A DNA stretch of 64,000 nucleotides from an uncultured Campylobacterota bacterium. GTDB lineage: Bacteria > Campylobacterota > Campylobacteria > Campylobacterales > Sulfurovaceae. Shown here in pieces: positions 1 to 64,000 of this stretch. The position numbers were made by a program, and so were the translations under genes. Within the stretch, counting starts at the first letter, position 1, and every line of letters begins with the position of its first letter. The stretch lies in NCBI GenBank assembly GCA_937141405.1, contig CAKZQQ010000005.1, forward strand, positions 682,001 through 746,000, in the 5' to 3' direction. The notes under the pieces are model-generated. The model searched no databases, had not been told where the DNA came from, and was given only the letters and a program-made list of their open reading frames with translations.

Positions 1-24
1 TTTTTCTATTCTCTTCTTTTTCAT
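1..24 (-). CDS. Partial gene at left edge, N-terminal 8 codons only
   Basis: An ATG on the minus strand at 24-22 opens a frame reading MKKKRIEK that runs off the left edge. It is preceded by GGAGA with a short spacer (about 30-34), a convincing ribosome binding site, and then by AT-rich promoter-like sequence to 126. The product cannot be identified from eight residues. The call rests on the start codon, the RBS and the fact that the downstream-adjacent amidohydrolase gene ends at 127 in the same orientation. Confidence 0.45.
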
Positions 25-126
25 ACTTTCTCCAATGTATATATACAAATAAATATATCAATATCTTTCAATAACCTAAGCTCTATTTTTATTTTAGCAA
101 AGTATCACAAAAATAGCAAAGGTGCT

Positions 127-1110
127 CTATAGGCTAAGTACCTTTTTGTAGTTACTATAGAGTGGATTATCTTTAGGGAAATACTCTAATATTGCGCCGA
201 TATAACGATCAAAAGGGTTATTGATTTTCGAGAGTGAAAAACGCTTTTTATAAGGAAGATCATAAGAGTTCAATACCATAGTAAAAGGCACCGGAAAATC
301 CGTAGCAAAAAGTAGTTTCTCGTGGATTTGATGTTGATGGCTCAAATGGCGAAGCACTTTAGCTCTCACGGGAGTAAGAAGTGCAGAGATATCTGCATAG
401 AGATTATCATAATGCTGAAGCATCTCAATCAATTTAAAGTACTCACTATTGTAATGTTTTGGATGTGACAAAATCGCCTTGTGAATTTTGAGCGGGGAAT
501 AGCTCAGTGCCATATGTGCGGCAATGACATTGACACCTATCTCTAAAGGCTGTTGTAGCATATCGATAGATTCGCAATGTTTGATAGAGTGCACACTACT
601 TTCACTACCTATATGAATGATGAGTGGGATATTTTTTGCTTTGAGTTTCTCAAAATAGGCTCTATAGCGCTCTTCATTTGTGTCAACACCCCAATAGTTT
701 TGTAAAAATTTTGCCCCTTTAAACCCTAGCTCATGATATCTATCTATCATATCAAGTGCATCGGGTCGCATAGGGTTGATAGAGAAAAACGGAATGATGA
801 TATCCGGATGTGCCTGATAGACCCCTAACACATCCTCGTTAGTTGCACAAACAGTTTGATCTTTGTGGAGCACCCTCCCCTTATCATCAACACGAGCATC
901 AACACCAAAGAGTACACTATGAGAGAGGTGCATAGAAGAGCGGATATTATGCGTGAGTGCATCAAGATAAGCCTGATAAGGTTCCAAAAAAAGTCTTTTG
1001 GTATCTATCCCCATTTTTTTACCGAGCACCCGAAGAGCAGCACGATCATAAAAACGGTTGAAACGCACTTCACTACTGAGTAGGTGAACATGCATATCAA
1101 CCGTTTGCAT
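127..1110 (-). CDS. Amidohydrolase-family (TIM-barrel) metal-dependent hydrolase
   Basis: Predicted cytosolic hydrolase of the amidohydrolase-2 type. The DMHVH motif just after the start, IIHIG and AAHMAL in the middle and ATDFPVP near the C-terminus sit where this superfamily carries its metal ligands and catalytic Asp. Substrate is unknown. A longer frame opens at 1161, but the ATG pair at 1113/1110 is preferred: AGGAG lies at 1122-1118, seven bases before the second ATG, and the domain begins there. The start overlaps the stop of the upstream lipid fusion gene (TGA at 1099-1097), so the two are probably translationally coupled. No function in lipid turnover can be read from the sequence itself. 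Confidence 0.8.
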   Translation of the reverse strand: MQTVDMHVHLLSSEVRFNRFYDRAALRVLGKKMGIDTKRLFLEPYQAYLDALTHNIRSSMHLSHSVLFGVDARVDDKGRVLHKDQTVCATNEDVLGVYQAHPDIIIPFFSINPMRPDALDMIDRYHELGFKGAKFLQNYWGVDTNEERYRAYFEKLKAKNIPLIIHIGSESSVHSIKHCESIDMLQQPLEIGVNVIAAHMALSYSPLKIHKAILSHPKHYNSEYFKLIEMLQHYDNLYADISALLTPVRAKVLRHLSHQHQIHEKLLFATDFPVPFTMVLNSYDLPYKKRFSLSKINNPFDRYIGAILEYFPKDNPLYSNYKKVLSL

Positions 1111-4100
1111 CATGAAGCTCCTGTGCCATTTTTTTTGCCTCTTTGAAGTCGCTTTTACCACTTGCTAGTCTAGGTAATTCCTTAACCTGAAAGAGCTTAC
1201 TTGGTTGCATAAGCGGAAGCATTTTACTCTCCTTGATAGCTGAAGTGATATCCTCTCTTGGAAGATCACTTTGATAGAGTAAAACTATCTTTTCACCTTT
1301 TTTCTCATCTTCAAGACTCACAGCAATAAGATCAACACTTCCGCTAAACAATTTTTCAAGCTGTTCTTCAACACTGCTTAAGCTTATCATCTCGCCACCT
1401 ATTTTTGCAAAACGGCTATAACGGCCTGCTATGGTGATAAAACCATCACTATCAACATGCCCCTTGTCGCCTGTTTTATAATACCGAGTGCCGTCTATTT
1501 TTACAATTACCTCATTCGTCTTTTGTGGCTCCCTTAAATACCTCTTCATAACTTGCGGTCCACCGACAATGATAAGTCCGTCTTCACCCAATGGAAGCTC
1601 TTCATAACTTTGCGGATCAACAATCTTAACGATAGTTCCCGGGAGTGATTGCCCCACCGTGCCAACCTTATTACCAACGATGAGTTGCATAGAATCTAAC
1701 TCTAGTGCATCAGGCATATTGACTGAGATAACAGGCGATGTCTCTGTAGCGCCATAGCCCTCATAAATATCGATTCCAAATTTCTCCATAAAAGATCTTT
1801 TAATCTCTGGTTTCAATTTTTCAGCACCTGCAACAGCCATACGGATACTTTTAAACATTAGAGGATGCAACTTTGAACTTTTTGCATAGAGTCTAAAGAA
1901 TGTAGATGTCCCAAACATTATAGTCGCTTGAAAACGCGCTGCAAGTTTACCGATAGCAAAAGCATCTGTTGGATCGGGAGCGCTCACCATGGTTACCCCC
2001 TCACAGAGAGGCAATAGAGTAGTGATTGTCAGTCCAAATGAGTGAAAAATCGGCAAAGAATTTAAGATCACATCACCATTTTGAAAATTAAGCAACGCTG
2101 AGGTTTGTTTGATATTTGCCAAAATATTTTTATGTGTCAACACAACTCCTTTTGGACTCCCCTCGCTACCACTGCTAAAGAGAATTGTTGCTGTATCCTC
2201 TACAGAGACTTTTTCAAAATAAAGCATCTCTATCATCCATGCAGGCATAAAGTATGCTTTGAGCAATGGGGCTAACTTTTGAAGTTTTGTAAAGCCTCTA
2301 TTGAGCTCTTCTATCATTACTGTCTGTTTATTTGAAATATCTGAGAAGTTAAAGCCTTTTTGACTCAGTTTTTTTGTAAACTGCTCTGAAGTTATTATCG
2401 TTGTAATGTGCGCTTTAGACAAAGCGCTGTTTGTCGCCTCTTTGCTGAGTGTATAGTTAAGATTGATGGGACACTTTCCAACAACTAATAGCGCCATATT
2501 AACGATGGTTCCTATAGCAGATGCCGGCAATATTATGCCGATATTTTGATCCGGCAACCTCCTAAACTCTTTTGCAAAGAGTAGCACGGCACTCAGCATC
2601 TTCGCATTGTTGAGATTGACGCCCGTTGCATCAACAACAGAGCGTTTTAAGAGTTGTCCTTTTGCACGATGAAGCCAGCTATACTGTAGTGGTTGACACT
2701 TAGAAAGTTGTGCATCCCATGTCTTATATGAGAGTGCCTTGACTGCCTGTTTTACATACTCAGCCGTTGTATCCGACGCCAAAGGTTCACCGAAGCTTAC
2801 CACAACATTATGCTCATTCCATGTTTTCGTCATCCTTTTAAAACGATCTTTTGCCCTAGAAAAGGTTGATCCCCATAATCCACAGATATAAAAAGGAATG
2901 ATTGGGTGAGTGCTATCCTTCATGGCAACTTCATAGCCTTTTCTAAATTCACTCAATTGTCCGTTGTAACTGATACGTCCTTCCGGGAAAAGCGCAACAA
3001 CTTTACCCTCATCCAGACGAGCTCGTATCTCCTTTATGGCATCTTTGCCTGAGCCTCTTGAGATAGGAATAACATTAAAAAAATTAACAAACCATCGGAT
3101 GTACCATTGATCATAGATACTTTTCGCCATAACAAACTTCACCGCACGAGGAGAAGCGACTTGAATCACAAGCCAATCAATCCAGCTAATATGGTTACCA
3201 AGCAATAACACGCCTCCACTTGGCGGGAGATGATGTAAACCTTCTACTCGTAATCGATAACTTGTTTTCAAAATAGGAAGCAGTAGAAGTCGTGCAAAAA
3301 GATGCGGTAACCTCTTAATAGCATAAAGACTTCCTACAAGCAGAAGTGTTGCGCTGAGAATAAAAATTGTTGCGCTATGAAAACCTGCTACTATCAATAA
3401 GATGCTACCGGCTAAGAAGAGTATCATGGTCGCATTTTGGATAAAATTCTTTCCGGCAAGGATGGTTCCTAGTTTAGATGCTGGTGCAAAATACTGTATT
3501 GATGCATTGAGCGGTACAGCAAAAAGACCACCAAAAAATCCAAATAAAATACTAGACAATCCCATGGTATAAGGGTTAGTAGCCGTAGTGAACATCAAGA
3601 GCGAAACAAAAAGTCCAATGGCTCCAAGCGGGACAATACCAAGTTCGATATGGAGTCTCGAAGCACGCCCTGCAACCATCGAACCTAAAGCTATACCGAT
3701 AGCACTCGCTGCCAAAATTGCTTGAATAATAACAGCATTTTCATCCCCACTCATCATCTTATAGTGTGCAGGGAATACAGCTATAATAACCTGCCCTATA
3801 GCCCAAAATATACTAAGTCCTATAATGCTCAACCAGATATTTTGATCTGATTTGATATCTTTCATATTTTGTTTAAAATAGCGAAAATTAAGATAATCGT
3901 GAAACTCAAAATGTCCTTGTGGGCTCGCAGGTTTAATTGCCGGGAGTTTGAAAGATAATAAAAATTCGATAATCGATACGATAACCAAAATCCACCCTAT
4001 CGGAGCAATACTTCGCAAGATTGCATCCGGGCTCATCGCACTCACATCATATATACTCTCAAAAACAACCGAAAATGAGATAGAGCTAAAGAGTATAGCA

Positions 4101-4546
4101 GTGATTGTTACGGCCTGCACGACACCATTGGCAGAGCCAAGATTATCGACGCCAAAAAGCTCTTTGATAAGACCGAATTTTGAAGGCGAATAGACGGCAC
4201 TTTGCGCCGCAAGTAAAAAGGTAAATCCAAAAGCAATATAAAAGAGCCCGAGATAATAGCTTAAAGTAATAAGAAGCGTTAATACAATGGCAGCCAATGA
4301 AGAGTAGCGAACTATTGTAATTTTTGAAAAGTGATTACTCAAATATCCTGAAGGGGAAAAGAGAAAAACAAAAGGCAATAGAATCATAGCATTAATAAAC
4401 GCACTTAATATGATAAGTGTATCGCCTTCAAAACTTTTTAGCAATACATTTTGAATAGTGATTTTATGCCCTACATCAACGGCTGCATTGATAAAAAGCA
4501 TAAAAACAAAAGGGATAAACCCCCTAACAACTAGCAGCTCTTTCAT
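1097..4546 (-). CDS. aas: LplT-PlsC-Aas fusion: lysophospholipid transporter / acyltransferase / acyl-ACP synthetase
   Basis: 1149-aa membrane protein with three modules. Residues about 1-415 form an MFS-type transporter like LplT, with around 12 hydrophobic segments. Residues about 430-600 are a PlsC-type acyltransferase with NHISWID (451-457, the H-x4-D motif) and FPEGR (520-524). Residues about 630-1149 are an AMP-forming acyl-activating domain with the phosphate loop SSGSEGSPKG (791-800). In E. coli LplT and Aas are separate proteins that import lysophospholipids and re-acylate them; here all steps are on one chain, which is known from some other bacteria. It follows an 833-nt non-coding gap and overlaps the amidohydrolase start. 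A 22-bp palindrome lies 61-82 nt upstream. Confidence 0.9.
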   Translation of the reverse strand: MKELLVVRGFIPFVFMLFINAAVDVGHKITIQNVLLKSFEGDTLIILSAFINAMILLPFVFLFSPSGYLSNHFSKITIVRYSSLAAIVLTLLITLSYYLGLFYIAFGFTFLLAAQSAVYSPSKFGLIKELFGVDNLGSANGVVQAVTITAILFSSISFSVVFESIYDVSAMSPDAILRSIAPIGWILVIVSIIEFLLSFKLPAIKPASPQGHFEFHDYLNFRYFKQNMKDIKSDQNIWLSIIGLSIFWAIGQVIIAVFPAHYKMMSGDENAVIIQAILAASAIGIALGSMVAGRASRLHIELGIVPLGAIGLFVSLLMFTTATNPYTMGLSSILFGFFGGLFAVPLNASIQYFAPASKLGTILAGKNFIQNATMILFLAGSILLIVAGFHSATIFILSATLLLVGSLYAIKRLPHLFARLLLLPILKTSYRLRVEGLHHLPPSGGVLLLGNHISWIDWLVIQVASPRAVKFVMAKSIYDQWYIRWFVNFFNVIPISRGSGKDAIKEIRARLDEGKVVALFPEGRISYNGQLSEFRKGYEVAMKDSTHPIIPFYICGLWGSTFSRAKDRFKRMTKTWNEHNVVVSFGEPLASDTTAEYVKQAVKALSYKTWDAQLSKCQPLQYSWLHRAKGQLLKRSVVDATGVNLNNAKMLSAVLLFAKEFRRLPDQNIGIILPASAIGTIVNMALLVVGKCPINLNYTLSKEATNSALSKAHITTIITSEQFTKKLSQKGFNFSDISNKQTVMIEELNRGFTKLQKLAPLLKAYFMPAWMIEMLYFEKVSVEDTATILFSSGSEGSPKGVVLTHKNILANIKQTSALLNFQNGDVILNSLPIFHSFGLTITTLLPLCEGVTMVSAPDPTDAFAIGKLAARFQATIMFGTSTFFRLYAKSSKLHPLMFKSIRMAVAGAEKLKPEIKRSFMEKFGIDIYEGYGATETSPVISVNMPDALELDSMQLIVGNKVGTVGQSLPGTIVKIVDPQSYEELPLGEDGLIIVGGPQVMKRYLREPQKTNEVIVKIDGTRYYKTGDKGHVDSDGFITIAGRYSRFAKIGGEMISLSSVEEQLEKLFSGSVDLIAVSLEDEKKGEKIVLLYQSDLPREDITSAIKESKMLPLMQPSKLFQVKELPRLASGKSDFKEAKKMAQELHDANG

Positions 4547-4606
4547 GTAACACTCTCATCTCTTCTATAGCACTCAATCAAGCATGCATCAAATAAGCAA
4601 AAACTA

Positions 4607-4628
4607 AATCGATTAAAGTTAATCGATT
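4607..4628. promoter_or_regulatory. Perfect 10-bp inverted repeat, candidate operator upstream of aas
   Basis: AATCGATTAA (4607-4616) and TTAATCGATT (4619-4628) are exact reverse complements separated by AG. The spacing fits a dimeric helix-turn-helix regulator. It lies 61-82 nt upstream of the aas ATG, and about 40 nt upstream of the candidate -10. No regulator gene is adjacent, so the binding protein is unknown. Confidence 0.4.
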
Positions 4629-4948
4629 CTGAAAACTCATTTACCCGTACCATATACTTCCCCCTCTTGATATAACTTAGTTAAATATTTATTTAAATAT
4701 TTCACATTTAAATTAACCAACAACATCCCCACTGCCGGACACTAAAATAAAAAATATCAATTCATAAAATAAAGTATTGTATTGATTTGATCGATAATGC
4801 TATCATAATATATATTAATAATAAATTATATTAATTAAAATTTCATATATTTTTATTGTTTATAGATGCTAAACTACTCTTTTATAAAGAAAAATTGATA
4901 AAAGCTAACAAACTTTTTCATCTATATTTAAATCCTATGTGCCTGCAA

Positions 4949-5304
4949 TTGCAAAGAGAGCAATGCAACAATAATAAAAAACTATTTTTTAGAAAAGCGA
5001 GGAAAAGAAAAAATTTACTTAATATATTTACTCTTATTTTGATTTAGATTTGAATATCAGTCATAAAAACTACATCAAAACTTGCTATTTATTTGCTTTA
5101 GATAAGTCTTTGCAAAGAGAGAGAAAACTATTTTTTAAAAGAACAAGAAAAAATTATGATTTTTTTTATTTTTGTGTTAGATTTAAGAGTTGTTGCGAAG
5201 GAACTTACTAACCTGTAAGTGACTGAGCCAACTCTCTTAAAGATGATACAAAAAAAGATATATTTGCAAAGTTTATTTGCTCTTGTTTTGATTTAGATTT
5301 GAAT
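4949..5304. repeat. Degenerate direct repeats flanking the 60-nt elements
   Basis: TTGCAAAGAGAG occurs at 4949-4960 and 5110-5121, each followed within about 20 nt by AAAACTATTTTTTA. A 29-nt segment at 5027-5055 matches 5276-5304 at 27 positions, and the second copy runs directly into the 60-nt element at 5298. The first copy contains only the first seven bases of that element (TTTGAAT), so it looks like a truncated third copy. This pattern suggests local duplication and decay. Confidence 0.55.
5182..5241. ncRNA. 60-nt structured element, copy 1 (orientation unknown)
   Basis: Outer stem TTTAAGAG (5182-5189) pairs perfectly with CTCTTAAA (5234-5241). Inner stem ACTTAC (5203-5208) pairs with GTAAGT (5215-5220) around a 6-nt loop. 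The asymmetric internal strands TTGTTGCGA and TGACTGAGC are shared with copy 2. The element is palindromic enough to fold on either strand, so it may act as RNA or as DNA. It could be part of the guaA 3' region, but no T-tract follows it. Confidence 0.5.
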
Positions 5305-5357
5305 GTTGTTGCGAGAGAATTTACTTGATAGTAAATGACTGAGCAAACTCATTCAAA
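5298..5357. ncRNA. 60-nt structured element, copy 2 (orientation unknown)
   Basis: Aligns without gaps to copy 1 (44 of 60 identical). Outer stem TTTGAATG (5298-5305) pairs with CATTCAAA (5350-5357). Inner stem ATTTACT (5319-5325) pairs with AGTAAAT (5330-5336) around TGAT. Relative to copy 1, three outer pairs and one inner pair change on both sides so that pairing is kept. It begins 22 nt beyond the guaA stop on the guaA-downstream side. Confidence 0.5.
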
Positions 5358-5379
5358 GATATCCATAAAGAAGAGCAAA

Positions 5380-6918
5380 TCACTCCCACTCGATTGTTGC
5401 CGGTGGCTTCGAACTTATATCATACACCACTCTGTTAATCCCATTCACCTCATTGATAATCCGTCGGCTGATGCTCTCGAGCACATCATGCGGGACATGT
5501 GCAAATGTTGCCGTCATTCCATCGACTGATTCGACCATGCGCACACAGACGGTATTATCATAGGTTCTATTATCTCCCATAACACCGACCGAGCTGACAT
5601 TAAGAAGCACGGTAAATGCTTGCCAAACTTTATCATAATACCCACTTGCTTTGAGCTCCTCTTGCATGATAGCATCACTCTCTTTTACCAATTCCAGTGA
5701 TGCTTCATTGACCTCTCCCATGATACGAATCGCAAGTCCCGGCCCGGGAAATGGGTGACGGCCTATCATATCCTTAGGAAGTCCAAGCTCAAGTCCTAGC
5801 TTACGTACCTCATCTTTAAATATCTCCTTGAGGGGCTCTATAAGATCAAAAGTCATCCAATCAGGCAACCCACCAACATTGTGGTGTGACTTGATAGTCT
5901 TTGAAGGCCCCTTTACAGAAACTGACTCGATGACATCCGTATAGAGTGTACCTTGAGCTAAAAATGATGTATCTTTGTGTTTTTTTGCCTCTTTATCAAA
6001 GACCTCGATAAATGTCTCGCCGATGATTTTTCTCTTTTGCTCAGGATCGACCACCCCTTTAAGTTTGTTTAAAAAGAGTTCTCTTGCATTAATGCTCACA
6101 AGATCGATACCCAGTATCTTGAACATATCTTGTACTTGCTTGGCTTCATTTTTACGAAGGAGTCCTTGATCGACAAAAACACAAACAAGTTGTTCTGCCG
6201 GGAGCGCCTGAGAAAGCAGTGCGGCAACCACAGAGCTATCAACGCCGCCACTAACGCCGCAAAGTACAACTCCTTCGCCTACTTGCTCTTTAATCTGCGC
6301 GATCTTCTCTTTGGCAAAACTCCCCATATTCCAAGTGCTTTCACATCCGCAGATACTTTTTGCAAAGTTCTTAAGCATCTTCACGCCCTGCGTAGAGTGA
6401 TGCACTTCCGGGTGAAATTGAAAAGCATAAACCTGTCGTTTCACATCCGCTATAGCAGCATAAGGGGAGTTTTCACTAAAACCGATAGCTTCAAATCCTT
6501 CAGGCATAGACTCAACTTTATCTCCATGGCTCATCCAAACAATTGAGTCATTTTCAATATCTTTAAATATATCGGCATCGGATGCAAAAGAGAGTTTTGC
6601 TTTGCCGTATTCATGATGATTTGCCGGAATCACTTCACCACCAAAGTGATGCGTGATAAGCTGCATGCCATAGCAGATACCAAGAATCGGCAATCCAAGA
6701 TCCCAAATCGCTTCATCAGGTCTATACGCATCTTGAGCATATACCGAAGCCGGGCCACCTGAGAGTATAATCCCTTTAGGTGATCTCTTTTTTATATCTT
6801 CTATCTTTTCAGAAAATGGGAAAACTTCACAGTAGACTCCGCTCTCTCTTAGTTTTCTAGCAATAAGTTGTGTGTATTGTGAGCCAAAATCAAGTATGGC
6901 TATTGGAACTGCGTCCAT
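5380..6918 (-). CDS. guaA: GMP synthase (glutamine-hydrolysing)
   Basis: 512 aa, the usual length for GuaA. It converts XMP to GMP using glutamine-derived ammonia and ATP in the cytosol. Residues 1-195 are the class I glutamine amidotransferase, with nucleophile Cys82 in GICYGMQ and the His169/Glu171 pair in FHPEVH. The ATP-pyrophosphatase P-loop SGGVDSS is at 223-229, and the C-terminal dimerisation domain ends in KPPATIEWE. It lies 19 nt downstream of nadB and may share its transcript. The two structured 60-nt elements lie directly downstream. Confidence 0.97.
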
Positions 6919-6937
6919 CTTTTCCCCTTGTGTAAAA

Positions 6938-8401
6938 TTATATATCTTGTTCTTCGTTCTCTATATAGTGAGTTCCCAAAGACTCTTTTCTTAAAAGTGC
7001 AGCATCAACAATAGCAGAGGCTGTGTTGAGCCGAAGCTGTAAAAGCCTGCCTATCTCGCGATTTTTAAGATCATAGATTAAATTTTTTGCGTGGTGAAGA
7101 CCTTTCGTGGTGCGAATAATACCTATCTCCTCCCACATAATCTTTCTAAGTTGACGCTTATACTCTTTGTCGTTATCTTTGTGCAGAATATTACCGTAAT
7201 CTTTATCAAATTTAGGCATCTTTGTGTTGTGATTTTCTTGCGAAAGCATATGTTCTGTTGCTCTTTTTGCAAAGACCATCCCCTCTAAAAGTGAATTTGA
7301 AGCAAGTCTATTGGCTCCATGCACTCCCGTTCTTGCAGCTTCCCCTATCACATAAAGCCCCTTCATTCCGGGCACTACACCGTAAGAGTTGCACGCAATA
7401 CCGCCGTTTGCATAGTGGAATGCGGGCGAGATAGGCACCCTATCTTGAGGCAATCTATACCCTTGTGCTTCAAAAGTACTCGTAATATTTGGGAATCTTT
7501 TATGAAATTTTTTGGGCTCAAACATACTAAAGTCAAGATAGACTTTTTTACCCGTTTTTCTCTTATAATCAAAAATACCTCTCGAAACGATATCGCGACT
7601 TGCAAGCTCGGCTCGTTCATCATATTCAAAGAGAAATCTTTTTCCATCTTCATCAACTATATGCGCACCCTCACCTCGAAGTGCTTCCGTTAAAAGAAGT
7701 TTTCTTGCCAAAGGTGTATCAACAAAAACAGTCGGGTGAAACTGCATAAACTCCATATCTTGAAGTGCGATTCCTTTTTCAACGCAGATACCATGGATAT
7801 CCGCACTTACGGTTCTTGAGTTTGTGTTGTACTCATACAGGGATCCCACACCTCCAGAGGCGATGATAACATTATCGGCATAGATTGTCTTTGGCGTATA
7901 GTTGACAGTTGCTTTGATTCCATAGCATCTTCCATCATCAATAAGCAGATCATAAACAAGCATATTTTGTTCTAAATGGTGTGGATTTTGAGTCATCATA
8001 AAATAGTGCAGATATCGACCTGTAGCATCTCCACCTGCATGGATTATCCGAGCTGCTGAGTGAGCCGCCTCTTTAGTATAGAGAAGTTTTCCTTTTTTAT
8101 CTGTATCGAAAACCATCCCTTTTTTGATGATATCCTTAGTGGTTTCCAATGAAGTTTCTGAGAGTATCTCAACGGCTTTTTTTAGATTGTGGTAAGCTCC
8201 GGCTGCTAGCGTATCTTCTACATGCACGGGGACATCATCGGCATCAAGTGCTGTTACGATGCCGCCTTGCGCATAGAAAGTATTGCACTCCCATGGGATA
8301 TCTTTGCAGAGCACAAGCACCTTTTTTGAAGTCGGTATATTCATCGCGGCATAGAGACCTGCTACGCCTGCACCGATTATAATCACATCATATTTTTGCA
8401 A
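6938..8401 (-). CDS. nadB: L-aspartate oxidase
   Basis: 487-aa flavoprotein of the succinate dehydrogenase/fumarate reductase flavoprotein family, which oxidises aspartate to iminoaspartate for NAD synthesis. The FAD dinucleotide fold starts immediately (GAGVAG, residues 10-15); FMQFHPTVF, the SRDIVSRGI arginine region and the [13 protein letters not shown] segment are family hallmarks. The start is TTG at 8401-8399, directly abutting the TGA of the small lipoprotein gene, with AGGAG five bases upstream. It is shorter at the C-terminus than the E. coli enzyme. The partner nadA/nadC genes are not in the window. Confidence 0.93.
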
Positions 8402-8566
8402 TCACTCTCCTTGATGCTCTGTTGTAACTTGTGTATCATTTGAGGGGAGATAAACAGGCGGCTTTTTGTACCCGCACCCATAGAGAATCATACAGCAAAC
8501 AGATGATACAATAACAACATGAAAACATCTAAAACCGTACTTGATAAACTTACTAGCAGTGTTCAA
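8402..8566 (-). CDS. Small LptM/YifL-like lipoprotein
   Basis: 54-aa predicted lipoprotein. With a TTG start at 8566-8564, preceded by AAGAGG with a 6-nt spacer, the protein has a basic n-region, a hydrophobic core and the lipobox LYGC (Cys31), then GYKKPPVYLP. That tail resembles the short LptM-type lipoproteins (GCGxKGPLYLP). An in-frame ATG at 8587 lacks a good RBS. The stop abuts the nadB start, so the genes are coupled. The 5' end overlaps the divergent DUF721-like gene by 48 nt. In E. coli LptM assists outer-membrane LptD maturation; that role here is only an analogy. Confidence 0.6.
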   Translation of the reverse strand: MNTASKFIKYGFRCFHVVIVSSVCCMILYGCGYKKPPVYLPSNDTQVTTEHQGE

Positions 8567-8959
8567 TTTAAACCTCTTGGTGCGCATAAGTGTTATGCTA
8601 AATTTCTCTCTCTTCTTCCACAACATTTGCAAAAAGCGATAGCATTTGTTTATATCAAGAATGAGACACTTTTTATCGCCTTGAAACATCCGGGCTTTAA
8701 AATGGAGCTTAATTATAATAAAGATTTATTAAAAAGCTTATTAACTACGCTAGGCAAATACGATAAAGAGTGTTGCTTTGAAGCGGTCAGTAAAGTAGCA
8801 GCATTCCATAGCAAATATCACCAGATGCCAAAGATACACGATAGTGTACCTTGCTACTTTGAGCTTGCCCAAGGAGAGTTTGATGTCAATGTGACAAATC
8901 CGAAAATCAAAGAGAGTCTTGAGAGGATAAAAGAGATTATAAAATGCAATCGATCATAA
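8519..8959 (+). CDS. DUF721 (DciA-like) family protein
   Basis: 146 aa. The sequence from KTVLDKLTSSVQF through the LPQHLQKAIAFVYIKNETLFIALKHPGFKMEL segment has the short alpha/beta character of DUF721 proteins, some of which (DciA) load replicative helicase. The C-terminal part is not conserved enough for me to assign function. It overlaps the uvrC start by 16 nt, so the two are likely one operon. The ATG at 8519 has no clear RBS, and its first 48 nt lie antisense to the lipoprotein gene. No later in-frame ATG exists before residue 62. Confidence 0.6.
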   Translation: MKTSKTVLDKLTSSVQFKPLGAHKCYAKFLSLLPQHLQKAIAFVYIKNETLFIALKHPGFKMELNYNKDLLKSLLTTLGKYDKECCFEAVSKVAAFHSKYHQMPKIHDSVPCYFELAQGEFDVNVTNPKIKESLERIKEIIKCNRS

Positions 8960-10737
8960 GATCACTTCCCAACAAACCGGGTATCTATCAATATTTTGAT
9001 AAAAACGGCAGACTGCTCTATGTCGGCAAAGCAAAGAGTCTCAAAAATAGAGTAAAGAGTTACTGGAGATTTACTCCTAAACTTACTCCCAACCCTACCC
9101 TCTCTCAAAGATTACAGAAGATGCTTTTAGAGGTGACTTCGCTCGAGTATATCTTGGTTGATAGCGAAGATGATGCGCTGATTTTAGAAAATTCGCTTAT
9201 AAAACAGCTCAAACCAAAATACAATATACTACTTCGAGATGATAAAACATACCCCTATATCTCTATAAATCATTCAGAAGATTTCCCTAGATTTGAGATT
9301 ACTCGAAAAATCATCAAAGGCAAAGATATTAGATATTACGGTCCCTTCCCAGGCGGAGCAAGGGTGCTACTTGATAGCCTTTATGAGCTCTATCCGCTTG
9401 TTCAAAAGAAAAGCTGCATCCAAGGGAAAAAAGCATGTCTCTTTTATCAGATAAATAGGTGCTTAGCACCATGTGAAGGCAAGATAGACAAGAAAGATTA
9501 TAAAAAAATAGTCGATACAGCAACGAAAGCGATAGAGAAACGAAGCACGCTTATAAAGATGTTAGATAAAAGAATGAAAACTTTAGCCGAACAAGAGAGG
9601 TATGAAGAGGCTGCTAAAACGAGAGATGCGGCTAAAACAATCAAAGAGCTTACCGTAAACTCTACACTTGATCTTGCCGCATTAGAAGACTATGATGTGA
9701 TTGCGATTGATTATGATCAATCACGGGGCATCATCATCAAACTCTTTATTCGTGAGGGGAAACTTATCGCAAGTGACCATAGCTATTTTAGGCATAGCGG
9801 AGAGGTAGATAAAAATGAGGTCTATTCACAAGTGCTCCTCTCTTCTTATAAAGCAACAACACCCGTGATACCGAAAAATATCCTCGTCGGTGATGATTTT
9901 GAAAATATTGACGAGATAACAACGCTTATCTCTAAAATAGCGGACAAAAAAATAGCGATTAAACATCCAAAAATAGGGAGCAAAACTAAGATTATCAATG
10001 TAGCCAAAATAAATGCAAAAGAGCTTTTAGAGAACAAGAAAAACAGTAATTATGAGAAAATTTTAGAGCAGCTTCAAGTGCTCTGCTCTTTGCTAGAGAC
10101 ACCTTACACTATAGAGGTCTTTGATACATCACACCATCAAGGAGAGAGCTCTGTTGGAGGCATGATCGTATGGAGTGAGGGAGTATGGCAAAAGGAGCAC
10201 TATCGAAGATATAAACTGGAATCAAAAGATGAATACTCCCAAATGAGAGAGATGCTCCTAAGACGTATCACAAATTTTGGCGAGATACCACCTCCAAACC
10301 TCTGGCTTATTGATGGAGGTATTGCGCAGATAAACCTTGCAAAAAAACTACTCAAAGAGGCAAAAGTAGATATAGATGTTATCTCAATTGCCAAGGAAAA
10401 GCTCGACGCAAAAGCACATCGTGCTAAAGGTGCAGCAAAAGATAAGATCTACACAAGTGATGATAAATTTGACTTGCTTCCAAGTGATAAAAGATTACAG
10501 CTTCTACAACTTCTACGAGATGAAGCGCACAGACTTGCGATTACATACCATCGAAATACAAAAAAAAGAGCTATGACTCAAAGTAATCTTTTGGAGAAAA
10601 AAGGGGTAGGAAAAGCAACACTTAAAAAACTACTTTTACACTTTGGCTCTTTTGATGCTCTCCACAACGCATCCTTTGAAGAGCTAAAAGCAATCACTAA
10701 TGAGAAGATAGCAAGCATGATACTTGCAACAAAATAA
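8944..10737 (+). CDS. uvrC: Excinuclease ABC subunit C
   Basis: 597 aa. UvrC makes the dual incisions of nucleotide excision repair together with UvrA and UvrB. The GIY-YIG nuclease is at the N-terminus (GIY 13-15, YVG 26-28). A Cys-rich patch with CLFYQINRCLAPC follows, then the UVR helix pair that binds UvrB (around 195-230). The RNase H-like 5' nuclease has Asp394 in VFDTSHHQG, and the protein ends with helix-hairpin-helix repeats. Length and order are canonical. It overlaps the DUF721-like gene upstream and is followed by a 145-nt AT-rich gap. Confidence 0.97.
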   Translation: MQSIIRSLPNKPGIYQYFDKNGRLLYVGKAKSLKNRVKSYWRFTPKLTPNPTLSQRLQKMLLEVTSLEYILVDSEDDALILENSLIKQLKPKYNILLRDDKTYPYISINHSEDFPRFEITRKIIKGKDIRYYGPFPGGARVLLDSLYELYPLVQKKSCIQGKKACLFYQINRCLAPCEGKIDKKDYKKIVDTATKAIEKRSTLIKMLDKRMKTLAEQERYEEAAKTRDAAKTIKELTVNSTLDLAALEDYDVIAIDYDQSRGIIIKLFIREGKLIASDHSYFRHSGEVDKNEVYSQVLLSSYKATTPVIPKNILVGDDFENIDEITTLISKIADKKIAIKHPKIGSKTKIINVAKINAKELLENKKNSNYEKILEQLQVLCSLLETPYTIEVFDTSHHQGESSVGGMIVWSEGVWQKEHYRRYKLESKDEYSQMREMLLRRITNFGEIPPPNLWLIDGGIAQINLAKKLLKEAKVDIDVISIAKEKLDAKAHRAKGAAKDKIYTSDDKFDLLPSDKRLQLLQLLRDEAHRLAITYHRNTKKRAMTQSNLLEKKGVGKATLKKLLLHFGSFDALHNASFEELKAITNEKIASMILATK

Positions 10738-10882
10738 TGTAGTATTAATTTACAGTTAAATAAATTTTTTAAATAAAATAACTCAAATTCATAATAGTTT
10801 TATAAAAATTTGTGTAATCTTATATTTAAGGATATAATATCAAAAAATTATATTACATAAATGTTGGGGAGGGAATGCGTAA

Positions 10883-11287
10883 ATGTCAATTACACCTATA
10901 GACGAAGAGTATACTTTTGATTCGGGTCTTATTGTAAGCTCAACCGATTTAAAGGGTATAATTACGTATGCTAATCGTAAATTTTGTGAAATTGCCGGAT
11001 ATACAAGAGATGAGCTTATCGGAAAAAATCACAATATAGTAAGACATCCCGATATGCCAAAGGCTGCCTTTCGTGACCTTTGGGATCATATGCACTCAGG
11101 CAAAGAGTGGACGGGCATCATAAAGAATCTTCGAAAAGACGGAAAATATTATTGGGTATATTCACATGTTTCACCCATCTTAGAGGATGGAAAGATAGTC
11201 GGTTATAGCGCAGCAAGAAGGCCGGCTTTCGAAACAGAAGTCGCAGAGATTATACCAAAATACAAAACTATGATAGAACAAGAATAA
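10883..11287 (+). CDS. Stand-alone PAS sensor protein (Aer-type PAS)
   Basis: 134 aa, one PAS domain and nothing else. GIITYANRKFCEIAGYTRDELIGKNHNIVRHPDMP and the WTGIIKNLRKDGKYYWVYSHVSPI region match the flavin-binding PAS of Aer and of Campylobacter CetB-type energy-taxis proteins, so redox sensing through FAD is plausible. There is no membrane segment and no output domain, so it must act through a partner. It heads a four-gene unit with spacings of 24, 10 and 2 nt, and GGGGAGGG (10866-10873) precedes its ATG. A TATAAT is at 10833-10838. Confidence 0.85.
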   Translation: MSITPIDEEYTFDSGLIVSSTDLKGIITYANRKFCEIAGYTRDELIGKNHNIVRHPDMPKAAFRDLWDHMHSGKEWTGIIKNLRKDGKYYWVYSHVSPILEDGKIVGYSAARRPAFETEVAEIIPKYKTMIEQE

Positions 11288-11311
11288 TCATAAAAAAAGG
11301 AGCCAACAAAT

Positions 11312-12544
11312 ATGTATTATCTATTAAACTCAAACGAAGAAATCGTAGCAGCTAGCAATGACTTTTTATCATATCTAAATGTTAGATCTCTTATTGAACT
11401 TTATAAAAAAATTGACAAAGAAAAAATTGAATTAAAAATAAACGGAAATGAACTTATTATCAAAAACGATAAAAAACGAATCACTAAACCGATTAAAAAG
11501 AGTGATATCGTAACTTCATCAGGTTTACTGCATCTTGTCAGTATGGACGAAAGTGCTTCAAGCGGTGCACCAATCAACAATGATGATATCGTGTATGGAA
11601 AAGATAGCTCCAATGAAGAAATTTTAGAGCTAGAAGATATCTATCAAGAGCCTGCAAAAGAGCCGGAACGCGAACTTACGATAGAAGAGCTCATGGGTGA
11701 TTTTGAAAATGGCGATGCGAATGCAGAAAAACCACAAATGGACGATGTACTCTACAACTTAACAGATGAAGCGCCAAAAGAGCTTCCAAAATATATTGTT
11801 GATATTGATCAAAATAGTTCTTTACTCGGAGTTAGCAAGGATGACTATAAAGAGTTTATAGCAGAGTATAAAGAAGCTCTTAAAGGTCTCATTGACGATT
11901 TTCTTAGCAGTGATGACATCAAAAGAAATCAAGCAGTTAAGACTGCGAAACAACTGACACAAAATCTTCATCTACCGGATGAACTTATTGAGGCATGTGC
12001 TACTATAGCCAGAAGTAGCGATGTTAAAGGAGGGGTTGAAGAGTTTTATGCTCTTGTTGAAAACCTCGAATTGGTAGAAAGCGGAGGAATGGCTGCCGCT
12101 AAAGATACACCAATTCATGTCATAGAAGAAAACAATGACGAAAAGATAGAACTTGAAGATAGTAAAGTTGAATTAATTGACGGAGCAAGCATTGATCTTT
12201 CAGATGTTACTGCTTTAAGATTTGACTTTAGTGTTGATGAAGCAGCACAAGAGCTCAATCTTCCAAATGAACTTGTAAAGGAGTTCATAAAAGACTTTAT
12301 AGACCAAATGCATACTGAAACTAATAACCTAATAAAAGCGTACGAGATAAGTGATCTTGCAAGAATTCAAAAAATTGCCCATATGTTAAAGGGAACATCA
12401 AGCAATTTGAGAATAACACCTCTTGCTGAATCACTTGCTACACTTCAAGCAAATGATAAACTAGAAAATGTTGAACCTTTGGTAAGAAAATATTGGGCTC
12501 AATTTTTATCTTTTAAACGCCAAATGGCCGACACACTACAATAA
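11312..12544 (+). CDS. Histidine phosphotransfer (Hpt) protein with second degenerate Hpt-like module
   Basis: 410 aa, soluble. The C-terminal Hpt domain (about 305-410) has the phospho-accepting His357 in KIAHMLKGTSSNLRI. Residues about 172-255 look like a second four-helix module: KEFIAEYKEALKGLI aligns with KEFIKDFIDQMHTET, but the position of His357 is not His (AKQLTQNL). The N-terminal 80 residues may be a small sensor-like fold; residues 100-150 are acidic and low-complexity. It sits between the PAS protein and the hybrid kinase, which fits a phosphorelay intermediate. Confidence 0.8.
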   Translation: MYYLLNSNEEIVAASNDFLSYLNVRSLIELYKKIDKEKIELKINGNELIIKNDKKRITKPIKKSDIVTSSGLLHLVSMDESASSGAPINNDDIVYGKDSSNEEILELEDIYQEPAKEPERELTIEELMGDFENGDANAEKPQMDDVLYNLTDEAPKELPKYIVDIDQNSSLLGVSKDDYKEFIAEYKEALKGLIDDFLSSDDIKRNQAVKTAKQLTQNLHLPDELIEACATIARSSDVKGGVEEFYALVENLELVESGGMAAAKDTPIHVIEENNDEKIELEDSKVELIDGASIDLSDVTALRFDFSVDEAAQELNLPNELVKEFIKDFIDQMHTETNNLIKAYEISDLARIQKIAHMLKGTSSNLRITPLAESLATLQANDKLENVEPLVRKYWAQFLSFKRQMADTLQ

Positions 12545-12554
12545 GGAGTAACAC

Positions 12555-15500
12555 ATGAGTATAAATAATAGATTAAGACTTATAGGACTAGTACCTATAC
12601 TTTTACTCCTTGCAATATCTACATATCTTCTTTTAAATTCATACAGAGATTATGAAAGAGCAAGGATTACAAAAAGTACTTTAGAAAATAATAAACTTAT
12701 CAGCGAAACGATAGATAAGCTATCGCAAGAGAGAGATGCAAATATTCTTTTTAGGACTATGCCTCAAGATAGCTCAAAAAAGATGCTTAAAGAGCAAGAA
12801 AATGAGACAAATGCTGCCATTGTAAAACTCAAAAAAGATATCAAAAAGATGGAACAACCTCTGCTTCCTATCGCTTTAAATCTTCTAGGCGGAATAGATG
12901 ATTTGCAATCTACTACTTATATGAAAGCAATCAATAGTCTTGCTAACTTAGACAAAGTAAGGGCTGATGCGAATGTAGAAAATCAAAGTTTTACGAAAGT
13001 ATTTTTTGACGGCTACACTTCTCAACTTATATTACCACTGCTAAATACACTCTTAGATACATCCAAACCACTCAACCTGGATGAAGAGAGCGCAGCAGCA
13101 TCTTCAGTACTCCTAGATGTTTATGTTGCAAAACATAATACTGCTATTGAGCGAGGGTATATCAGCTATTTTCTTAACACAAAAAGCCCTATGTCATCAG
13201 CAGAGATTCGGTCTTGGAATGCATTTAATGTACATGCCAATGCTTTAGGTGCCGGGAAAATCGGAAATGGCGCACTCAAAGACAAGATTGATGCAATTCT
13301 TCTTGATAAAAAAGGAGAAGCAACATTCCAAAACATAATGCTTATGGAAAATGCAATCAATAGTGGTTATAGAAACGGTAGTTACTCAGTCGATGGACAA
13401 AGTTGGTTTAAGGCACAATCAGAAAAGATAGCTCTTCTCTCAAAAATTCAGCTAGAACTTTCCAATAAAATATGGAATAATGCTACTGCTTTAGAGACAA
13501 AAAGTTTCAACTCAATGCTTATCGCTGCCGGCTTACTTCTATTGGGGCTTATTTTGGCCATTATAGGGTATCTAACAACAAGAAAAGTATCGAAAAATAC
13601 TTCAGAACTTGAGAAAATTATCAGCAAAGGTCTTGATGAGATCGGAGAAGATGGGGAATTTAAAGATAAAAATTTCAGCCTTCACACATTTGAAGGGATT
13701 AGGGACTCCTACTCATTTATAGAAAAACTTGTTGAGACTGCAAAAAGCGATAAACAAGCTGCACTTCAAGCCAATGAAGCAAAATCGCTCTTTTTGGCAA
13801 ATATGTCGCATGAAATCAGAACACCGCTTAACGGAATTGTAGGTTTTACGGAGCTTCTTAAAAATACTGATCTTAATCAGGAGCAAGAGGAGTATATCTC
13901 AATTATCGATAAGAGTTCGGAGAACTTGCTAGACATTATCAACAACATTCTTGACCTTTCAAAAATCGAAAGTAATAAGATAGAGATAGAAAATATCATA
14001 TTTGATACAGCTGAAGAGTTCGAGAGTACGGTTGAAACTTATGGAGCAAGTGCTGCTGATAAAAATATCGATCTTAACTTCTATATCGATCCGTCTATTA
14101 GCCCTAAACTCAAAGGTGACTCAACAAAAATCAAAGAGATTATCATCAACCTCCTAAGTAATGCGATCAAATTTACTCCAAGTGACGGTGAAATATCTTT
14201 GGAAATTACTAAAGATACAAGTGCTGCAAACATGAAAGATGGTTACAGTAATATCGTATTTAAAGTAAAAGATAACGGTATCGGGATGACTAAAGATCAA
14301 CAAAAAACTATCTTTGATGCATTCTCACAAGCCGATGTATCTGTTACTAGAAAATTTGGTGGTACAGGTCTTGGACTTACAATTTCAAGTCAATTTGCAC
14401 AAAAAATGGGTGGAAAATTGGATGTTGAGAGCTCGAAAGATAGAGGAAGTGCCTTTATACTCAGACTTCCGCTTGAAGAGGTTGATCTTGGGGCAAGTGA
14501 AACAAAAAGTAAATTTGAAAATCTTGTTATTGGAAAATATGAGAACAATAGAGCAAGCACGACACTTGATAAAAACCTTAAAGATTACTTTAAACACTTT
14601 GGAGTTGGACTCAAGCTCTTTGAAACTGCAAAAGATCTGAGAGAACTTTTTGATCAAGATGTATGCAAAAACTATTGGATTGATATAGACAAAGCTGATC
14701 CTCAAATCATTGAAGCATTACCGAAAATGGATCAATCAAAACTCACACTTTTAGCAAGTGTGCGAAGTAAAGATAAAATAGCAAAAATGGGATTAAATAC
14801 ACAAAATATTATCTATAAGCCTATTACTTTTACAAAAACTTTAGAAACTTTAGAGAGAAGCTTAAATAGTGAAACAACTACTACTAAAACTGTCGCTAAA
14901 AAGCCAATGCAAAAAACTAAATTTGGTGCAAAAGCTCTTATTGCGGAAGACAATGCTATTAACCAAAAATTGATTACAAAAATATTGACTGAGTTTGGTC
15001 TCGATGTTGAAGTTGCCAATAATGGTCTTGAGGCATTTGAAAAACGCAGAAATAAATCGTACGATATCATCTTTATGGATATCCAAATGCCGGTTATGGA
15101 TGGTGTTGAAGCTACTCATGAGATCCTAGACCTTGAAGAAGATGATGCTGTACCGCATATCCCTATAGTCGCACTTACTGCAAATGCACTTAAGGGCGAT
15201 AGAGAGAGATTCCTTAGCGAGGGGATGGATGAGTATATCACCAAACCTATTGAGACGACTGAGCTACTCTATATACTTAATAAATTTCTTTCTGATAAAG
15301 CAATAGAGGTCTCTCCGGAGGAGGATGCTCCTGCTCCACAAGTGAAAGAAAAACAAAAAGAGACACCAAAAGAAACGTCCAAGAAAACTGAAAAGAAAGA
15401 GGAAAAGAAAGCTGAAGCTCCAAGTGCTGCTCCGAAAGCTGAAGCAAAAGAAGCAAAAGCAAAAAATGTTCCTGCAGGTAAAAAAGGAGGGAAGATACTT

Positions 15501-15794
15501 ATATTTAAATCTTCCAAGCTAGAAAATAAAATCTATGGAAAAATTATTCAAAACATGAAGCTTGCATATGACACGTGTGAAGATATCAAATGTTTTAACG
15601 AAAAAATATCCTCAGGAGAGTTTGATATAGCCTTTATCGACTCTTATATCTTTAACGAAGGCTTGCAGGGTGCCGAAATAGACATCTTAATGGTTGGGGA
15701 TGAGGATATAATGCAAAAAAATAACACCATACAGATATCAAATGCTATCACAAAAGCTGAGATTGAAAAAATTATAAATACTCATAGGAGATAA
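12555..15794 (+). CDS. Hybrid sensor histidine kinase with periplasmic NIT-like domain and three receiver modules
   Basis: 1079 aa. TM segments at about 8-26 and 321-340 enclose a helical periplasmic domain whose [12 protein letters not shown] segment recalls nitrate/nitrite-sensing (NIT) domains. The HisKA domain has His419 in [12 protein letters not shown]; the ATPase has [15 protein letters not shown] and GTGLGL. A canonical receiver follows, with Asp842 in [11 protein letters not shown]. Between ATPase and receiver, and again at the C-terminus after a Lys/Glu/Ala-rich linker (about 920-975), lie receiver-like folds lacking the acidic pocket, so I read them as pseudo-receivers. It is two bases upstream of the response regulator gene and ten downstream of the Hpt gene. 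Confidence 0.9.
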
Positions 15795-15796
15795 AA

Positions 15797-16168
15797 ATGG
15801 CCCTCAATGTTTTAGTTGTTGATGATGATTTCATCAACAGAAAACTACTAGAAAACATACTTAAAAAACATGATGAAGTTATAGAAATTCTAGAAGCAGA
15901 AAACGGGGAAGATGCTCTAGAAAAAATCGCATCTAACCCGCAAATTAATATGGTTTTACTTGATATTATCATGCCGATAGTTGATGGAATGGAATTTCTT
16001 AAAAAATTTAGAGCAGATATGAAATACACCCATATCCCGGTTATTATACTTTCGACGGATGACACCAGAAAAACAGAGGCTCTTAATCACGGAGCAAATG
16101 ACTTTTTGAGAAAACCCATCAAAGAGGAAGACCTCAAGGTCAAGATACAAATGTGGACTGCCGATTAA
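15797..16168 (+). CDS. Single-domain response regulator (CheY-like)
   Basis: 123 aa, a receiver without output domain. The acidic pocket (DDD at 9-11), phospho-acceptor Asp56 (LLDIIMPIVDG), Thr87 and Lys106 (RKPIKEED) are all present, so it should be phosphorylatable. It is the last gene of the PAS-Hpt-kinase unit and probably the terminal acceptor of the relay, acting by protein-protein contact. It converges on lon with a hairpin in the 14-nt gap. Confidence 0.92.
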   Translation: MALNVLVVDDDFINRKLLENILKKHDEVIEILEAENGEDALEKIASNPQINMVLLDIIMPIVDGMEFLKKFRADMKYTHIPVIILSTDDTRKTEALNHGANDFLRKPIKEEDLKVKIQMWTAD

Positions 16169-16190
16169 GTAGAGTCTCAACTCTACTTAA
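16165..16190. terminator. Bidirectional hairpin between response regulator and lon
   Basis: TTAAGTAGAGT (16165-16175) pairs perfectly with ACTCTACTTAA (16180-16190) around CTCA. It includes the stop codons of both convergent genes. No T-tract follows on either strand, so it may be a transcript-end stabiliser rather than a strict intrinsic terminator. Confidence 0.5.
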
Positions 16191-18564
16191 TGAATGCAAA
16201 CTTTAAAACCTCTTCAACATTTTCTACAGGAATTATCTTCATATTTTCTTTTACCTCATCAGGTATCTCTTCTAAGTCTCTTTCGTAGTTTTTCTTAGGA
16301 ATTAGTGCTCTTGTAACACCTGCTTTATAAGCAGCTATCAGTTTCTCTTTGAGCCCACCTATCGGCAAGACTTTACCCGTAAGCGTAACCTCTCCGGTCA
16401 TTGCTATTTTATTATCAACTTTTTTCTCACTCAATAGAGATGATATGGCTGTAACCATTGTTATACCTGCACTTGGGCCATCTTTTGGTGTCGCTCCCTC
16501 GGGTACATGAAGATGCAAATCATATCTTTTATATATCTGTTCGCTTGCAGACTCTTCACTTTTAACATCAAGTTTTCCCTCATCTATTAATATCTTCACG
16601 ACACTATAGGCAATCCTTGCAGATTCTTTCATAACATCACCAAGACTTCCTGTGAGCTGTAAGTTTCCTTTGCCGTTTATCTTTATCGCCTCTACTTTTA
16701 AAACATCTCCACCAACCGATGTCCAAGCAAGTCCATTAACAACTCCTATTTGAGGCTCTTTATCAACTGCAGATATCTCAAATATTTTTTTATCGGCAAA
16801 CTCTTTTATATTTTTTGTAGTAATCGAGATATGATCTCCTAAATCATTCTCCAAAAGCTTCCTTGCCGCCTTTCTCATAATACCGGCTATCTTTCTTCTA
16901 AGATTTCTAACACCTGCTTCACGTGTAAACTCCTCAATAAGGAGCTTGAGCGCACCAGGAGACACAACAACCTCTTTTGCCTTAAGAGCATGTTTTTTAA
17001 GCTCTTGCGGGATAAGGTATCTCTTTGCAATCTCAAACTTCTCTTTTGGGGTATAACTATTGAGGTAGATAAACTCCATTCTATCTCTAAGAGGCGCAGG
17101 TATTTTGCTAATATCATTTGCTGTTGCTATAAATATGGCCTTACTCAAATCTATACTAAAGTTAAGATAATAGTCTCTATAGTTCATATTTTGCTCAGGA
17201 TCCAATATCTCAAGGAGTGCAGCCGTTGGATCGCCTCTAAAACTTCTTCCAACTTTATCTATCTCATCAAGCACGACGACAGGGTTCATTTTTTTAGCCT
17301 CAATCAACCCTTGAACTATCCTACCTGGCATAGCACCGACATAAGTTCTTCTGTGACCTCTAAGCTCATTGACATCCTCTAGACCCCCTAGAGCAATCCT
17401 AACTAAAGGTCTTTTGAGTGCCGTAGCGATAGAGTTCGCAAGCGAGGTCTTACCAACACCGGGAGGTCCTGCAAAACAGAGTATGGCACCTCCGGTATCT
17501 TTTGCCTTGTAGCCTCTTTTTTGTGCCAATTCACGTACTGAGAAATATTCGACTATCCTATCTTTTGGCTCTCGAAGTGAGTAGTGGTCCTCGTCAAGCT
17601 CTTTTGAAACATTACTTATCTTGAGCTTTTTTTTGCTCATCTTTCCAAATGGAACTTCCAATACCCACTCTATATAGCTTTGCAACACATTAGCGTCTGA
17701 ACTATCAGGATGCATCCTACTTAAACGATCTAGCTGTTTGGTGATCTCTTTATAACCATCCTCACTTAGATGTGGCTTGATCGCCTCTACCTTCTCCCTA
17801 AACTCTGCAATCTCCTCGTCTCTTTGCGTGTCAACACCTAGCTCTTTTTGTATCTGCTTGAGTTGCTCTTTAAGAAAATACTCTTTGTTTGTCTGCTCAA
17901 TCTTTGAGTGAACTTTATGTCGTATCTCTTTTTGTACTTTAGCTGATTCTATCTGTTCATTGAGTATGTCTATAAGGCCGATAATTCTCTTTTCTATATC
18001 TCTTTCGATAAAAAGCTTATACGCTTCATCTTTCTCTAATTTTAAAAGCGAAGAGACAAGGTCACAGATTCTATAAGGCTCACTGTTCTCCTCTATCGTT
18101 TTGACTAAATCCTGAGGAAAATTATTGTTTACCGTAGAGAGATGCTTTACTTTATCTCTCAATATCTCCATGAGTGTATCAACGCTAACCTGATTGAACT
18201 CTTTTGGCTCCATGATAGTAATTTCACCCTTATTAAAATCACCATCTTCAAATTTGACTATCTCACCTCTGGCTAATCCTTGAAAGAGTATCTTAACTCT
18301 CCCGTCAGGAATATGCACTTTACGCATCACGGAACCAATGACACCAACCTCATAAAAATCACCCTTTTCTCTACTCTGTTCTTTGCCCGGTTTTGTACAC
18401 GAAACAAAGAGTAAAGAGTTATTCTCCATTGCATACGTTGCCGCATCAATATCAAGCTGAGAACTTAAAAATATAGGGCTTATCATAAATGGATATAGAA
18501 AAAGCTCATCCTCTACAACAATAGGTAATGTTGTAGGAAAAGCATCATAATTGCTTAGTTGCAT
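16183..18564 (-). CDS. lon: ATP-dependent protease Lon
   Basis: 793 aa. Lon is a cytosolic hexameric AAA+ serine protease that degrades misfolded and regulatory proteins. The N-terminal LON substrate domain (1-200) is followed by a coiled-coil region, the Walker A GPPGVGKTS (about 365), Walker B VVLDEIDK, and the C-terminal protease with the catalytic serine in KDGPSAGIT (about 695) and the downstream Lys. Length is close to the family norm. It is monocistronic or leads from bamD with a 69-nt gap. Confidence 0.97.
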   Translation of the reverse strand: MQLSNYDAFPTTLPIVVEDELFLYPFMISPIFLSSQLDIDAATYAMENNSLLFVSCTKPGKEQSREKGDFYEVGVIGSVMRKVHIPDGRVKILFQGLARGEIVKFEDGDFNKGEITIMEPKEFNQVSVDTLMEILRDKVKHLSTVNNNFPQDLVKTIEENSEPYRICDLVSSLLKLEKDEAYKLFIERDIEKRIIGLIDILNEQIESAKVQKEIRHKVHSKIEQTNKEYFLKEQLKQIQKELGVDTQRDEEIAEFREKVEAIKPHLSEDGYKEITKQLDRLSRMHPDSSDANVLQSYIEWVLEVPFGKMSKKKLKISNVSKELDEDHYSLREPKDRIVEYFSVRELAQKRGYKAKDTGGAILCFAGPPGVGKTSLANSIATALKRPLVRIALGGLEDVNELRGHRRTYVGAMPGRIVQGLIEAKKMNPVVVLDEIDKVGRSFRGDPTAALLEILDPEQNMNYRDYYLNFSIDLSKAIFIATANDISKIPAPLRDRMEFIYLNSYTPKEKFEIAKRYLIPQELKKHALKAKEVVVSPGALKLLIEEFTREAGVRNLRRKIAGIMRKAARKLLENDLGDHISITTKNIKEFADKKIFEISAVDKEPQIGVVNGLAWTSVGGDVLKVEAIKINGKGNLQLTGSLGDVMKESARIAYSVVKILIDEGKLDVKSEESASEQIYKRYDLHLHVPEGATPKDGPSAGITMVTAISSLLSEKKVDNKIAMTGEVTLTGKVLPIGGLKEKLIAAYKAGVTRALIPKKNYERDLEEIPDEVKENMKIIPVENVEEVLKFAFIK

Positions 18565-18633
18565 AACAACGTCTCCTTTAAAAATATTTTTTACTTTAGC
18601 AGATAATTATAAAAACGCTGTAAAAAAAATATA

Positions 18634-19296
18634 CTAATTAAATATACCGCCGATAATACCTGTCTCCGGCGCTTCTATATCGCTCAACTGAAGTGGCGAA
18701 TATTTATTCTTTTCTCTATATATCTTTGCTGCTTCCGGTTTATCCGTACGATCATAGAGCGCAGCGATATTTTCATGGAGCATATACTGACTCATATGGA
18801 GTCTCACCAAAATGGTCTCAACAAGTGGCGCATAGTCAGAATCCGGATATCTACTAAGATATGTTTGAGAATTCTTAATAGTATCAAGGATAAGCTTCTG
18901 ATCTTTATAAAACTCTTTTATACTCAAAAATGATGCTTTAAGCTTCATATATTCTACATACTCAATGCTTGAAGCATCTCCAAACTGCTTAAGATACTCA
19001 TCAAAAAAATACTCTGCCAAAAGATACTCTTCGTCACTCATATGCGCTTGTGCCAACATCAAGTTTGCGATAGGAAGATAGCTCGATCTTGAATGCTCAC
19101 TTCTAAGCGAAACAAAATAACTATCTGCTTTATCAAGATCATTTTTAGCGATACTATCAGCAATCAGTTGATACCAAAAATCGGCACTTTTGTTATATTC
19201 ACTCGATTCGGACTTTGAAGAGCACCCGGATATAGAAAATAGTAAAAATGTTGAAATTGAAACTATAAACATACCCCGTATTATTCTTTTTACCAT
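18634..19296 (-). CDS. bamD: Outer membrane assembly lipoprotein BamD (ComL/YfiO)
   Basis: 220 aa from the chosen start. The signal peptide ends in the lipobox SISGC (Cys25), and TPR-like helical repeats follow, with ADFWYQLIADSIAKNDLDKADSYF as the first. BamD is the essential lipoprotein of the BAM complex that inserts beta-barrels in the outer membrane. A longer frame opens at 19356, but the ATG at 19296 has AGGAG six bases upstream and gives a proper signal peptide. A TATAAT -10 lies on the minus strand at 19345-19340. It diverges from proC. Confidence 0.88.
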   Translation of the reverse strand: MVKRIIRGMFIVSISTFLLFSISGCSSKSESSEYNKSADFWYQLIADSIAKNDLDKADSYFVSLRSEHSRSSYLPIANLMLAQAHMSDEEYLLAEYFFDEYLKQFGDASSIEYVEYMKLKASFLSIKEFYKDQKLILDTIKNSQTYLSRYPDSDYAPLVETILVRLHMSQYMLHENIAALYDRTDKPEAAKIYREKNKYSPLQLSDIEAPETGIIGGIFN

Positions 19297-19339
19297 ATTA
19301 AGCTCCTCAAGCAAAAGTTCTATTGTGTGTCTTGTAAAT

Positions 19340-19345
19340 ATTATA
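19340..19345 (-). promoter_or_regulatory. -10 element for bamD
   Basis: TATAAT on the minus strand, about 44 nt upstream of the bamD ATG, in the divergent bamD-proC intergenic region. No clear -35 box, as is usual for Campylobacterota sigma-70 promoters. Confidence 0.45.
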
Positions 19346-19388
19346 GCCTTTATCATACCTCAAAATATGTAAAAAGTTTATTAGATTG

Positions 19389-19397
19389 TGCTACAAT
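19389..19397 (+). promoter_or_regulatory. Extended -10 promoter for proC
   Basis: TGCTACAAT, an extended -10, lies 35 nt upstream of the proC ATG. The same TGC-TANAAT form occurs before glnA and der in this window. Confidence 0.45.
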
Positions 19398-19431
19398 CAT
19401 AGTAACAAACCAAGATTTAAGAAGGATTGAT

Positions 19432-20187
19432 ATGTTATTGACAATCGTAGGAAACGGATCTATGGCAAAATCTTTAGCATTAGGTCTAGAAAAACAGTAC
19501 GAGATAGAAATTGTTGCAAGAGATACACAAAAAGCAAAAGAGTCTCTAGCCGGTTTAAAAAAGCCTGTAGAGATTCTTGAGCTAAAAGGGGTAGACATAA
19601 CAGGGAAAAATATTCTTCTTTGTGTGAAGCCAAATGCATTTTTTGAAGTTGCAACACATCTTCAAGGCGAAGCCAATATGCTTATCTCTATTTTGGCCGG
19701 CGTCAATATAGAGACTCTAGAGAGAAATATACTCAGCGACTATACTATCAGAGCTATGCCCAATATCTCTGCTGAATTTGGAAACTCAACCACAACAATT
19801 ACCGGCTCAAAAGAGAAAAAAGAGGAGACATTAGCGATATTTAAAACTATCGGTGAAGCTTTTTGGGTTGATAGCGAGAAAGAGCTTGATATCGCAACGG
19901 CTATTGGAGGAAGTGGCCCGGCTTTTCTTTCACTTGTTGCTGAAGCGATGATGGACGGAGGAGTCAAACAAGGACTTAAAAGAGATATGAGTATGCAACT
20001 AGTAGCATCACTATTTAAAGGCTTTGGACCACTCATACAGAGCGAACACCCCGCACTTATCAAAGATAAAGTTATGAGCCCGGCAGGAACAACGGCAGCA
20101 GGTTATAGCGCTTTAGAAGATGGAAAAGTAAGAGATGCTTTCATTAAAGCGATAGAGAAAAGCTTTAAAAGAACCCAGAAAGATTAA
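19432..20187 (+). CDS. proC: Pyrroline-5-carboxylate reductase
   Basis: 251 aa from the ATG at 19432. ProC reduces pyrroline-5-carboxylate to proline with NAD(P)H. The Rossmann start TIVGNGSMAKSLA, the SGPAFLSLVAEAM segment and the C-terminal signature SPAGTTAAGYSALEDG are typical. The frame is open from 19327, but those extra 35 residues are not ProC-like. AAGGA lies just before the chosen ATG. It is slightly shorter than E. coli ProC. Confidence 0.95.
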   Translation: MLLTIVGNGSMAKSLALGLEKQYEIEIVARDTQKAKESLAGLKKPVEILELKGVDITGKNILLCVKPNAFFEVATHLQGEANMLISILAGVNIETLERNILSDYTIRAMPNISAEFGNSTTTITGSKEKKEETLAIFKTIGEAFWVDSEKELDIATAIGGSGPAFLSLVAEAMMDGGVKQGLKRDMSMQLVASLFKGFGPLIQSEHPALIKDKVMSPAGTTAAGYSALEDGKVRDAFIKAIEKSFKRTQKD

Positions 20188-20198
20188 GGCTTGATTAT

Positions 20199-20924
20199 TT
20201 AGCAATATATCCTATAAGGTATATCGTTTAAATTTTCCAAGCTTAGCTCTTGTTCGTCCTCAAAATCATCCTCTTCACTCTCAAATTCGTCTATGATAAG
20301 TTTGAGATGTTCATCTTCTCCAAATTCCCACAAATAGAGATCATCTTGATCATGGACTTCAAACCCTGAACTAAGCTGATTGTGAAAGGCGACTCTCCCC
20401 TTACCGATATCATTAATGTCAAGCATAAAACTATCGACAAAAACAACACCATTTTTATCTTTTGCAGTAATTTTTAGAGCAATTGATGAGAGCATACTCT
20501 CGAAATGTTCAGATTCATCTCCATCATCATATATATGATGATCTGTTGCTTCCTCATTAGATTCCGGCTTTATAATAATAGCCAAAGAGCCTACACATCC
20601 CTTATTGCTTCTAACAGTATAGCTTATCATATCACTACCCGGATGTTCTGTGCCCGGTTGATAAAAAAGTGATCCACAATCCTCAATGGATACTTTTCCA
20701 TGGATTGCTTTTGCTTGAATAGCTGAAAGTAGTTCATTATCATCATCATAATCGAGATCATGATTAAAGGAGGTAAAGTGTTGCTCTCGACCTTTTTGTG
20801 CAATATCACAAATAAGTCGGTCGCCTTTGAAGTGCCCTATTTCCATCGAGATTAAAGAATCAAGACCAATTATTTTATCATTTCGAATCATAACTCTTTT
20901 GCCGTTGTGAATAAGTTGCAACAT
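20199..20924 (-). CDS. Uncharacterised 241-aa protein with adhesin-like N-terminus and one cadherin-like domain
   Basis: No named family recognised. The first 30 residues align without gaps to the N-terminus of the 1080-aa adhesin at 29842 (ML, NGK, I, D, I, L, S, S, EI; 13 of 30 identical). Residues about 55-118 resemble a degenerate cadherin/Ig-like module: GSLFYQPGTEHPGSDMISYT matches the GSYSYTPASGFTGTDTVDYT repeat of that adhesin. The C-terminal 120 residues are acidic (Asp/Glu-rich). No signal peptide or membrane segment. It may be a secreted or surface accessory protein, but this is inference. It converges on proC and has a 158-nt AT-rich upstream gap. Confidence 0.6.
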   Translation of the reverse strand: MLQLIHNGKRVMIRNDKIIGLDSLISMEIGHFKGDRLICDIAQKGREQHFTSFNHDLDYDDDNELLSAIQAKAIHGKVSIEDCGSLFYQPGTEHPGSDMISYTVRSNKGCVGSLAIIIKPESNEEATDHHIYDDGDESEHFESMLSSIALKITAKDKNGVVFVDSFMLDINDIGKGRVAFHNQLSSGFEVHDQDDLYLWEFGEDEHLKLIIDEFESEEDDFEDEQELSLENLNDIPYRIYC

Positions 20925-21023
20925 TACTTCACCTTAATAATTATTTAGTATTAAATAATATATTTTAACGAAAAAAAAATGATTATTTGCTTAAATGAAC
21001 CTTAAACTACATCTAAAAATTAG

Positions 21024-21038
21024 GTTACTTTGAGTAAC
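21024..21038 (-). terminator. Weak terminator downstream of the RluA-family gene
   Basis: GTTACT and AGTAAC form a 6-bp stem with a 3-nt loop. On the minus strand it is followed by CTAATTTTT. It lies 45-59 nt past the stop of the last gene of the ten-gene minus-strand run. The stem is weak. Confidence 0.35.
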
Positions 21039-21082
21039 TATCATTAAAATAGAATAAAAATTATATTTTATTTCATATAATA

Positions 21083-21817
21083 TTATTTATAGCGTAATAT
21101 ATCCTCAGGCTCTTTTGCTATAAATTCATAGTCAAATATCTTAAGGTAAGCCGAATGAAGCAAGATTCTTTTGGCTTTTGTTTTACTATCGTAACGCTCA
21201 TCGCCGACTATCGGATGGCCTATATGCGAAAGATGGACACGAATCTGATGTGTACGTCCCGTATCTATCTCAACTTCAATCTTACTTTTTTTGCCTTGTA
21301 TCTCTATAGGTTTTATCTTTGTAACTGCTTTTTTTCCGTTTTTTATATCCACTTTTGAAAAAGCCGCACCGCCTTTTTTATGGGTAGATATAGGAAGGTC
21401 TATCGCCTCTTCTTCATAAACTACACCCTCTACCCAAGCGATATATTTTTTTGTAACTTCTCTTCTTTTAAAAGCCTCTATCGCTTTTTTACCCCACTCT
21501 TTATCGCGAAATAAAACCAATACGCCACTCGTTTCTCTATCGAGTCTATGCAGAAGCTCTGCATCTTCTATGGCACCTTCTATGTCATAGCTGTCAATAA
21601 AAGCCGGTTTATCGACTGCGACCACAAACTCATCTTGATAGATGATGGAGATATCGCGTGGCATCTCAATGCGAAATCTAACATCTTCCTCCATCAATGC
21701 TCTTGCTATTTTTACCTTTTTATCGCCAACATAGACGATACCTCTATCGATAAGCTCTTTTGCTTTTTTGTTTGAGATATCCTCTTGGAGTCCCAATAAT
21801 TTATATGCTTTTTCCAT
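21083..21817 (-). CDS. RluA/RluD-family pseudouridine synthase
   Basis: 244 aa from ATG 21817 (AAGGG five bases upstream); the frame is open to 21853 but the extra residues are unlikely. An S4-like RNA-binding segment (KKAKELIDRGIVYVGDKKVK) precedes the catalytic domain with HRLDRETSGVLVL, whose Asp is the nucleophile, and DTGRTHQIRVHLSHIGHPI. The enzyme isomerises uridine in rRNA or tRNA; the exact site cannot be told. The start overlaps the DUF167 gene by 17 nt. It ends the ten-gene operon. Confidence 0.9.
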   Translation of the reverse strand: MEKAYKLLGLQEDISNKKAKELIDRGIVYVGDKKVKIARALMEEDVRFRIEMPRDISIIYQDEFVVAVDKPAFIDSYDIEGAIEDAELLHRLDRETSGVLVLFRDKEWGKKAIEAFKRREVTKKYIAWVEGVVYEEEAIDLPISTHKKGGAAFSKVDIKNGKKAVTKIKPIEIQGKKSKIEVEIDTGRTHQIRVHLSHIGHPIVGDERYDSKTKAKRILLHSAYLKIFDYEFIAKEPEDILRYK

Positions 21818-22103
21818 AATTACCCTTCTTGATCCATGCCTCAAACTCTTCACTCAAAGGAAAGGCGACAGTCTTTATCTTGGAAGTTTCACCGCTCTTT
21901 AGGATGATGTTGCTCTTCGGTATTTTAAAGCTTTTAGATAAAAATCTACAAAGCTCCTTGTTTGCCTCCCCCTCAACTGCAGCTGCTTTTATACGTATCT
22001 TTATGCTCTGCTCTCCATAGAGACCGCAAAACTCACTTTTGCTTGCTTTTGGTTGTGCCTTTATATACATAGTAACCGTCTTCTCTTCTATCTTATAGAA
22101 CAT
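21801..22103 (-). CDS. DUF167 (YggU) family protein
   Basis: 100 aa. The middle segment YIKAQPKASKSEFCG...IKIRIKAAAVEGEANKEL with KSNIILKSGETSKIK is the DUF167/YggU fold. Function is unknown in the family. I chose ATG 22103, which gives an 11-nt overlap with waaA; an upstream frame to 22151 would lie inside waaA. It is sandwiched between waaA and the RluA-type gene with overlaps on both sides, so translation is likely coupled. Confidence 0.82.
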   Translation of the reverse strand: MFYKIEEKTVTMYIKAQPKASKSEFCGLYGEQSIKIRIKAAAVEGEANKELCRFLSKSFKIPKSNIILKSGETSKIKTVAFPLSEEFEAWIKKGNYGKSI

Positions 22104-23259
22104 TATTGATACTTCGCATAATAGAGCGCGTGCTTGCCTTTTTATTGACAACGGTTGGCTCTAAAAGATTTGGATATGTCATAGCATCGACCAATTCCTC
22201 TTTTGAGACTATCTTGATACCATCAATACCGTCAAATATCTCTTTTTGGTTGAAGTAATGCTCTCCGGAGATTATCTTACATCCAAACTGTGCCGCTTCG
22301 GCTGCATTGTGTCCGCCGATAGGCTCAAACGAACCGCCAAGCACAACAAGATCACTCATCGCATATATATTGACAAGTTCGCCAAGTGCGTCAACAAGGA
22401 CAAGATCGCTCTCAAAGTTTTTATTGTCCGAGAATCTGTGATAACTCCAATCGTGCAACTTCGCCAAAGAGCGCATCATTCTATCCACCTTATCAAACCG
22501 TTCAGGATGTCTTGGAACGACAGCTATCTTTGCACTTGGTTTTTTTCTTTTGAGCTCTCGAAAACCATCCAATATCAAAGATTCTTCTCTCTCATGAGTA
22601 CTTGCCGCACAAACAAATATATCCGTATTTTTTTCATACTTTTTTGTTGCTTTTTTTATGTTAGCAAATTTGATATTGCCCATCACTTTTACACTATCAG
22701 CTCCAAGCTCTTTGAGTCTATCGGCATCGATTTCACTCTGTGCATATACTTCATCGATGTTGGCAAATATCCTTTTATAAAGCCACAAAAACCTTTGGTA
22801 TTTGGGGTATGATTTATCACTGATGCGAGCATTAACAAGCAGTGTTTTAGCGCCTCTTTTTTTTGCGAGTAAAAAGAGAAGATACCAAAGCTCCGCCTCA
22901 AAAACAACTAAAACTTTTTGCGGTTTAAGCCACCATAAAAGCAGAGGCTCAAAGGGAAGATATCTGCTATTTTCACTTCTTTTTGATATCTCTTCATAAC
23001 CTGTTTGTGTCGTAGCAGTTATGCGTAAATCTTTTGCTTTTATCTTATCAAATAAGATATGTGCTGCACTTGCCTCTCCATAAGAGCAGACATGCACCCA
23101 GATACCATCTTTTGGCAAGGGTGGATTTTTGATTTGAAAAAATCGTGCAGGGATAGAACGTCTATATTTCTTTTTAAAGGAGAGGATAAATAAAAAGGGA
23201 ATTGCTACAATCCAAAAGAGGATCGCCAAGGGTATATAGAAAAATGAAAATAGACTCAA
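22093..23259 (-). CDS. waaA: 3-deoxy-D-manno-octulosonic acid (Kdo) transferase
   Basis: 388 aa. WaaA/KdtA transfers Kdo from CMP-Kdo to lipid A precursor at the inner membrane. An N-terminal hydrophobic anchor (about 3-27) is followed by KKYRRSIPARFF and the WVHVCSYGEASAAHIL motif, then the C-terminal GT-B half with FVCAASTHEREESLI and GGSFEPIGGHNAAEAA. Length is slightly below the E. coli 425. It lies 3 nt downstream of the HP0958-like gene. Confidence 0.95.
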   Translation of the reverse strand: MSLFSFFYIPLAILFWIVAIPFLFILSFKKKYRRSIPARFFQIKNPPLPKDGIWVHVCSYGEASAAHILFDKIKAKDLRITATTQTGYEEISKRSENSRYLPFEPLLLWWLKPQKVLVVFEAELWYLLFLLAKKRGAKTLLVNARISDKSYPKYQRFLWLYKRIFANIDEVYAQSEIDADRLKELGADSVKVMGNIKFANIKKATKKYEKNTDIFVCAASTHEREESLILDGFRELKRKKPSAKIAVVPRHPERFDKVDRMMRSLAKLHDWSYHRFSDNKNFESDLVLVDALGELVNIYAMSDLVVLGGSFEPIGGHNAAEAAQFGCKIISGEHYFNQKEIFDGIDGIKIVSKEELVDAMTYPNLLEPTVVNKKASTRSIMRSINNVL

Positions 23260-23262
23260 GGA

Positions 23263-23982
23263 TTAAGCCTGAGTCAATTCACTCTCGACAAAGAGAATTC
23301 TACCGCAATGAGGACAGGTGATAATCTCTTCTGATCTAATAACCTCAGAGTATGCTTTGTCGCTAATTTTCATATAACATCCGTAACATGCCTGTTTTCT
23401 TAGAGGAACAACAGCGCTATTGCCGGCCCATGTTCTTATCTTCTCATAAAAAGCTAGAATTTTTTGCTCTATACTTCTTGTACTCTCATCTCTTTGTGTA
23501 TAGAGTTTTGTTTTGTTTTGCTCAATCTCATCTTTCTTTGCTACATTATCGGCATTTGTTTTTTCAAAGTCCTCTTTTGCGCTAGTAAGTTGATTTTCAA
23601 GCTCTTGAAGCATTGCAGTTTTCTTTTCATTGATAGCATTGATTCTATCGATCTCTTCGTTAGCAAAAGAGAGCTTCTCTTTAGCTATATCCTCTTCCAT
23701 AGAGAGCGCTTTCATCTCTTTTTCCGTCGTGATATCTTTTGATTTTTTTGCATGGGATTTGATCTGTTCTGAAAGTGCTTCTATCTGATCTTCAAATGCT
23801 TTAATTTTTGAACTATTCTCTTCTATCTCACTTTTTGTTTGAGACATCTCTTCTTCTATAGCATCAACTTTTTCTTGAGACTTTGCTATCTTTGCATCTA
23901 TCTCATCTATTTGTGGCGTAAAACTATCTAGTTCTCTATCTATTTGTGCAAGCTCTATAAGCTCTTTAAGATTTTTATTCAA
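23263..23982 (-). CDS. HP0958-like coiled-coil zinc-ribbon protein
   Basis: 239 aa. The first ~180 residues are one long charged coiled coil; the C-terminus is a zinc ribbon with CYGC and CPHCGRI. This architecture is that of Helicobacter pylori HP0958 (FlgZ), which stabilises RpoN and binds flagellin mRNA, and of related Campylobacterota proteins. No flagellar gene is present here, and the neighbours are LPS and translation genes, so a more general role is possible. Family assignment is firm, function is by analogy. Confidence 0.85.
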   Translation of the reverse strand: MNKNLKELIELAQIDRELDSFTPQIDEIDAKIAKSQEKVDAIEEEMSQTKSEIEENSSKIKAFEDQIEALSEQIKSHAKKSKDITTEKEMKALSMEEDIAKEKLSFANEEIDRINAINEKKTAMLQELENQLTSAKEDFEKTNADNVAKKDEIEQNKTKLYTQRDESTRSIEQKILAFYEKIRTWAGNSAVVPLRKQACYGCYMKISDKAYSEVIRSEEIITCPHCGRILFVESELTQA

Positions 23983-24032
23983 TTTTGATCCTTCTTGGAT
24001 TTAGGAATTCTTGGCTTAACGCCCTATATAAC

Positions 24033-24770
24033 CTACTTGCAACCAAATGTTACAAATGGATTTTTTGAGTTTGTGATTATAGCTAAAATAGGTAAAACTT
24101 TCAACTCACTTGCTAAAATTTCTGCAAAAAATGACTCGCTCTCAAAATGACCGATATCAACCATCATAAGATTTTGGCTCATTGCCTTCATCGCATCGTG
24201 GTATTTGATGTCTCCTGTTAAAAAACAATCTGCTTGTATATCATCTATCATAGATGCACCCGAGCCTGTCACCATAGCTATAGAGTCTATATGCTCTTTT
24301 GGGTTGACTGTTTTTATCTGTTTGAGATGGAGTTTATCGCCAAGTAGAGCAAAAAGGGACTCTTTTGAGAAATCAACCTTTGCTTGAAGTATATACCCCT
24401 CGCCAAAAGTTGTATCAATATCAAATCCTAATATCTGCTCAAAAACATAGCGGTTAAGATGTGTTTTATCAAAGTTAGTATGCATCGCTATGTGTGCGAT
24501 ATCTTTTTTGATCATCTTGGCTATCAGATTTGCAGGATATCTATCAAGATCCAATGACTCTATACCACCGAATATCAAGGGGTGATGAGTAATGATAAGG
24601 CTATTTGGCTCGATAGTTTCAAGCAGAGCATCATCAACATCAAGAGAGCAGTAGATTTGAGTAATCTCTTTATCAAATGAGCCGACATTAAGCCCGCTAT
24701 TATCCCATGCTTCTTGAAGCTCAAAAGGACTTAGGTCATCTAGAAAATCATATATCTCTTGGAGTTTCAT
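24033..24770 (-). CDS. Nif3-like dinuclear metal centre protein
   Basis: 245 aa. [13 protein letters not shown] and the later VDIGHFESE motif supply the His/Asp/Glu residues that hold two metals in the Nif3/YbgI family; some members act as GTP cyclohydrolase-like enzymes, but the general function is unsettled. The start overlaps the glyQ stop by 4 nt. It sits 50 nt upstream of the HP0958-like gene. Confidence 0.9.
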
Positions 24771-25663
24771 CTGTTTTTTACTCTCTCGTTTCTCTCACTC
24801 TCTTGAGCTTTATAAGCTTGCGCACACCCTTTTGAGAGCTCTCTAATACGCAAGATATACTCTTGTCTTGCAGCTTGAGAGATAGCTTTTCTGGCATCAA
24901 GCACATTAAATGCATGTGATGCTCGCATACACTCATCATATGCAGGCAGTGGCAACTGCGCATTTAGGCACGACTGACACTCTTTAACAGCATCTTCGAA
25001 ATGAGTAAAAAGTGTCCCAACATCAGCAACCTCAAAGTGGTATTTACTAAATTCGTACTCGCTCTCTCTATGCACATCGCCGTAAGTTGTAATACCGTTT
25101 TTTGTCTCATTCCAGACGATATCAAAGACGCTATGAACATCTTGGAGGTACATCGCGAGACGTTCAGTCCCGTATGTTATCTCGACAGCGACAGGATCAC
25201 AAGGCAAGCCTCCAACTTGCTGGAAGTAGGTAAACTGTGTCACCTCCATACCATCAAGCCAAACCTCCCAGCCAAGTCCCCAAGCTCCAAGTGTCGGTGA
25301 CTCCCAATTGTCCTCTACAAAACGAATATCATGCTCTTTTAAGTTGAGCCCTAGATACTCCAAGCTTTTGAGATACAGCTCTTGGATGTCATCAGGGCTT
25401 GGTTTGATGAGCACTTGAAATTGGTAATAGGCGCCTAGTCTATTTGGATTTTCACCATATCTTCCATCGGTTGGACGGCGACTTGGAGCTACATAAGCAC
25501 AACTCCAAGGCGTGCTATCTAGACTTCGCAACAGTGTTGCCGGATGAAATGTCCCTGCTCCTGCACTGATATCATACGGTTGTAAGATTGTACAGCCCTG
25601 CTTCGCCCAAAACTCCTGAAGTTTGAGTAGCAACTCACTAAATGTTATTGCATTTTTATTCAT
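24767..25663 (-). CDS. glyQ: Glycyl-tRNA synthetase alpha subunit
   Basis: 298 aa. Catalytic subunit of the bacterial alpha2beta2 glycyl-tRNA synthetase. The N-terminal [46 protein letters not shown] and the [19 protein letters not shown] segments are diagnostic. glyS (beta) is not adjacent and must be elsewhere, which is common in Campylobacterota. It follows the glutaredoxin-like gene by 2 nt. Confidence 0.97.
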
Positions 25664-25665
25664 AA

Positions 25666-25914
25666 TTAACCTAACGCCTTCTCGATTTTTTTCTCATCAA
25701 ATCCACATATCCAATGAGTACCTATCAGTATAACGGGGATACCTTTACAGCCATGTTTCAAGCAGTCACTCGCTGCTCTTTTATCTTTTGTGATATCGAT
25801 AGCTCTAAATTTGAGCCCTCTTTTTTTGAAATAGCTCTTTGCTCTTGTACACCATACACACGAAGGGGATGTAAAAATCACAATCGATTTTTGTCTCTTT
25901 TTTACTTCGCTCAT
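25666..25914 (-). CDS. Glutaredoxin-like thiol-disulphide protein
   Basis: 82 aa with a thioredoxin fold: [16 protein letters not shown] carries the active-site CVWC (19-22), and [20 protein letters not shown] contains the cis-Pro and the GF motif of glutaredoxins. It probably reduces disulphides or mixed disulphides in the cytosol. It lies between purE (8 nt) and glyQ (2 nt) in the long minus-strand run. Confidence 0.88.
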
Positions 25915-25922
25915 TGTAACCT

Positions 25923-26417
25923 CTAAAGGATGATCTCTATCTCGCTAGAATCAAGCTCAACTTTTTTCGCTTTTGCTATGCGATCCTCTTGGAGTTTAAT
26001 CTTAAGCTCATCATTTTGCAATGCCATTATCTGCACAGCAAGATAGGCAGCATTAACGGCACCGGCATTCCCGATGGCGAGTGTACCTACAGGCATACCT
26101 GCGGGCATCATCACAGTACTCAACAGAGCATCTTCACCTCGAAGCTCACCACTTGCCATAGGAACACCGAGGACAGGTTTTGTCGTCGTTGCCGCAACTG
26201 CGCCGGCTAAGTGTGCCGCCATCCCTGCTGCTGCTATAAATACCTGTGCACCTTTTGCTTCTGCTTCGATGATATAGCTCTTAGTTCTGTTTGGACTTCG
26301 ATGCGCTGAAGATATAATGATCTCATAAGGAACACCAAATTTTTCCAAAGTATCACCACACTCTTTCATCACCTCATAATCGCTTTTGCTTCCTATAATT
26401 ATAGATACAAACTTCAT
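25923..26417 (-). CDS. purE: N5-carboxyaminoimidazole ribonucleotide mutase
   Basis: 164 aa from ATG 26417 (GAGGG five bases upstream); the frame is open to 26429. PurE converts N5-CAIR to CAIR in purine synthesis. GSKSD (9-13), [10 protein letters not shown] and [20 protein letters not shown] are the class I signatures. No purK neighbours it in this window. Confidence 0.96.
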
Positions 26418-26490
26418 AACAACCCTCATTTTTGATATTGTACGATTTTACCAAAAGATTGATTAATAGCTCTCATAGGTTTTAAGGAAC

Positions 26491-27111
26491 CTATTTGTAA
26501 AAATGTTGATAGTCCTTCTCTCTTGCAAAATCTCCGCCCCACTTCCAACCGTGCCTTTTAAATATTTGCACCGCTTCGCTTCGCTTTTTCAATACTGCTT
26601 TGCCTTGTGGTGTCGTGAGAATTTTTGATCGATCAAGATAGGGAGCAGATGCCTTGTGCGAACTCTTACCGCTTGCAAAGACATAAGGATTTTCTATGGG
26701 ATTAAGATCGATAGCAAGCCCATAAGCGTGCTTTGAAAAGTGTTTGCTTCCTGTGGCATTGCGACAGTTAAATGCTGAGCTGTTATCGGCCTCAATGGAG
26801 TGCCAATCACTTCCGCCATACACCCTGATAGGCTCCATCTTATTGATAGGATAATTTGCAACATACAGCGCTTGAAAAATCTGAGCAACTTCTTGTGCCA
26901 CACTCTCATGCACCACAAGCTCACCCCTATGATCTTTACTGTCAAAACCGAGATATTTGACACTTACAACACGCAACTCATCAAGCCCTACAGGGCACCC
27001 TCTGTGATAGCTCACACCTTGCATCTGCTCTTTTTGCTCACCACTCAACAAGCGAATATCACTGGCAAAAATCATCACACTCAATGAAAAAAATACGAGA
27101 ATACTTTTCAC
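26491..27111 (-). CDS. M15-family D,D-carboxypeptidase-like exported peptidase
   Basis: 206 aa with an N-terminal signal peptide (MKSILVFFSLSVMIFAS). The zinc-site motifs SKHAYGLAIDLNP and KWGGDFAREKDYQHF match VanY/endolysin-type M15 peptidases, so it likely cuts peptidoglycan peptides in the periplasm. The start overlaps the U32-family gene stop by 4 nt (ATGA). It adds to the cell-wall remodelling set of this window. Confidence 0.87.
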   Translation of the reverse strand: MKSILVFFSLSVMIFASDIRLLSGEQKEQMQGVSYHRGCPVGLDELRVVSVKYLGFDSKDHRGELVVHESVAQEVAQIFQALYVANYPINKMEPIRVYGGSDWHSIEADNSSAFNCRNATGSKHFSKHAYGLAIDLNPIENPYVFASGKSSHKASAPYLDRSKILTTPQGKAVLKKRSEAVQIFKRHGWKWGGDFAREKDYQHFYK

Positions 27112-28409
27112 GCTTCTACAAGTCCTTTCTTTTCTAAAGCCTCATCGATGCCTCTTCGCAAGATCGTATAACTCGGCAACATACACGGCAAGAGTATATC
27201 TCGCTCATCTCCACTATGAATACACGCAAACTCTCTGCCCTCTTTTGAGATGATTTTTTTTATTGTGAGCCAATAGGCACCATCGATCAACTCGATCTTC
27301 CCATACTCGTTATCCACTGCATCCAGTGATGCTCCATGCGGTAAAACGATCTCCACCGTATCACCCACGCAAGTTTTGTCTTTACATCTCCATGTAAGAC
27401 CGTCTTCGCCTACAAGTGCTGCGACTTGATGGGTGCCGTATTGGATAGTAAAATCATGCGATTGGGTATCGTTTTTTTCAAAGGGACGAGAGATAAGATA
27501 GGCATCACTAAAGCCTCTATTTTGAATAGTGTGAAGCTCTTTTTGGTATCGCTTGCCATCAAAGCTTCCTGCATAAAAATCATCAATCGCTGCCCTGTAA
27601 GCTTTTGTAACTACACCGACATAATAAGGCGATTTTGTTCTTCCCTCTATTTTTAAACTATCGATTACACCGCTTGAGAGAATCTCATCGATATGTGATG
27701 CCATATTCATATCTTTTGCATTCATGATATAGGTGCCGATCTCTTTTTCTTCATCCAACCTAAAAGTCGTCTGCGTTTCAGGGTTGTGCGCATAGACCTC
27801 ATAAGGGAATCTACAGTCATTGGCACAACTACCGCGATTTGGCACTCTTCCCATCTGAAGTGCCGAGACAAGACATCTACCACTATAGGCAAAACACATG
27901 GAGCCGTGTACAAAAACCTCAAGCTCAAGCTCGGGGAGTTCACGCTTGATAGCTTCACAATCTTTTAAGCTAATCTCACGCGCCGTGATGATCCTCTGCA
28001 CTCCCATATCATAATAGACTTTTGCGTCAAGCACATTCATCACATTGGCTTGTGTAGAGAGGTGGATAGGGATATTTGGAGCGATCTCCTTGCAAAGTTG
28101 CAATACTCCCGGACTTGCGACGATAAAAGCATCGGGAGCCAACTCGCTCATCTGGGCGATATGCTTTTTATAAAGATTTATCTGGGAATTAAATGGAAAG
28201 CTATTGATCGTGACATAAACTTTTTTGCCCCGTTCATGCGCATACTCTATCCCTTTGTGAAAACTCTCCCTATCAAACTCTTTTCCCGAGCGGATACGAA
28301 GCGAAAAACTACTCACGCCACCATAGACTGCATCTGCTCCATAGTTGAATGCGATCTTGAGTTTCTCTAGATTTCCCGCCGGACTTAAAAGCTCTACCTT
28401 TTGACTCAT
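27108..28409 (-). CDS. U32-family peptidase-like protein (TrhP/YegQ-type)
   Basis: 433 aa from ATG 28409; the frame extends to 28442 without support. ELLSPAGNLEKLKIAFNYGA, AVYGGVSSFSLR, and the Cys set CFAYSGRCLVS / NRGSCANDC are the U32 hallmarks. E. coli members TrhP and RlhA hydroxylate tRNA or rRNA and are not proven peptidases, so an RNA-hydroxylation role is more likely than proteolysis. First gene of the ten-gene minus-strand run. Confidence 0.92.
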   Translation of the reverse strand: MSQKVELLSPAGNLEKLKIAFNYGADAVYGGVSSFSLRIRSGKEFDRESFHKGIEYAHERGKKVYVTINSFPFNSQINLYKKHIAQMSELAPDAFIVASPGVLQLCKEIAPNIPIHLSTQANVMNVLDAKVYYDMGVQRIITAREISLKDCEAIKRELPELELEVFVHGSMCFAYSGRCLVSALQMGRVPNRGSCANDCRFPYEVYAHNPETQTTFRLDEEKEIGTYIMNAKDMNMASHIDEILSSGVIDSLKIEGRTKSPYYVGVVTKAYRAAIDDFYAGSFDGKRYQKELHTIQNRGFSDAYLISRPFEKNDTQSHDFTIQYGTHQVAALVGEDGLTWRCKDKTCVGDTVEIVLPHGASLDAVDNEYGKIELIDGAYWLTIKKIISKEGREFACIHSGDERDILLPCMLPSYTILRRGIDEALEKKGLVEA

Positions 28410-28508
28410 TTGACTTCTTTTGTTTTTTCGTAATTGTACCAAAATTTTCGATTTGCATTTTTACACTCAATAGGATATCATAACATCAATTTCAAGTAGA
28501 GAATACAA

Positions 28509-28943
28509 ATGGAACCATACCGCTCAATCATTATGACTACATCTTTATTGTATGCATTTTTTGCCTCATTTGCGTTTACCCAATTTCAATTAGCAACAGA
28601 CCAAAGCCAATTCATCAATGCACATGACGCAATGTTCTCAACAAAAGTCCACTTTGGGCTTATCATTCTCGCACTCTTTCCGCTGTGGGGTCCTATTATT
28701 ATCTCAGAAACACACAAAAAAGCTCTAAAAATTTTATATGTACTTGCTATTTTTGAGTTAGGATTTATGATTTTTTTATTGGCTTTAGCCATTACGGAAC
28801 CAAGATACAATGACCTATTTCACAAAAGTATTGCATTCATTTTAGCTCTGCTTTCCATAGCCTCCCTAATCGCTGTTCTGTTTCAGTTATTTAAAAATAA
28901 CAAACCAAATAACGATTTAGGCTATAATACAGACAAAAAGTAA
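28509..28943 (+). CDS. Small four-TM membrane protein of unknown function
   Basis: 144 aa with hydrophobic segments near 10-25, 47-65, 76-97 and 107-127, and a charged Asn/Lys tail. I do not recognise a family. The layout (YRSIIMTTSLLYAFFASF, then HFGLIILALFPLWGPIII) suggests an integral inner-membrane protein. It is followed after 4 nt by the PHP phosphatase, so the two probably share a transcript. Confidence 0.7.
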   Translation: MEPYRSIIMTTSLLYAFFASFAFTQFQLATDQSQFINAHDAMFSTKVHFGLIILALFPLWGPIIISETHKKALKILYVLAIFELGFMIFLLALAITEPRYNDLFHKSIAFILALLSIASLIAVLFQLFKNNKPNNDLGYNTDKK

Positions 28944-28947
28944 ATTG

Positions 28948-29727
28948 ATGCGCATAGATATACACAACCATACCACTAGATGCAACCACGCCGAGGGAAG
29001 CGTAGAAGAGTACATCAAAAAGGCTATCGAACTTGGCATCAACATCTATGGTTTTAGTGAGCATGCGCCCATGGATTTTGATCAAGACTATAGACTCTCT
29101 TTTGGAGAAATGGCAAGTTATGAGCAAGAGGTTTTAGAGCTTAAAGAACATTATAAAGATGAGATAGAGATACTCCTTGGGTATGAGGTGGATTGGCTTC
29201 CTGGATTTATGGATGACCGAGTATTAAAGGCAAAAGTTGATTATCTCGTCGGCTCTGTTCATTTTATCAATAAATGGGGATTTGATAATCCTGAATTTAT
29301 AGGTGGCTATAAAGAGAGGGAGATCGATGCTATATGGGAGGACTACTTTGAAGCTATTGCGACGATGGCAAAAAGTAATCTTTTTGATATCGTTGGGCAC
29401 TTGGATTTGCCAAAAGTATTTAAGTTTCTTCCTAAAAAAGATATACGCCTTTTAGCAAAAGAGGCACTCAAGGCTATAAAACAATCCGGTATGACTCTAG
29501 AGATCAACACCTCGGGCTTAAGAAAACCCATCAATGAAATCTACCCCTCAAAAGCTCTCCTTCAAGAAGCATTTGCACTTGATATCCCTATCACCTTTAG
29601 CTCTGATGCACATGCACTAGAACATATAGGATATGGATACGATGATGCACTAAAGCTAGCAAAAGAGATCGGTTACTGCCACGCTACTTACTTTAAAAAT
29701 AGAGAAAAAAAACAAATTCTTATCTAA
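28948..29727 (+). CDS. PHP-domain histidinol-phosphatase family protein
   Basis: 259 aa. IDIHNHTTRCNHAEG at the start, GFSEHAP, GYEVDW and VGSVHFI, DIVGHLD and SSDAHA are the metal-binding motifs of the PHP superfamily in the HisJ/HisK histidinol-phosphatase arrangement. Histidinol phosphate dephosphorylation is the likely activity, though other PHP phosphatases look alike. A TTG three bases upstream could also start it; ATG 28948 is preferred. Confidence 0.85.
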   Translation: MRIDIHNHTTRCNHAEGSVEEYIKKAIELGINIYGFSEHAPMDFDQDYRLSFGEMASYEQEVLELKEHYKDEIEILLGYEVDWLPGFMDDRVLKAKVDYLVGSVHFINKWGFDNPEFIGGYKEREIDAIWEDYFEAIATMAKSNLFDIVGHLDLPKVFKFLPKKDIRLLAKEALKAIKQSGMTLEINTSGLRKPINEIYPSKALLQEAFALDIPITFSSDAHALEHIGYGYDDALKLAKEIGYCHATYFKNREKKQILI

Positions 29728-29841
29728 ATTATTACAAAAAGAAATAAAAACTTAAGTATTTTACTCTACATTTAAGCTTAATATTTATAAAATTCTTATA
29801 TTTCTATTCGCCCCCAAATAGCATCAAAGGAGAACAGATAG

Positions 29842-32800
29842 ATGTTACGAATACTCCAAAACGGTAAAGAGTTGGCGATAAATGCCGATCATCACATTGT
29901 CTTATCATCAAAACAGTCCATAGAGATAAAAAATTCTAATAATAAAAACCTTACTAGTAAAATAGAGGGTAAAGATCTTACTATCTATGAAGAAGGGAGT
30001 GATATACCTCTTGTTACGATAGAAGATTATGTAAATTATATGCCGGATATATATGTATCCCCTTTTAACCTCCCCTTTGGAGAAGCTATAACACCACTTA
30101 CACTCTCTTCTGGTATCTCAGCAACAACTCTAGGCTTAGGAGCTTTAGCTTTAGGTGGAGTAGGCGCTGCGATCGGCGGTGGCGGTGGCGGAAGTTCTAC
30201 TCCTGAGCCAAATACCAATACTGCTCCTGTAGCTGTAGACGATGCCATAACAGTTACTCAAGATGCACTCTTTACTTCAAGTGTTGATCTTGATAACAAT
30301 GATGCCGATATTGATGGAGATACTCTCAGTGTTGTAGCAGGCACCTTTACAACCACTGAGGGTGGAACACTAGTACTTGCAAGTGATGGCTCTTATAGTT
30401 ATACACCTGCGAGTGGATTTACAGGAACTGATACAGTTGATTATACGGTTACAGATGGAAATCTTACAGATACAGGAACACTCACCATTAATGTTAGTAG
30501 CTTAGGTGATACTGCCCCTAAAGCTCATGACGATGCTATAGCAGTTACACAAGATACAACATTTATCTCAAGTGTTGATCTTGATAGTAATGATACCGAT
30601 GTTGATGGAGATACTCTCAGTGTTGTAGCAGGCACCTTTACAACCACTGAGGGTGGAACTCTCATACTTGCAAGTGACGGCTCTTACACCTATACACCTG
30701 CGAGTGGATTTACGGGAACTGATACGGTTGATTATACACTTACAGATGGAAATCTTACAGATACAGGAACACTAAGTATCGAAGTTTTTCCTCCAACAAC
30801 CGTCACCATTAATAGTATCTCAGAAGATACAGGGGTAGATGCTACAGACTTTATAACAAGTGATAATGATGGACTTACTATTAATGCAACACTCTCTGGA
30901 GCATTATATGGAAATGAAGTATTGGAATATAGCAATGACGGTGGTACAACATGGATAGATATCACAAGCTCTGCAAGTGGCAAAACAGTATCATATGTAG
31001 ATGATGCACTAACAAGTACAAATACTATCATGATGCGCGTCATAGATACAGGTGGTAATGCAGGCACGGAAGACTCACAGCTTATCACTATTGATACTAC
31101 GCCACCACCTACTCCCACCATTGATAGTTATATCGACAATATAGGTCCTATCACAAGCAATGCTTCAACAGAGACAACTACCGATGATAGTTACATCACC
31201 CTCCAAGGAAAGGTGACTGACATTCAAGCAGAAGAGGTTGTAAATGTCTATGAAGATGGAACTCTTCTTGGAACAGCAATAGTATCAGGAAGTGATTGGA
31301 CTTATAATGTAGTATTAACAGATACTTCAACACACACCTATACGGTTGCGACAGTTGATGCAGCAGGTAACACCACTGCAGGCACCGAAAGTTTGGATGT
31401 AGCACTCAACACAATGGTACAATTAGAGGCTACAGGTGTCACTAATAAGGGCGATAAGAATCCCCAAATCACTGCGCTTAATGATGGAGCGTATGTAGTC
31501 ACATATCAGGGAGAGGATAGTGATGGAGACGATTATTCTATCTTTGTACAAAAGTTTAGTAGTGATGGAACCATCCAAGGAGACCAAGTAAAACTAGAAG
31601 GTACAGATGTTACAAATGGGAATGATTATACTCCTCAAATCACTGCACTTAATGATGGAGCGTATGTGGTCACATATTATGGACTAGATAGTGATGGAGA
31701 CTACTCTATCTTTGTACAAAAGTTTGATAGTAGTGGAGCCATCCAAGGAGCGCAAGTAAAACTAGAAGGTACAGGTGGCGATGATAAATATCCACAAATC
31801 ACTGCACTTAATGATGGAGCGTATATAGTCACATATCAGGGAGAGGATAGTGATGGAGACGATTATTCTATCTTTGTACAAAAGTTTAGTAGTGATGGAA
31901 CCATCCAAGGAGACCAAGTAAAACTAGAAGGTACAGATGTTACAAATGGGAATGATTATACTCCTCAAATCACAGCAGTTGGAGAGGATGGAGCGTATGT
32001 GGTCACATATTATGGAAGGGATAGTGATGATGGTTATAGCACTTCTATCTTTGTACAAAAGTTCAGTAGTAATGGAACCATCCAAGAAACGCAAGTACAA
32101 TTAGAAGCTCCAGGCATTACGAATGGGACTGATTATAATCCCCAAATCACTGCGCTTAATGATGGAGCGTATGTGGTCACATATTATGGACTAGATAGTG
32201 ATGGAGACTACTCTATCTTTGTACAAAAGTTTGATAGTAGTGGAGCCATCCAAGGAGCGCAAGTAAAACTAGAAGGTACAGGTGGCGATGATAAATATCC
32301 ACAAATCACTGCACTTAATGATGGAGCGTATATAGTCACATATCAGGGAGAGGATAGTGATGGAGACGATTATTCTATCTTTGTACAAAAGTTTAGTAGT
32401 GATGGAACCATCCAAGGAGACCAAGTAAAACTAGAAGGTACAGATGTTACAAATGGGAATGATTATACTCCTCAAATCACAGCAGTTGGAGAGGATGGAG
32501 CGTATGTGGTCACATATTATGGAAGGGATAGTGATGGAGACTACTCTGTCTTTGTACAAAAGTTCAATAGTGATGGAACAATATTTGTCGAAACTGATAG
32601 TAGCAGTGTCGGTCCTGTCGCTCTTGATATCAACGGTGATGGCATTATCACTTATGAAGCAGCGTTTATGGATATCAACTTTGATGATATACTTGATACC
32701 ACTGCTTGGGTGAGTGGTGGAGATGGCATATTGGTCTGGGATGAGTATGGTGATGGTGTGTTCCATGATGCTTCACAATTTGCATTTGGAAGTAATGGGC

Positions 32801-33084
32801 TCACAGACCTAGAGGGATTGGCCGCTCTCTTTGATACCAATAGTGATGGTATCTTTGATGGTAACGATACAGAGTTTGGTAACTTTGGAGCTTTAGTAGA
32901 TGGAGAGATCATCAGTCTTGCAGACCTTGGTATCACCTCTATAGATCTTCATAGTAATCAAGAGATGACTCATCCACTTGAGGGTGTAACCGTGCATGGA
33001 GATTCGACTGCAACATTGGTTGATGGTACGACTATGCTTATACAAGATGTTGCATTTGACTACGAAGCAAATGGAGGAGTGTAG
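29842..33084 (+). CDS. Large repeat adhesin: prefix domain, cadherin-like and Ig-like domains, seven 54-59-aa repeats, EF-hand-like C-terminus
   Basis: 1080 aa, acidic. Residues 1-90 resemble the N-terminal prefix of BapA-type adhesins; 92-125 is a hydrophobic/Gly-rich linker ending in GGGGGGSS. Two cadherin-like repeats (about 127-318) and Ig-like Bap domains (about 319-524) follow. Residues 525-920 are seven repeats built around PQITALNDGAYVVTY and YSIFVQKF. The C-terminal 160 residues have Ca-binding loops DINGDG (about 928) and DTNSDGIFDGND (about 997). No Sec signal peptide, and no RTX nonapeptides; type I secretion is plausible but no T1SS gene is in the window. RBS AAGGAG precedes the ATG by nine bases. 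Confidence 0.85.
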   Translation: MLRILQNGKELAINADHHIVLSSKQSIEIKNSNNKNLTSKIEGKDLTIYEEGSDIPLVTIEDYVNYMPDIYVSPFNLPFGEAITPLTLSSGISATTLGLGALALGGVGAAIGGGGGGSSTPEPNTNTAPVAVDDAITVTQDALFTSSVDLDNNDADIDGDTLSVVAGTFTTTEGGTLVLASDGSYSYTPASGFTGTDTVDYTVTDGNLTDTGTLTINVSSLGDTAPKAHDDAIAVTQDTTFISSVDLDSNDTDVDGDTLSVVAGTFTTTEGGTLILASDGSYTYTPASGFTGTDTVDYTLTDGNLTDTGTLSIEVFPPTTVTINSISEDTGVDATDFITSDNDGLTINATLSGALYGNEVLEYSNDGGTTWIDITSSASGKTVSYVDDALTSTNTIMMRVIDTGGNAGTEDSQLITIDTTPPPTPTIDSYIDNIGPITSNASTETTTDDSYITLQGKVTDIQAEEVVNVYEDGTLLGTAIVSGSDWTYNVVLTDTSTHTYTVATVDAAGNTTAGTESLDVALNTMVQLEATGVTNKGDKNPQITALNDGAYVVTYQGEDSDGDDYSIFVQKFSSDGTIQGDQVKLEGTDVTNGNDYTPQITALNDGAYVVTYYGLDSDGDYSIFVQKFDSSGAIQGAQVKLEGTGGDDKYPQITALNDGAYIVTYQGEDSDGDDYSIFVQKFSSDGTIQGDQVKLEGTDVTNGNDYTPQITAVGEDGAYVVTYYGRDSDDGYSTSIFVQKFSSNGTIQETQVQLEAPGITNGTDYNPQITALNDGAYVVTYYGLDSDGDYSIFVQKFDSSGAIQGAQVKLEGTGGDDKYPQITALNDGAYIVTYQGEDSDGDDYSIFVQKFSSDGTIQGDQVKLEGTDVTNGNDYTPQITAVGEDGAYVVTYYGRDSDGDYSVFVQKFNSDGTIFVETDSSSVGPVALDINGDGIITYEAAFMDINFDDILDTTAWVSGGDGILVWDEYGDGVFHDASQFAFGSNGLTDLEGLAALFDTNSDGIFDGNDTEFGNFGALVDGEIISLADLGITSIDLHSNQEMTHPLEGVTVHGDSTATLVDGTTMLIQDVAFDYEANGGV
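31648..32536 (+). repeat. 382-bp exact direct repeat inside the adhesin gene
   Basis: Positions 31648-32029 and 32155-32536 appear identical base for base, with an offset of 507 bp (169 codons). Protein repeats 2-3-4 (56, 54 and 59 aa) are therefore duplicated as 5-6-7. A shorter near-identical copy (offset 330 bp) links repeats 1-2 and 3-4, from about 31496 to 31643. The synonymous sites are also identical, so the duplication is recent or maintained by gene conversion. Confidence 0.9.
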
Positions 33085-33122
33085 TAGCACTTTACTTCTA
33101 TACTCCTAGAGGTAAAAATCGA

Positions 33123-33152
33123 TATGATTTCTCCCCTAAAAAAGAAATCATA
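33123..33152 (+). terminator. Hairpin downstream of the adhesin gene
   Basis: TATGATTTCT (33123-33132) pairs perfectly with AGAAATCATA (33143-33152) across a 10-nt loop, 39 nt after the stop codon. No T-tract follows, so its termination role is uncertain. Confidence 0.4.
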
Positions 33153-33256
33153 CTTACATGTATAATAAAACAACAGATAGTTATATTCTAATCTCTGTTT
33201 TAGAAAAAATTGCCTATTTTTTAATCAATCCATACAGCATAGCTTAGTAAAGATGT

Positions 33257-33265
33257 TGCTATAAT
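33257..33265 (+). promoter_or_regulatory. Extended -10 promoter for glnA
   Basis: TGCTATAAT with TATAAT at 33260-33265, 35 nt before the glnA ATG. AAGGAG (33288-33293) six bases before the ATG is a strong RBS. No convincing -35 or sigma-54 box is seen. Confidence 0.6.
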
Positions 33266-33299
33266 CTATGGTGAATTTTTCAAAACTAAGGAGTTACGC

Positions 33300-34727
33300 A
33301 TGGGTAAATTCGTCAAAGATGTTGATGATTTTTTAAAATATTGTAAAGATAATGAAGTAGAGTTTGTAGATTTAAGATTTACTGATATCAAGGGGGCATG
33401 GCATCACCTTACTTATAGAATGAGTGCTATCAATAAAGAAAACCTTACAACCGGTGTACCGTTTGATGGTTCATCTATCGAAGCTTGGCAGCCAATCAAC
33501 AAATCAGATATGATACTTAAACCTGATGTTGAGACAGCTTTCTTGGATCCTTTTACTGCTGATGTTACAATCGTAGTATTTTGCGATATCTATGATATCT
33601 ACAAAGGTGAAATGTATGAGAAATGTCCAAGATCGATAGCGAAAAAAGCATTGAAACACCTAGAAGAAACAGGTGTGGGCGATGTCGCTTATTTTGGACC
33701 TGAAAATGAATTTTTCATCTTTGATGATGTGAGATTTAGAGATGATATCAACAGTTCATACTTTAGAGTTGACTCTGAAGAAGGGGAATGGAATAGCGAT
33801 ACAAAATATGAGCATGGTAACATGGCACACAGACCAAGAACAAAAGGTGGTTACTTTCCGGTTCAACCAATCGATTCTATGATGGATCTTAGAGCCGAGA
33901 TGATCTTTATGCTCGAGCAAGTCGGTCTTGAAGTATCTCTTGGACACCACGAAGTTGCACAAGCTCAAGGGGAGATAGGTGTAAAATTTGGCACACTTGT
34001 TGAAGCAGCTGATAATGTACAAAAGTATAAATATGTTGTAAAAATGGTAGCACATCTTAACGGTAAAACTGCTACATTTATGCCAAAACCACTCCATGGA
34101 GATAATGGAAATGGTATGCACGTGCATCAATCTATCTGGAAAAAAGGCAAAAACACATTCTATAAAGAGGGTGAATATGCTAACCTCAGTGAAACAGCTA
34201 GACACTATATCGGTGGTGTTTTGCGTCATGCACAAGCAGTGGCAGCATTTACTAACCCATCAACTAACTCTTATAAAAGATTGATCCCGGGCTTTGAAGC
34301 GCCAAGTATCTTGACTTACTCAAGCCAAAATAGAAGTGCTAGTTGTCGTATCCCATACGGTGCAGGTGAAGCCGCAACAAGAATTGAGATGAGATTCCCG
34401 GATTCTACATCTTGCCCGTACCTTGCATTTACAGCTATGTTGCTTGCCGGACTTGACGGTATCAAAAACAAATTTGAGCCTGTTGGTCCGATGGATGAAG
34501 ATCTTTTTGAGTTGAGTCTTGATGAGATTAGAGAAAAAGGCATACCGCAAATGCCTCATACACTCAGAGAAGCACTTGAAGCAATGATTAAAGATAACGA
34601 CTTCTTGAAGCCTGTTATGAGTGATCTTTTCCTTACAACATTCAAAGATTATAAATTTGAAACACAAGTTTGGGAAGATGAAGCAAGACCAACTGCATTT
34701 GAGTATATGTCAACATACTCTTGCTAG
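33300..34727 (+). CDS. glnA: Glutamine synthetase type I
   Basis: 475 aa dodecameric cytosolic enzyme making glutamine from glutamate, ammonia and [25 protein letters not shown], the [11 protein letters not shown] metal/ATP region, [17 protein letters not shown] and NRSASCRIP are all present. The loop carrying the regulatory Tyr in enterobacterial enzymes reads EDLFELS here, with Phe403 in that place, so adenylylation control is not expected. Helicobacter pylori GlnA is reported to lack that site too. Monocistronic, with its own promoter and a terminator-like hairpin after the stop. Confidence 0.97.
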
Positions 34728-34733
34728 TTATCT

Positions 34734-34757
34734 AAACGGGGCTTTGTCGCCTCGTTT
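34734..34757 (+). terminator. Terminator after glnA
   Basis: AAACGGGGC (34734-34742) pairs with GCCTCGTTT (34749-34757) with one G-T wobble, around TTTGTC. The stem's own TTT replaces a long T-tract. It starts 7 nt past the glnA stop. Confidence 0.55.
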
Positions 34758-34825
34758 CAATATCTGCTAATACACTACTTTATAAACAATCTAATCAATT
34801 TGATTTTGTTCGCTAAGCTAACACA

Positions 34826-36913
34826 CTAAAAGAGTGCGCCGCCGTCTTCAATCATAGGTTTTGGAGGTTTTGCTGTCGGGTGTAGTCCCTCATTGTACTC
34901 TTCATTATCCGATACATCTGTTGTTTCATCTACGCCATCACTCTCATTAATCACAGTCTGATCAACAGTTGATACGCCTGTTGAGTCATCTATGCTTTCC
35001 CTTGTAGGAAGGGGGGATATTGTCGTGTAGTACTCTTTGCTCCCATCCATTGTTTTGCCTCTAAAGACCCCTTTAGGGATATCAAAAACTCTTTTGATTT
35101 TTGGATCGATACGCAGAAGTTTTTTGAAATATCGAGCAAAAGCCATCGCAGGGTATGAGCCTCCGGTTGCCCCTGCTCCGATACGATGATTATCATCTCT
35201 TCCAAGCCACACGATAACCTCTAAAGAGGGGGAATATCCACAAAACCAAGCATCTACATTTCTATTGGTTGTCCCCGTTTTACCGGCAAGCTCAATCCCA
35301 CTCACTCCGGCTCTTCTTCCCGTTCCCCTTGTCACAACATCCCTGAGTATGCTTGTCATCAGATATGCCTGCTCCGGTTTTGTAAAGTTGGCTATCTCTT
35401 TCGGTCTTGTCTCAAAGAGAATCGTATTGTCTTTAGAGACAACCTTACTCACAAGTCTCGGCTCAATCATATGCCCATAATTTGCAAAAACTGAAAATAT
35501 CTGCGCCATCTTAAGAGGACTTATATTGATTGCGCCAAGCGAGATAGACATATTTTGAGGAATATCTGGAATATCTAGAAAAGAGAGTCTTTTTGATATG
35601 GTATCGACCCCTATATCATGAACAAGATTGACAGTTGCTAGGTTTCTAGATGTATAGAGCGCTTCTCGAAGCGTGAGAAATCCTTTGAAGCTTCCTTCAT
35701 AATTTTTAGGTGCCCAAATTTTTCTTTTTCCATTTTCATAGTACTCAAATGTTGTAGCTAAGTCAGGTAATTTTGTAGCCGGATTATACCCCATATCAAG
35801 TGCCGTTTGGTAGATAAAGGGTTTAAAAGATGAGCCCGGTTGTCTTTTGGTTTGAGTGACTCTATTGAATGCACTTTTTTTATAATCAACACCGCCGACA
35901 AGTGCCATGATATCACCGGTTTTACTATCTACTGCAATGATCGCGCCATTGAGATTCTTTTTACTACTTTCGTCACTATAGCGTTTATAGGCATCATCAA
36001 GTGTCTCCTTGAGCGACTCTCTTGCAATCTTTTGTTGTTTCATATCTATCGTTGTATAGATGCTGTAGCCACCTGTTTTGATATCTTTAAATTTATCCGA
36101 AAGCTCTCTTACGACTTCATCAGTGATATAGGGCGCTATATTTTCAGTCAAAGTAGTATTGTAAACTTTTGGTTTCTCTTCGACCGCCTCAAGATACTCT
36201 TTTTGACTAATCCAGCCTAAACTCTTCATCCTGAAAAGAACATTATTTGCTCTTTGCATTGATCTTGTATAGTGTCTTGTTGGATTAAGTGCGCTTGGAG
36301 CATTGGGGAGCCCCACAAGAATGGCACACTCTTTAAGTGTAAGCTCGCTAAGCTCTTTGTGAAAAAAGCCATTTGCTGCTGTTTTGATACCATGATAGCC
36401 GTTACCAAAAAATATCTCATTGAGATAACGCTCAAGTATCTCCTCTTTTGTCAATGTCTGCTCTATCTTAAGTGATACGATTGCCTCTTTAAGTTTTCTA
36501 GCGAATTTCTTCTCATTAGTAAGGAGCTTATTTTTAACAAGTTGTTGCGTGAGTGTACTACCGCCTTCGACAAATTTTCTCGCTTTGATATCTTTAAGGA
36601 TAGCTCTTATAATCGCATCAAGATTGACGCCGTCATGTTCAAAAAATCGTGTATCCTCTATGGCAACAAGTGCCTCTATCACTCTACCCGGGATCTCATC
36701 ATATCTTGCATAAAGTCTATGCTTGCCTTCAAAAAGATAGGCGATTCTTTTCCCATCTCTATCATAGATAGCAGTTGAAACTTTTGGGTTATAATCTATA
36801 AGTTCTTGCGCATCAATATTTACCTGTTTATATGCGTAGACAAAAGCTCCCACCACACCGATAGTAAGCATTATCGCAAGCAGTATCGAGCCCTTTATCA
36901 TCTTGTGTATCAT
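34826..36913 (-). CDS. mrcA: Class A penicillin-binding protein 1A
   Basis: 695 aa bifunctional inner-membrane peptidoglycan synthase. One N-terminal TM segment (about 8-28) is followed by the GT51 glycosyltransferase with EDTRFFEHDG (86-95) and GGSTLTQQLVKN, then the transpeptidase with the SxxK motif in GSSFKPF (about 361), SRN and KTGTT (about 544). The Pro/acidic C-terminal tail from 640 is low-complexity. ATGA overlap with the stop of the upstream ABC ATPase gene. Confidence 0.95.
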   Translation of the reverse strand: MIHKMIKGSILLAIMLTIGVVGAFVYAYKQVNIDAQELIDYNPKVSTAIYDRDGKRIAYLFEGKHRLYARYDEIPGRVIEALVAIEDTRFFEHDGVNLDAIIRAILKDIKARKFVEGGSTLTQQLVKNKLLTNEKKFARKLKEAIVSLKIEQTLTKEEILERYLNEIFFGNGYHGIKTAANGFFHKELSELTLKECAILVGLPNAPSALNPTRHYTRSMQRANNVLFRMKSLGWISQKEYLEAVEEKPKVYNTTLTENIAPYITDEVVRELSDKFKDIKTGGYSIYTTIDMKQQKIARESLKETLDDAYKRYSDESSKKNLNGAIIAVDSKTGDIMALVGGVDYKKSAFNRVTQTKRQPGSSFKPFIYQTALDMGYNPATKLPDLATTFEYYENGKRKIWAPKNYEGSFKGFLTLREALYTSRNLATVNLVHDIGVDTISKRLSFLDIPDIPQNMSISLGAINISPLKMAQIFSVFANYGHMIEPRLVSKVVSKDNTILFETRPKEIANFTKPEQAYLMTSILRDVVTRGTGRRAGVSGIELAGKTGTTNRNVDAWFCGYSPSLEVIVWLGRDDNHRIGAGATGGSYPAMAFARYFKKLLRIDPKIKRVFDIPKGVFRGKTMDGSKEYYTTISPLPTRESIDDSTGVSTVDQTVINESDGVDETTDVSDNEEYNEGLHPTAKPPKPMIEDGGALF

Positions 36914-37602
36914 TTTCTAAACTCCCTATTTTCAAAACCGGCATCAATAAGCTCTTTAGTGTACAAATCTTTTGGCCGCTCAAAGATGCTCTTTGCATCT
37001 CCACTCTCTATACATTTTCCTTGCTTTAAAACGACGATATCATCACACAATTTTTTAGCGATACCCATATCATGCGTTACAAAAAGCATCAAAAACCCTA
37101 TTTTTTCTTGCAATTGTATCAAAATTTTTATGATTTCGTCTCTCAGTTGAGGATCAAGTGCCGTTGTAGGCTCATCAAGCAGGAGCAATTTTGGTTTTGA
37201 TGCTAACGCCATTGATATTATAACTCTTTGGAGCTGTCCACCGCTTAATTCTGAAGGAAAACGATCCAATAAAGCGACATCCAACCCCGTCATTTCAAAA
37301 AGTTCTATCGCATTTTTTAGATCACCGATCCACTGTTTTTTGATGTGACTCATGGGCGAAAGTGCCGTAAAAGCATTTTGAGGCACAAACCCTATGCTTT
37401 TACCTCTGACAAGCTCAAACTCACTTTGTATATCAAGTTGTGACTCGAGTGAAGTCGGCAAAAGATTCATAAGTGCTTTAAGTGTCAGCGATTTTCCACT
37501 CCCGCTTTGCCCGACAAGCGCTGTCGAACTCTTGATATCAAAACCGATATCGACCAAAGTCTCTTCCTTGTGTTTGATGTATATTTTTTTACACGCAATC
37601 AT
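36910..37602 (-). CDS. Orphan ABC transporter ATP-binding protein (DppD/NikD-like)
   Basis: 230 aa nucleotide-binding domain: Walker A GQSGSGKS, Q-loop VPQNAFTALSPM, signature LSGGQLQRV, Walker B LLLLDEPTTALDP and the switch His in VTHD. The FERPKDLYTKELI tail resembles the start of the oligopeptide/nickel ATPase C-terminal extension but is cut short. No permease or binding protein is next to it. ATG 37602 is preferred over 37608, because AAGAG then lies six bases upstream; the start overlaps the bioF stop. Confidence 0.88.
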   Translation of the reverse strand: MIACKKIYIKHKEETLVDIGFDIKSSTALVGQSGSGKSLTLKALMNLLPTSLESQLDIQSEFELVRGKSIGFVPQNAFTALSPMSHIKKQWIGDLKNAIELFEMTGLDVALLDRFPSELSGGQLQRVIISMALASKPKLLLLDEPTTALDPQLRDEIIKILIQLQEKIGFLMLFVTHDMGIAKKLCDDIVVLKQGKCIESGDAKSIFERPKDLYTKELIDAGFENREFRK

Positions 37603-38686
37603 TGGCATCTCTTATAAGTTTAAATGCTTCTCTAGTCTGTGGCAAAGAGATATTGATTCGAGGTATGATCCGAAGAATAGGCTTTGAAACTGTTGGCTGC
37701 CTGATAGCGCCTATAAAAAACCCTTGCTCCTTGAGTGCCTTTTGTATCTTTTGTACACTCTGATTATCTTTTTGTTCAATGCTCAAGATAAGTGAGTAGA
37801 TTTTTTTGCCAAAAATCTGCTTTGCTAACCTTTGTCTTTTTTGAATCTTTTGAACAAATCTCTCTCTATTTTTCGTTATATAGCGAAGATTTACGAGCGC
37901 TAAAGCAGCATCAAAAAGCGAAGGTGCCGTTGAGTAGATGATGGGCTTTGCTCGATTTTCTAAAAATGAGATGATCTCTTTTGAAGCCAAGATATAAGCG
38001 CCTTGCGAGCCATATGCCTTACCAAGCGTTCCCATCTTGATATGTTTTTTCTTGGGCGTGATGCCAAAATAATCAAACACTCCCAAGAGATTTTTGCCCA
38101 ACACGCCACTACTATGTGCTTCATCGACTATCATAAAGGCGCCAAACTCATCAGCAATATCAAATATCTCTTTTTTGCAGATATCCCCACTCATAGAGTA
38201 GACACCCTCGATAGCTATAAAGACTCTTTTTGCTTTTATGCCTTGGAGTTTTTCTCTAAGATCATCAGGATCATTGTGTTTAAAAAATGCGTACCTATCC
38301 TCTATCAATTTCGTTGCCAATATACCACTGGCGTGAAACTCCTCATCCATAAGGAGAAAATCGCCTTTACGGACCAAAGATTCAACAAGGGCGATGTTTG
38401 CTAAAAAACCACTACTAAGCATAATCGCCGATTCAAATCCATTGAGCTTAGCTAATTCATTTTCAAAAAGCGCATGCACCATATGATAGCCGCCTACAAG
38501 CATGCTCGCCTTTGGAGCAAAGCTCTCTTGTGCCAAAAGAAGCTTGATCGCTTTCTTGACCTGTTTCTTATCTGAAGCAAGTCCAAGATAATCGTTGGTG
38601 CCAAGATCTATCAGTTCGCTATCTAAAAGTATTCTCTCTCTAAAACGGTTTGATTTTTTGAGTGCTTTTAACTCATTATCATACAT
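37589..38686 (-). CDS. bioF: 8-amino-7-oxononanoate synthase-like PLP enzyme
   Basis: 365 aa alpha-oxoamine synthase. LGTNDYLGLASDKK at the start, VDEAHSSGVLG with the PLP-stacking Asp/His region, and GTLGKAYGSQGAYI with the Schiff-base Lys are those of BioF, which condenses pimeloyl thioester with alanine in biotin synthesis. KBL or SPT relatives are possible, but length and N-terminus favour BioF. No other bio gene is in the window. It overlaps the ABC ATPase gene. Confidence 0.85.
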   Translation of the reverse strand: MYDNELKALKKSNRFRERILLDSELIDLGTNDYLGLASDKKQVKKAIKLLLAQESFAPKASMLVGGYHMVHALFENELAKLNGFESAIMLSSGFLANIALVESLVRKGDFLLMDEEFHASGILATKLIEDRYAFFKHNDPDDLREKLQGIKAKRVFIAIEGVYSMSGDICKKEIFDIADEFGAFMIVDEAHSSGVLGKNLLGVFDYFGITPKKKHIKMGTLGKAYGSQGAYILASKEIISFLENRAKPIIYSTAPSLFDAALALVNLRYITKNRERFVQKIQKRQRLAKQIFGKKIYSLILSIEQKDNQSVQKIQKALKEQGFFIGAIRQPTVSKPILRIIPRINISLPQTREAFKLIRDANDCV

Positions 38687-38741
38687 TGATAATCCTATAT
38701 CTATAGATGTTTTGGATTATATCAAAAATCAGATCAAATCC

Positions 38742-41288
38742 CTAAAGATTGCTCTTTATGTACTCTCTAGATGCCGCTAGCGCCTCTTCTACCTTGGAAG
38801 CATCCTTGCCACCGGCTTGCGCGAAATCATCTCGACCGCCGCCACCACCGCCAAGAATTGGGGCGATCTCTTTGATCCAAGCGCCGGCTTTAATGCCAAT
38901 GCCTTGAGTACCGCACGCAATGAGCACTTTGTCATTTTTGGGCTGTATCAACATCACGGCAACTTTGTCGTATTTGTTTTTTGCTTCATCAATAAGTGTT
39001 TTGATATCGCCATTTTCAACAGTATCGATGATCACATGAATCCCATCTATCACTTCGCTTTTAAGCTCTTGCTTTGTTGCACTTTGTGCACTTGCAAGCT
39101 CGCCTTTTAACTCTTTTATCTGCTCTTTGAGTTTTGAAACTCCCAAGAGTACATCTTGATTTTTCACCTCATCTTTAATGCTCTCAAGATTACTGCGTAA
39201 CTCTTTTACAAACCCGAAAGCTTCCTTGGCACAAATCGCCTCTATACGCCGTACACCGGCACTCACCCCACTCTCTTTTGTGATAAGAAACATACCTATC
39301 TCAGATGTATTTGTCACATGCGTTCCACCGCACAGCTCTGTAGATACACCGGAAAAGTCGACCATTCTCACCTCATCAGAATACTTCTCGCCAAAAAGTG
39401 CAATGGCACCTTTTTGCTTCGCAGTCTCAACATCCGTTACTTCCGTATCGCTTTTTAAAGCTCTATCAATCTTATCATTGACCCAAGCCTCTATGCTTGC
39501 AAGCTCATTTTTGCTCACTGCTTTTGGATGTGAGAAATCAAACCGCAACCTCTTTGCTTCCACCAGTGATCCTGCTTGTGCTATATGTGCACCTAGTATC
39601 TCTCTAAGAGCGGCATGCAAAAGATGTGTTGCCGAGTGGTGTTTGGCTATTTGTGCACGACTATCATCAACGATGGCTTCAACCTCATCACCCACATTAA
39701 GACTGCCTTCAAAGTGACTCAAATTGAGCTCTAGAAATTTTCGTGTCTCAGTAACTTTGATAGTATCATTGATACTACCGCTATCACCACATTGCCCACC
39801 TGACTCGGCATAAAACGGTGTCTTCTCAAGCATCACCCAACCCGAACCTTGTACGCTCTGAACGCTTTTAAAATCCTCATCTAAAAGTGCTATAACTTTT
39901 GAGTGAGCCTGTGTGGCTTCATAGCCTACAAATTGATTGGCGCCAAACGCTTCGAGTAACTCTTTAAAATCACCGCTACTGAGTGCATCGCCGCTTCCTT
40001 TCCATGAAGCTTTGGATTTTTTTCTTTGCTCATCCATCTGCTTATCAAACATCTCTATATCTAAACGAATGTTTTGCTCTCTTAGCATATCTTGAGTGAG
40101 GTCAAGTGGAAAACCATAGGTATCATAGAGCCGAAAGGCAACTTCACCGCTAAAGATATCTTTGGTGTTTTTAAGCTCTTTTTGAAAAAGATTGATCCCG
40201 GCATCTATCGTCTCAAAAAAACGCTCCTCTTCAAGCATCATCGCACTTTTGATAGACTCTTTTTGCGTCTCAAGATATGCATAATGGCCACCCATATTTT
40301 GAGCAAGCACATCAACAAGCTTATGCATAAAAGGGGCTCTTAGCCCCAAAAGATAACCGTGGCGGATAGCTCTTCTCATGATGCGTCTGAGCACATAGCC
40401 TCTGCCTTCTTTATCGAAGTTTACGCCTTGGGCTAAAAGAAAAGAACAAGAGCGTAAATGATCGGCGATGACTCTAAAGCTTGCACTTTTTGCATCACTA
40501 TAATCATACTTGCACCCTACAAGTGATTCGATCGCTTCAATATAGGGCATAAAAAGCGATGAGTGGTAGTTGTTGAGTTTTCCCTCTTTGATAGCAACAA
40601 CCCGCTCCAATCCCATACCGGTATCGATACTCGGACTCGGCAGTGGATGCATATCCCCACTCTCATCTCTCTCGTATTGCATAAAGACGAGATTCCATAT
40701 CTCTAAAAATCTATCGCCCTCACCTCCCATCTTATCTTCAGAAGAGTTAAAATTTTCTTCACCTTGATCAAAAAATATCTCACTACACGGCCCGCAAGGT
40801 CCCGTATCTCCCATTTGCCAAAAGTTATCTTTGTCACCAAATCGCATGATACGGCTAGGATCGATATGTTGTGACCATATCTCGAAGGCCTCATCATCAC
40901 TATCATGCACCGTAACCCAAAGTTTTTCAACAGGCAATCCAAGATAACTACTACTTGTGATGAACTCCCAAGCATAAGCGATTGCCTTCTCTTTAAAATA
41001 GTCTCCAAAAGAGAAATTGCCAAGCATCTCAAAGAAGGTATGGTGTCTTGCTGTGTAGCCGACATTATCAAGATCATTGTGTTTCCCACCTGCTCTGATA
41101 CAGATTTGTGAGCTTGTTGCTCGAGGAGGATTTGGGATAGGCACAGTGCCTGTAAATATATCTTTAAATTGCACCATGCCTGCATTGGTAAAAAGAAGCG
41201 TCGGATCATCAGGTACAAGTGGTGAACTTGGCACTATGGCGTGTTCCTTGCTCTTAAAAAAATCTAAAAAAAGTTGCCTTATGTCCAT
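38742..41288 (-). CDS. alaS: Alanyl-tRNA synthetase
   Basis: 848 aa. The class II catalytic core begins with [20 protein letters not shown], and motif 2 lies in the [19 protein letters not shown] region. The editing domain has [13 protein letters not shown] and CGGTHV, holding the zinc-binding His/Cys residues. The C-Ala domain ends with [15 protein letters not shown]. Length and order are canonical. It lies 48 nt upstream of the YkuD-fold gene and 55 nt from bioF. Confidence 0.97.
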
Positions 41289-41336
41289 AAAAATCCCCGT
41301 TTAAAATATCGATATTGTAACTAAAAAAATTTCAAA

Positions 41337-42077
41337 TTAGCCTTTTTTTCTATACGTTTCAAGCTCTTGGGCTAACTTCTTATAAAGCTCGTCAAGCCAA
41401 AAGAACTTTTGCCTATCATATCTTACTACTCCACCATCTCTAAAATCTACAGGAGCTATGATCACTTTTATATTTTTGATGCCAACTTTTTGTACTAAAA
41501 AGTAGAGCTGTTCTACATTGTAATCTCCAAGCGGGATGCAGCCACTTGTTTGGCATCCTCCATGGATCATGATGTCTCCACCCATATTGGCGATACCATA
41601 CATCTTGGCTATTTTCTTATCAAAGCTATTGGGGTAACTTATCTTCATCGAGAGGTGAAATTGGCTGTTTGGATTGAGGTACTCTATACCATAGATGCCT
41701 TCTGGTATCTGATGATCTCCTTGCTGCAGTTTTGGACCGAGTTTACCGGAACATGCACTAAATGGGAAAGAGGTGATGTAGACCATCTTGCCATTTTTTT
41801 CTCCCCACACTTCAAGCATGGCGCTATTTTTGATCGCTATAAGCGTAATCTTTTTAGGATAGATGATAAAATCACTATCGGCAAGTGCGTGTTTGAGTTT
41901 TCTCTCGCTGCTAATCACCTCGAGTTCGGGCTCTTGGATGAGAATCCTTGGCTTGAACTTAGAAATCTTTGTGGGCTCAAAACATTTTTGGTAATACTTA
42001 TACCAATACTCTTTCGTTAAAAAAAGAGCTATAGCGACGATAGCTAGTAAAAAGAGAGTATAAAACAGTGTCTTCAT
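41337..42077 (-). CDS. YkuD-fold L,D-transpeptidase/DpaA-like enzyme
   Basis: 246 aa. An N-terminal TM anchor (about 3-22) places the domain in the periplasm. The catalytic motif MIHGGCQTSGCIPLGD, with the nucleophilic Cys near 179, is closest to the YafK/DpaA branch of YkuD proteins, which trims Lpp from peptidoglycan in E. coli; related Csd6/Pgp2 are carboxypeptidases in Helicobacter and Campylobacter. The exact reaction is therefore open. It overlaps murG by 4 nt (ATGA), tying it to wall synthesis. Confidence 0.85.
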   Translation of the reverse strand: MKTLFYTLFLLAIVAIALFLTKEYWYKYYQKCFEPTKISKFKPRILIQEPELEVISSERKLKHALADSDFIIYPKKITLIAIKNSAMLEVWGEKNGKMVYITSFPFSACSGKLGPKLQQGDHQIPEGIYGIEYLNPNSQFHLSMKISYPNSFDKKIAKMYGIANMGGDIMIHGGCQTSGCIPLGDYNVEQLYFLVQKVGIKNIKVIIAPVDFRDGGVVRYDRQKFFWLDELYKKLAQELETYRKKG

Positions 42078-43087
42078 TGCACGCTCTTAATAATCTTGGC
42101 TATCTCTTGAGCGCCATCTTTTTTGATAATCTCTAGCAGTCCTCTACTTTTCTGTTCTATGTCGGCATTTAAGATGATTTCTTTGATTTTTTTGACCTTC
42201 AAATCGCGCTCACGAATAACCCATGCAAGATCTTTTTTTGCTAAAAATTTTGCATTGTAGTATTGATGATCTCCTGCTGCATATGGAAAAGGGATAAAAA
42301 TCGCCGGTAGACCTGTCGCGCTCAACTCCCAAAGTGTTGATGCACCACTTCTAGCAATCGCCAAATCAGACTCGCTCATATATCTTGCTATCTCTTTTGT
42401 AAAACCGAAAACTTCTGCTTCAATGCCTTGTTTTTTATACTCTTTTTGAACACTTTTTATATTTTTCTCTCCGGCTTGATGGACGATAGATATACCTTGC
42501 TCTTTGAGCCATGGCGCCAATTTGATTGCCAATTTATTGATAGCTTTTGCACCTTGAGAACCGCCCAAAAAGATAATCTTTTTGATCTCACTTCGCGCTC
42601 TTGCAGACTCAAAAAACTCCTCTTTTATAGGATAGCTTTGGATAGGGCTTTGAGGATCATACGAGGAGATAAAATATCGTGCATATTTTTTGAGCCGTCT
42701 ATTGAGTGCGCCGCTCAGAGCGTTTTGCTCATGAATCACAAGAGGCGTTCCGGCTAAAAGTGCGGCTATAGAAGTTGGAGCAGCAGAAAACCCACCAACA
42801 CAAAAAACAACGCGTGCTTTTTGTTTTTTTAAGATGATATAAGATCTGATAGTAGCTTTCAAAAGAAGCCAGAGTGAGACGATTTTGCCAAAGAATTTTT
42901 GGTTGACAACACCTCTTGTGTTTAAAAAATATCGCTCTTTAAAATCACTATCATTTTCAAACCAAGCTTGATCTTGACCCATCGTTGAGCCTATATAGAT
43001 AAGCTCCTCATCTTTGAGATACTCTTTAAGTGCCTTGATGATTACAAGATGTCCACCCGTACCGCCTCCGGTCATTACTATTGCCAT
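42074..43087 (-). CDS. murG: UDP-GlcNAc:undecaprenyl-pyrophosphoryl-MurNAc-pentapeptide transferase
   Basis: 337 aa peripheral inner-membrane GT-B glycosyltransferase that makes lipid II. TGGGTGGHLVI at 6-16, HEQNALSGALNRRL, LGGSQGAKAIN and the C-terminal RSGASTLWELSATGLPAIFIP are the family motifs. It lies 10 nt downstream of ftsW in a division cluster and is coupled to the YkuD-fold gene by ATGA. Confidence 0.96.
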   Translation of the reverse strand: MAIVMTGGGTGGHLVIIKALKEYLKDEELIYIGSTMGQDQAWFENDSDFKERYFLNTRGVVNQKFFGKIVSLWLLLKATIRSYIILKKQKARVVFCVGGFSAAPTSIAALLAGTPLVIHEQNALSGALNRRLKKYARYFISSYDPQSPIQSYPIKEEFFESARARSEIKKIIFLGGSQGAKAINKLAIKLAPWLKEQGISIVHQAGEKNIKSVQKEYKKQGIEAEVFGFTKEIARYMSESDLAIARSGASTLWELSATGLPAIFIPFPYAAGDHQYYNAKFLAKKDLAWVIRERDLKVKKIKEIILNADIEQKSRGLLEIIKKDGAQEIAKIIKSVQ

Positions 43088-43097
43088 GCCTCGCTCC

Positions 43098-44294
43098 TTA
43101 TCCTTGATATCTTTTTTTTGAAACCATCAATACCATCCCTATAGCGATGCACAAGGAGAGTATCTGTGAGCCGCCATAACTCAAAAACGGCACAGCGATT
43201 CCTTTTACAGGCGTGATGCCTGATATTCCAAAACTATTCATAACAAATGCAAATCCTATCAATAACGCTACACCGATGCAAAAGAGATAATAGACGGGGT
43301 TTGTTAACTTTGCGGCTATTTTAAAGAGCCGAAAGATGATAAAAAGCATCGCAAATGTCACTATGAGCAGACCAAAAAAACCAAACTCCTCAGCAATGCC
43401 CGACAAGATGAAGTCGGTATGGACATCACTCAAATATCCCAACTTAAACTGCCCATTACCAAGCCCTACTCCAAAGTAGCCTCCGTTATTGATGGCATTG
43501 AGCGAATTTGATACCTGATAAGGCTCTTTTGTCACTACATCTACTCTGAGTGATTGCATATTTTCAAAAGGAAAAATAGCAAGAATAGTGTCTTGAACAC
43601 CTGCCCACCAACCTTTGACCCGCTCTATCCTATGAGGTGCTGCAACTATGAGTCCTACAAATGCTACTGCACCTCCTAGCATCAGTGTAAGAAAAAAACG
43701 AAAACTACTACCTGCAAAGATAAACATAATCATCAAAGTTGCACCAACGACGACGACCTGCCCAAGATCTTTTTGCAAAATCGCGATCAAAATCACTGCG
43801 ATGAGGAAGACGGCGAGATAGGGAGAAAATGCTCTTATCTCTTCGATAAATTCCATTTTTCCTCTATTGAGCAATTTCCGAGAGAAACTCCAAGCCAAAA
43901 AGAAAACAAACCCAATCTTAAAAAACTCAACCGGAGCGATAGAGAGCGGTCCGGCATGTATCCATCTTTTTGCGCCTCCGACTGATCTTACGATAGAGCT
44001 TGGGAAAAATTGCATCGCAAACATCAGTATGAAGAAAAATATAAATATAGATATCCCAAGTGGAATAAACCAACGATCGGGATCGAATCGACTCAAAATA
44101 ATGATTGATAAAAATCCAAGTGTTACTGCCATAAGCTGTCTTGCAAAGAAATGCCAAGAGTTATATTCGAAATGAACAACCGTATAGACAGAGAGAGAAT
44201 AGGTCATCATAAGCGAGATTGCAAGCAAAAACATAACTGCTATAAAAAGGGGTCTGTCAATCATCAAGTCAAGGCTCTTTTGTTTTTTTATCAT
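43098..44294 (-). CDS. ftsW: SEDS-family peptidoglycan polymerase FtsW
   Basis: 398 aa with about ten TM segments. The SEDS loop GGAKRWIHAGPLSIAPVEFFK and the terminal GIAVPFLSYGGSQIL are characteristic. It polymerises lipid II at the septum with its cognate class B PBP, here encoded divergently by ftsI 106 nt away. FtsW rather than RodA is favoured by the neighbour murG. The start at 44294 has no obvious RBS; Met11 (44264) is an alternative. Confidence 0.93.
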   Translation of the reverse strand: MIKKQKSLDLMIDRPLFIAVMFLLAISLMMTYSLSVYTVVHFEYNSWHFFARQLMAVTLGFLSIIILSRFDPDRWFIPLGISIFIFFFILMFAMQFFPSSIVRSVGGAKRWIHAGPLSIAPVEFFKIGFVFFLAWSFSRKLLNRGKMEFIEEIRAFSPYLAVFLIAVILIAILQKDLGQVVVVGATLMIMFIFAGSSFRFFLTLMLGGAVAFVGLIVAAPHRIERVKGWWAGVQDTILAIFPFENMQSLRVDVVTKEPYQVSNSLNAINNGGYFGVGLGNGQFKLGYLSDVHTDFILSGIAEEFGFFGLLIVTFAMLFIIFRLFKIAAKLTNPVYYLFCIGVALLIGFAFVMNSFGISGITPVKGIAVPFLSYGGSQILSLCIAIGMVLMVSKKRYQG

Positions 44295-44400
44295 TCTATC
44301 TAAAGAGAGTTATATTTTCAAAGCGTAAAGGGCAAATCAAAGTGAGTTTTGATTAAAATTAGAAGACAATTATAAGAATTTATAAAATGAAAGAATCAAA

Positions 44401-46341
44401 TTGACACAAACAAATAATCTCGCGGAGCAAAAAAGCAAAAAATTACTTATACTCTATACAATCTTTATCATGCTCTTTTTCTCCTTTTTGTATTCTGTCT
44501 TTAGAACTATTCACAAAGAGAGAAGACTTCCGACTGCTACGACAACCGTGCATGATCGATCCTTGCGAGGCAACATCATCTCGAGCGATGGGTACACTTT
44601 GGCAAGTAGTAAAAAGAGTTATGAGGCTTCCATTAGAGCGGAGAGTATCGATCCTGACAAAAAAGAGCTCTTTATAAAACTCTTTAGCCTCTATAGCAAT
44701 ATCCCTGAGGCAAATATCAAAAAGAGATTTAAAAATACTAAAGGCGCAGAGATTACAAAAGGGACAATCATCCTCTCTAGAGACATCGACGCAAGAGGTG
44801 CCGCACAACTCAAATCACTCGCATACAAGCTTAGACGGCTCAATGTATTTCGATCTATCAAACTTGCAAGCGGTGTCGAGATACTCTATGGGCTTGATGT
44901 CGTCGAAAATGGAGAAAGCCGACTCTTCCCTCTTTTTGATGTCGCTGCACCTGTACTTGGATTCGTCGGTGATCTAAGAGAAGAAGACGGATACATAAGA
45001 CCTATAGGCAAACAAGGGCTTGAGCGGTATTACAATAAATATATCGCCTATAAACAAAATGGTTACCTTCAAGGCAAAAGAGATGTTGTCGGCGCTTTGA
45101 TACAGAACAACGAGAGTAAAAGTGTACCGCGCATCGACGGACTTGACCTCCATCTTAATATCCCTCTCTCTTTGCAAAGAAGGGTTGAAATCATCTTAGA
45201 TCACATGAAAAAAGAGCTCCAAGCCGATGAGATATTAGCAGGTATTATTGAGTCAAAAAGCGGTAAAGTACTCACGTTAGCAAGCTCAAACAGATATAGT
45301 CCTAGCGGCATAAAACAACAAGACATCCCCGTGCTTACCCCAAACTTTACAGAGTATCTCTATGAGCCGGGTTCTGTCATCAAACCACTTACTCTAGCTA
45401 TAGCGATGCAACTTGGCAAAGTCAAACCTGAGAGCGAATTTGACCTTTATGGTGGTAAATTTAAAATCGGCAAATATACAATCACCGATGATCATAAATT
45501 TGAAAAATTGAGTGCGGCTGATATCATCGCTTACTCTTCAAATATCGGTATCACGCAAATCGTTTGGCTCCTCAAAGGGAAAGAGTTCCACGACGGACTC
45601 AAAAGCTTTGGGCTTTCAAAACCTACAGGCATCGATCTTCCAAGAGATCTCACCGGCTCTATCAAATCACCTACGACACTTAATCACAAGCTTGACAGCT
45701 CAAACACATCTTATGGGTATGGGCTTATGGTAAGTTTTATGCAACTACTCAAAGCCTATACGGCATTTAATAACGAAGGGGTCATCCCCGCTCCTAGGAT
45801 CGCAGCATACTTAGAAGATGTTTTCGGCAAACACTATACCCTGCCTTGCGATAAATATACGCTGCATCCATTGAGTGCAGATGTAGCAAACAGTATGAAG
45901 AAGATACTTATAAAAACCGTCGAAGAAGGAACAGGGAAAAAAGCGATATACCCGGGGCTTGAGGTAGGAGGTAAAACAGGTACGGCACATATAGCAAGGG
46001 ATGGAAAATATGTGCAGGAGTATCAAAGTAGCTTTTTCGGTTTTGTCAACGACAAACAAGGCAACAAATATACCGTAGGCGTTTTAGTCATCAAACCTAA
46101 AAAGAAATATACCTATTTTGCTGCTCAAACAGCAGTACCGACTTTTAAAAAGATAGCAAAATCTTTAGTAGAGCTAGGCTACCTCTTCCCTGAAAAAGTA
46201 GAAGAGACAGATGTGGAAAATAGAGATCAAGACAGTATCATAGATGAGATAACTCCACCGAAACCACTCCAAGAAAAAGTAGAACCTAAACCGCAAGAGA
46301 ATAAACCGCTTTCCCCTCAAGATCTTTTTAAAAATATCTAA
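44401..46341 (+). CDS. ftsI: Class B penicillin-binding protein FtsI (PBP3)
   Basis: 646 aa septal transpeptidase. One N-terminal TM (about 13-34), then the dimerisation domain with RGNIISSDGYTLASS, and the transpeptidase with SVIK (Ser325), YSSN (about 378) and KTGT (Lys525). The C-terminal 40 residues are Pro/Glu/Lys-rich. The start codon is TTG at 44401; the TM segment leaves little room for a later start. A five-codon frame (44387-44404) ends in a TGA that overlaps this TTG. It converges on panC with a 4-nt stop overlap. Confidence 0.92.
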   Translation: MTQTNNLAEQKSKKLLILYTIFIMLFFSFLYSVFRTIHKERRLPTATTTVHDRSLRGNIISSDGYTLASSKKSYEASIRAESIDPDKKELFIKLFSLYSNIPEANIKKRFKNTKGAEITKGTIILSRDIDARGAAQLKSLAYKLRRLNVFRSIKLASGVEILYGLDVVENGESRLFPLFDVAAPVLGFVGDLREEDGYIRPIGKQGLERYYNKYIAYKQNGYLQGKRDVVGALIQNNESKSVPRIDGLDLHLNIPLSLQRRVEIILDHMKKELQADEILAGIIESKSGKVLTLASSNRYSPSGIKQQDIPVLTPNFTEYLYEPGSVIKPLTLAIAMQLGKVKPESEFDLYGGKFKIGKYTITDDHKFEKLSAADIIAYSSNIGITQIVWLLKGKEFHDGLKSFGLSKPTGIDLPRDLTGSIKSPTTLNHKLDSSNTSYGYGLMVSFMQLLKAYTAFNNEGVIPAPRIAAYLEDVFGKHYTLPCDKYTLHPLSADVANSMKKILIKTVEEGTGKKAIYPGLEVGGKTGTAHIARDGKYVQEYQSSFFGFVNDKQGNKYTVGVLVIKPKKKYTYFAAQTAVPTFKKIAKSLVELGYLFPEKVEETDVENRDQDSIIDEITPPKPLQEKVEPKPQENKPLSPQDLFKNI

Positions 46342-47162
46342 ACTTGGATATTATCGATAAGTCTTGTTGCCCCTACAAATCCGGCTACGAGAATGATAGT
46401 ATCACCGATGATAATCTGCTCAATATTTTGAAATTTTCGATCGACTATCGCAACATAATCAATCTTGATATACTGACTAAGTTCATCAATCATCGCATCT
46501 CTAATCGTCTTGATATTGCGCTCACCGCTTGAAATCATCTTTGTTGCTATTCGCAATGAACGCGAAAGAGAAAGCGCTTGTGTTTTCTCTTCACCGCTGA
46601 GATAGACATTTCTACTACTAAGTGCTAAACCATCACTATCACGGACTATGTCACATGGCACTATAACGGTATCTAAAAAATAGTCTTGTACCATACTCTG
46701 GATAAGTGCGAGTTGCTGTGCATCTTTTTTGCCAAAATATGCCTTCCAAGGACGGGTGAGATTGAGAAGTTTGAGCACGACTCGAAGTACACCGTCAAAA
46801 TGCCCGGGTCGTTTTTCACCCTCAAGCAGATAGCCACGCACTTGCGGTGCAATGATGCTCATCTCATCTTTCGCATACATCATCATAGCATCAGGCATAA
46901 AGACCACATCTACGCCTGCATGTTTACAGATCTTAAGGTCGGCTTCCTCTTTTTTTGGATATTTTTCTAGATCTTCACCCTCTAAAAACTGCGTTGGATT
47001 AACAAAGATAGAGACGATAACTCGCTCATTCTCTTTTTTTGCACGCTGGATCAAAGAGAGATGTCCGGGATGGAGCGCGCCCATGGTCGGCACAAAACCA
47101 ACACTTCCTTCCATAGAAGCTCTCGCTCTTTTTAACTCATCTATATCTTTTATAATGAGCAT
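46338..47162 (-). CDS. panC: Pantothenate synthetase
   Basis: 274 aa. PanC joins pantoate and beta-alanine using ATP. FVPTMGALHPGHLSLI with the HxGH nucleotidyl motif, VSIFVNPTQF, the KDAQQL segment and SSRNVYL are diagnostic. It diverges from prfB across 83 nt and its stop overlaps the ftsI stop (CTAA at 46338-46341). panB and panD are not in the window. Confidence 0.96.
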   Translation of the reverse strand: MLIIKDIDELKRARASMEGSVGFVPTMGALHPGHLSLIQRAKKENERVIVSIFVNPTQFLEGEDLEKYPKKEEADLKICKHAGVDVVFMPDAMMMYAKDEMSIIAPQVRGYLLEGEKRPGHFDGVLRVVLKLLNLTRPWKAYFGKKDAQQLALIQSMVQDYFLDTVIVPCDIVRDSDGLALSSRNVYLSGEEKTQALSLSRSLRIATKMISSGERNIKTIRDAMIDELSQYIKIDYVAIVDRKFQNIEQIIIGDTIILVAGFVGATRLIDNIQV

Positions 47163-47245
47163 ACCTTATAACCTCTCTTTGTAGTATATTTCGATAAAAT
47201 AATACCAAAACTTTTCAAAAACGAAACAGATATAAAAGGGTATAC

Positions 47246-48340
47246 ATGGATAGTTATGAGTATGGAGAGCTGCTCAAAACGCTAAATACAAAAATTGAGA
47301 ATATTGCAAATATACTCAAACCGCAAGAACTAAGAGAGAGACTTACAGAGATCGAAGTCATGCAACAAGACCCGATCTTCTGGGAAGATAGTGATATGGC
47401 GGGTAAGATATCGCAAGAGAAAACGACAACGCAGAGAACATTGGCAAAGTTTGATAAAGCAAACGATATGCTCAGCGATGCCAATGAGTATTTTGAGCTT
47501 TCAAAAAGTGAAAAAGATGAAGATACTCTGGCGCTTCTACTTGAAGACGCTTCAAGCCTGGAAGATACCGTCGAAGTGCTCGAAGTGGAGATGATGCTTC
47601 GTGGTGAACACGATGATAACAATGCCATCATCACTATCCACCCGGGTGCAGGCGGGACTGAGAGTCAAGATTGGGCAAGCATGCTCTATAGGATGTATCT
47701 GCGATGGGCTGAGCGAAAAGGATTTAAAGTCGAAGAGCTCGACTATCAAGCGGGTGAAGAGGCAGGCATAAAAGATGTCTCTTTTATCATCAGAGGTGAA
47801 AATGCTTACGGTTATCTCAAAGTAGAAAACGGTATCCATAGGCTTGTGCGCATCAGTCCGTTTGATAGCAATGCAAAACGCCATACCTCTTTTACTTCCG
47901 TGATGGTCTCGCCCGAGATAGATGATGATATCGATATCGAGATAGAAGACAAAGATATCCGCATCGACACCTACAGAGCTAGCGGTGCAGGCGGACAACA
48001 TGTCAATAAAACAGAAAGTGCTATCCGCATCACGCATATCCCGACCAATATCGTTGTGCAGTGTCAAAACGACAGAAGCCAACATAAAAATAAGGCAAGT
48101 GCCCTGAAGATGCTCAAGTCTCGCCTCTATGAATATGAGATGGCAAAAAAACAAGCTGAGATAGACGGTGTAGAAAAAAGTGATATCGGCTGGGGCCATC
48201 AGATACGCTCTTATGTACTTGCACCTTATCAACAAGTCAAAGACTCTAGAAGCAATCAAGCCTACTCCAATGTTGATGCAATCCTAGATGGAGATATCGA
48301 CAAACTCTTAGAGGGTGTCCTCATAGCACAAGCAAAATAA
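47246..48340 (+). CDS. prfB: Peptide chain release factor 2
   Basis: 364 aa. RF2 reads UGA and UAA. The stop-codon tripeptide SPF (about 201-203) is followed by the peptidyl-hydrolysing GGQ (249-251) in [14 protein letters not shown]. The frame is continuous from MDSYEYGEL, so the autoregulatory +1 frameshift found near codon 26 in E. coli is absent. It diverges from panC. Confidence 0.97.
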
Positions 48341-48465
48341 CCATATTTAATGATTATTTTTCATTAAGATATTAATTATAATATATTTTTAAGATATTTT
48401 TTAGTATGATTAAGTATGAGAGGTTGGGATAATCCAATCTAATTCCTAGCAAAAAAGGATGCAGA

Positions 48466-51400
48466 ATGCCTAGAATATTTTTAAGAATTTTTATTTTTAT
48501 CGGCTTGTTTTTTGTCACAAGTTCTTTTGGTGCTATTTTCAAAGTAAGCGATGCCTCTATAGCTGAGGGAGATGCAGGAAGGACGTATCTTAATTTCACT
48601 ATAGAACTATATGCTACGCCGAGCTCACCATGCGATAGGAGAACAAGATATCGAGTGTATTATAAAACATACGATGGTACAGCTACAACGGGGAATAATG
48701 ACTATGAATATAAATACGGTTATTTTAGTTATCGTAATAATTGGGTCACCATTCGACCAGTCTCCGGAACGCAAACTTGTGCAACGCAAAATGTTAGTGT
48801 CATAATTAATGGCGATACCGATCTGGAAACCGATGAAACCTTTACACTTAATCTTTATAATTCTTACCATGCCAGTATTGACAATGGTACCGCAACAGGA
48901 ACCATTATCAATGACGATCAAGCACCTGCTTCAAGTTTTAGTCTTCGATACAAAGCAAACCTTATGGGGAATATGAAGGTTATCGGCAACACTGTACTAA
49001 AAGATGATAATTGGTTCTGGCATAATCAACAACAAGAATCAAACTCAGAGGTTGATCTTAGATATATAACTAATAATATTCCGGCGGGAACATTTAATGC
49101 CTCGACAGCCACATTAACCGATAATGCAATCACAAGTGATGGTGTAGCAAAGATAAAATGGGCAGGGCTTTACTGGTCTGGATATCTGCACACTTATGAT
49201 GGCTCCGATGTAAGCTATTCAACCCAATATACAGGACTCACAGATAAAACAACTATCAATAATGTAATTAACAATCATACAGTTATTTTTACAGTCAATG
49301 GAACATCCTCTAATATAAGAGGTCAAGTTTTAGGAACAAATCTTTATATGGACACTTGGAATTATGATGGAATCAATTATGCTTGTTTTGCTGATGTCAC
49401 AGCTCTTTTGCAAGATCAAGACCCAAGGGCAACTTATACAGTAGCGAATGTGCCTTCAATGGAAGGAAGGACACAGAGCGGTACCCGTGATGGTCTTGGA
49501 AATTCAGGAGCTTGGAGCTTGGTAATAGTCTATGAAAATAAATCACCGAGCGAAAAGACAAGAAATGTAACCGTATTTGACGGATATGAATCTCTTGGTG
49601 TTGTTAGAAATGTGAAAATTCCTTTAGAAGGTTTTTTAACTCCAACAAGCGGTGAAGTAGATTCTACCCTCTCTATCTTTGCAAATGAAGGTGATAGATA
49701 TATTACCGGTGATTATCTTAGTATAATCAATCAAGACAATAACACTTTTAAAGTTGATGCTGTGAGTGGGACACCAAATAGCGACGGATACACTAACTAT
49801 TTTGCTTCATATGTTACGGGTGTTCCAAGTAGAAATCCTACATACTTAAACAACAATGGTATAGATATCCAAACCAGTAATATCGGGAGTGCCAATAATG
49901 GTATAGGTGCAATTAGCAACAACCAAAACAAGGCAACGATTGAAATAGGAACAAACGGGGATTACTTTTACCCAATTTTAGCTGCTTTTGCAACTGAACT
50001 CTATAGACCTGATATATGCTATGATTTTGCCGGACTTGTCGGAGATAATATAATAGTTCCTGTTGGCGATGATAGGACTTTTAGCGTAACCGAATGGGCA
50101 TCAGGGGATCCATTTTATCTAAAAGCCTTTATACGCTCTGAAGAATCAGATTTTGCTCTTGTTAATACGAGTCTTAAAGTTGCGTTATCAGACCTTGATG
50201 ACAATAGCTTGCCTACTTCAAAATTATCATTTAGTCTAGCCAAAACTGAAGTTTCCCCAAATAGTATCAATGGATATCTTCCTGCTATTGGTATTGCAAG
50301 CGATGCATCCGGCACATTCTTTTCCATTGGGGAAGATAATTCACCAACAGGTGGAATAATTAGTGCAAATGAAAACACCTATGCGAAAGCAGCATTTAAT
50401 TTTGGAACAAGTAGCATAATTGAAGGGAAATTTGATCTAATACTCAACACTTATTTGCAACTTGACCCTAATAATCCTACTGATTTAACTCCATATACTT
50501 ATTCCACAAAAGAAGGAACACTTCAGATGTGCGGGAGAAATTATGTCTACGACCCTGTTCCTCTCTACTTTAATATTGAACGTCAAGGTAGTGACACTTA
50601 TACTGCGCCATATGATAAGTATCCTCTTTACACCCAAGTTGTTGGTAAGCCTTTTAATATAGATATAGTTAGCTACACGGGTGCACCAAGCTATACTACA
50701 GAGGTGGGAATAAATAATGTAACTGTAGATCTTGAGCTGTTTAATGCAGGAAGCTATGAAAACAATAGTACTGTAGGGTATGACTCTACATGTAGCGAAC
50801 CAAGCAATGCCGTAACAGATGGGCTATTTCGCACATTCACAGGAGATTCAAGAATTCATGTTGATGACTTTGTAAGTGATGTTGCATTAGCAAATGCTGC
50901 TTTTAGAGTATGGGTTTTAACAACAAGTAATGACGAACCAATACATCACTCTTGTACGGATCCAAGCGATGATGCTTGTTTCAAAACAGTTTATGAAGAT
51001 AACTATTTTGATGCTAATTCGAGTGATAATATTTGTCAGGATGAGTGTCTCTATGCGCCAAATGGACAATGCTATTCATGTCTTAAAAAATATTACGCTA
51101 AACCTATATGCTCAAGAGATAATTTTTCTGTTCGTCCTGATGGATTTAAAGTACGAATCTATGATGATAACGAGAGCAATGAATCAACTACCCCTGAAGA
51201 GATTATCTCAAATGGCGGGAATAATCAAGGAGTACTAGCATCCGGGTATAACTATCTACTCGGCTTACAAGCTTTGGCCTTTCCTCAAAGCGGTGAAACA
51301 TTGGCTTTTGGATACTATAATGAAAACTTTAAAATAGAAAGTTTGCAAAATGCTCCTGATAGAGATGCTATCGTACTTCAATTTAATGATAATAACACAA

Positions 51401-52782
51401 GTTGTAATGATACAAATTCTACAACATATCGTTATATTTTCCATAATGGAGCAATCGAAAGCCTCAAAGGTACAAATAAATTATTTGCATTTGATAATGT
51501 CGGCAACTATCAATTTTGGATAGATGATACAGACTGGACTAAAGTAGATCAGAAGGACTATCCATACAAAACTACATTTGGCGGAACGGTAAAATCCGAT
51601 TGTGTAGAAGGAAGTGCATCATCATCACCACCAAATATGGTTGGGTGTAGCACAAGGTCTATAGTCAGTGACAATAGTAACTTTAATAATATTAATTTAC
51701 AATTTAACCCATATGGATTTAATCTTGATAGTGTAAATATGCAAAATAGCCCAAATGCCAGTAATACTAGTTGGCTTTATACAAATAATCTTGATGAGAA
51801 TTCATCTATGGGTGTTAAATTTGATGGTAATGTCACTGCTGTTGCTAAGAATGGAGACGACCCGACAAACTACACCCCGACAAGTAACTTTGTAGTTGGG
51901 TGTGCTGCAACTAATGTCGATCTTGATCTCAACATTACGAGTACCCCAACTGCAGGTAGCATACAAGCCTTTAGCCTTAATGACGGTTCAACAACCAACA
52001 TTGGTTTAAATAATACTCTTATGGGGGTTGTTGACTCCAATGGAACACAAGCAACCATACCAGGTGCAAATTTTATAAAAGACAATAATGGATCCGCTAC
52101 AATCGATTTGCGCTACAATTATGATAGAGAAAATGATAAAGTAACAAATCCAATCTTAGCAACTTTCAATTCGCTTACAGCTTCAGCGCCCAATGCAAGT
52201 GCGCGTGCTCATATGGATAACAACAGAACGCCTGATGGTAATCGCACTTATAATGCGAGCAGAACTTTCCTAAAAGCAAGAGTATATCCAAAAAATGAAG
52301 ATAAAGTTATCGAAGTAACAGGTGCAAGTGATACGACATCACTTGCTGTGCTTGCTTATTGCGACAACAATTCTCTTGTTTCTTGTAATAGTGTCCTCAA
52401 TGATGCTCCGGAAAACTCACCGCAACTTAATTGGTATTATATGACAACTCATGATGCTGGAACTGAGGGGCTTATCATCTCTCTTGCCAGCTTGCAAGCC
52501 GGAACCAATATATCACCAAGCAACAATATACAGTTTGTTAATAATGGCTCAACTAACGGTATTACAATTGGATACGCAGGAGCTAGATCCCAAGTAGTCC
52601 AAATAGATGTAACTCCGGATGAATGGCTAAAATACCATATAGATGCTGGAAGGGATGGTTTGCCTTTCTTTAGATATAATTTCCTAACTGCTCCCGGTTG
52701 GGTGGGAGAAGGAGATACAGGAAATGTAGTCGGCACTCCGGTTGCACCTACTACTGATAGCGGAGATAGAGTATCATGGTAA
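48466..52782 (+). CDS. Large secreted MshQ-like surface protein with N-terminal Calx-beta domain
   Basis: 1438 aa. A Sec signal peptide (MPRIFLRIFIFIGLFFVTSS) is followed by a Calx-beta domain (about 26-155), with ASIAEGDAG, DGTATTGNNDYE, DLETDETFTLNLYN and ending TIINDD. The body is beta-rich and Asn/Asp/Ser-rich. A Cys cluster (about residues 828-885) precedes RDNFSVRPDGFKVRIYDD, reminiscent of the DUF6701 part of MSHA protein MshQ. The ATG of the first pseudopilin overlaps its stop by 7 nt, so it leads the cassette. A pilus-tip or pilus-exported adhesin is likely by context; homology to MshQ is a moderate inference. Confidence 0.7.
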   Translation: MPRIFLRIFIFIGLFFVTSSFGAIFKVSDASIAEGDAGRTYLNFTIELYATPSSPCDRRTRYRVYYKTYDGTATTGNNDYEYKYGYFSYRNNWVTIRPVSGTQTCATQNVSVIINGDTDLETDETFTLNLYNSYHASIDNGTATGTIINDDQAPASSFSLRYKANLMGNMKVIGNTVLKDDNWFWHNQQQESNSEVDLRYITNNIPAGTFNASTATLTDNAITSDGVAKIKWAGLYWSGYLHTYDGSDVSYSTQYTGLTDKTTINNVINNHTVIFTVNGTSSNIRGQVLGTNLYMDTWNYDGINYACFADVTALLQDQDPRATYTVANVPSMEGRTQSGTRDGLGNSGAWSLVIVYENKSPSEKTRNVTVFDGYESLGVVRNVKIPLEGFLTPTSGEVDSTLSIFANEGDRYITGDYLSIINQDNNTFKVDAVSGTPNSDGYTNYFASYVTGVPSRNPTYLNNNGIDIQTSNIGSANNGIGAISNNQNKATIEIGTNGDYFYPILAAFATELYRPDICYDFAGLVGDNIIVPVGDDRTFSVTEWASGDPFYLKAFIRSEESDFALVNTSLKVALSDLDDNSLPTSKLSFSLAKTEVSPNSINGYLPAIGIASDASGTFFSIGEDNSPTGGIISANENTYAKAAFNFGTSSIIEGKFDLILNTYLQLDPNNPTDLTPYTYSTKEGTLQMCGRNYVYDPVPLYFNIERQGSDTYTAPYDKYPLYTQVVGKPFNIDIVSYTGAPSYTTEVGINNVTVDLELFNAGSYENNSTVGYDSTCSEPSNAVTDGLFRTFTGDSRIHVDDFVSDVALANAAFRVWVLTTSNDEPIHHSCTDPSDDACFKTVYEDNYFDANSSDNICQDECLYAPNGQCYSCLKKYYAKPICSRDNFSVRPDGFKVRIYDDNESNESTTPEEIISNGGNNQGVLASGYNYLLGLQALAFPQSGETLAFGYYNENFKIESLQNAPDRDAIVLQFNDNNTSCNDTNSTTYRYIFHNGAIESLKGTNKLFAFDNVGNYQFWIDDTDWTKVDQKDYPYKTTFGGTVKSDCVEGSASSSPPNMVGCSTRSIVSDNSNFNNINLQFNPYGFNLDSVNMQNSPNASNTSWLYTNNLDENSSMGVKFDGNVTAVAKNGDDPTNYTPTSNFVVGCAATNVDLDLNITSTPTAGSIQAFSLNDGSTTNIGLNNTLMGVVDSNGTQATIPGANFIKDNNGSATIDLRYNYDRENDKVTNPILATFNSLTASAPNASARAHMDNNRTPDGNRTYNASRTFLKARVYPKNEDKVIEVTGASDTTSLAVLAYCDNNSLVSCNSVLNDAPENSPQLNWYYMTTHDAGTEGLIISLASLQAGTNISPSNNIQFVNNGSTNGITIGYAGARSQVVQIDVTPDEWLKYHIDAGRDGLPFFRYNFLTAPGWVGEGDTGNVVGTPVAPTTDSGDRVSW

Positions 52783-53456
52783 AAAAAAGAAAGGCGATAG
52801 CAATGATAGAGCTTATTATTGCTATCGTTATCATGGGGATTGCACTTTTAGCTATCCCAATGATTAATAAAGAAGCAGTTAGAAGTGGAGAAAGCGCGAT
52901 GCTACAAGAGTCTGTAGCCGCAGGTGCTTCGCAGATACAACTTATCCTCTCAAAACATTGGGATGAGCAAAATGCCGATCCTGCGTTGGGAGCTTCTATC
53001 CTAACTACTACATCCGGAAATTTTAATACTTATGGAGGACTCAATCCTGCTAGCAGAACAACTCTTAACACAAATGGCGAAGTAGTTGCGGCAAGCAACG
53101 CTCTTGGTGCTGAAGGCGGTGATCGTGATGATATCGATGATTTTAATGGTATAGCTGTTGGTTTAATAGACATTCAAGGAACAACAGCTCTACATGGTGA
53201 TTATGCAGATGAGAATATCATTATGACCACTGTTGTAGATTATGGTAATGATGGTTTTAACACAGCACAAACCATAAATGGAGTTGACCCTTTTGGTGGT
53301 GGCGCACCGACAACCAATATCAAGTTGATAACCATGACGCTTTCGCATAATGTAATTGCTCCAACAGGTATTGACTCCGTAGATAACAAAAGTGTGGTTT
53401 TATATGCATTTAGTTGCAATATTGGTAGCACTAAACCAAACATTACAGGAGATTAA
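52776..53456 (+). CDS. Minor pseudopilin, MshD-like
   Basis: 226 aa. The type III leader KRKAIA precedes a hydrophobic helix IAMIELIIAIVIMGIALLAI with Glu at +5, so prepilin peptidase should cut after Ala. The remaining domain contains DRDDIDDFNG, a segment I associate with MshD. It overlaps the large upstream protein gene by 7 nt and is followed after 3 nt by the next pseudopilin. It probably primes or caps a type IV/II-like pilus. Confidence 0.8.
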   Translation: MVKKRKAIAMIELIIAIVIMGIALLAIPMINKEAVRSGESAMLQESVAAGASQIQLILSKHWDEQNADPALGASILTTTSGNFNTYGGLNPASRTTLNTNGEVVAASNALGAEGGDRDDIDDFNGIAVGLIDIQGTTALHGDYADENIIMTTVVDYGNDGFNTAQTINGVDPFGGGAPTTNIKLITMTLSHNVIAPTGIDSVDNKSVVLYAFSCNIGSTKPNITGD

Positions 53457-53459
53457 CTA

Positions 53460-54398
53460 GTGAAACAATCGCGATTTGCTTTTTCCATGGTTGAACTTGT
53501 TTTTGTTATTGTGGTGCTTGGTATTGTAAGCTCCATCGGAGCCTCTATCATCGCTAAAGCTTTTGAAACTTATGTCATACAAAAAGCAACCTACAATGCT
53601 AGTGTGAAAACAGAGCTTGCCGCTCAAGAGATAGCTAATCGTCTTGCTAACTCTGTCCCGTGGACATTTGTTGCCAAAATACCCGGAGATCATGCCGGTC
53701 TTATTGTTTTAAAAGAGTCTCCTACCAATAACACACACACAGTACTTGAGTGGGTTGGTATCGATAATGATAGCTTTAGTGCTGTTACACCCCCTGGATG
53801 GAGTGGATATTGTGATATTAACTCTTCTAACCCTGGGCAATGTCCTACCCAGGGGAGTGATCCTGCGTTTACTACTGCAGTGATACCAAATCTCTCCGGC
53901 CCTACAGCAACCACAACATCAACCATTGCTGATAGTGCAGTTTTTTTTAAAACAGACTATTATAGCAGTGCACTTCGATACAGCCCTAGATGTATAGGTT
54001 TCGCAAATGACGGCGATACAACTTGTGCTGTCGGTGTTGCTACTTTTGTAGCCGGTCCTCCTCCGGTGATTAATTTTGATGATGCCAATCCAAAAATACG
54101 CGCTGAGCAGTACGCGCTCAGTTGGAGTGCTTACGCTTTGGTGCCGGTTTATGTTCGAACAACACCAAGCGGCACAAGACTTTATGATCTTATGCTTTTT
54201 TATGGCTATCAACCATGGGAAAATGAAACCTATAATGGTGGTGGAAGAACAGGTTCAACTCTTATTAATAATGTTTCAGCCTTTAAATTTACACAGCTTG
54301 GCAATACAATTCGATTCAAACTCTGTGTAGTGCAACAGATCGGAACAGGAGCTAGAGAACAAATAACGATCTGTAAAGAGAAGGCGGTGGTACGATGA
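53460..54398 (+). CDS. Minor pseudopilin, MshO-like
   Basis: 312 aa, GTG start at 53460. The leader MKQSRFA is followed by FSMVELVFVIVVLGIVSSIG, with the cut after Ala and Glu at +5. The order MshD-like, MshO-like, MshP-like matches Vibrio mshD-O-P. Cys pairs in the C-terminal half (CDINSSNPGQC, CIGFANDGDTTC) may form disulphides. The stop overlaps the next ATG by 4 nt. Confidence 0.82.
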   Translation: MKQSRFAFSMVELVFVIVVLGIVSSIGASIIAKAFETYVIQKATYNASVKTELAAQEIANRLANSVPWTFVAKIPGDHAGLIVLKESPTNNTHTVLEWVGIDNDSFSAVTPPGWSGYCDINSSNPGQCPTQGSDPAFTTAVIPNLSGPTATTTSTIADSAVFFKTDYYSSALRYSPRCIGFANDGDTTCAVGVATFVAGPPPVINFDDANPKIRAEQYALSWSAYALVPVYVRTTPSGTRLYDLMLFYGYQPWENETYNGGGRTGSTLINNVSAFKFTQLGNTIRFKLCVVQQIGTGAREQITICKEKAVVR

Positions 54399-54856
54399 GA
54401 AAAGCATTTTCTATGGTCACGGCGATATTTGTTATCTTAATCTTAGCAACCATTTCTGTGCTTGTGCTCAACACAGCAGGACAAATCACACAAAACACAA
54501 CACTCCAGTACCGTCAAGAGCAAGCAGCACTCCTAGCAAAAAGCTACACTGAGTTTGCTATCATGAGCTTACTCAATCATGATAAAGTTGCAACAGGTAG
54601 TTGTGTTGAGAATATAAATAGCGGCAATCTTTTAGGAGGAGCTAGTTATTCAGCAAGGGTTAGAATATATTATATAGGCAATAATCTCCCATGTACTGCA
54701 GGCAATATATTAAATGCCAACTCAATAGCTCAAAATCTTGCCGTCGGTGTTCCTTATTCTCCCGATGTTATCATTGACGTTTTTGTGAGCTATACTGATC
54801 CTCTTAACCCTGCTGAAAATATCACTTACTACCGACGATCACTCCAAAAAATTTAA
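54395..54856 (+). CDS. Minor pseudopilin, MshP/PilX-like
   Basis: 153 aa. MRKA is followed by FSMVTAIFVILILATISVLVL: same A/FSM cleavage site, but Thr replaces the conserved Glu at +5, as in GspK/PilX-type tip subunits that need no Glu5 for assembly. It carries two Cys in the C-terminal half. Last gene of the cassette, followed by a perfect hairpin. Confidence 0.8.
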   Translation: MRKAFSMVTAIFVILILATISVLVLNTAGQITQNTTLQYRQEQAALLAKSYTEFAIMSLLNHDKVATGSCVENINSGNLLGGASYSARVRIYYIGNNLPCTAGNILNANSIAQNLAVGVPYSPDVIIDVFVSYTDPLNPAENITYYRRSLQKI

Positions 54857-54875
54857 AGAGGATTTTCCTCTTTAA
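54853..54875. terminator. Hairpin at the end of the pseudopilin cassette
   Basis: TTAAAGAGGA (54853-54862) pairs perfectly with TCCTCTTTAA (54866-54875) around TTT, overlapping the stop codon. The T-tract lies on the minus strand (opposite AAAAAA at 54846-54851), so it would terminate best in the reverse direction; it could still act as a 3' end stabiliser for the cassette. Confidence 0.5.
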
Positions 54876-54966
54876 GTAGACTCTATTTATCATTCATTAA
54901 GCGAAGAGAGTTACAATTTAATATGGATAAAGTTTATCCATCGGTATTTAAATTAAAGGATGTAAT

Positions 54967-55509
54967 ATGAACAGAAGTATAGTTGGACGCCATTTTGAAC
55001 TCACAGAACCGATAAAAGATTATGCAAATAGTGCGATAGATACTTTAGATAAATATGGACTTGATATCATCTCTGCCACAACACTAGTCTCTTCCAATGA
55101 GAAGAATGGGAAAAAAGGGTTTGGCGTAGAGTTTGTCGTGAACCTCAAAGATAAAAATAGTGTAGTTATCTCCCAAAAAGACAAAGATGTCTATGCGGCG
55201 ATTGATCTTGCTATCGAGAGAGTTAAAAAGACACTAAGACGCCATGCCGATAGGATAAAAAACCATAAAATTGCAAGCTTTAAAGACCTTGGTGCCGAAG
55301 CAGAAGCGGTCGGTGAATTTATCGGCGGACTTACTGATGATCCCGAGATTGTTCCTATGGATTTGGAACTTCATAAGCCGATTGATTTTGATGAGGCGAT
55401 GGATATGCTCAAAGAGGAGAAAAAAAGACAATTTATCGTTTTCAATGACACAGAAGGCAACCTTCGGGTTATGTATAAAAGAGCTGATGGGAAATTTGGA
55501 CTCTATTAA
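54967..55509 (+). CDS. hpf: Ribosome hibernation promoting factor, long form
   Basis: 180 aa. The N-terminal S30AE domain (1-105) begins MNRSIVGRHFELTEPIKDYA and ends in the basic helix KKTLRRHADRIKNHK; the C-terminal domain (about 125-180) with ELHKPIDFDEAMDML and VMYKRADGKFGLY is the dimerisation part of long HPF, which pairs 70S ribosomes into 100S. Monocistronic with AAAGGA about seven bases before the ATG. Confidence 0.93.
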   Translation: MNRSIVGRHFELTEPIKDYANSAIDTLDKYGLDIISATTLVSSNEKNGKKGFGVEFVVNLKDKNSVVISQKDKDVYAAIDLAIERVKKTLRRHADRIKNHKIASFKDLGAEAEAVGEFIGGLTDDPEIVPMDLELHKPIDFDEAMDMLKEEKKRQFIVFNDTEGNLRVMYKRADGKFGLY

Positions 55510-55522
55510 TATCTTTAACAAT

Positions 55523-55550
55523 CAAAGGTAACCACTCAGAGTTACCTTTG
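55523..55550 (+). terminator. Hairpin downstream of hpf
   Basis: CAAAGGTAAC (55523-55532) pairs perfectly with GTTACCTTTG (55541-55550) around an 8-nt loop, 14 nt past the hpf stop. No T-tract follows. Confidence 0.5.
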
Positions 55551-55700
55551 AAATGCTATCTCTAATCATCCTAAACAAATCTAAACTCTAAAAAATCTTG
55601 ATAAATAACTCAACTCATCATTCTAAATAAACTTTTTACTTTACAAGGATACTCACATGACAAATCATTGGAATAGATAAATATAATATCTAGCCTTTTA

Positions 55701-55709
55701 TGCTATAAT
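55701..55709 (+). promoter_or_regulatory. Extended -10 promoter for der
   Basis: TGCTATAAT with TATAAT at 55704-55709, 27 nt before the der ATG, followed by GAGGA as RBS. Identical to the glnA extended -10. Confidence 0.55.
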
Positions 55710-55735
55710 CCCCTCTAAGAAAATCGAGGAAATCT

Positions 55736-57121
55736 ATGAAAAAAGTAGCCATATTAGGCCGCCCGAATGTGGGCAAAAGTTCACTCTTCAACCGTTTAGC
55801 AAAACAAAGAGATGCCATCACATCTGATGTATCAGGGACAACGCGTGATGTCAAAAAAAGAGTGGTAACGATCTCGGAGGATAGAGAATTTCAAGTTATC
55901 GACACTGGGGGGATAGATGCAGCAAGCGGTGCACTCTTCTCAAAGGTAGCAGAGCTTTCACTCAGAGCTGCCCAGAGTGCCGATGTTATACTCTACTTAG
56001 TAGATGGCAAAATGATTCCCGATGATGAAGACAAAAAACTCTTCTATAAACTCCAAGCGTTGGGTATTCCGATCGCACTTATTATCAACAAGATAGACAA
56101 TGACAAAGAAGAGCAGACAAGATTTTGGGAATTTTCATCTTTTGGTGCGAAAGATATCTTTGCTATCTCTGTAAGCCACAATAGAAAACTCAATCCTTTT
56201 TATAAATGGTTAGAGCGTTATATCCCGCCAAAAAAGCAAGGACTTTCGGCTACTGCAATCAATGAAGAGTTTGATCCACTCTATGATGAGCCAAAGAGCG
56301 AGATGATAGAAGATGACAATGAGATAAGAGTCGCTATCATCGGTAGAGTCAATACCGGTAAAAGTTCACTACTCAATGCCCTGCTTAAAGAGGAACGAAG
56401 TGTCGTAAGTGAAGTAGACGGCACAACGATTGATCCTATAGATGAAACTATAGAATACAATGAGCATATGATTACCTTTATAGACACAGCAGGCATACGA
56501 CGACGAAGTAAGATACTCGGTATCGAAAAGTATGCGCTGGCTCGAACAACAGCTATGCTAGAAAAGGCTGATATCGTACTTTTGATGATTGATGCCAGTG
56601 TAGGTGTAAGTGAGCTTGATGAGCGTGTTGCGGGGCTCATAGAAAAACATAAACTTGCTTGCTTGATTGTGCTCAATAAATGGGATATAAAGGGTGATAA
56701 AAGCTATGAAGCGGCAACCCAAGACATACGAGATGAGCTCAAATTTTTACACTACGCGCCACTCATTACTATATCGGCCAAAACAGGTCTTCGAGTCCAT
56801 AAGATACTCGATGAGATTATAAAGATATACGGTCGTTATAAAATGCGCATACCTACCTCTAAGCTCAATGATGTGATCAATGAAGCAATCAGAAGACACC
56901 ATGTCCCATCACACAATGGAGCTGTTGTACGCATAAAGTTTGCAACCCAGTATGAGACCAAACCTCCGAAGATTGCACTTATCTCAAATAGACCTGAGTT
57001 TATTCACTTTAGCTATATGAGATATCTCGCAAATTTTTTGCGTGAAAAGTTTGATTTTGAAGGCGTTCCTTTGGATATCGTAGCAAGAAAAAGAGGCGAG
57101 AGAGTCGAAGATGAAGAATAG
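55736..57121 (+). CDS. der: Ribosome biogenesis GTPase Der (EngA)
   Basis: 461 aa. Two tandem G domains with P-loops GRPNVGKSS (8-16) and GRVNTGKSS (about 203), each with DTGG/DTAG and NKxD (NKID, NKWD), then a C-terminal KH-like domain (about 370-455) for 50S binding. Der acts in late large-subunit assembly. Followed after 15 nt by trpS, probably one transcript. Confidence 0.96.
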   Translation: MKKVAILGRPNVGKSSLFNRLAKQRDAITSDVSGTTRDVKKRVVTISEDREFQVIDTGGIDAASGALFSKVAELSLRAAQSADVILYLVDGKMIPDDEDKKLFYKLQALGIPIALIINKIDNDKEEQTRFWEFSSFGAKDIFAISVSHNRKLNPFYKWLERYIPPKKQGLSATAINEEFDPLYDEPKSEMIEDDNEIRVAIIGRVNTGKSSLLNALLKEERSVVSEVDGTTIDPIDETIEYNEHMITFIDTAGIRRRSKILGIEKYALARTTAMLEKADIVLLMIDASVGVSELDERVAGLIEKHKLACLIVLNKWDIKGDKSYEAATQDIRDELKFLHYAPLITISAKTGLRVHKILDEIIKIYGRYKMRIPTSKLNDVINEAIRRHHVPSHNGAVVRIKFATQYETKPPKIALISNRPEFIHFSYMRYLANFLREKFDFEGVPLDIVARKRGERVEDEE

Positions 57122-57136
57122 AGAGGAGAGAGAAAG

Positions 57137-58099
57137 ATGAGAGTACTAACGGGTATCCAAGCAAGTGGAAAATTGCATATAGGCAACTATTTTGGAGCGA
57201 TGAAACAGATGATAGAGTTGCAAGAGAGTCATGAGCTCTTTACATTTATAGCAAACTATCACTCACTTACTAGCTCTAAAGACTCTGCACTTCTTAAACA
57301 ATACACACAAGAAGCGGCTATCGATTATCTCTCTCTTGGGATTGATCCAAACAAAACAACGTTTTGGGTGCAAAGTGATGTGCCTGAAGTCTTAGAGCTC
57401 TACTGGATACTTTCAAAATATACCCCGATGGGTCTACTAGAACGCGCTCATAGCTACAAAGATAAAGTTGCAAAAGGCATCACACCAAACCATGCACTCT
57501 TCTCGTATCCTGTCTTAATGGCGGCAGATATTCTCCTCTATGACTCCGAGCTTGTCCCTGTTGGCAAAGATCAGATCCAACACATAGAGATCACAAGAGA
57601 TATCGCGATTAAGTTCAATAATGAGCATGGCGAGATATTGACCCTGCCGGAATATAAAGTAGATGATGCTATAGCGACGATTCCCGGACTTAATGGGGAG
57701 AAGATGAGTAAAAGTTATGGCAATACAATAGATATCTTTATGGATGAAAAAGCTTTACAAAAACAGTGCAATAAGATAGTAACCTCCTCAACACCACTTG
57801 GAGAACCTTTAAAGTTTGAAGGCTGCAATCTCTATGGTATCTCATCACTCTTTCTAGATAATGCAGGCAAAAAAGAGTTGCAAGCTAGATATAAAAGCGG
57901 TAAAGAGGGGTATGGGCACCTTAAAAAATATCTCAAAGAGCTTATCTGGAGTGAATTTGAAGAGGCAAGAGCCAAGCGAGAACACTACCTCGCACACCCA
58001 CAAGAGGTAGAGGCGATACTTCAAGAGGGAGCTGAAAAAGTCAGAATAATTGCTAGAGAAAAACTAAGAATTGTAAAAGATGCTGTTGGACTTCGATAA
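57137..58099 (+). CDS. trpS: Tryptophanyl-tRNA synthetase
   Basis: 320 aa class I synthetase. GIQASGKLHIGNYFGA with the HIGH-type motif (14-17), PVGKDQIQHIE and KMSKSYGN are present. The TAA stop shares its last A with the ATG of the TRIC-like gene (TAATG), indicating coupling. It follows der. Confidence 0.97.
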   Translation: MRVLTGIQASGKLHIGNYFGAMKQMIELQESHELFTFIANYHSLTSSKDSALLKQYTQEAAIDYLSLGIDPNKTTFWVQSDVPEVLELYWILSKYTPMGLLERAHSYKDKVAKGITPNHALFSYPVLMAADILLYDSELVPVGKDQIQHIEITRDIAIKFNNEHGEILTLPEYKVDDAIATIPGLNGEKMSKSYGNTIDIFMDEKALQKQCNKIVTSSTPLGEPLKFEGCNLYGISSLFLDNAGKKELQARYKSGKEGYGHLKKYLKELIWSEFEEARAKREHYLAHPQEVEAILQEGAEKVRIIAREKLRIVKDAVGLR

Positions 58100-58707
58100 T
58101 GCCAAATGAAATTCTCATAGCTGAGAGCATAGGCATCATCGCCTTTGCTATGAGCGGTATCTTTGTTGCGATTAAAGAGAAGCTTGATTTTTTAGGGCTC
58201 TTTATCGCCTCCTTTCTTACCGCCTTAGGTGGCGGTATCACACGCGACATCATCATAGATAAAGCACCTATTAGCTTTACGGAATATCTACCGGTTACTT
58301 TAGTGCTTAGCGTCATTACCTTGACGCTTCTATTTAAACTACATCACAAAGAGAGTCTAGAGAGTCATTATCTCTTTATACTCTGCGATACTGTCGGGCT
58401 GATATCTTTTTCGATTACAGCTTCTATTTTGGGGATTGAAGCCGGATTTAACTTTATAGGTGTAATGCTCTTAGCACTTATAACGGCAGTCGGAGGCGGT
58501 GTACTTCGAGATGTGCTTCTCAACAGAGTTCCTCTACTTCTCAAAAGTGACTTTTATGGCTCAATCGCGATGCTCCTCGGACTTATCCTCTTTCTTTTAG
58601 AAAAAATGAGCCTGGTAAATAATGTAACGATTATTATGATATTTATCTTTGGTATCGCACTGAGAATCACAGCGTACCACAAAAAATGGCAACTACCTAC
58701 GCTCTAG
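58099..58707 (+). CDS. TRIC-like/UPF0126 membrane protein (YicG family)
   Basis: 202 aa, about seven TM segments arranged as two internal repeats. Each repeat carries a GGG-x-x-RD motif: ALGGGITRDIIID and AVGGGVLRDVLLN. Bacterial members of this family are trimeric cation channels related to TRIC; glycine transport has been proposed for some. Overlaps trpS by 1 nt and converges with murI, overlapping it by 11 nt. Confidence 0.88.
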   Translation: MPNEILIAESIGIIAFAMSGIFVAIKEKLDFLGLFIASFLTALGGGITRDIIIDKAPISFTEYLPVTLVLSVITLTLLFKLHHKESLESHYLFILCDTVGLISFSITASILGIEAGFNFIGVMLLALITAVGGGVLRDVLLNRVPLLLKSDFYGSIAMLLGLILFLLEKMSLVNNVTIIMIFIFGIALRITAYHKKWQLPTL

Positions 58708-59488
58708 CGAGATCAAGCTTTTCGATCTGATATTCCTCTCCTAAGATACGTGTAATCATATCTTTGTTGATCTCCCCCGTTGCCAATATTTCAAGAGTAT
58801 TTGAGCCGATATTTTGATGACCTTTTTGCTCCAGAAGGTGCAAAAGTCTCTTTGCAACCGGCTTGGATGTCTCCACGAGATTCACTTCCCTACCCATCAC
58901 CTTTTGGATACTTTGTGCAATAAGTGGATAATGTGTACAACCCAAAACTATAGTATCCACATCAAGCTCTCTCATAGGCGCTAGCCAACCTTCTAGCATA
59001 TCAATCGTTTTTGGCGCATCACCCTGACCTGCTTCTATCTGTTCGACTAAGCCCGGACAAGCTTGCTCGTAGATTATGACATCACACTCTTGGGATAACT
59101 GAGCAGCTAATTTTTTGTACTTCTCACCACCAAGTGTTGCAGGTGTTGCTAAGATGCCTACTTTTTTACTCACACTCCATGCAACAGCAGGCTTGATACC
59201 CGGCTCCAATCCAACAATAACAAGATGCTCGTAGTGCTTGCGTATATCTTCGATAGCGGCACTCGTTGCCGTATTGCAAGCAACAACAAGTGCATCGATA
59301 GCATACTCTTTGATCAAAAAATCAACAATTGCTATACTAAAATCTAGTATCTCATCTTTGTTTTTATCACCGTAAGGTGCATTTTTTGTGTCAGCGACAT
59401 AAACAAGATCGATCCCTTTTAGCTCTTTTAAAATGCTTTTAACGACGGTAAGTCCGCCAAGTCCCGAATCAAAAAGACCTACTTTCAT
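58697..59488 (-). CDS. murI: Glutamate racemase
   Basis: 263 aa. MurI supplies D-glutamate for peptidoglycan. DSGLGGLTV (7-15), the first catalytic Cys71 in ACNTATS and the second Cys184 in LGCTHYPL form the cofactor-independent two-cysteine site. AGAGAGG precedes the ATG. It lies 78 nt downstream of rho and converges with the TRIC-like gene. Confidence 0.96.
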   Translation of the reverse strand: MKVGLFDSGLGGLTVVKSILKELKGIDLVYVADTKNAPYGDKNKDEILDFSIAIVDFLIKEYAIDALVVACNTATSAAIEDIRKHYEHLVIVGLEPGIKPAVAWSVSKKVGILATPATLGGEKYKKLAAQLSQECDVIIYEQACPGLVEQIEAGQGDAPKTIDMLEGWLAPMRELDVDTIVLGCTHYPLIAQSIQKVMGREVNLVETSKPVAKRLLHLLEQKGHQNIGSNTLEILATGEINKDMITRILGEEYQIEKLDLARA

Positions 59489-59566
59489 TCAAAACCTCTC
59501 TTCTTGGATTCAAAGCAAAGCTTCTCATCCAATTCATCTCACTAAAGCTTCGGCTATCGCCTCAGA

Positions 59567-60886
59567 TCACGCACCTTCATTCATTATGGATAAAAACTCT
59601 TCATTGGTTTTTGTTTTTAGCATTTTAGAGAAGAGGAATTTCAAGCCTTCTAACTCCTCCATATTTTGCATAGCATTTCTGATAGCCCACACTTTTTGAA
59701 GTGTCTCAGCACCCAAGAGAAGTTCCTCTTTTCTTGTGCCGGATTTAGTCACATCGATAGCAGGATAGACTCTTCTATCGGCGATGTTTCTGCTTAATAT
59801 CACCTCGGAATTCCCCGTACCTTTGAACTCCTCAAAGATAACCTCATCCATTCTGCTACCTGTCTCTATAAGTGCAGTTGCGATGATAGTAAGGCTTCCG
59901 CCCTCCTCTATATTTCTTGCTGCTCCGAAGAATCTCTTTGGTTTATGAAGGGCATTAGCATCAACACCTCCGGAGAGTACCTTGCCCGAGCTTGGAGTCA
60001 CTGTGTTGTAGGCTCTAGCTAATCTCGTGATAGAATCGAGCAATATCACAACATCTTGCCCCATCTCAACTCTTCTTTTCGCCCGCTCTATAACCATCTC
60101 AGCCGTTCTCACATGATTTTGTGCGGGGAGATCAAAAGTCGAGCTGTAGACTTCCCCCTTAACTGAACGCTGCATATCGGTTACCTCTTCAGGTCGCTCA
60201 TCGACAAGCAATACCATCAATGAAGCATCAGGATTATTGTGCGTAATTCCATGAGCAAGCTCTTTGAGAAGCTCTGTCTTTCCCGTTCTAGGAGGAGCGA
60301 CAATAAGTGCTCTTTGTCCTTTACCGATAGGAGTAAAGAGATCAAGTACCCGTCCTGTGAGTTTCATGGTATTGTATTCGAGTTTTAGTTGATCGTTCGC
60401 ATAGAGTGGCGTGAGGTTATCAAAAAGAGGTCTCTTTTTTGATTTTTCAGGCGCAAGGTAGTTAATCGCTTCTATCTTAAGAAGTGCATAATATTTCTCT
60501 TGCTCTTTTGGCGATCTGACTTGCCCCGTGACGATATCGCCACTTCTCAACGCAAAGAGTTTGATCTGCGTAGCACTCACATAAGTGTCGTTTGTTGAAT
60601 TTGCAAAGTTACCATCGAGTGATCGTAAAAATCCATATCCGTCATTCATCATCTCTAATATACCTGTAAAGAGGATGTATCCACCCTGACTTACTTGGGA
60701 TTTTAAGATTTCAAATATAAGGTCTTTTCTTTGGTATTCGTTGGGGTTTTCTACTTGGAGTTCTACGGCAATTTCGACAAGTTCACTCAAAGGTTTTTGC
60801 TGAAGGTCTTCTATTGTATGGCCCTGTACAGGCACGTGGGTTCTATTTTTTTTATTATTTGGCTTTTTGTTGTTATTTTCGCTCAT
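59567..60886 (-). CDS. rho: Transcription termination factor Rho
   Basis: 439 aa from ATG 60886 (AGAGG just upstream). The frame extends to 60985, but the extra 33 residues are unlike Rho. The N-terminus is Asn/Lys-rich ([10 protein letters not shown]), followed by an OB-fold RNA-binding domain with [15 protein letters not shown] and the RecA-type ATPase with [22 protein letters not shown] and [10 protein letters not shown]. Rho is a hexameric RNA helicase ending transcription of untranslated RNA. Many genes here lack strong T-tract terminators, which would leave room for Rho. Confidence 0.96.
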
Positions 60887-60988
60887 GTTTCCTCTTGGAT
60901 AATTTGATTGATTAGTAATTTTGGGGGTGAACAAATTTGAGTTAAAAATCGTAATAATTATACTTTTTTTTGACTTAAAAAGCAAATA

Positions 60989-61378
60989 TCAATTAAGCGC
61001 GATATACAAAAGAGGGACATATATCAAAATACCGGAGAGAAAAAATATTTTATAGATCCTCTTGTGGAGTAAAGACTCCATCTCTACAGAAATTTTTTGC
61101 TCTATGAAGAGCTTACGAACGAGCTCAATCTTCGTAAACATATCAAATATTTTAAGTGTAAAAATAATGATCATCGATACATTGAGTCTCCCGGTTGCCA
61201 AAACAACAAAAAGGATAAAGTAAAAAGAGGGATGCATCAACAAAAATACAAAGATACTTTTGCTGTAATATCTATAGGCTTTTTCTAATATTTGATAAAG
61301 CGTGTCCGAATACTGCCATGCAATCTCAATAAGCTCAAAAAATATGAGAAAAAGTATATATACCCAAACATCTTCCAT
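60989..61378 (-). CDS. Small membrane protein of unknown function
   Basis: 129 aa with hydrophobic segments near 4-22, 39-61, 65-80 and 107-127, separated by basic loops (KAYRYYSKS, KLFIEQKISVEMESLLHKRIYK). I do not recognise a family. It lies 102 nt upstream of the rho ATG on the same strand, and is divergent from ccoI. Confidence 0.65.
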   Translation of the reverse strand: MEDVWVYILFLIFFELIEIAWQYSDTLYQILEKAYRYYSKSIFVFLLMHPSFYFILFVVLATGRLNVSMIIIFTLKIFDMFTKIELVRKLFIEQKISVEMESLLHKRIYKIFFLSGILIYVPLLYIALN

Positions 61379-61437
61379 TTGGCTATTTTACCTACATTTG
61401 GATAAAATAATTCACTTATTACTTTTGGGGAGAAAAA

Positions 61438-63861
61438 TTGGCAGATATCAAGTGCACGCATTGCAATCTTACTTTTGATGAAAGCGTTATGATAGTCGAG
61501 AAAGATGGAGATGAGACATGCTATTTCTGTTGCCATGGATGCCAAGGAGTCTATCATCTTCTCAAAGATGAAGGGCTCGATACCTTCTATGCAAAGCTTG
61601 GCGAAAACACCCTAACACCCCCCAAAGAGAGTGAAAAAGAAGAACTTGAAAAATATGACTATGAGGGCTTTCAAAATAGATACACAAAGTTGCGTGAAGA
61701 TGGACTCAGAGAGATCAATCTTGTCATTGAGGGTATTCACTGTTCAGCATGTGTTTGGCTCAACGAGAAAGTACTTAGAAAAACAGACGGTGTCATAGAA
61801 GCAGATATCAACTATACGACAAATAAAGCAAAGGTTGTCTGGGATGACTCTGCTCTTAAACTCTCAAAGATCATAGAGACTATACGCTCTATAGGCTATA
61901 ACGCTTTCCCGTACGATCCAAAACTCCAAGAAGAGTATGCAACAAAGAAGAGAAAAGATTACTATATGCGCATCCTCGTAGCAGTCTTTGGATTGATGAA
62001 TATTATGTGGATTGCTGTAGCGCAGTATGCCGGATATTTTGCAGGGATTGAACAAAAATTCAAAGATATATTGAGTGTTGCCGAGTTTATATTGACAACA
62101 CCTGTACTCTTCTATAGTGGCTGGGTATTTTTTAGAGGTGCTTACTATGGCTTTAGAAACCGTATGGTCAATATGGATACTCTTGTTGCCTCAGGCGCAC
62201 TTCTTACCTATCTCTACTCCATCTATGCCATGGTTACGAAAAACGGAGAGGTCTATTTTGAATCGGTTGTTATGATCATCACTTTTGTTTTAGTGGGGAA
62301 ATATCTTGAAGTGCTCGGCAAAAAGCAAGCCGTCGATACACTTGATCTGCTAAAAAGTACCATTCCTACCGAGGTGATAAAACTGCAAAATAACGGAGAA
62401 AAAGTTATCTGCGCCGTTGAAAACATCAACATAGGTGATATACTCGAGATAAAAGCCGGAGAAAAAGTGGTCATAGACGGTAAGATTGTCGAAGGGAGTG
62501 GTTATTTTGATGAGAGCTCACTGAGTGGTGAGAGTATTCCTATCCTTAAAAAAGAGGGGGATTTAGTCTTGAGTGGTTCCGTATGCTCAGATGCCCTTAT
62601 CCGCTATGAAGCAACAAAAGATTCATCTAGCTCACTGCTTGCTTCTATCGTAACGCTCTTGGAAGACTCGATTACCAAAAAACCGAAGATAGAGCAGATA
62701 GCCAATAGTATCTCCGGGTATTTTTCTATCATCATCCTTTTGATAGCAATTGTTACATTTATTGGATGGTTATACTTCACTCAAGATGTGCAAAGAGCGC
62801 TCATTGTGAGTATCTCCGTTATCGTCATAGCTTGTCCGTGTGCGCTTGGACTTGCAACGCCTATGGCAACACTTGTCGGCATAGGCGTTGCCGCGAGAAG
62901 AGGTATTTTATTTAAAGAAGCTACATTTTTAGAGACTATGGCAAAAAGTACACTTGTTGCACTCGATAAAACAGGGACAGTTACTGAAGGGAAACCCTCT
63001 GTAATCACAGCAGATATCTCCAAAGATATTGACCCTAAGCTTATCTATTCACTCGTATCAACATCCACACATCCGATTAGTCTCGGTGTAAAAAATTATC
63101 TTGAATCACAATTCGAAGATATACAAACAGTTACAATCAAAGACGCAAAAAATATTCAAGGCAGAGGCATCAGTGGAATCCATGGCAATAAGAAAGTTTA
63201 TGGCGGCAATGAAGCCTATATGCAAGAACTTGGCATAGCTATCACAAAAAAACCTCTCAATTCACTCTTTTTTATAGCCGATGATTCAAAACTCTTAGCA
63301 ACTTTTGAGCTCAAAGACCAACTAAAAGAGGGGGCAAAAGAGACTATAGCCAATCTTAAGAAACTTGGACTAAAAATCGTTATGCTCACCGGTGATCATG
63401 ATCAAAGTGCACAAGCAATAGCACAAGAAGCAGGAATCACAGAGTATCATGCTGAGCTTTTACCGCAAGACAAGGCTGCTTTTATTGATGGGTTAAAGAG
63501 CAAAGGAGAGATTGTCACAATGGTAGGTGATGGCATCAATGACTCCATAGCACTTTCAAAATCAAATATTGCTATAGCTATGGGAGGTGGTGCTGATGTT
63601 GCTATAGGTGTCAGCGATGTAGTGCTTATCGATGAGAGCGTCAAAAAGATAGAAGATGCCTTTAGAATATCAAGACGAAGCTATAGGGCTATCAAAGAGA
63701 ACATATCATTTTCAATTATTTATAATATAATAGCAGTACCGATGGCCATAATGGGTTATGTCTATCCTCTTGTAGCTGCGCTCTCAATGAGTTTAAGCTC
63801 ACTCGTTGTTGTTGGAAACTCTATTAGAATCAAAAGATTACGCTTTAAGGAGAAAAATTGA
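61438..63861 (+). CDS. ccoI: Heavy-metal P1B-type ATPase CcoI (copper delivery to cbb3 oxidase)
   Basis: 807 aa. An N-terminal Cys-rich domain has CTHC (6-9) and CYFCCHGC (28-35); a heavy-metal-associated domain has CSAC (102-105). About eight TM helices follow, with CPC (466-468) in ACPCALGLATP, the phosphorylation site Asp510 in DKTGT, and the hinge GDGIND. This arrangement and ccoS directly downstream identify CcoI/FixI, which exports Cu for cbb3 cytochrome oxidase assembly. The start is TTG 61438 with GGGGAG five bases upstream. Confidence 0.93.
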   Translation: MADIKCTHCNLTFDESVMIVEKDGDETCYFCCHGCQGVYHLLKDEGLDTFYAKLGENTLTPPKESEKEELEKYDYEGFQNRYTKLREDGLREINLVIEGIHCSACVWLNEKVLRKTDGVIEADINYTTNKAKVVWDDSALKLSKIIETIRSIGYNAFPYDPKLQEEYATKKRKDYYMRILVAVFGLMNIMWIAVAQYAGYFAGIEQKFKDILSVAEFILTTPVLFYSGWVFFRGAYYGFRNRMVNMDTLVASGALLTYLYSIYAMVTKNGEVYFESVVMIITFVLVGKYLEVLGKKQAVDTLDLLKSTIPTEVIKLQNNGEKVICAVENINIGDILEIKAGEKVVIDGKIVEGSGYFDESSLSGESIPILKKEGDLVLSGSVCSDALIRYEATKDSSSSLLASIVTLLEDSITKKPKIEQIANSISGYFSIIILLIAIVTFIGWLYFTQDVQRALIVSISVIVIACPCALGLATPMATLVGIGVAARRGILFKEATFLETMAKSTLVALDKTGTVTEGKPSVITADISKDIDPKLIYSLVSTSTHPISLGVKNYLESQFEDIQTVTIKDAKNIQGRGISGIHGNKKVYGGNEAYMQELGIAITKKPLNSLFFIADDSKLLATFELKDQLKEGAKETIANLKKLGLKIVMLTGDHDQSAQAIAQEAGITEYHAELLPQDKAAFIDGLKSKGEIVTMVGDGINDSIALSKSNIAIAMGGGADVAIGVSDVVLIDESVKKIEDAFRISRRSYRAIKENISFSIIYNIIAVPMAIMGYVYPLVAALSMSLSSLVVVGNSIRIKRLRFKEKN

Positions 63862-64000
63862 GTAGCTCTATCATGATCTTGATGCTGAGTGTTTCTACTT
63901 TTCTCGGAGCATTAGGACTCGTTGCCCTACTTTGGGGTGTGAAGACAGGACAATTTGATGATAAATCAAAGTTTTTAGACGGTGCAAGATATGATAACGA
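63858..64000 (+). CDS. ccoS: cbb3 oxidase assembly protein CcoS (partial, cut by right edge)
   Basis: A frame from TTG 63858 reads MSSSIMILMLSVSTFLGALG and continues LVALLWGVKTGQFDD, then KSKFLDGARYDN to the window end. The single TM followed by W-x-x-K-x-G-Q-F-D-D is the CcoS signature. AAGGAG (63847-63852) is five bases upstream, and the start overlaps the ccoI stop (TTGA). An ATG at 63873 is a less likely start. Confidence 0.88.
   Translation, partial: MSSSIMILMLSVSTFLGALGLVALLWGVKTGQFDDKSKFLDGARYDN

Follow-up and report, generated by a model that had tools for sequence, protein, structure and literature searches.

What are the two hairpin sequences that stand side by side behind guaA, and why are they there? 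They lie in the 833-nt gap between guaA and the next gene on the same strand, in the 64,000-nt stretch of an uncultured Sulfurovaceae (Campylobacterota) genome that was analysed here and is called the window. The initial annotation placed two 60-nt hairpins in this gap, at 5182-5241 and 5298-5357, and we recovered the same gap-free alignment, with 44/60 positions identical, and the same four compensated pairs between the twins (4-57, 6-55, 7-54 and 23-38). The 60-nt segments are real hairpins, but they form the tips of longer imperfect ones whose paired arms continue outward. The features of the locus are as follows, where R1 is a covariance model of the 42-nt core described below.

5169..5254, + strand: unit 1 hairpin (R1 60.1 bits; fold and covariation analysis)
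5169-5179/5244-5254, + strand: unit 1 outer stem
5180-5181/5242-5243, + strand: unit 1 tandem GA
5182-5189/5234-5241, + strand: unit 1 8-bp stem
5190-5192/5231-5233, + strand: unit 1 3x3 loop
5193-5196/5227-5230, + strand: unit 1 TTGC/GCCA helix
5197-5202/5221-5226, + strand: unit 1 GAAGGA/GACTGA
5203-5208/5215-5220, + strand: unit 1 apical stem, with its loop at 5209-5214
5275..5381, + strand: unit 2 hairpin, its base touching the guaA stop codon (R1 59.3 bits; fold analysis)
5275-5284/5371-5380, + strand: unit 2 outer arms, poorly paired mid-arm
5296-5297/5358-5359, 5298-5305/5350-5357 and 5306-5347, + strand: unit 2 GA, 8-bp stem and core
5027..5055, + strand: relic left arm of a third unit that has decayed (similar relics occur in relatives)
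5380..6918, - strand: guaA, GMP synthase, the host gene; its TGA stop codon (5380-5382) abuts unit 2
1097..4546, - strand: large aas-like ORF (putative name), the next gene on the far side, on the strand of guaA

Against dinucleotide shuffles the two copies fold with z values of -5.0 and -3.8, and 0/200 shuffles equalled either. Two structural statements of the initial annotation did not survive this analysis: a stem difference does break a pair, with T5194 standing opposite C5229 in copy 1 inside the 4-bp TTGC/GCAA helix, and the internal strands taken to be single-stranded consist mostly of two tandem G.A mismatches around two ordinary pairs (GA NN GA / GA CU GA). The relic arm at 5027-5055 is part of a 53-nt repeat that is 79% identical to the left-arm region of unit 2, and the gap holds further degenerate repeats (4978-5023 with 5124-5169). 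No Rfam family reached its gathering score in the window, and the best match at permissive thresholds was a sub-threshold RAGATH-13 match (5275-5384, - strand, 24.9 bits against a gathering score of 80) that spans unit 2 with similar outer arms and is probably a chance match.

A search with the core pattern yielded six true relatives in the family of the window and four in named Alphaproteobacteria and Clostridia MAGs; pattern scans of large collections gave mostly chance matches, and the genomes behind 50 such matches were kept as negative controls. R1 was built from twelve sequences, namely the twins and the relatives found by pattern, with no sequence of ERIC (enterobacterial repetitive intergenic consensus) included. 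The covariance-model search proposed at the outset, run with these twins and ten relatives, did return copies with strong covariation in related genomes. The genome of the window carries four clear R1 copies (the twins and two others, behind ilvC and thiG), and 93 of 175 genomes of its family contain R1 matches, at 1-12 copies each, often in tandem ~90-230 nt apart. Four distant gut MAGs (Alphaproteobacteria, Clostridia) hold 8-18 copies each; within the families of two distant carriers 9/32 and 9/41 genomes were positive, and in the class of one distant carrier only 1/96 sampled genomes matched, this being the centre genome itself, with none in the 95 other Alphaproteobacteria. R1 found nothing in the 50 assorted control genomes. 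The distribution of the element is patchy and R1 is specific. In viral contigs the best R1 matches reached only 28 bits, an equal score shared by eight (L144, L148, L155, L156, L161, L172, L197, L227), and L144, the one examined, folds differently and was rejected as an instance of the element. Two contexts in Clostridia were recorded in passing: one contig (L048) carries an ERIC-related unit and, 5 kb apart, a Gut-1 RNA (RF01706; 268-378, - strand) just over its gathering score, and in one MAG (G178) a unit (L334/L115, 241-281) has phage-like structural genes close by (judged by eye to be portal, scaffold and coat). Identical model scores among several copies in G178 point to a possibly recent spread in that genome.

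The 85 distinct copies so assembled confirm the selection on structure and conserved internal-loop sequence that the twins had suggested. Ten of the 16 core pairs vary on both sides, and double-change cells numbered 105, where shuffles gave 22 and a slid pairing gave 4-13. Four core positions are G.A and always or nearly always non-standard, those shared with ERIC being so in 85/85 copies, and one core pair is G-U in 77/85. Outside the core, the main type consists of an 8-bp stem, a tandem GA/GA, a 9-bp stem with a fixed U-G, a single G.A and ~11 variable pairs. The changes between the twins are ordinary divergence between independent units of one repeat family. These data also identify the strand under selection. 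On the model strand G-U outnumbers A-C by 96:17 in the core and by 20:4, 94:3 and 36:17 in the arms; since an A-C on one strand is a G-U on the other, the model strand is the selected one and runs antisense to the adjacent host gene. It also folds better than the opposite strand in 84/86 copies. This asymmetry fits RNA and single-stranded DNA alike.

The position of the units relative to genes is equally constrained. Among the copies with a gene on the relevant side, 80/84 face a neighbour on the opposite strand, as a rule with the base of the hairpin at the stop codon of that neighbour, and in 66 copies the core lies 25-50 nt from the stop codon. The host genes include guaA, murF, tsf, efp, typA, sucD, purB, rplS and ilvC, with lysS in Clostridia and thiG and petC added by eye; in other phyla the gene is antisense in 26/29 copies, and in one of these it is again guaA. 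To avoid circularity, covariation with the stop codon was scored on folds that did not contain it. Pairing of the extended stem involves the third stop base in 85% of cases, the second in 76% and the first in 33%, against ~40% for the coding sequence beyond. In 50/80 copies the far-end dinucleotide of the element is identical to the final two letters of the stop codon, where 29 would be expected and the highest count in 5000 shuffles was 43; like the other stop-codon counts, this statistic includes orthologous copies, which are not independent. The matches follow the codon used (TAA with AA, TAG with AG in 10, TGA with GA in 5), and in distant phyla the rule holds in 12/17 scored copies with a readable far end. 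Selection on pairing, or template switching from one arm to the other, could also give rise to such a rule.

Arrays at a given gene end differ between closely related genomes in the number and kind of units, with truncated arms between units. Within the genus of the window nine guaA ends were readable, and each has an intact or partly decayed unit beside the stop codon, often with relics farther out. In the relative G006 the guaA end carries a unit of the unit 1 type only, while in the window unit 2 stands between unit 1 and the stop codon. Read on the guaA-sense strand, unit 1 still has AAATC on its far side, which complements the GATTT at the guaA end and hints that unit 1 once adjoined the guaA stop codon; both a gain of unit 2 in the window and its loss in G006 fit. 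No insertion event was seen among the relatives of the genus, where every readable guaA end already has a unit.

ERIC has been in use for typing for more than 30 years. The core resembles the ERIC-PCR primers, and this likeness led us to test for kinship with ERIC, which is present in 5375/5426 E. coli genomes. R1, although built free of ERIC, matches an E. coli ERIC at 23.2 bits and gives 44 matches across 49 enterobacterial ERIC loci (Citrobacter and Pectobacterium genomes), all at the ERIC position. A reciprocal model built from ERIC only, R2, gives 63 matches at E<=1 in 285 kb from the family of the window, at the positions of known elements; taken by themselves the window copies score weakly with R2 (15.1 and 13.3 bits), so that the case for kinship is made by the family as a whole. 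The ERIC set has the same inner G.A pair; the shared G.A positions are non-standard in 24/24 and the G-U is present in 23/24, with a covariation pattern like that of the present elements. ERIC (IRU, RU-1; ~127 bp) shares with them the apical core AGGAGCTTAC...GTAAGTGACT with its tandem G.A and conserved G-U, the apex stem R-Y-N-T-R-C, a long imperfect palindrome in many copies, and a model strand that folds best (-56.8 versus -40 in the E. coli copy). Some long variants (among them L293, L306, L310) resemble ERIC beside the core as well (GTGAGTG / GCGAACG). Longer variants with an extra stem (L314, L323, L306, L307, L293, L310, L319) seem to bridge the main type and ERIC; several of them have GTGAGTG/GCGAAACGAAG as an internal loop.

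The correspondence with ERIC is not complete. The present family has the ERIC core in sequence and structure, by reciprocal covariance-model matches at the right positions, and the form of a multicopy imperfect palindrome in intergenic regions (1-12 copies per positive genome of the family). Enterobacterial ERICs have been described with TA termini and a TA target duplication (PMC2229807, PMC2759123), whereas pairing in the present elements ends between stop bases 1 and 2, with no TA at the two termini. Open reviews limit ERIC to Gammaproteobacteria: its range was given as Enterobacteriaceae and Vibrionaceae in a 2024 review (PMC10969869), and a 2007 study named Vibrio as the most distant carrier (PMC2759123); our copies come from Alphaproteobacteria, Clostridia MAGs and the family of the window. 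Further differences of the present elements are the base in a stop codon, the absence of a TA-ended inverted repeat, an additional tandem G.A, shorter arms, and a single orientation to the neighbouring gene, where ERIC at the 49 loci occurs in both. The placement is shared in part, as 8/49 ERICs end <=6 nt from an antisense stop codon compared with 3 for sense stops, and we found no mention of this in the ERIC literature consulted. Given the range outside that known for ERIC and the differences in termini and placement, we class the elements as ERIC-related and not as ERIC in the strict sense. The likeness may alternatively be convergence on one recognition motif.

Three other systems offer partial parallels. 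Integron attC sites lie 3' of genes, fold from the gene-antisense strand and form arrays that grow beside a fixed site, and the present units are like them in the first two respects and probably in the third; they differ in that no cassette genes lie between units, and by eye no attC consensus was noticed at their ends. REP/REPIN sequences with TnpA-RAYT are likewise short, structured palindromic repeats but measure 20-40 bp (PMC3733652), and the present element lacks their association with a Y1 transposase: with all Y1 subfamilies pooled, 61 genomes have both, 32 the element only, 61 Y1 only and 21 neither (Fisher p=0.25). YPAL (RU-2) of Yersinia, compared by description only, is a palindromic hairpin repeat that may affect the stability of upstream transcripts, yet it is ~168 bp long, makes target duplications of 3-26 bp and is confined to Yersinia and Erwinia (PMC2229807).

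We conclude that the twins are probably two members of a family of non-coding, multicopy palindromic repeats that belongs to a wider ERIC-type group, would spread as a mobile element and would insert at stop codons. The initial annotation, which recognised no known riboswitch or sRNA family, had left the choice between a functional RNA and a protein-bound palindromic repeat. That interpretation is supported in part, in that the element is a palindromic repeat present in many copies and neither a riboswitch nor a lone small RNA. Its position directly after the stop codon of genes such as guaA, tsf, efp, typA, rplS, lysS, purB, ilvC and sucD would also suit a 3'-UTR element of the host mRNA, a terminator-like or stabilising hairpin or an RNase III/E site selected at highly expressed genes, and ERIC at 3' ends in Yersinia is reported in reviews to expose an RNase E site and lower mRNA levels (PMC10969869, PMC2229807). 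For such an element the mRNA sense strand should matter, but it is the opposite strand that has the G-U excess and, in 84/86 copies, the better fold, and presence is patchy even inside one family, so that we regard this reading as unlikely.

A + strand transcript running towards and against the 3' end of guaA, as a small RNA or an antisense RNA, would lie on the strand that is structurally selected, and conserved G-U pairs are typical of RNA. It would, however, need its own antisense promoter each time in tandem arrays behind many unrelated genes, and a non-systematic look revealed no common upstream region, which makes it improbable. The outermost 11-bp arms are wholly different between units at one gene and still complementary, and the strand asymmetry is weakest there (36:17), as would be expected of a DNA palindrome whose self-complementarity is maintained by template switching in replication (quasipalindrome correction) in the absence of recognition or function. 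Correction of this kind should remove the G.A and U-G positions, yet these persist across copies and in part in ERIC, and we hold this reading to be very improbable.

For the mobile repeat family that we favour, the following course is probable. Units would spread as mobile elements of a non-autonomous kind, for which the patchy distribution, the arrays and the relics speak. The gene-antisense strand would fold as a single strand, more likely of DNA than of RNA, and the mismatched apex of this folded strand would be recognised by an enzyme; no mobilising enzyme was found. Insertion would occur just behind base 1 of the stop codon, and the terminal AA, AG or GA of the element would complete the codon, leaving the host gene unharmed. 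Each later unit would use the same gene-proximal site and displace its predecessors outward. The host mRNA would carry the reverse complement as a 3'-UTR hairpin, which may alter mRNA stability as reported for Yersinia ERIC.

The placement on stop codons and the selection of one strand look new, and the placement on stop codons of housekeeping genes suggests an overlooked and widespread way for hairpins to position themselves. A broader picture, in which mobile hairpins over several phyla insert in stop codons in an integron-like manner without cassettes and enterobacterial ERIC is a derived branch that lost the stop-codon rule, is one that we put forward tentatively, as less likely than not. 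The stop-codon rule would explain harmless entry at the ends of essential genes and makes the insertion mechanism directly testable, and ERIC relatives in further groups, with a placement rule and a defined strand, provide new handles on recognition and insertion.
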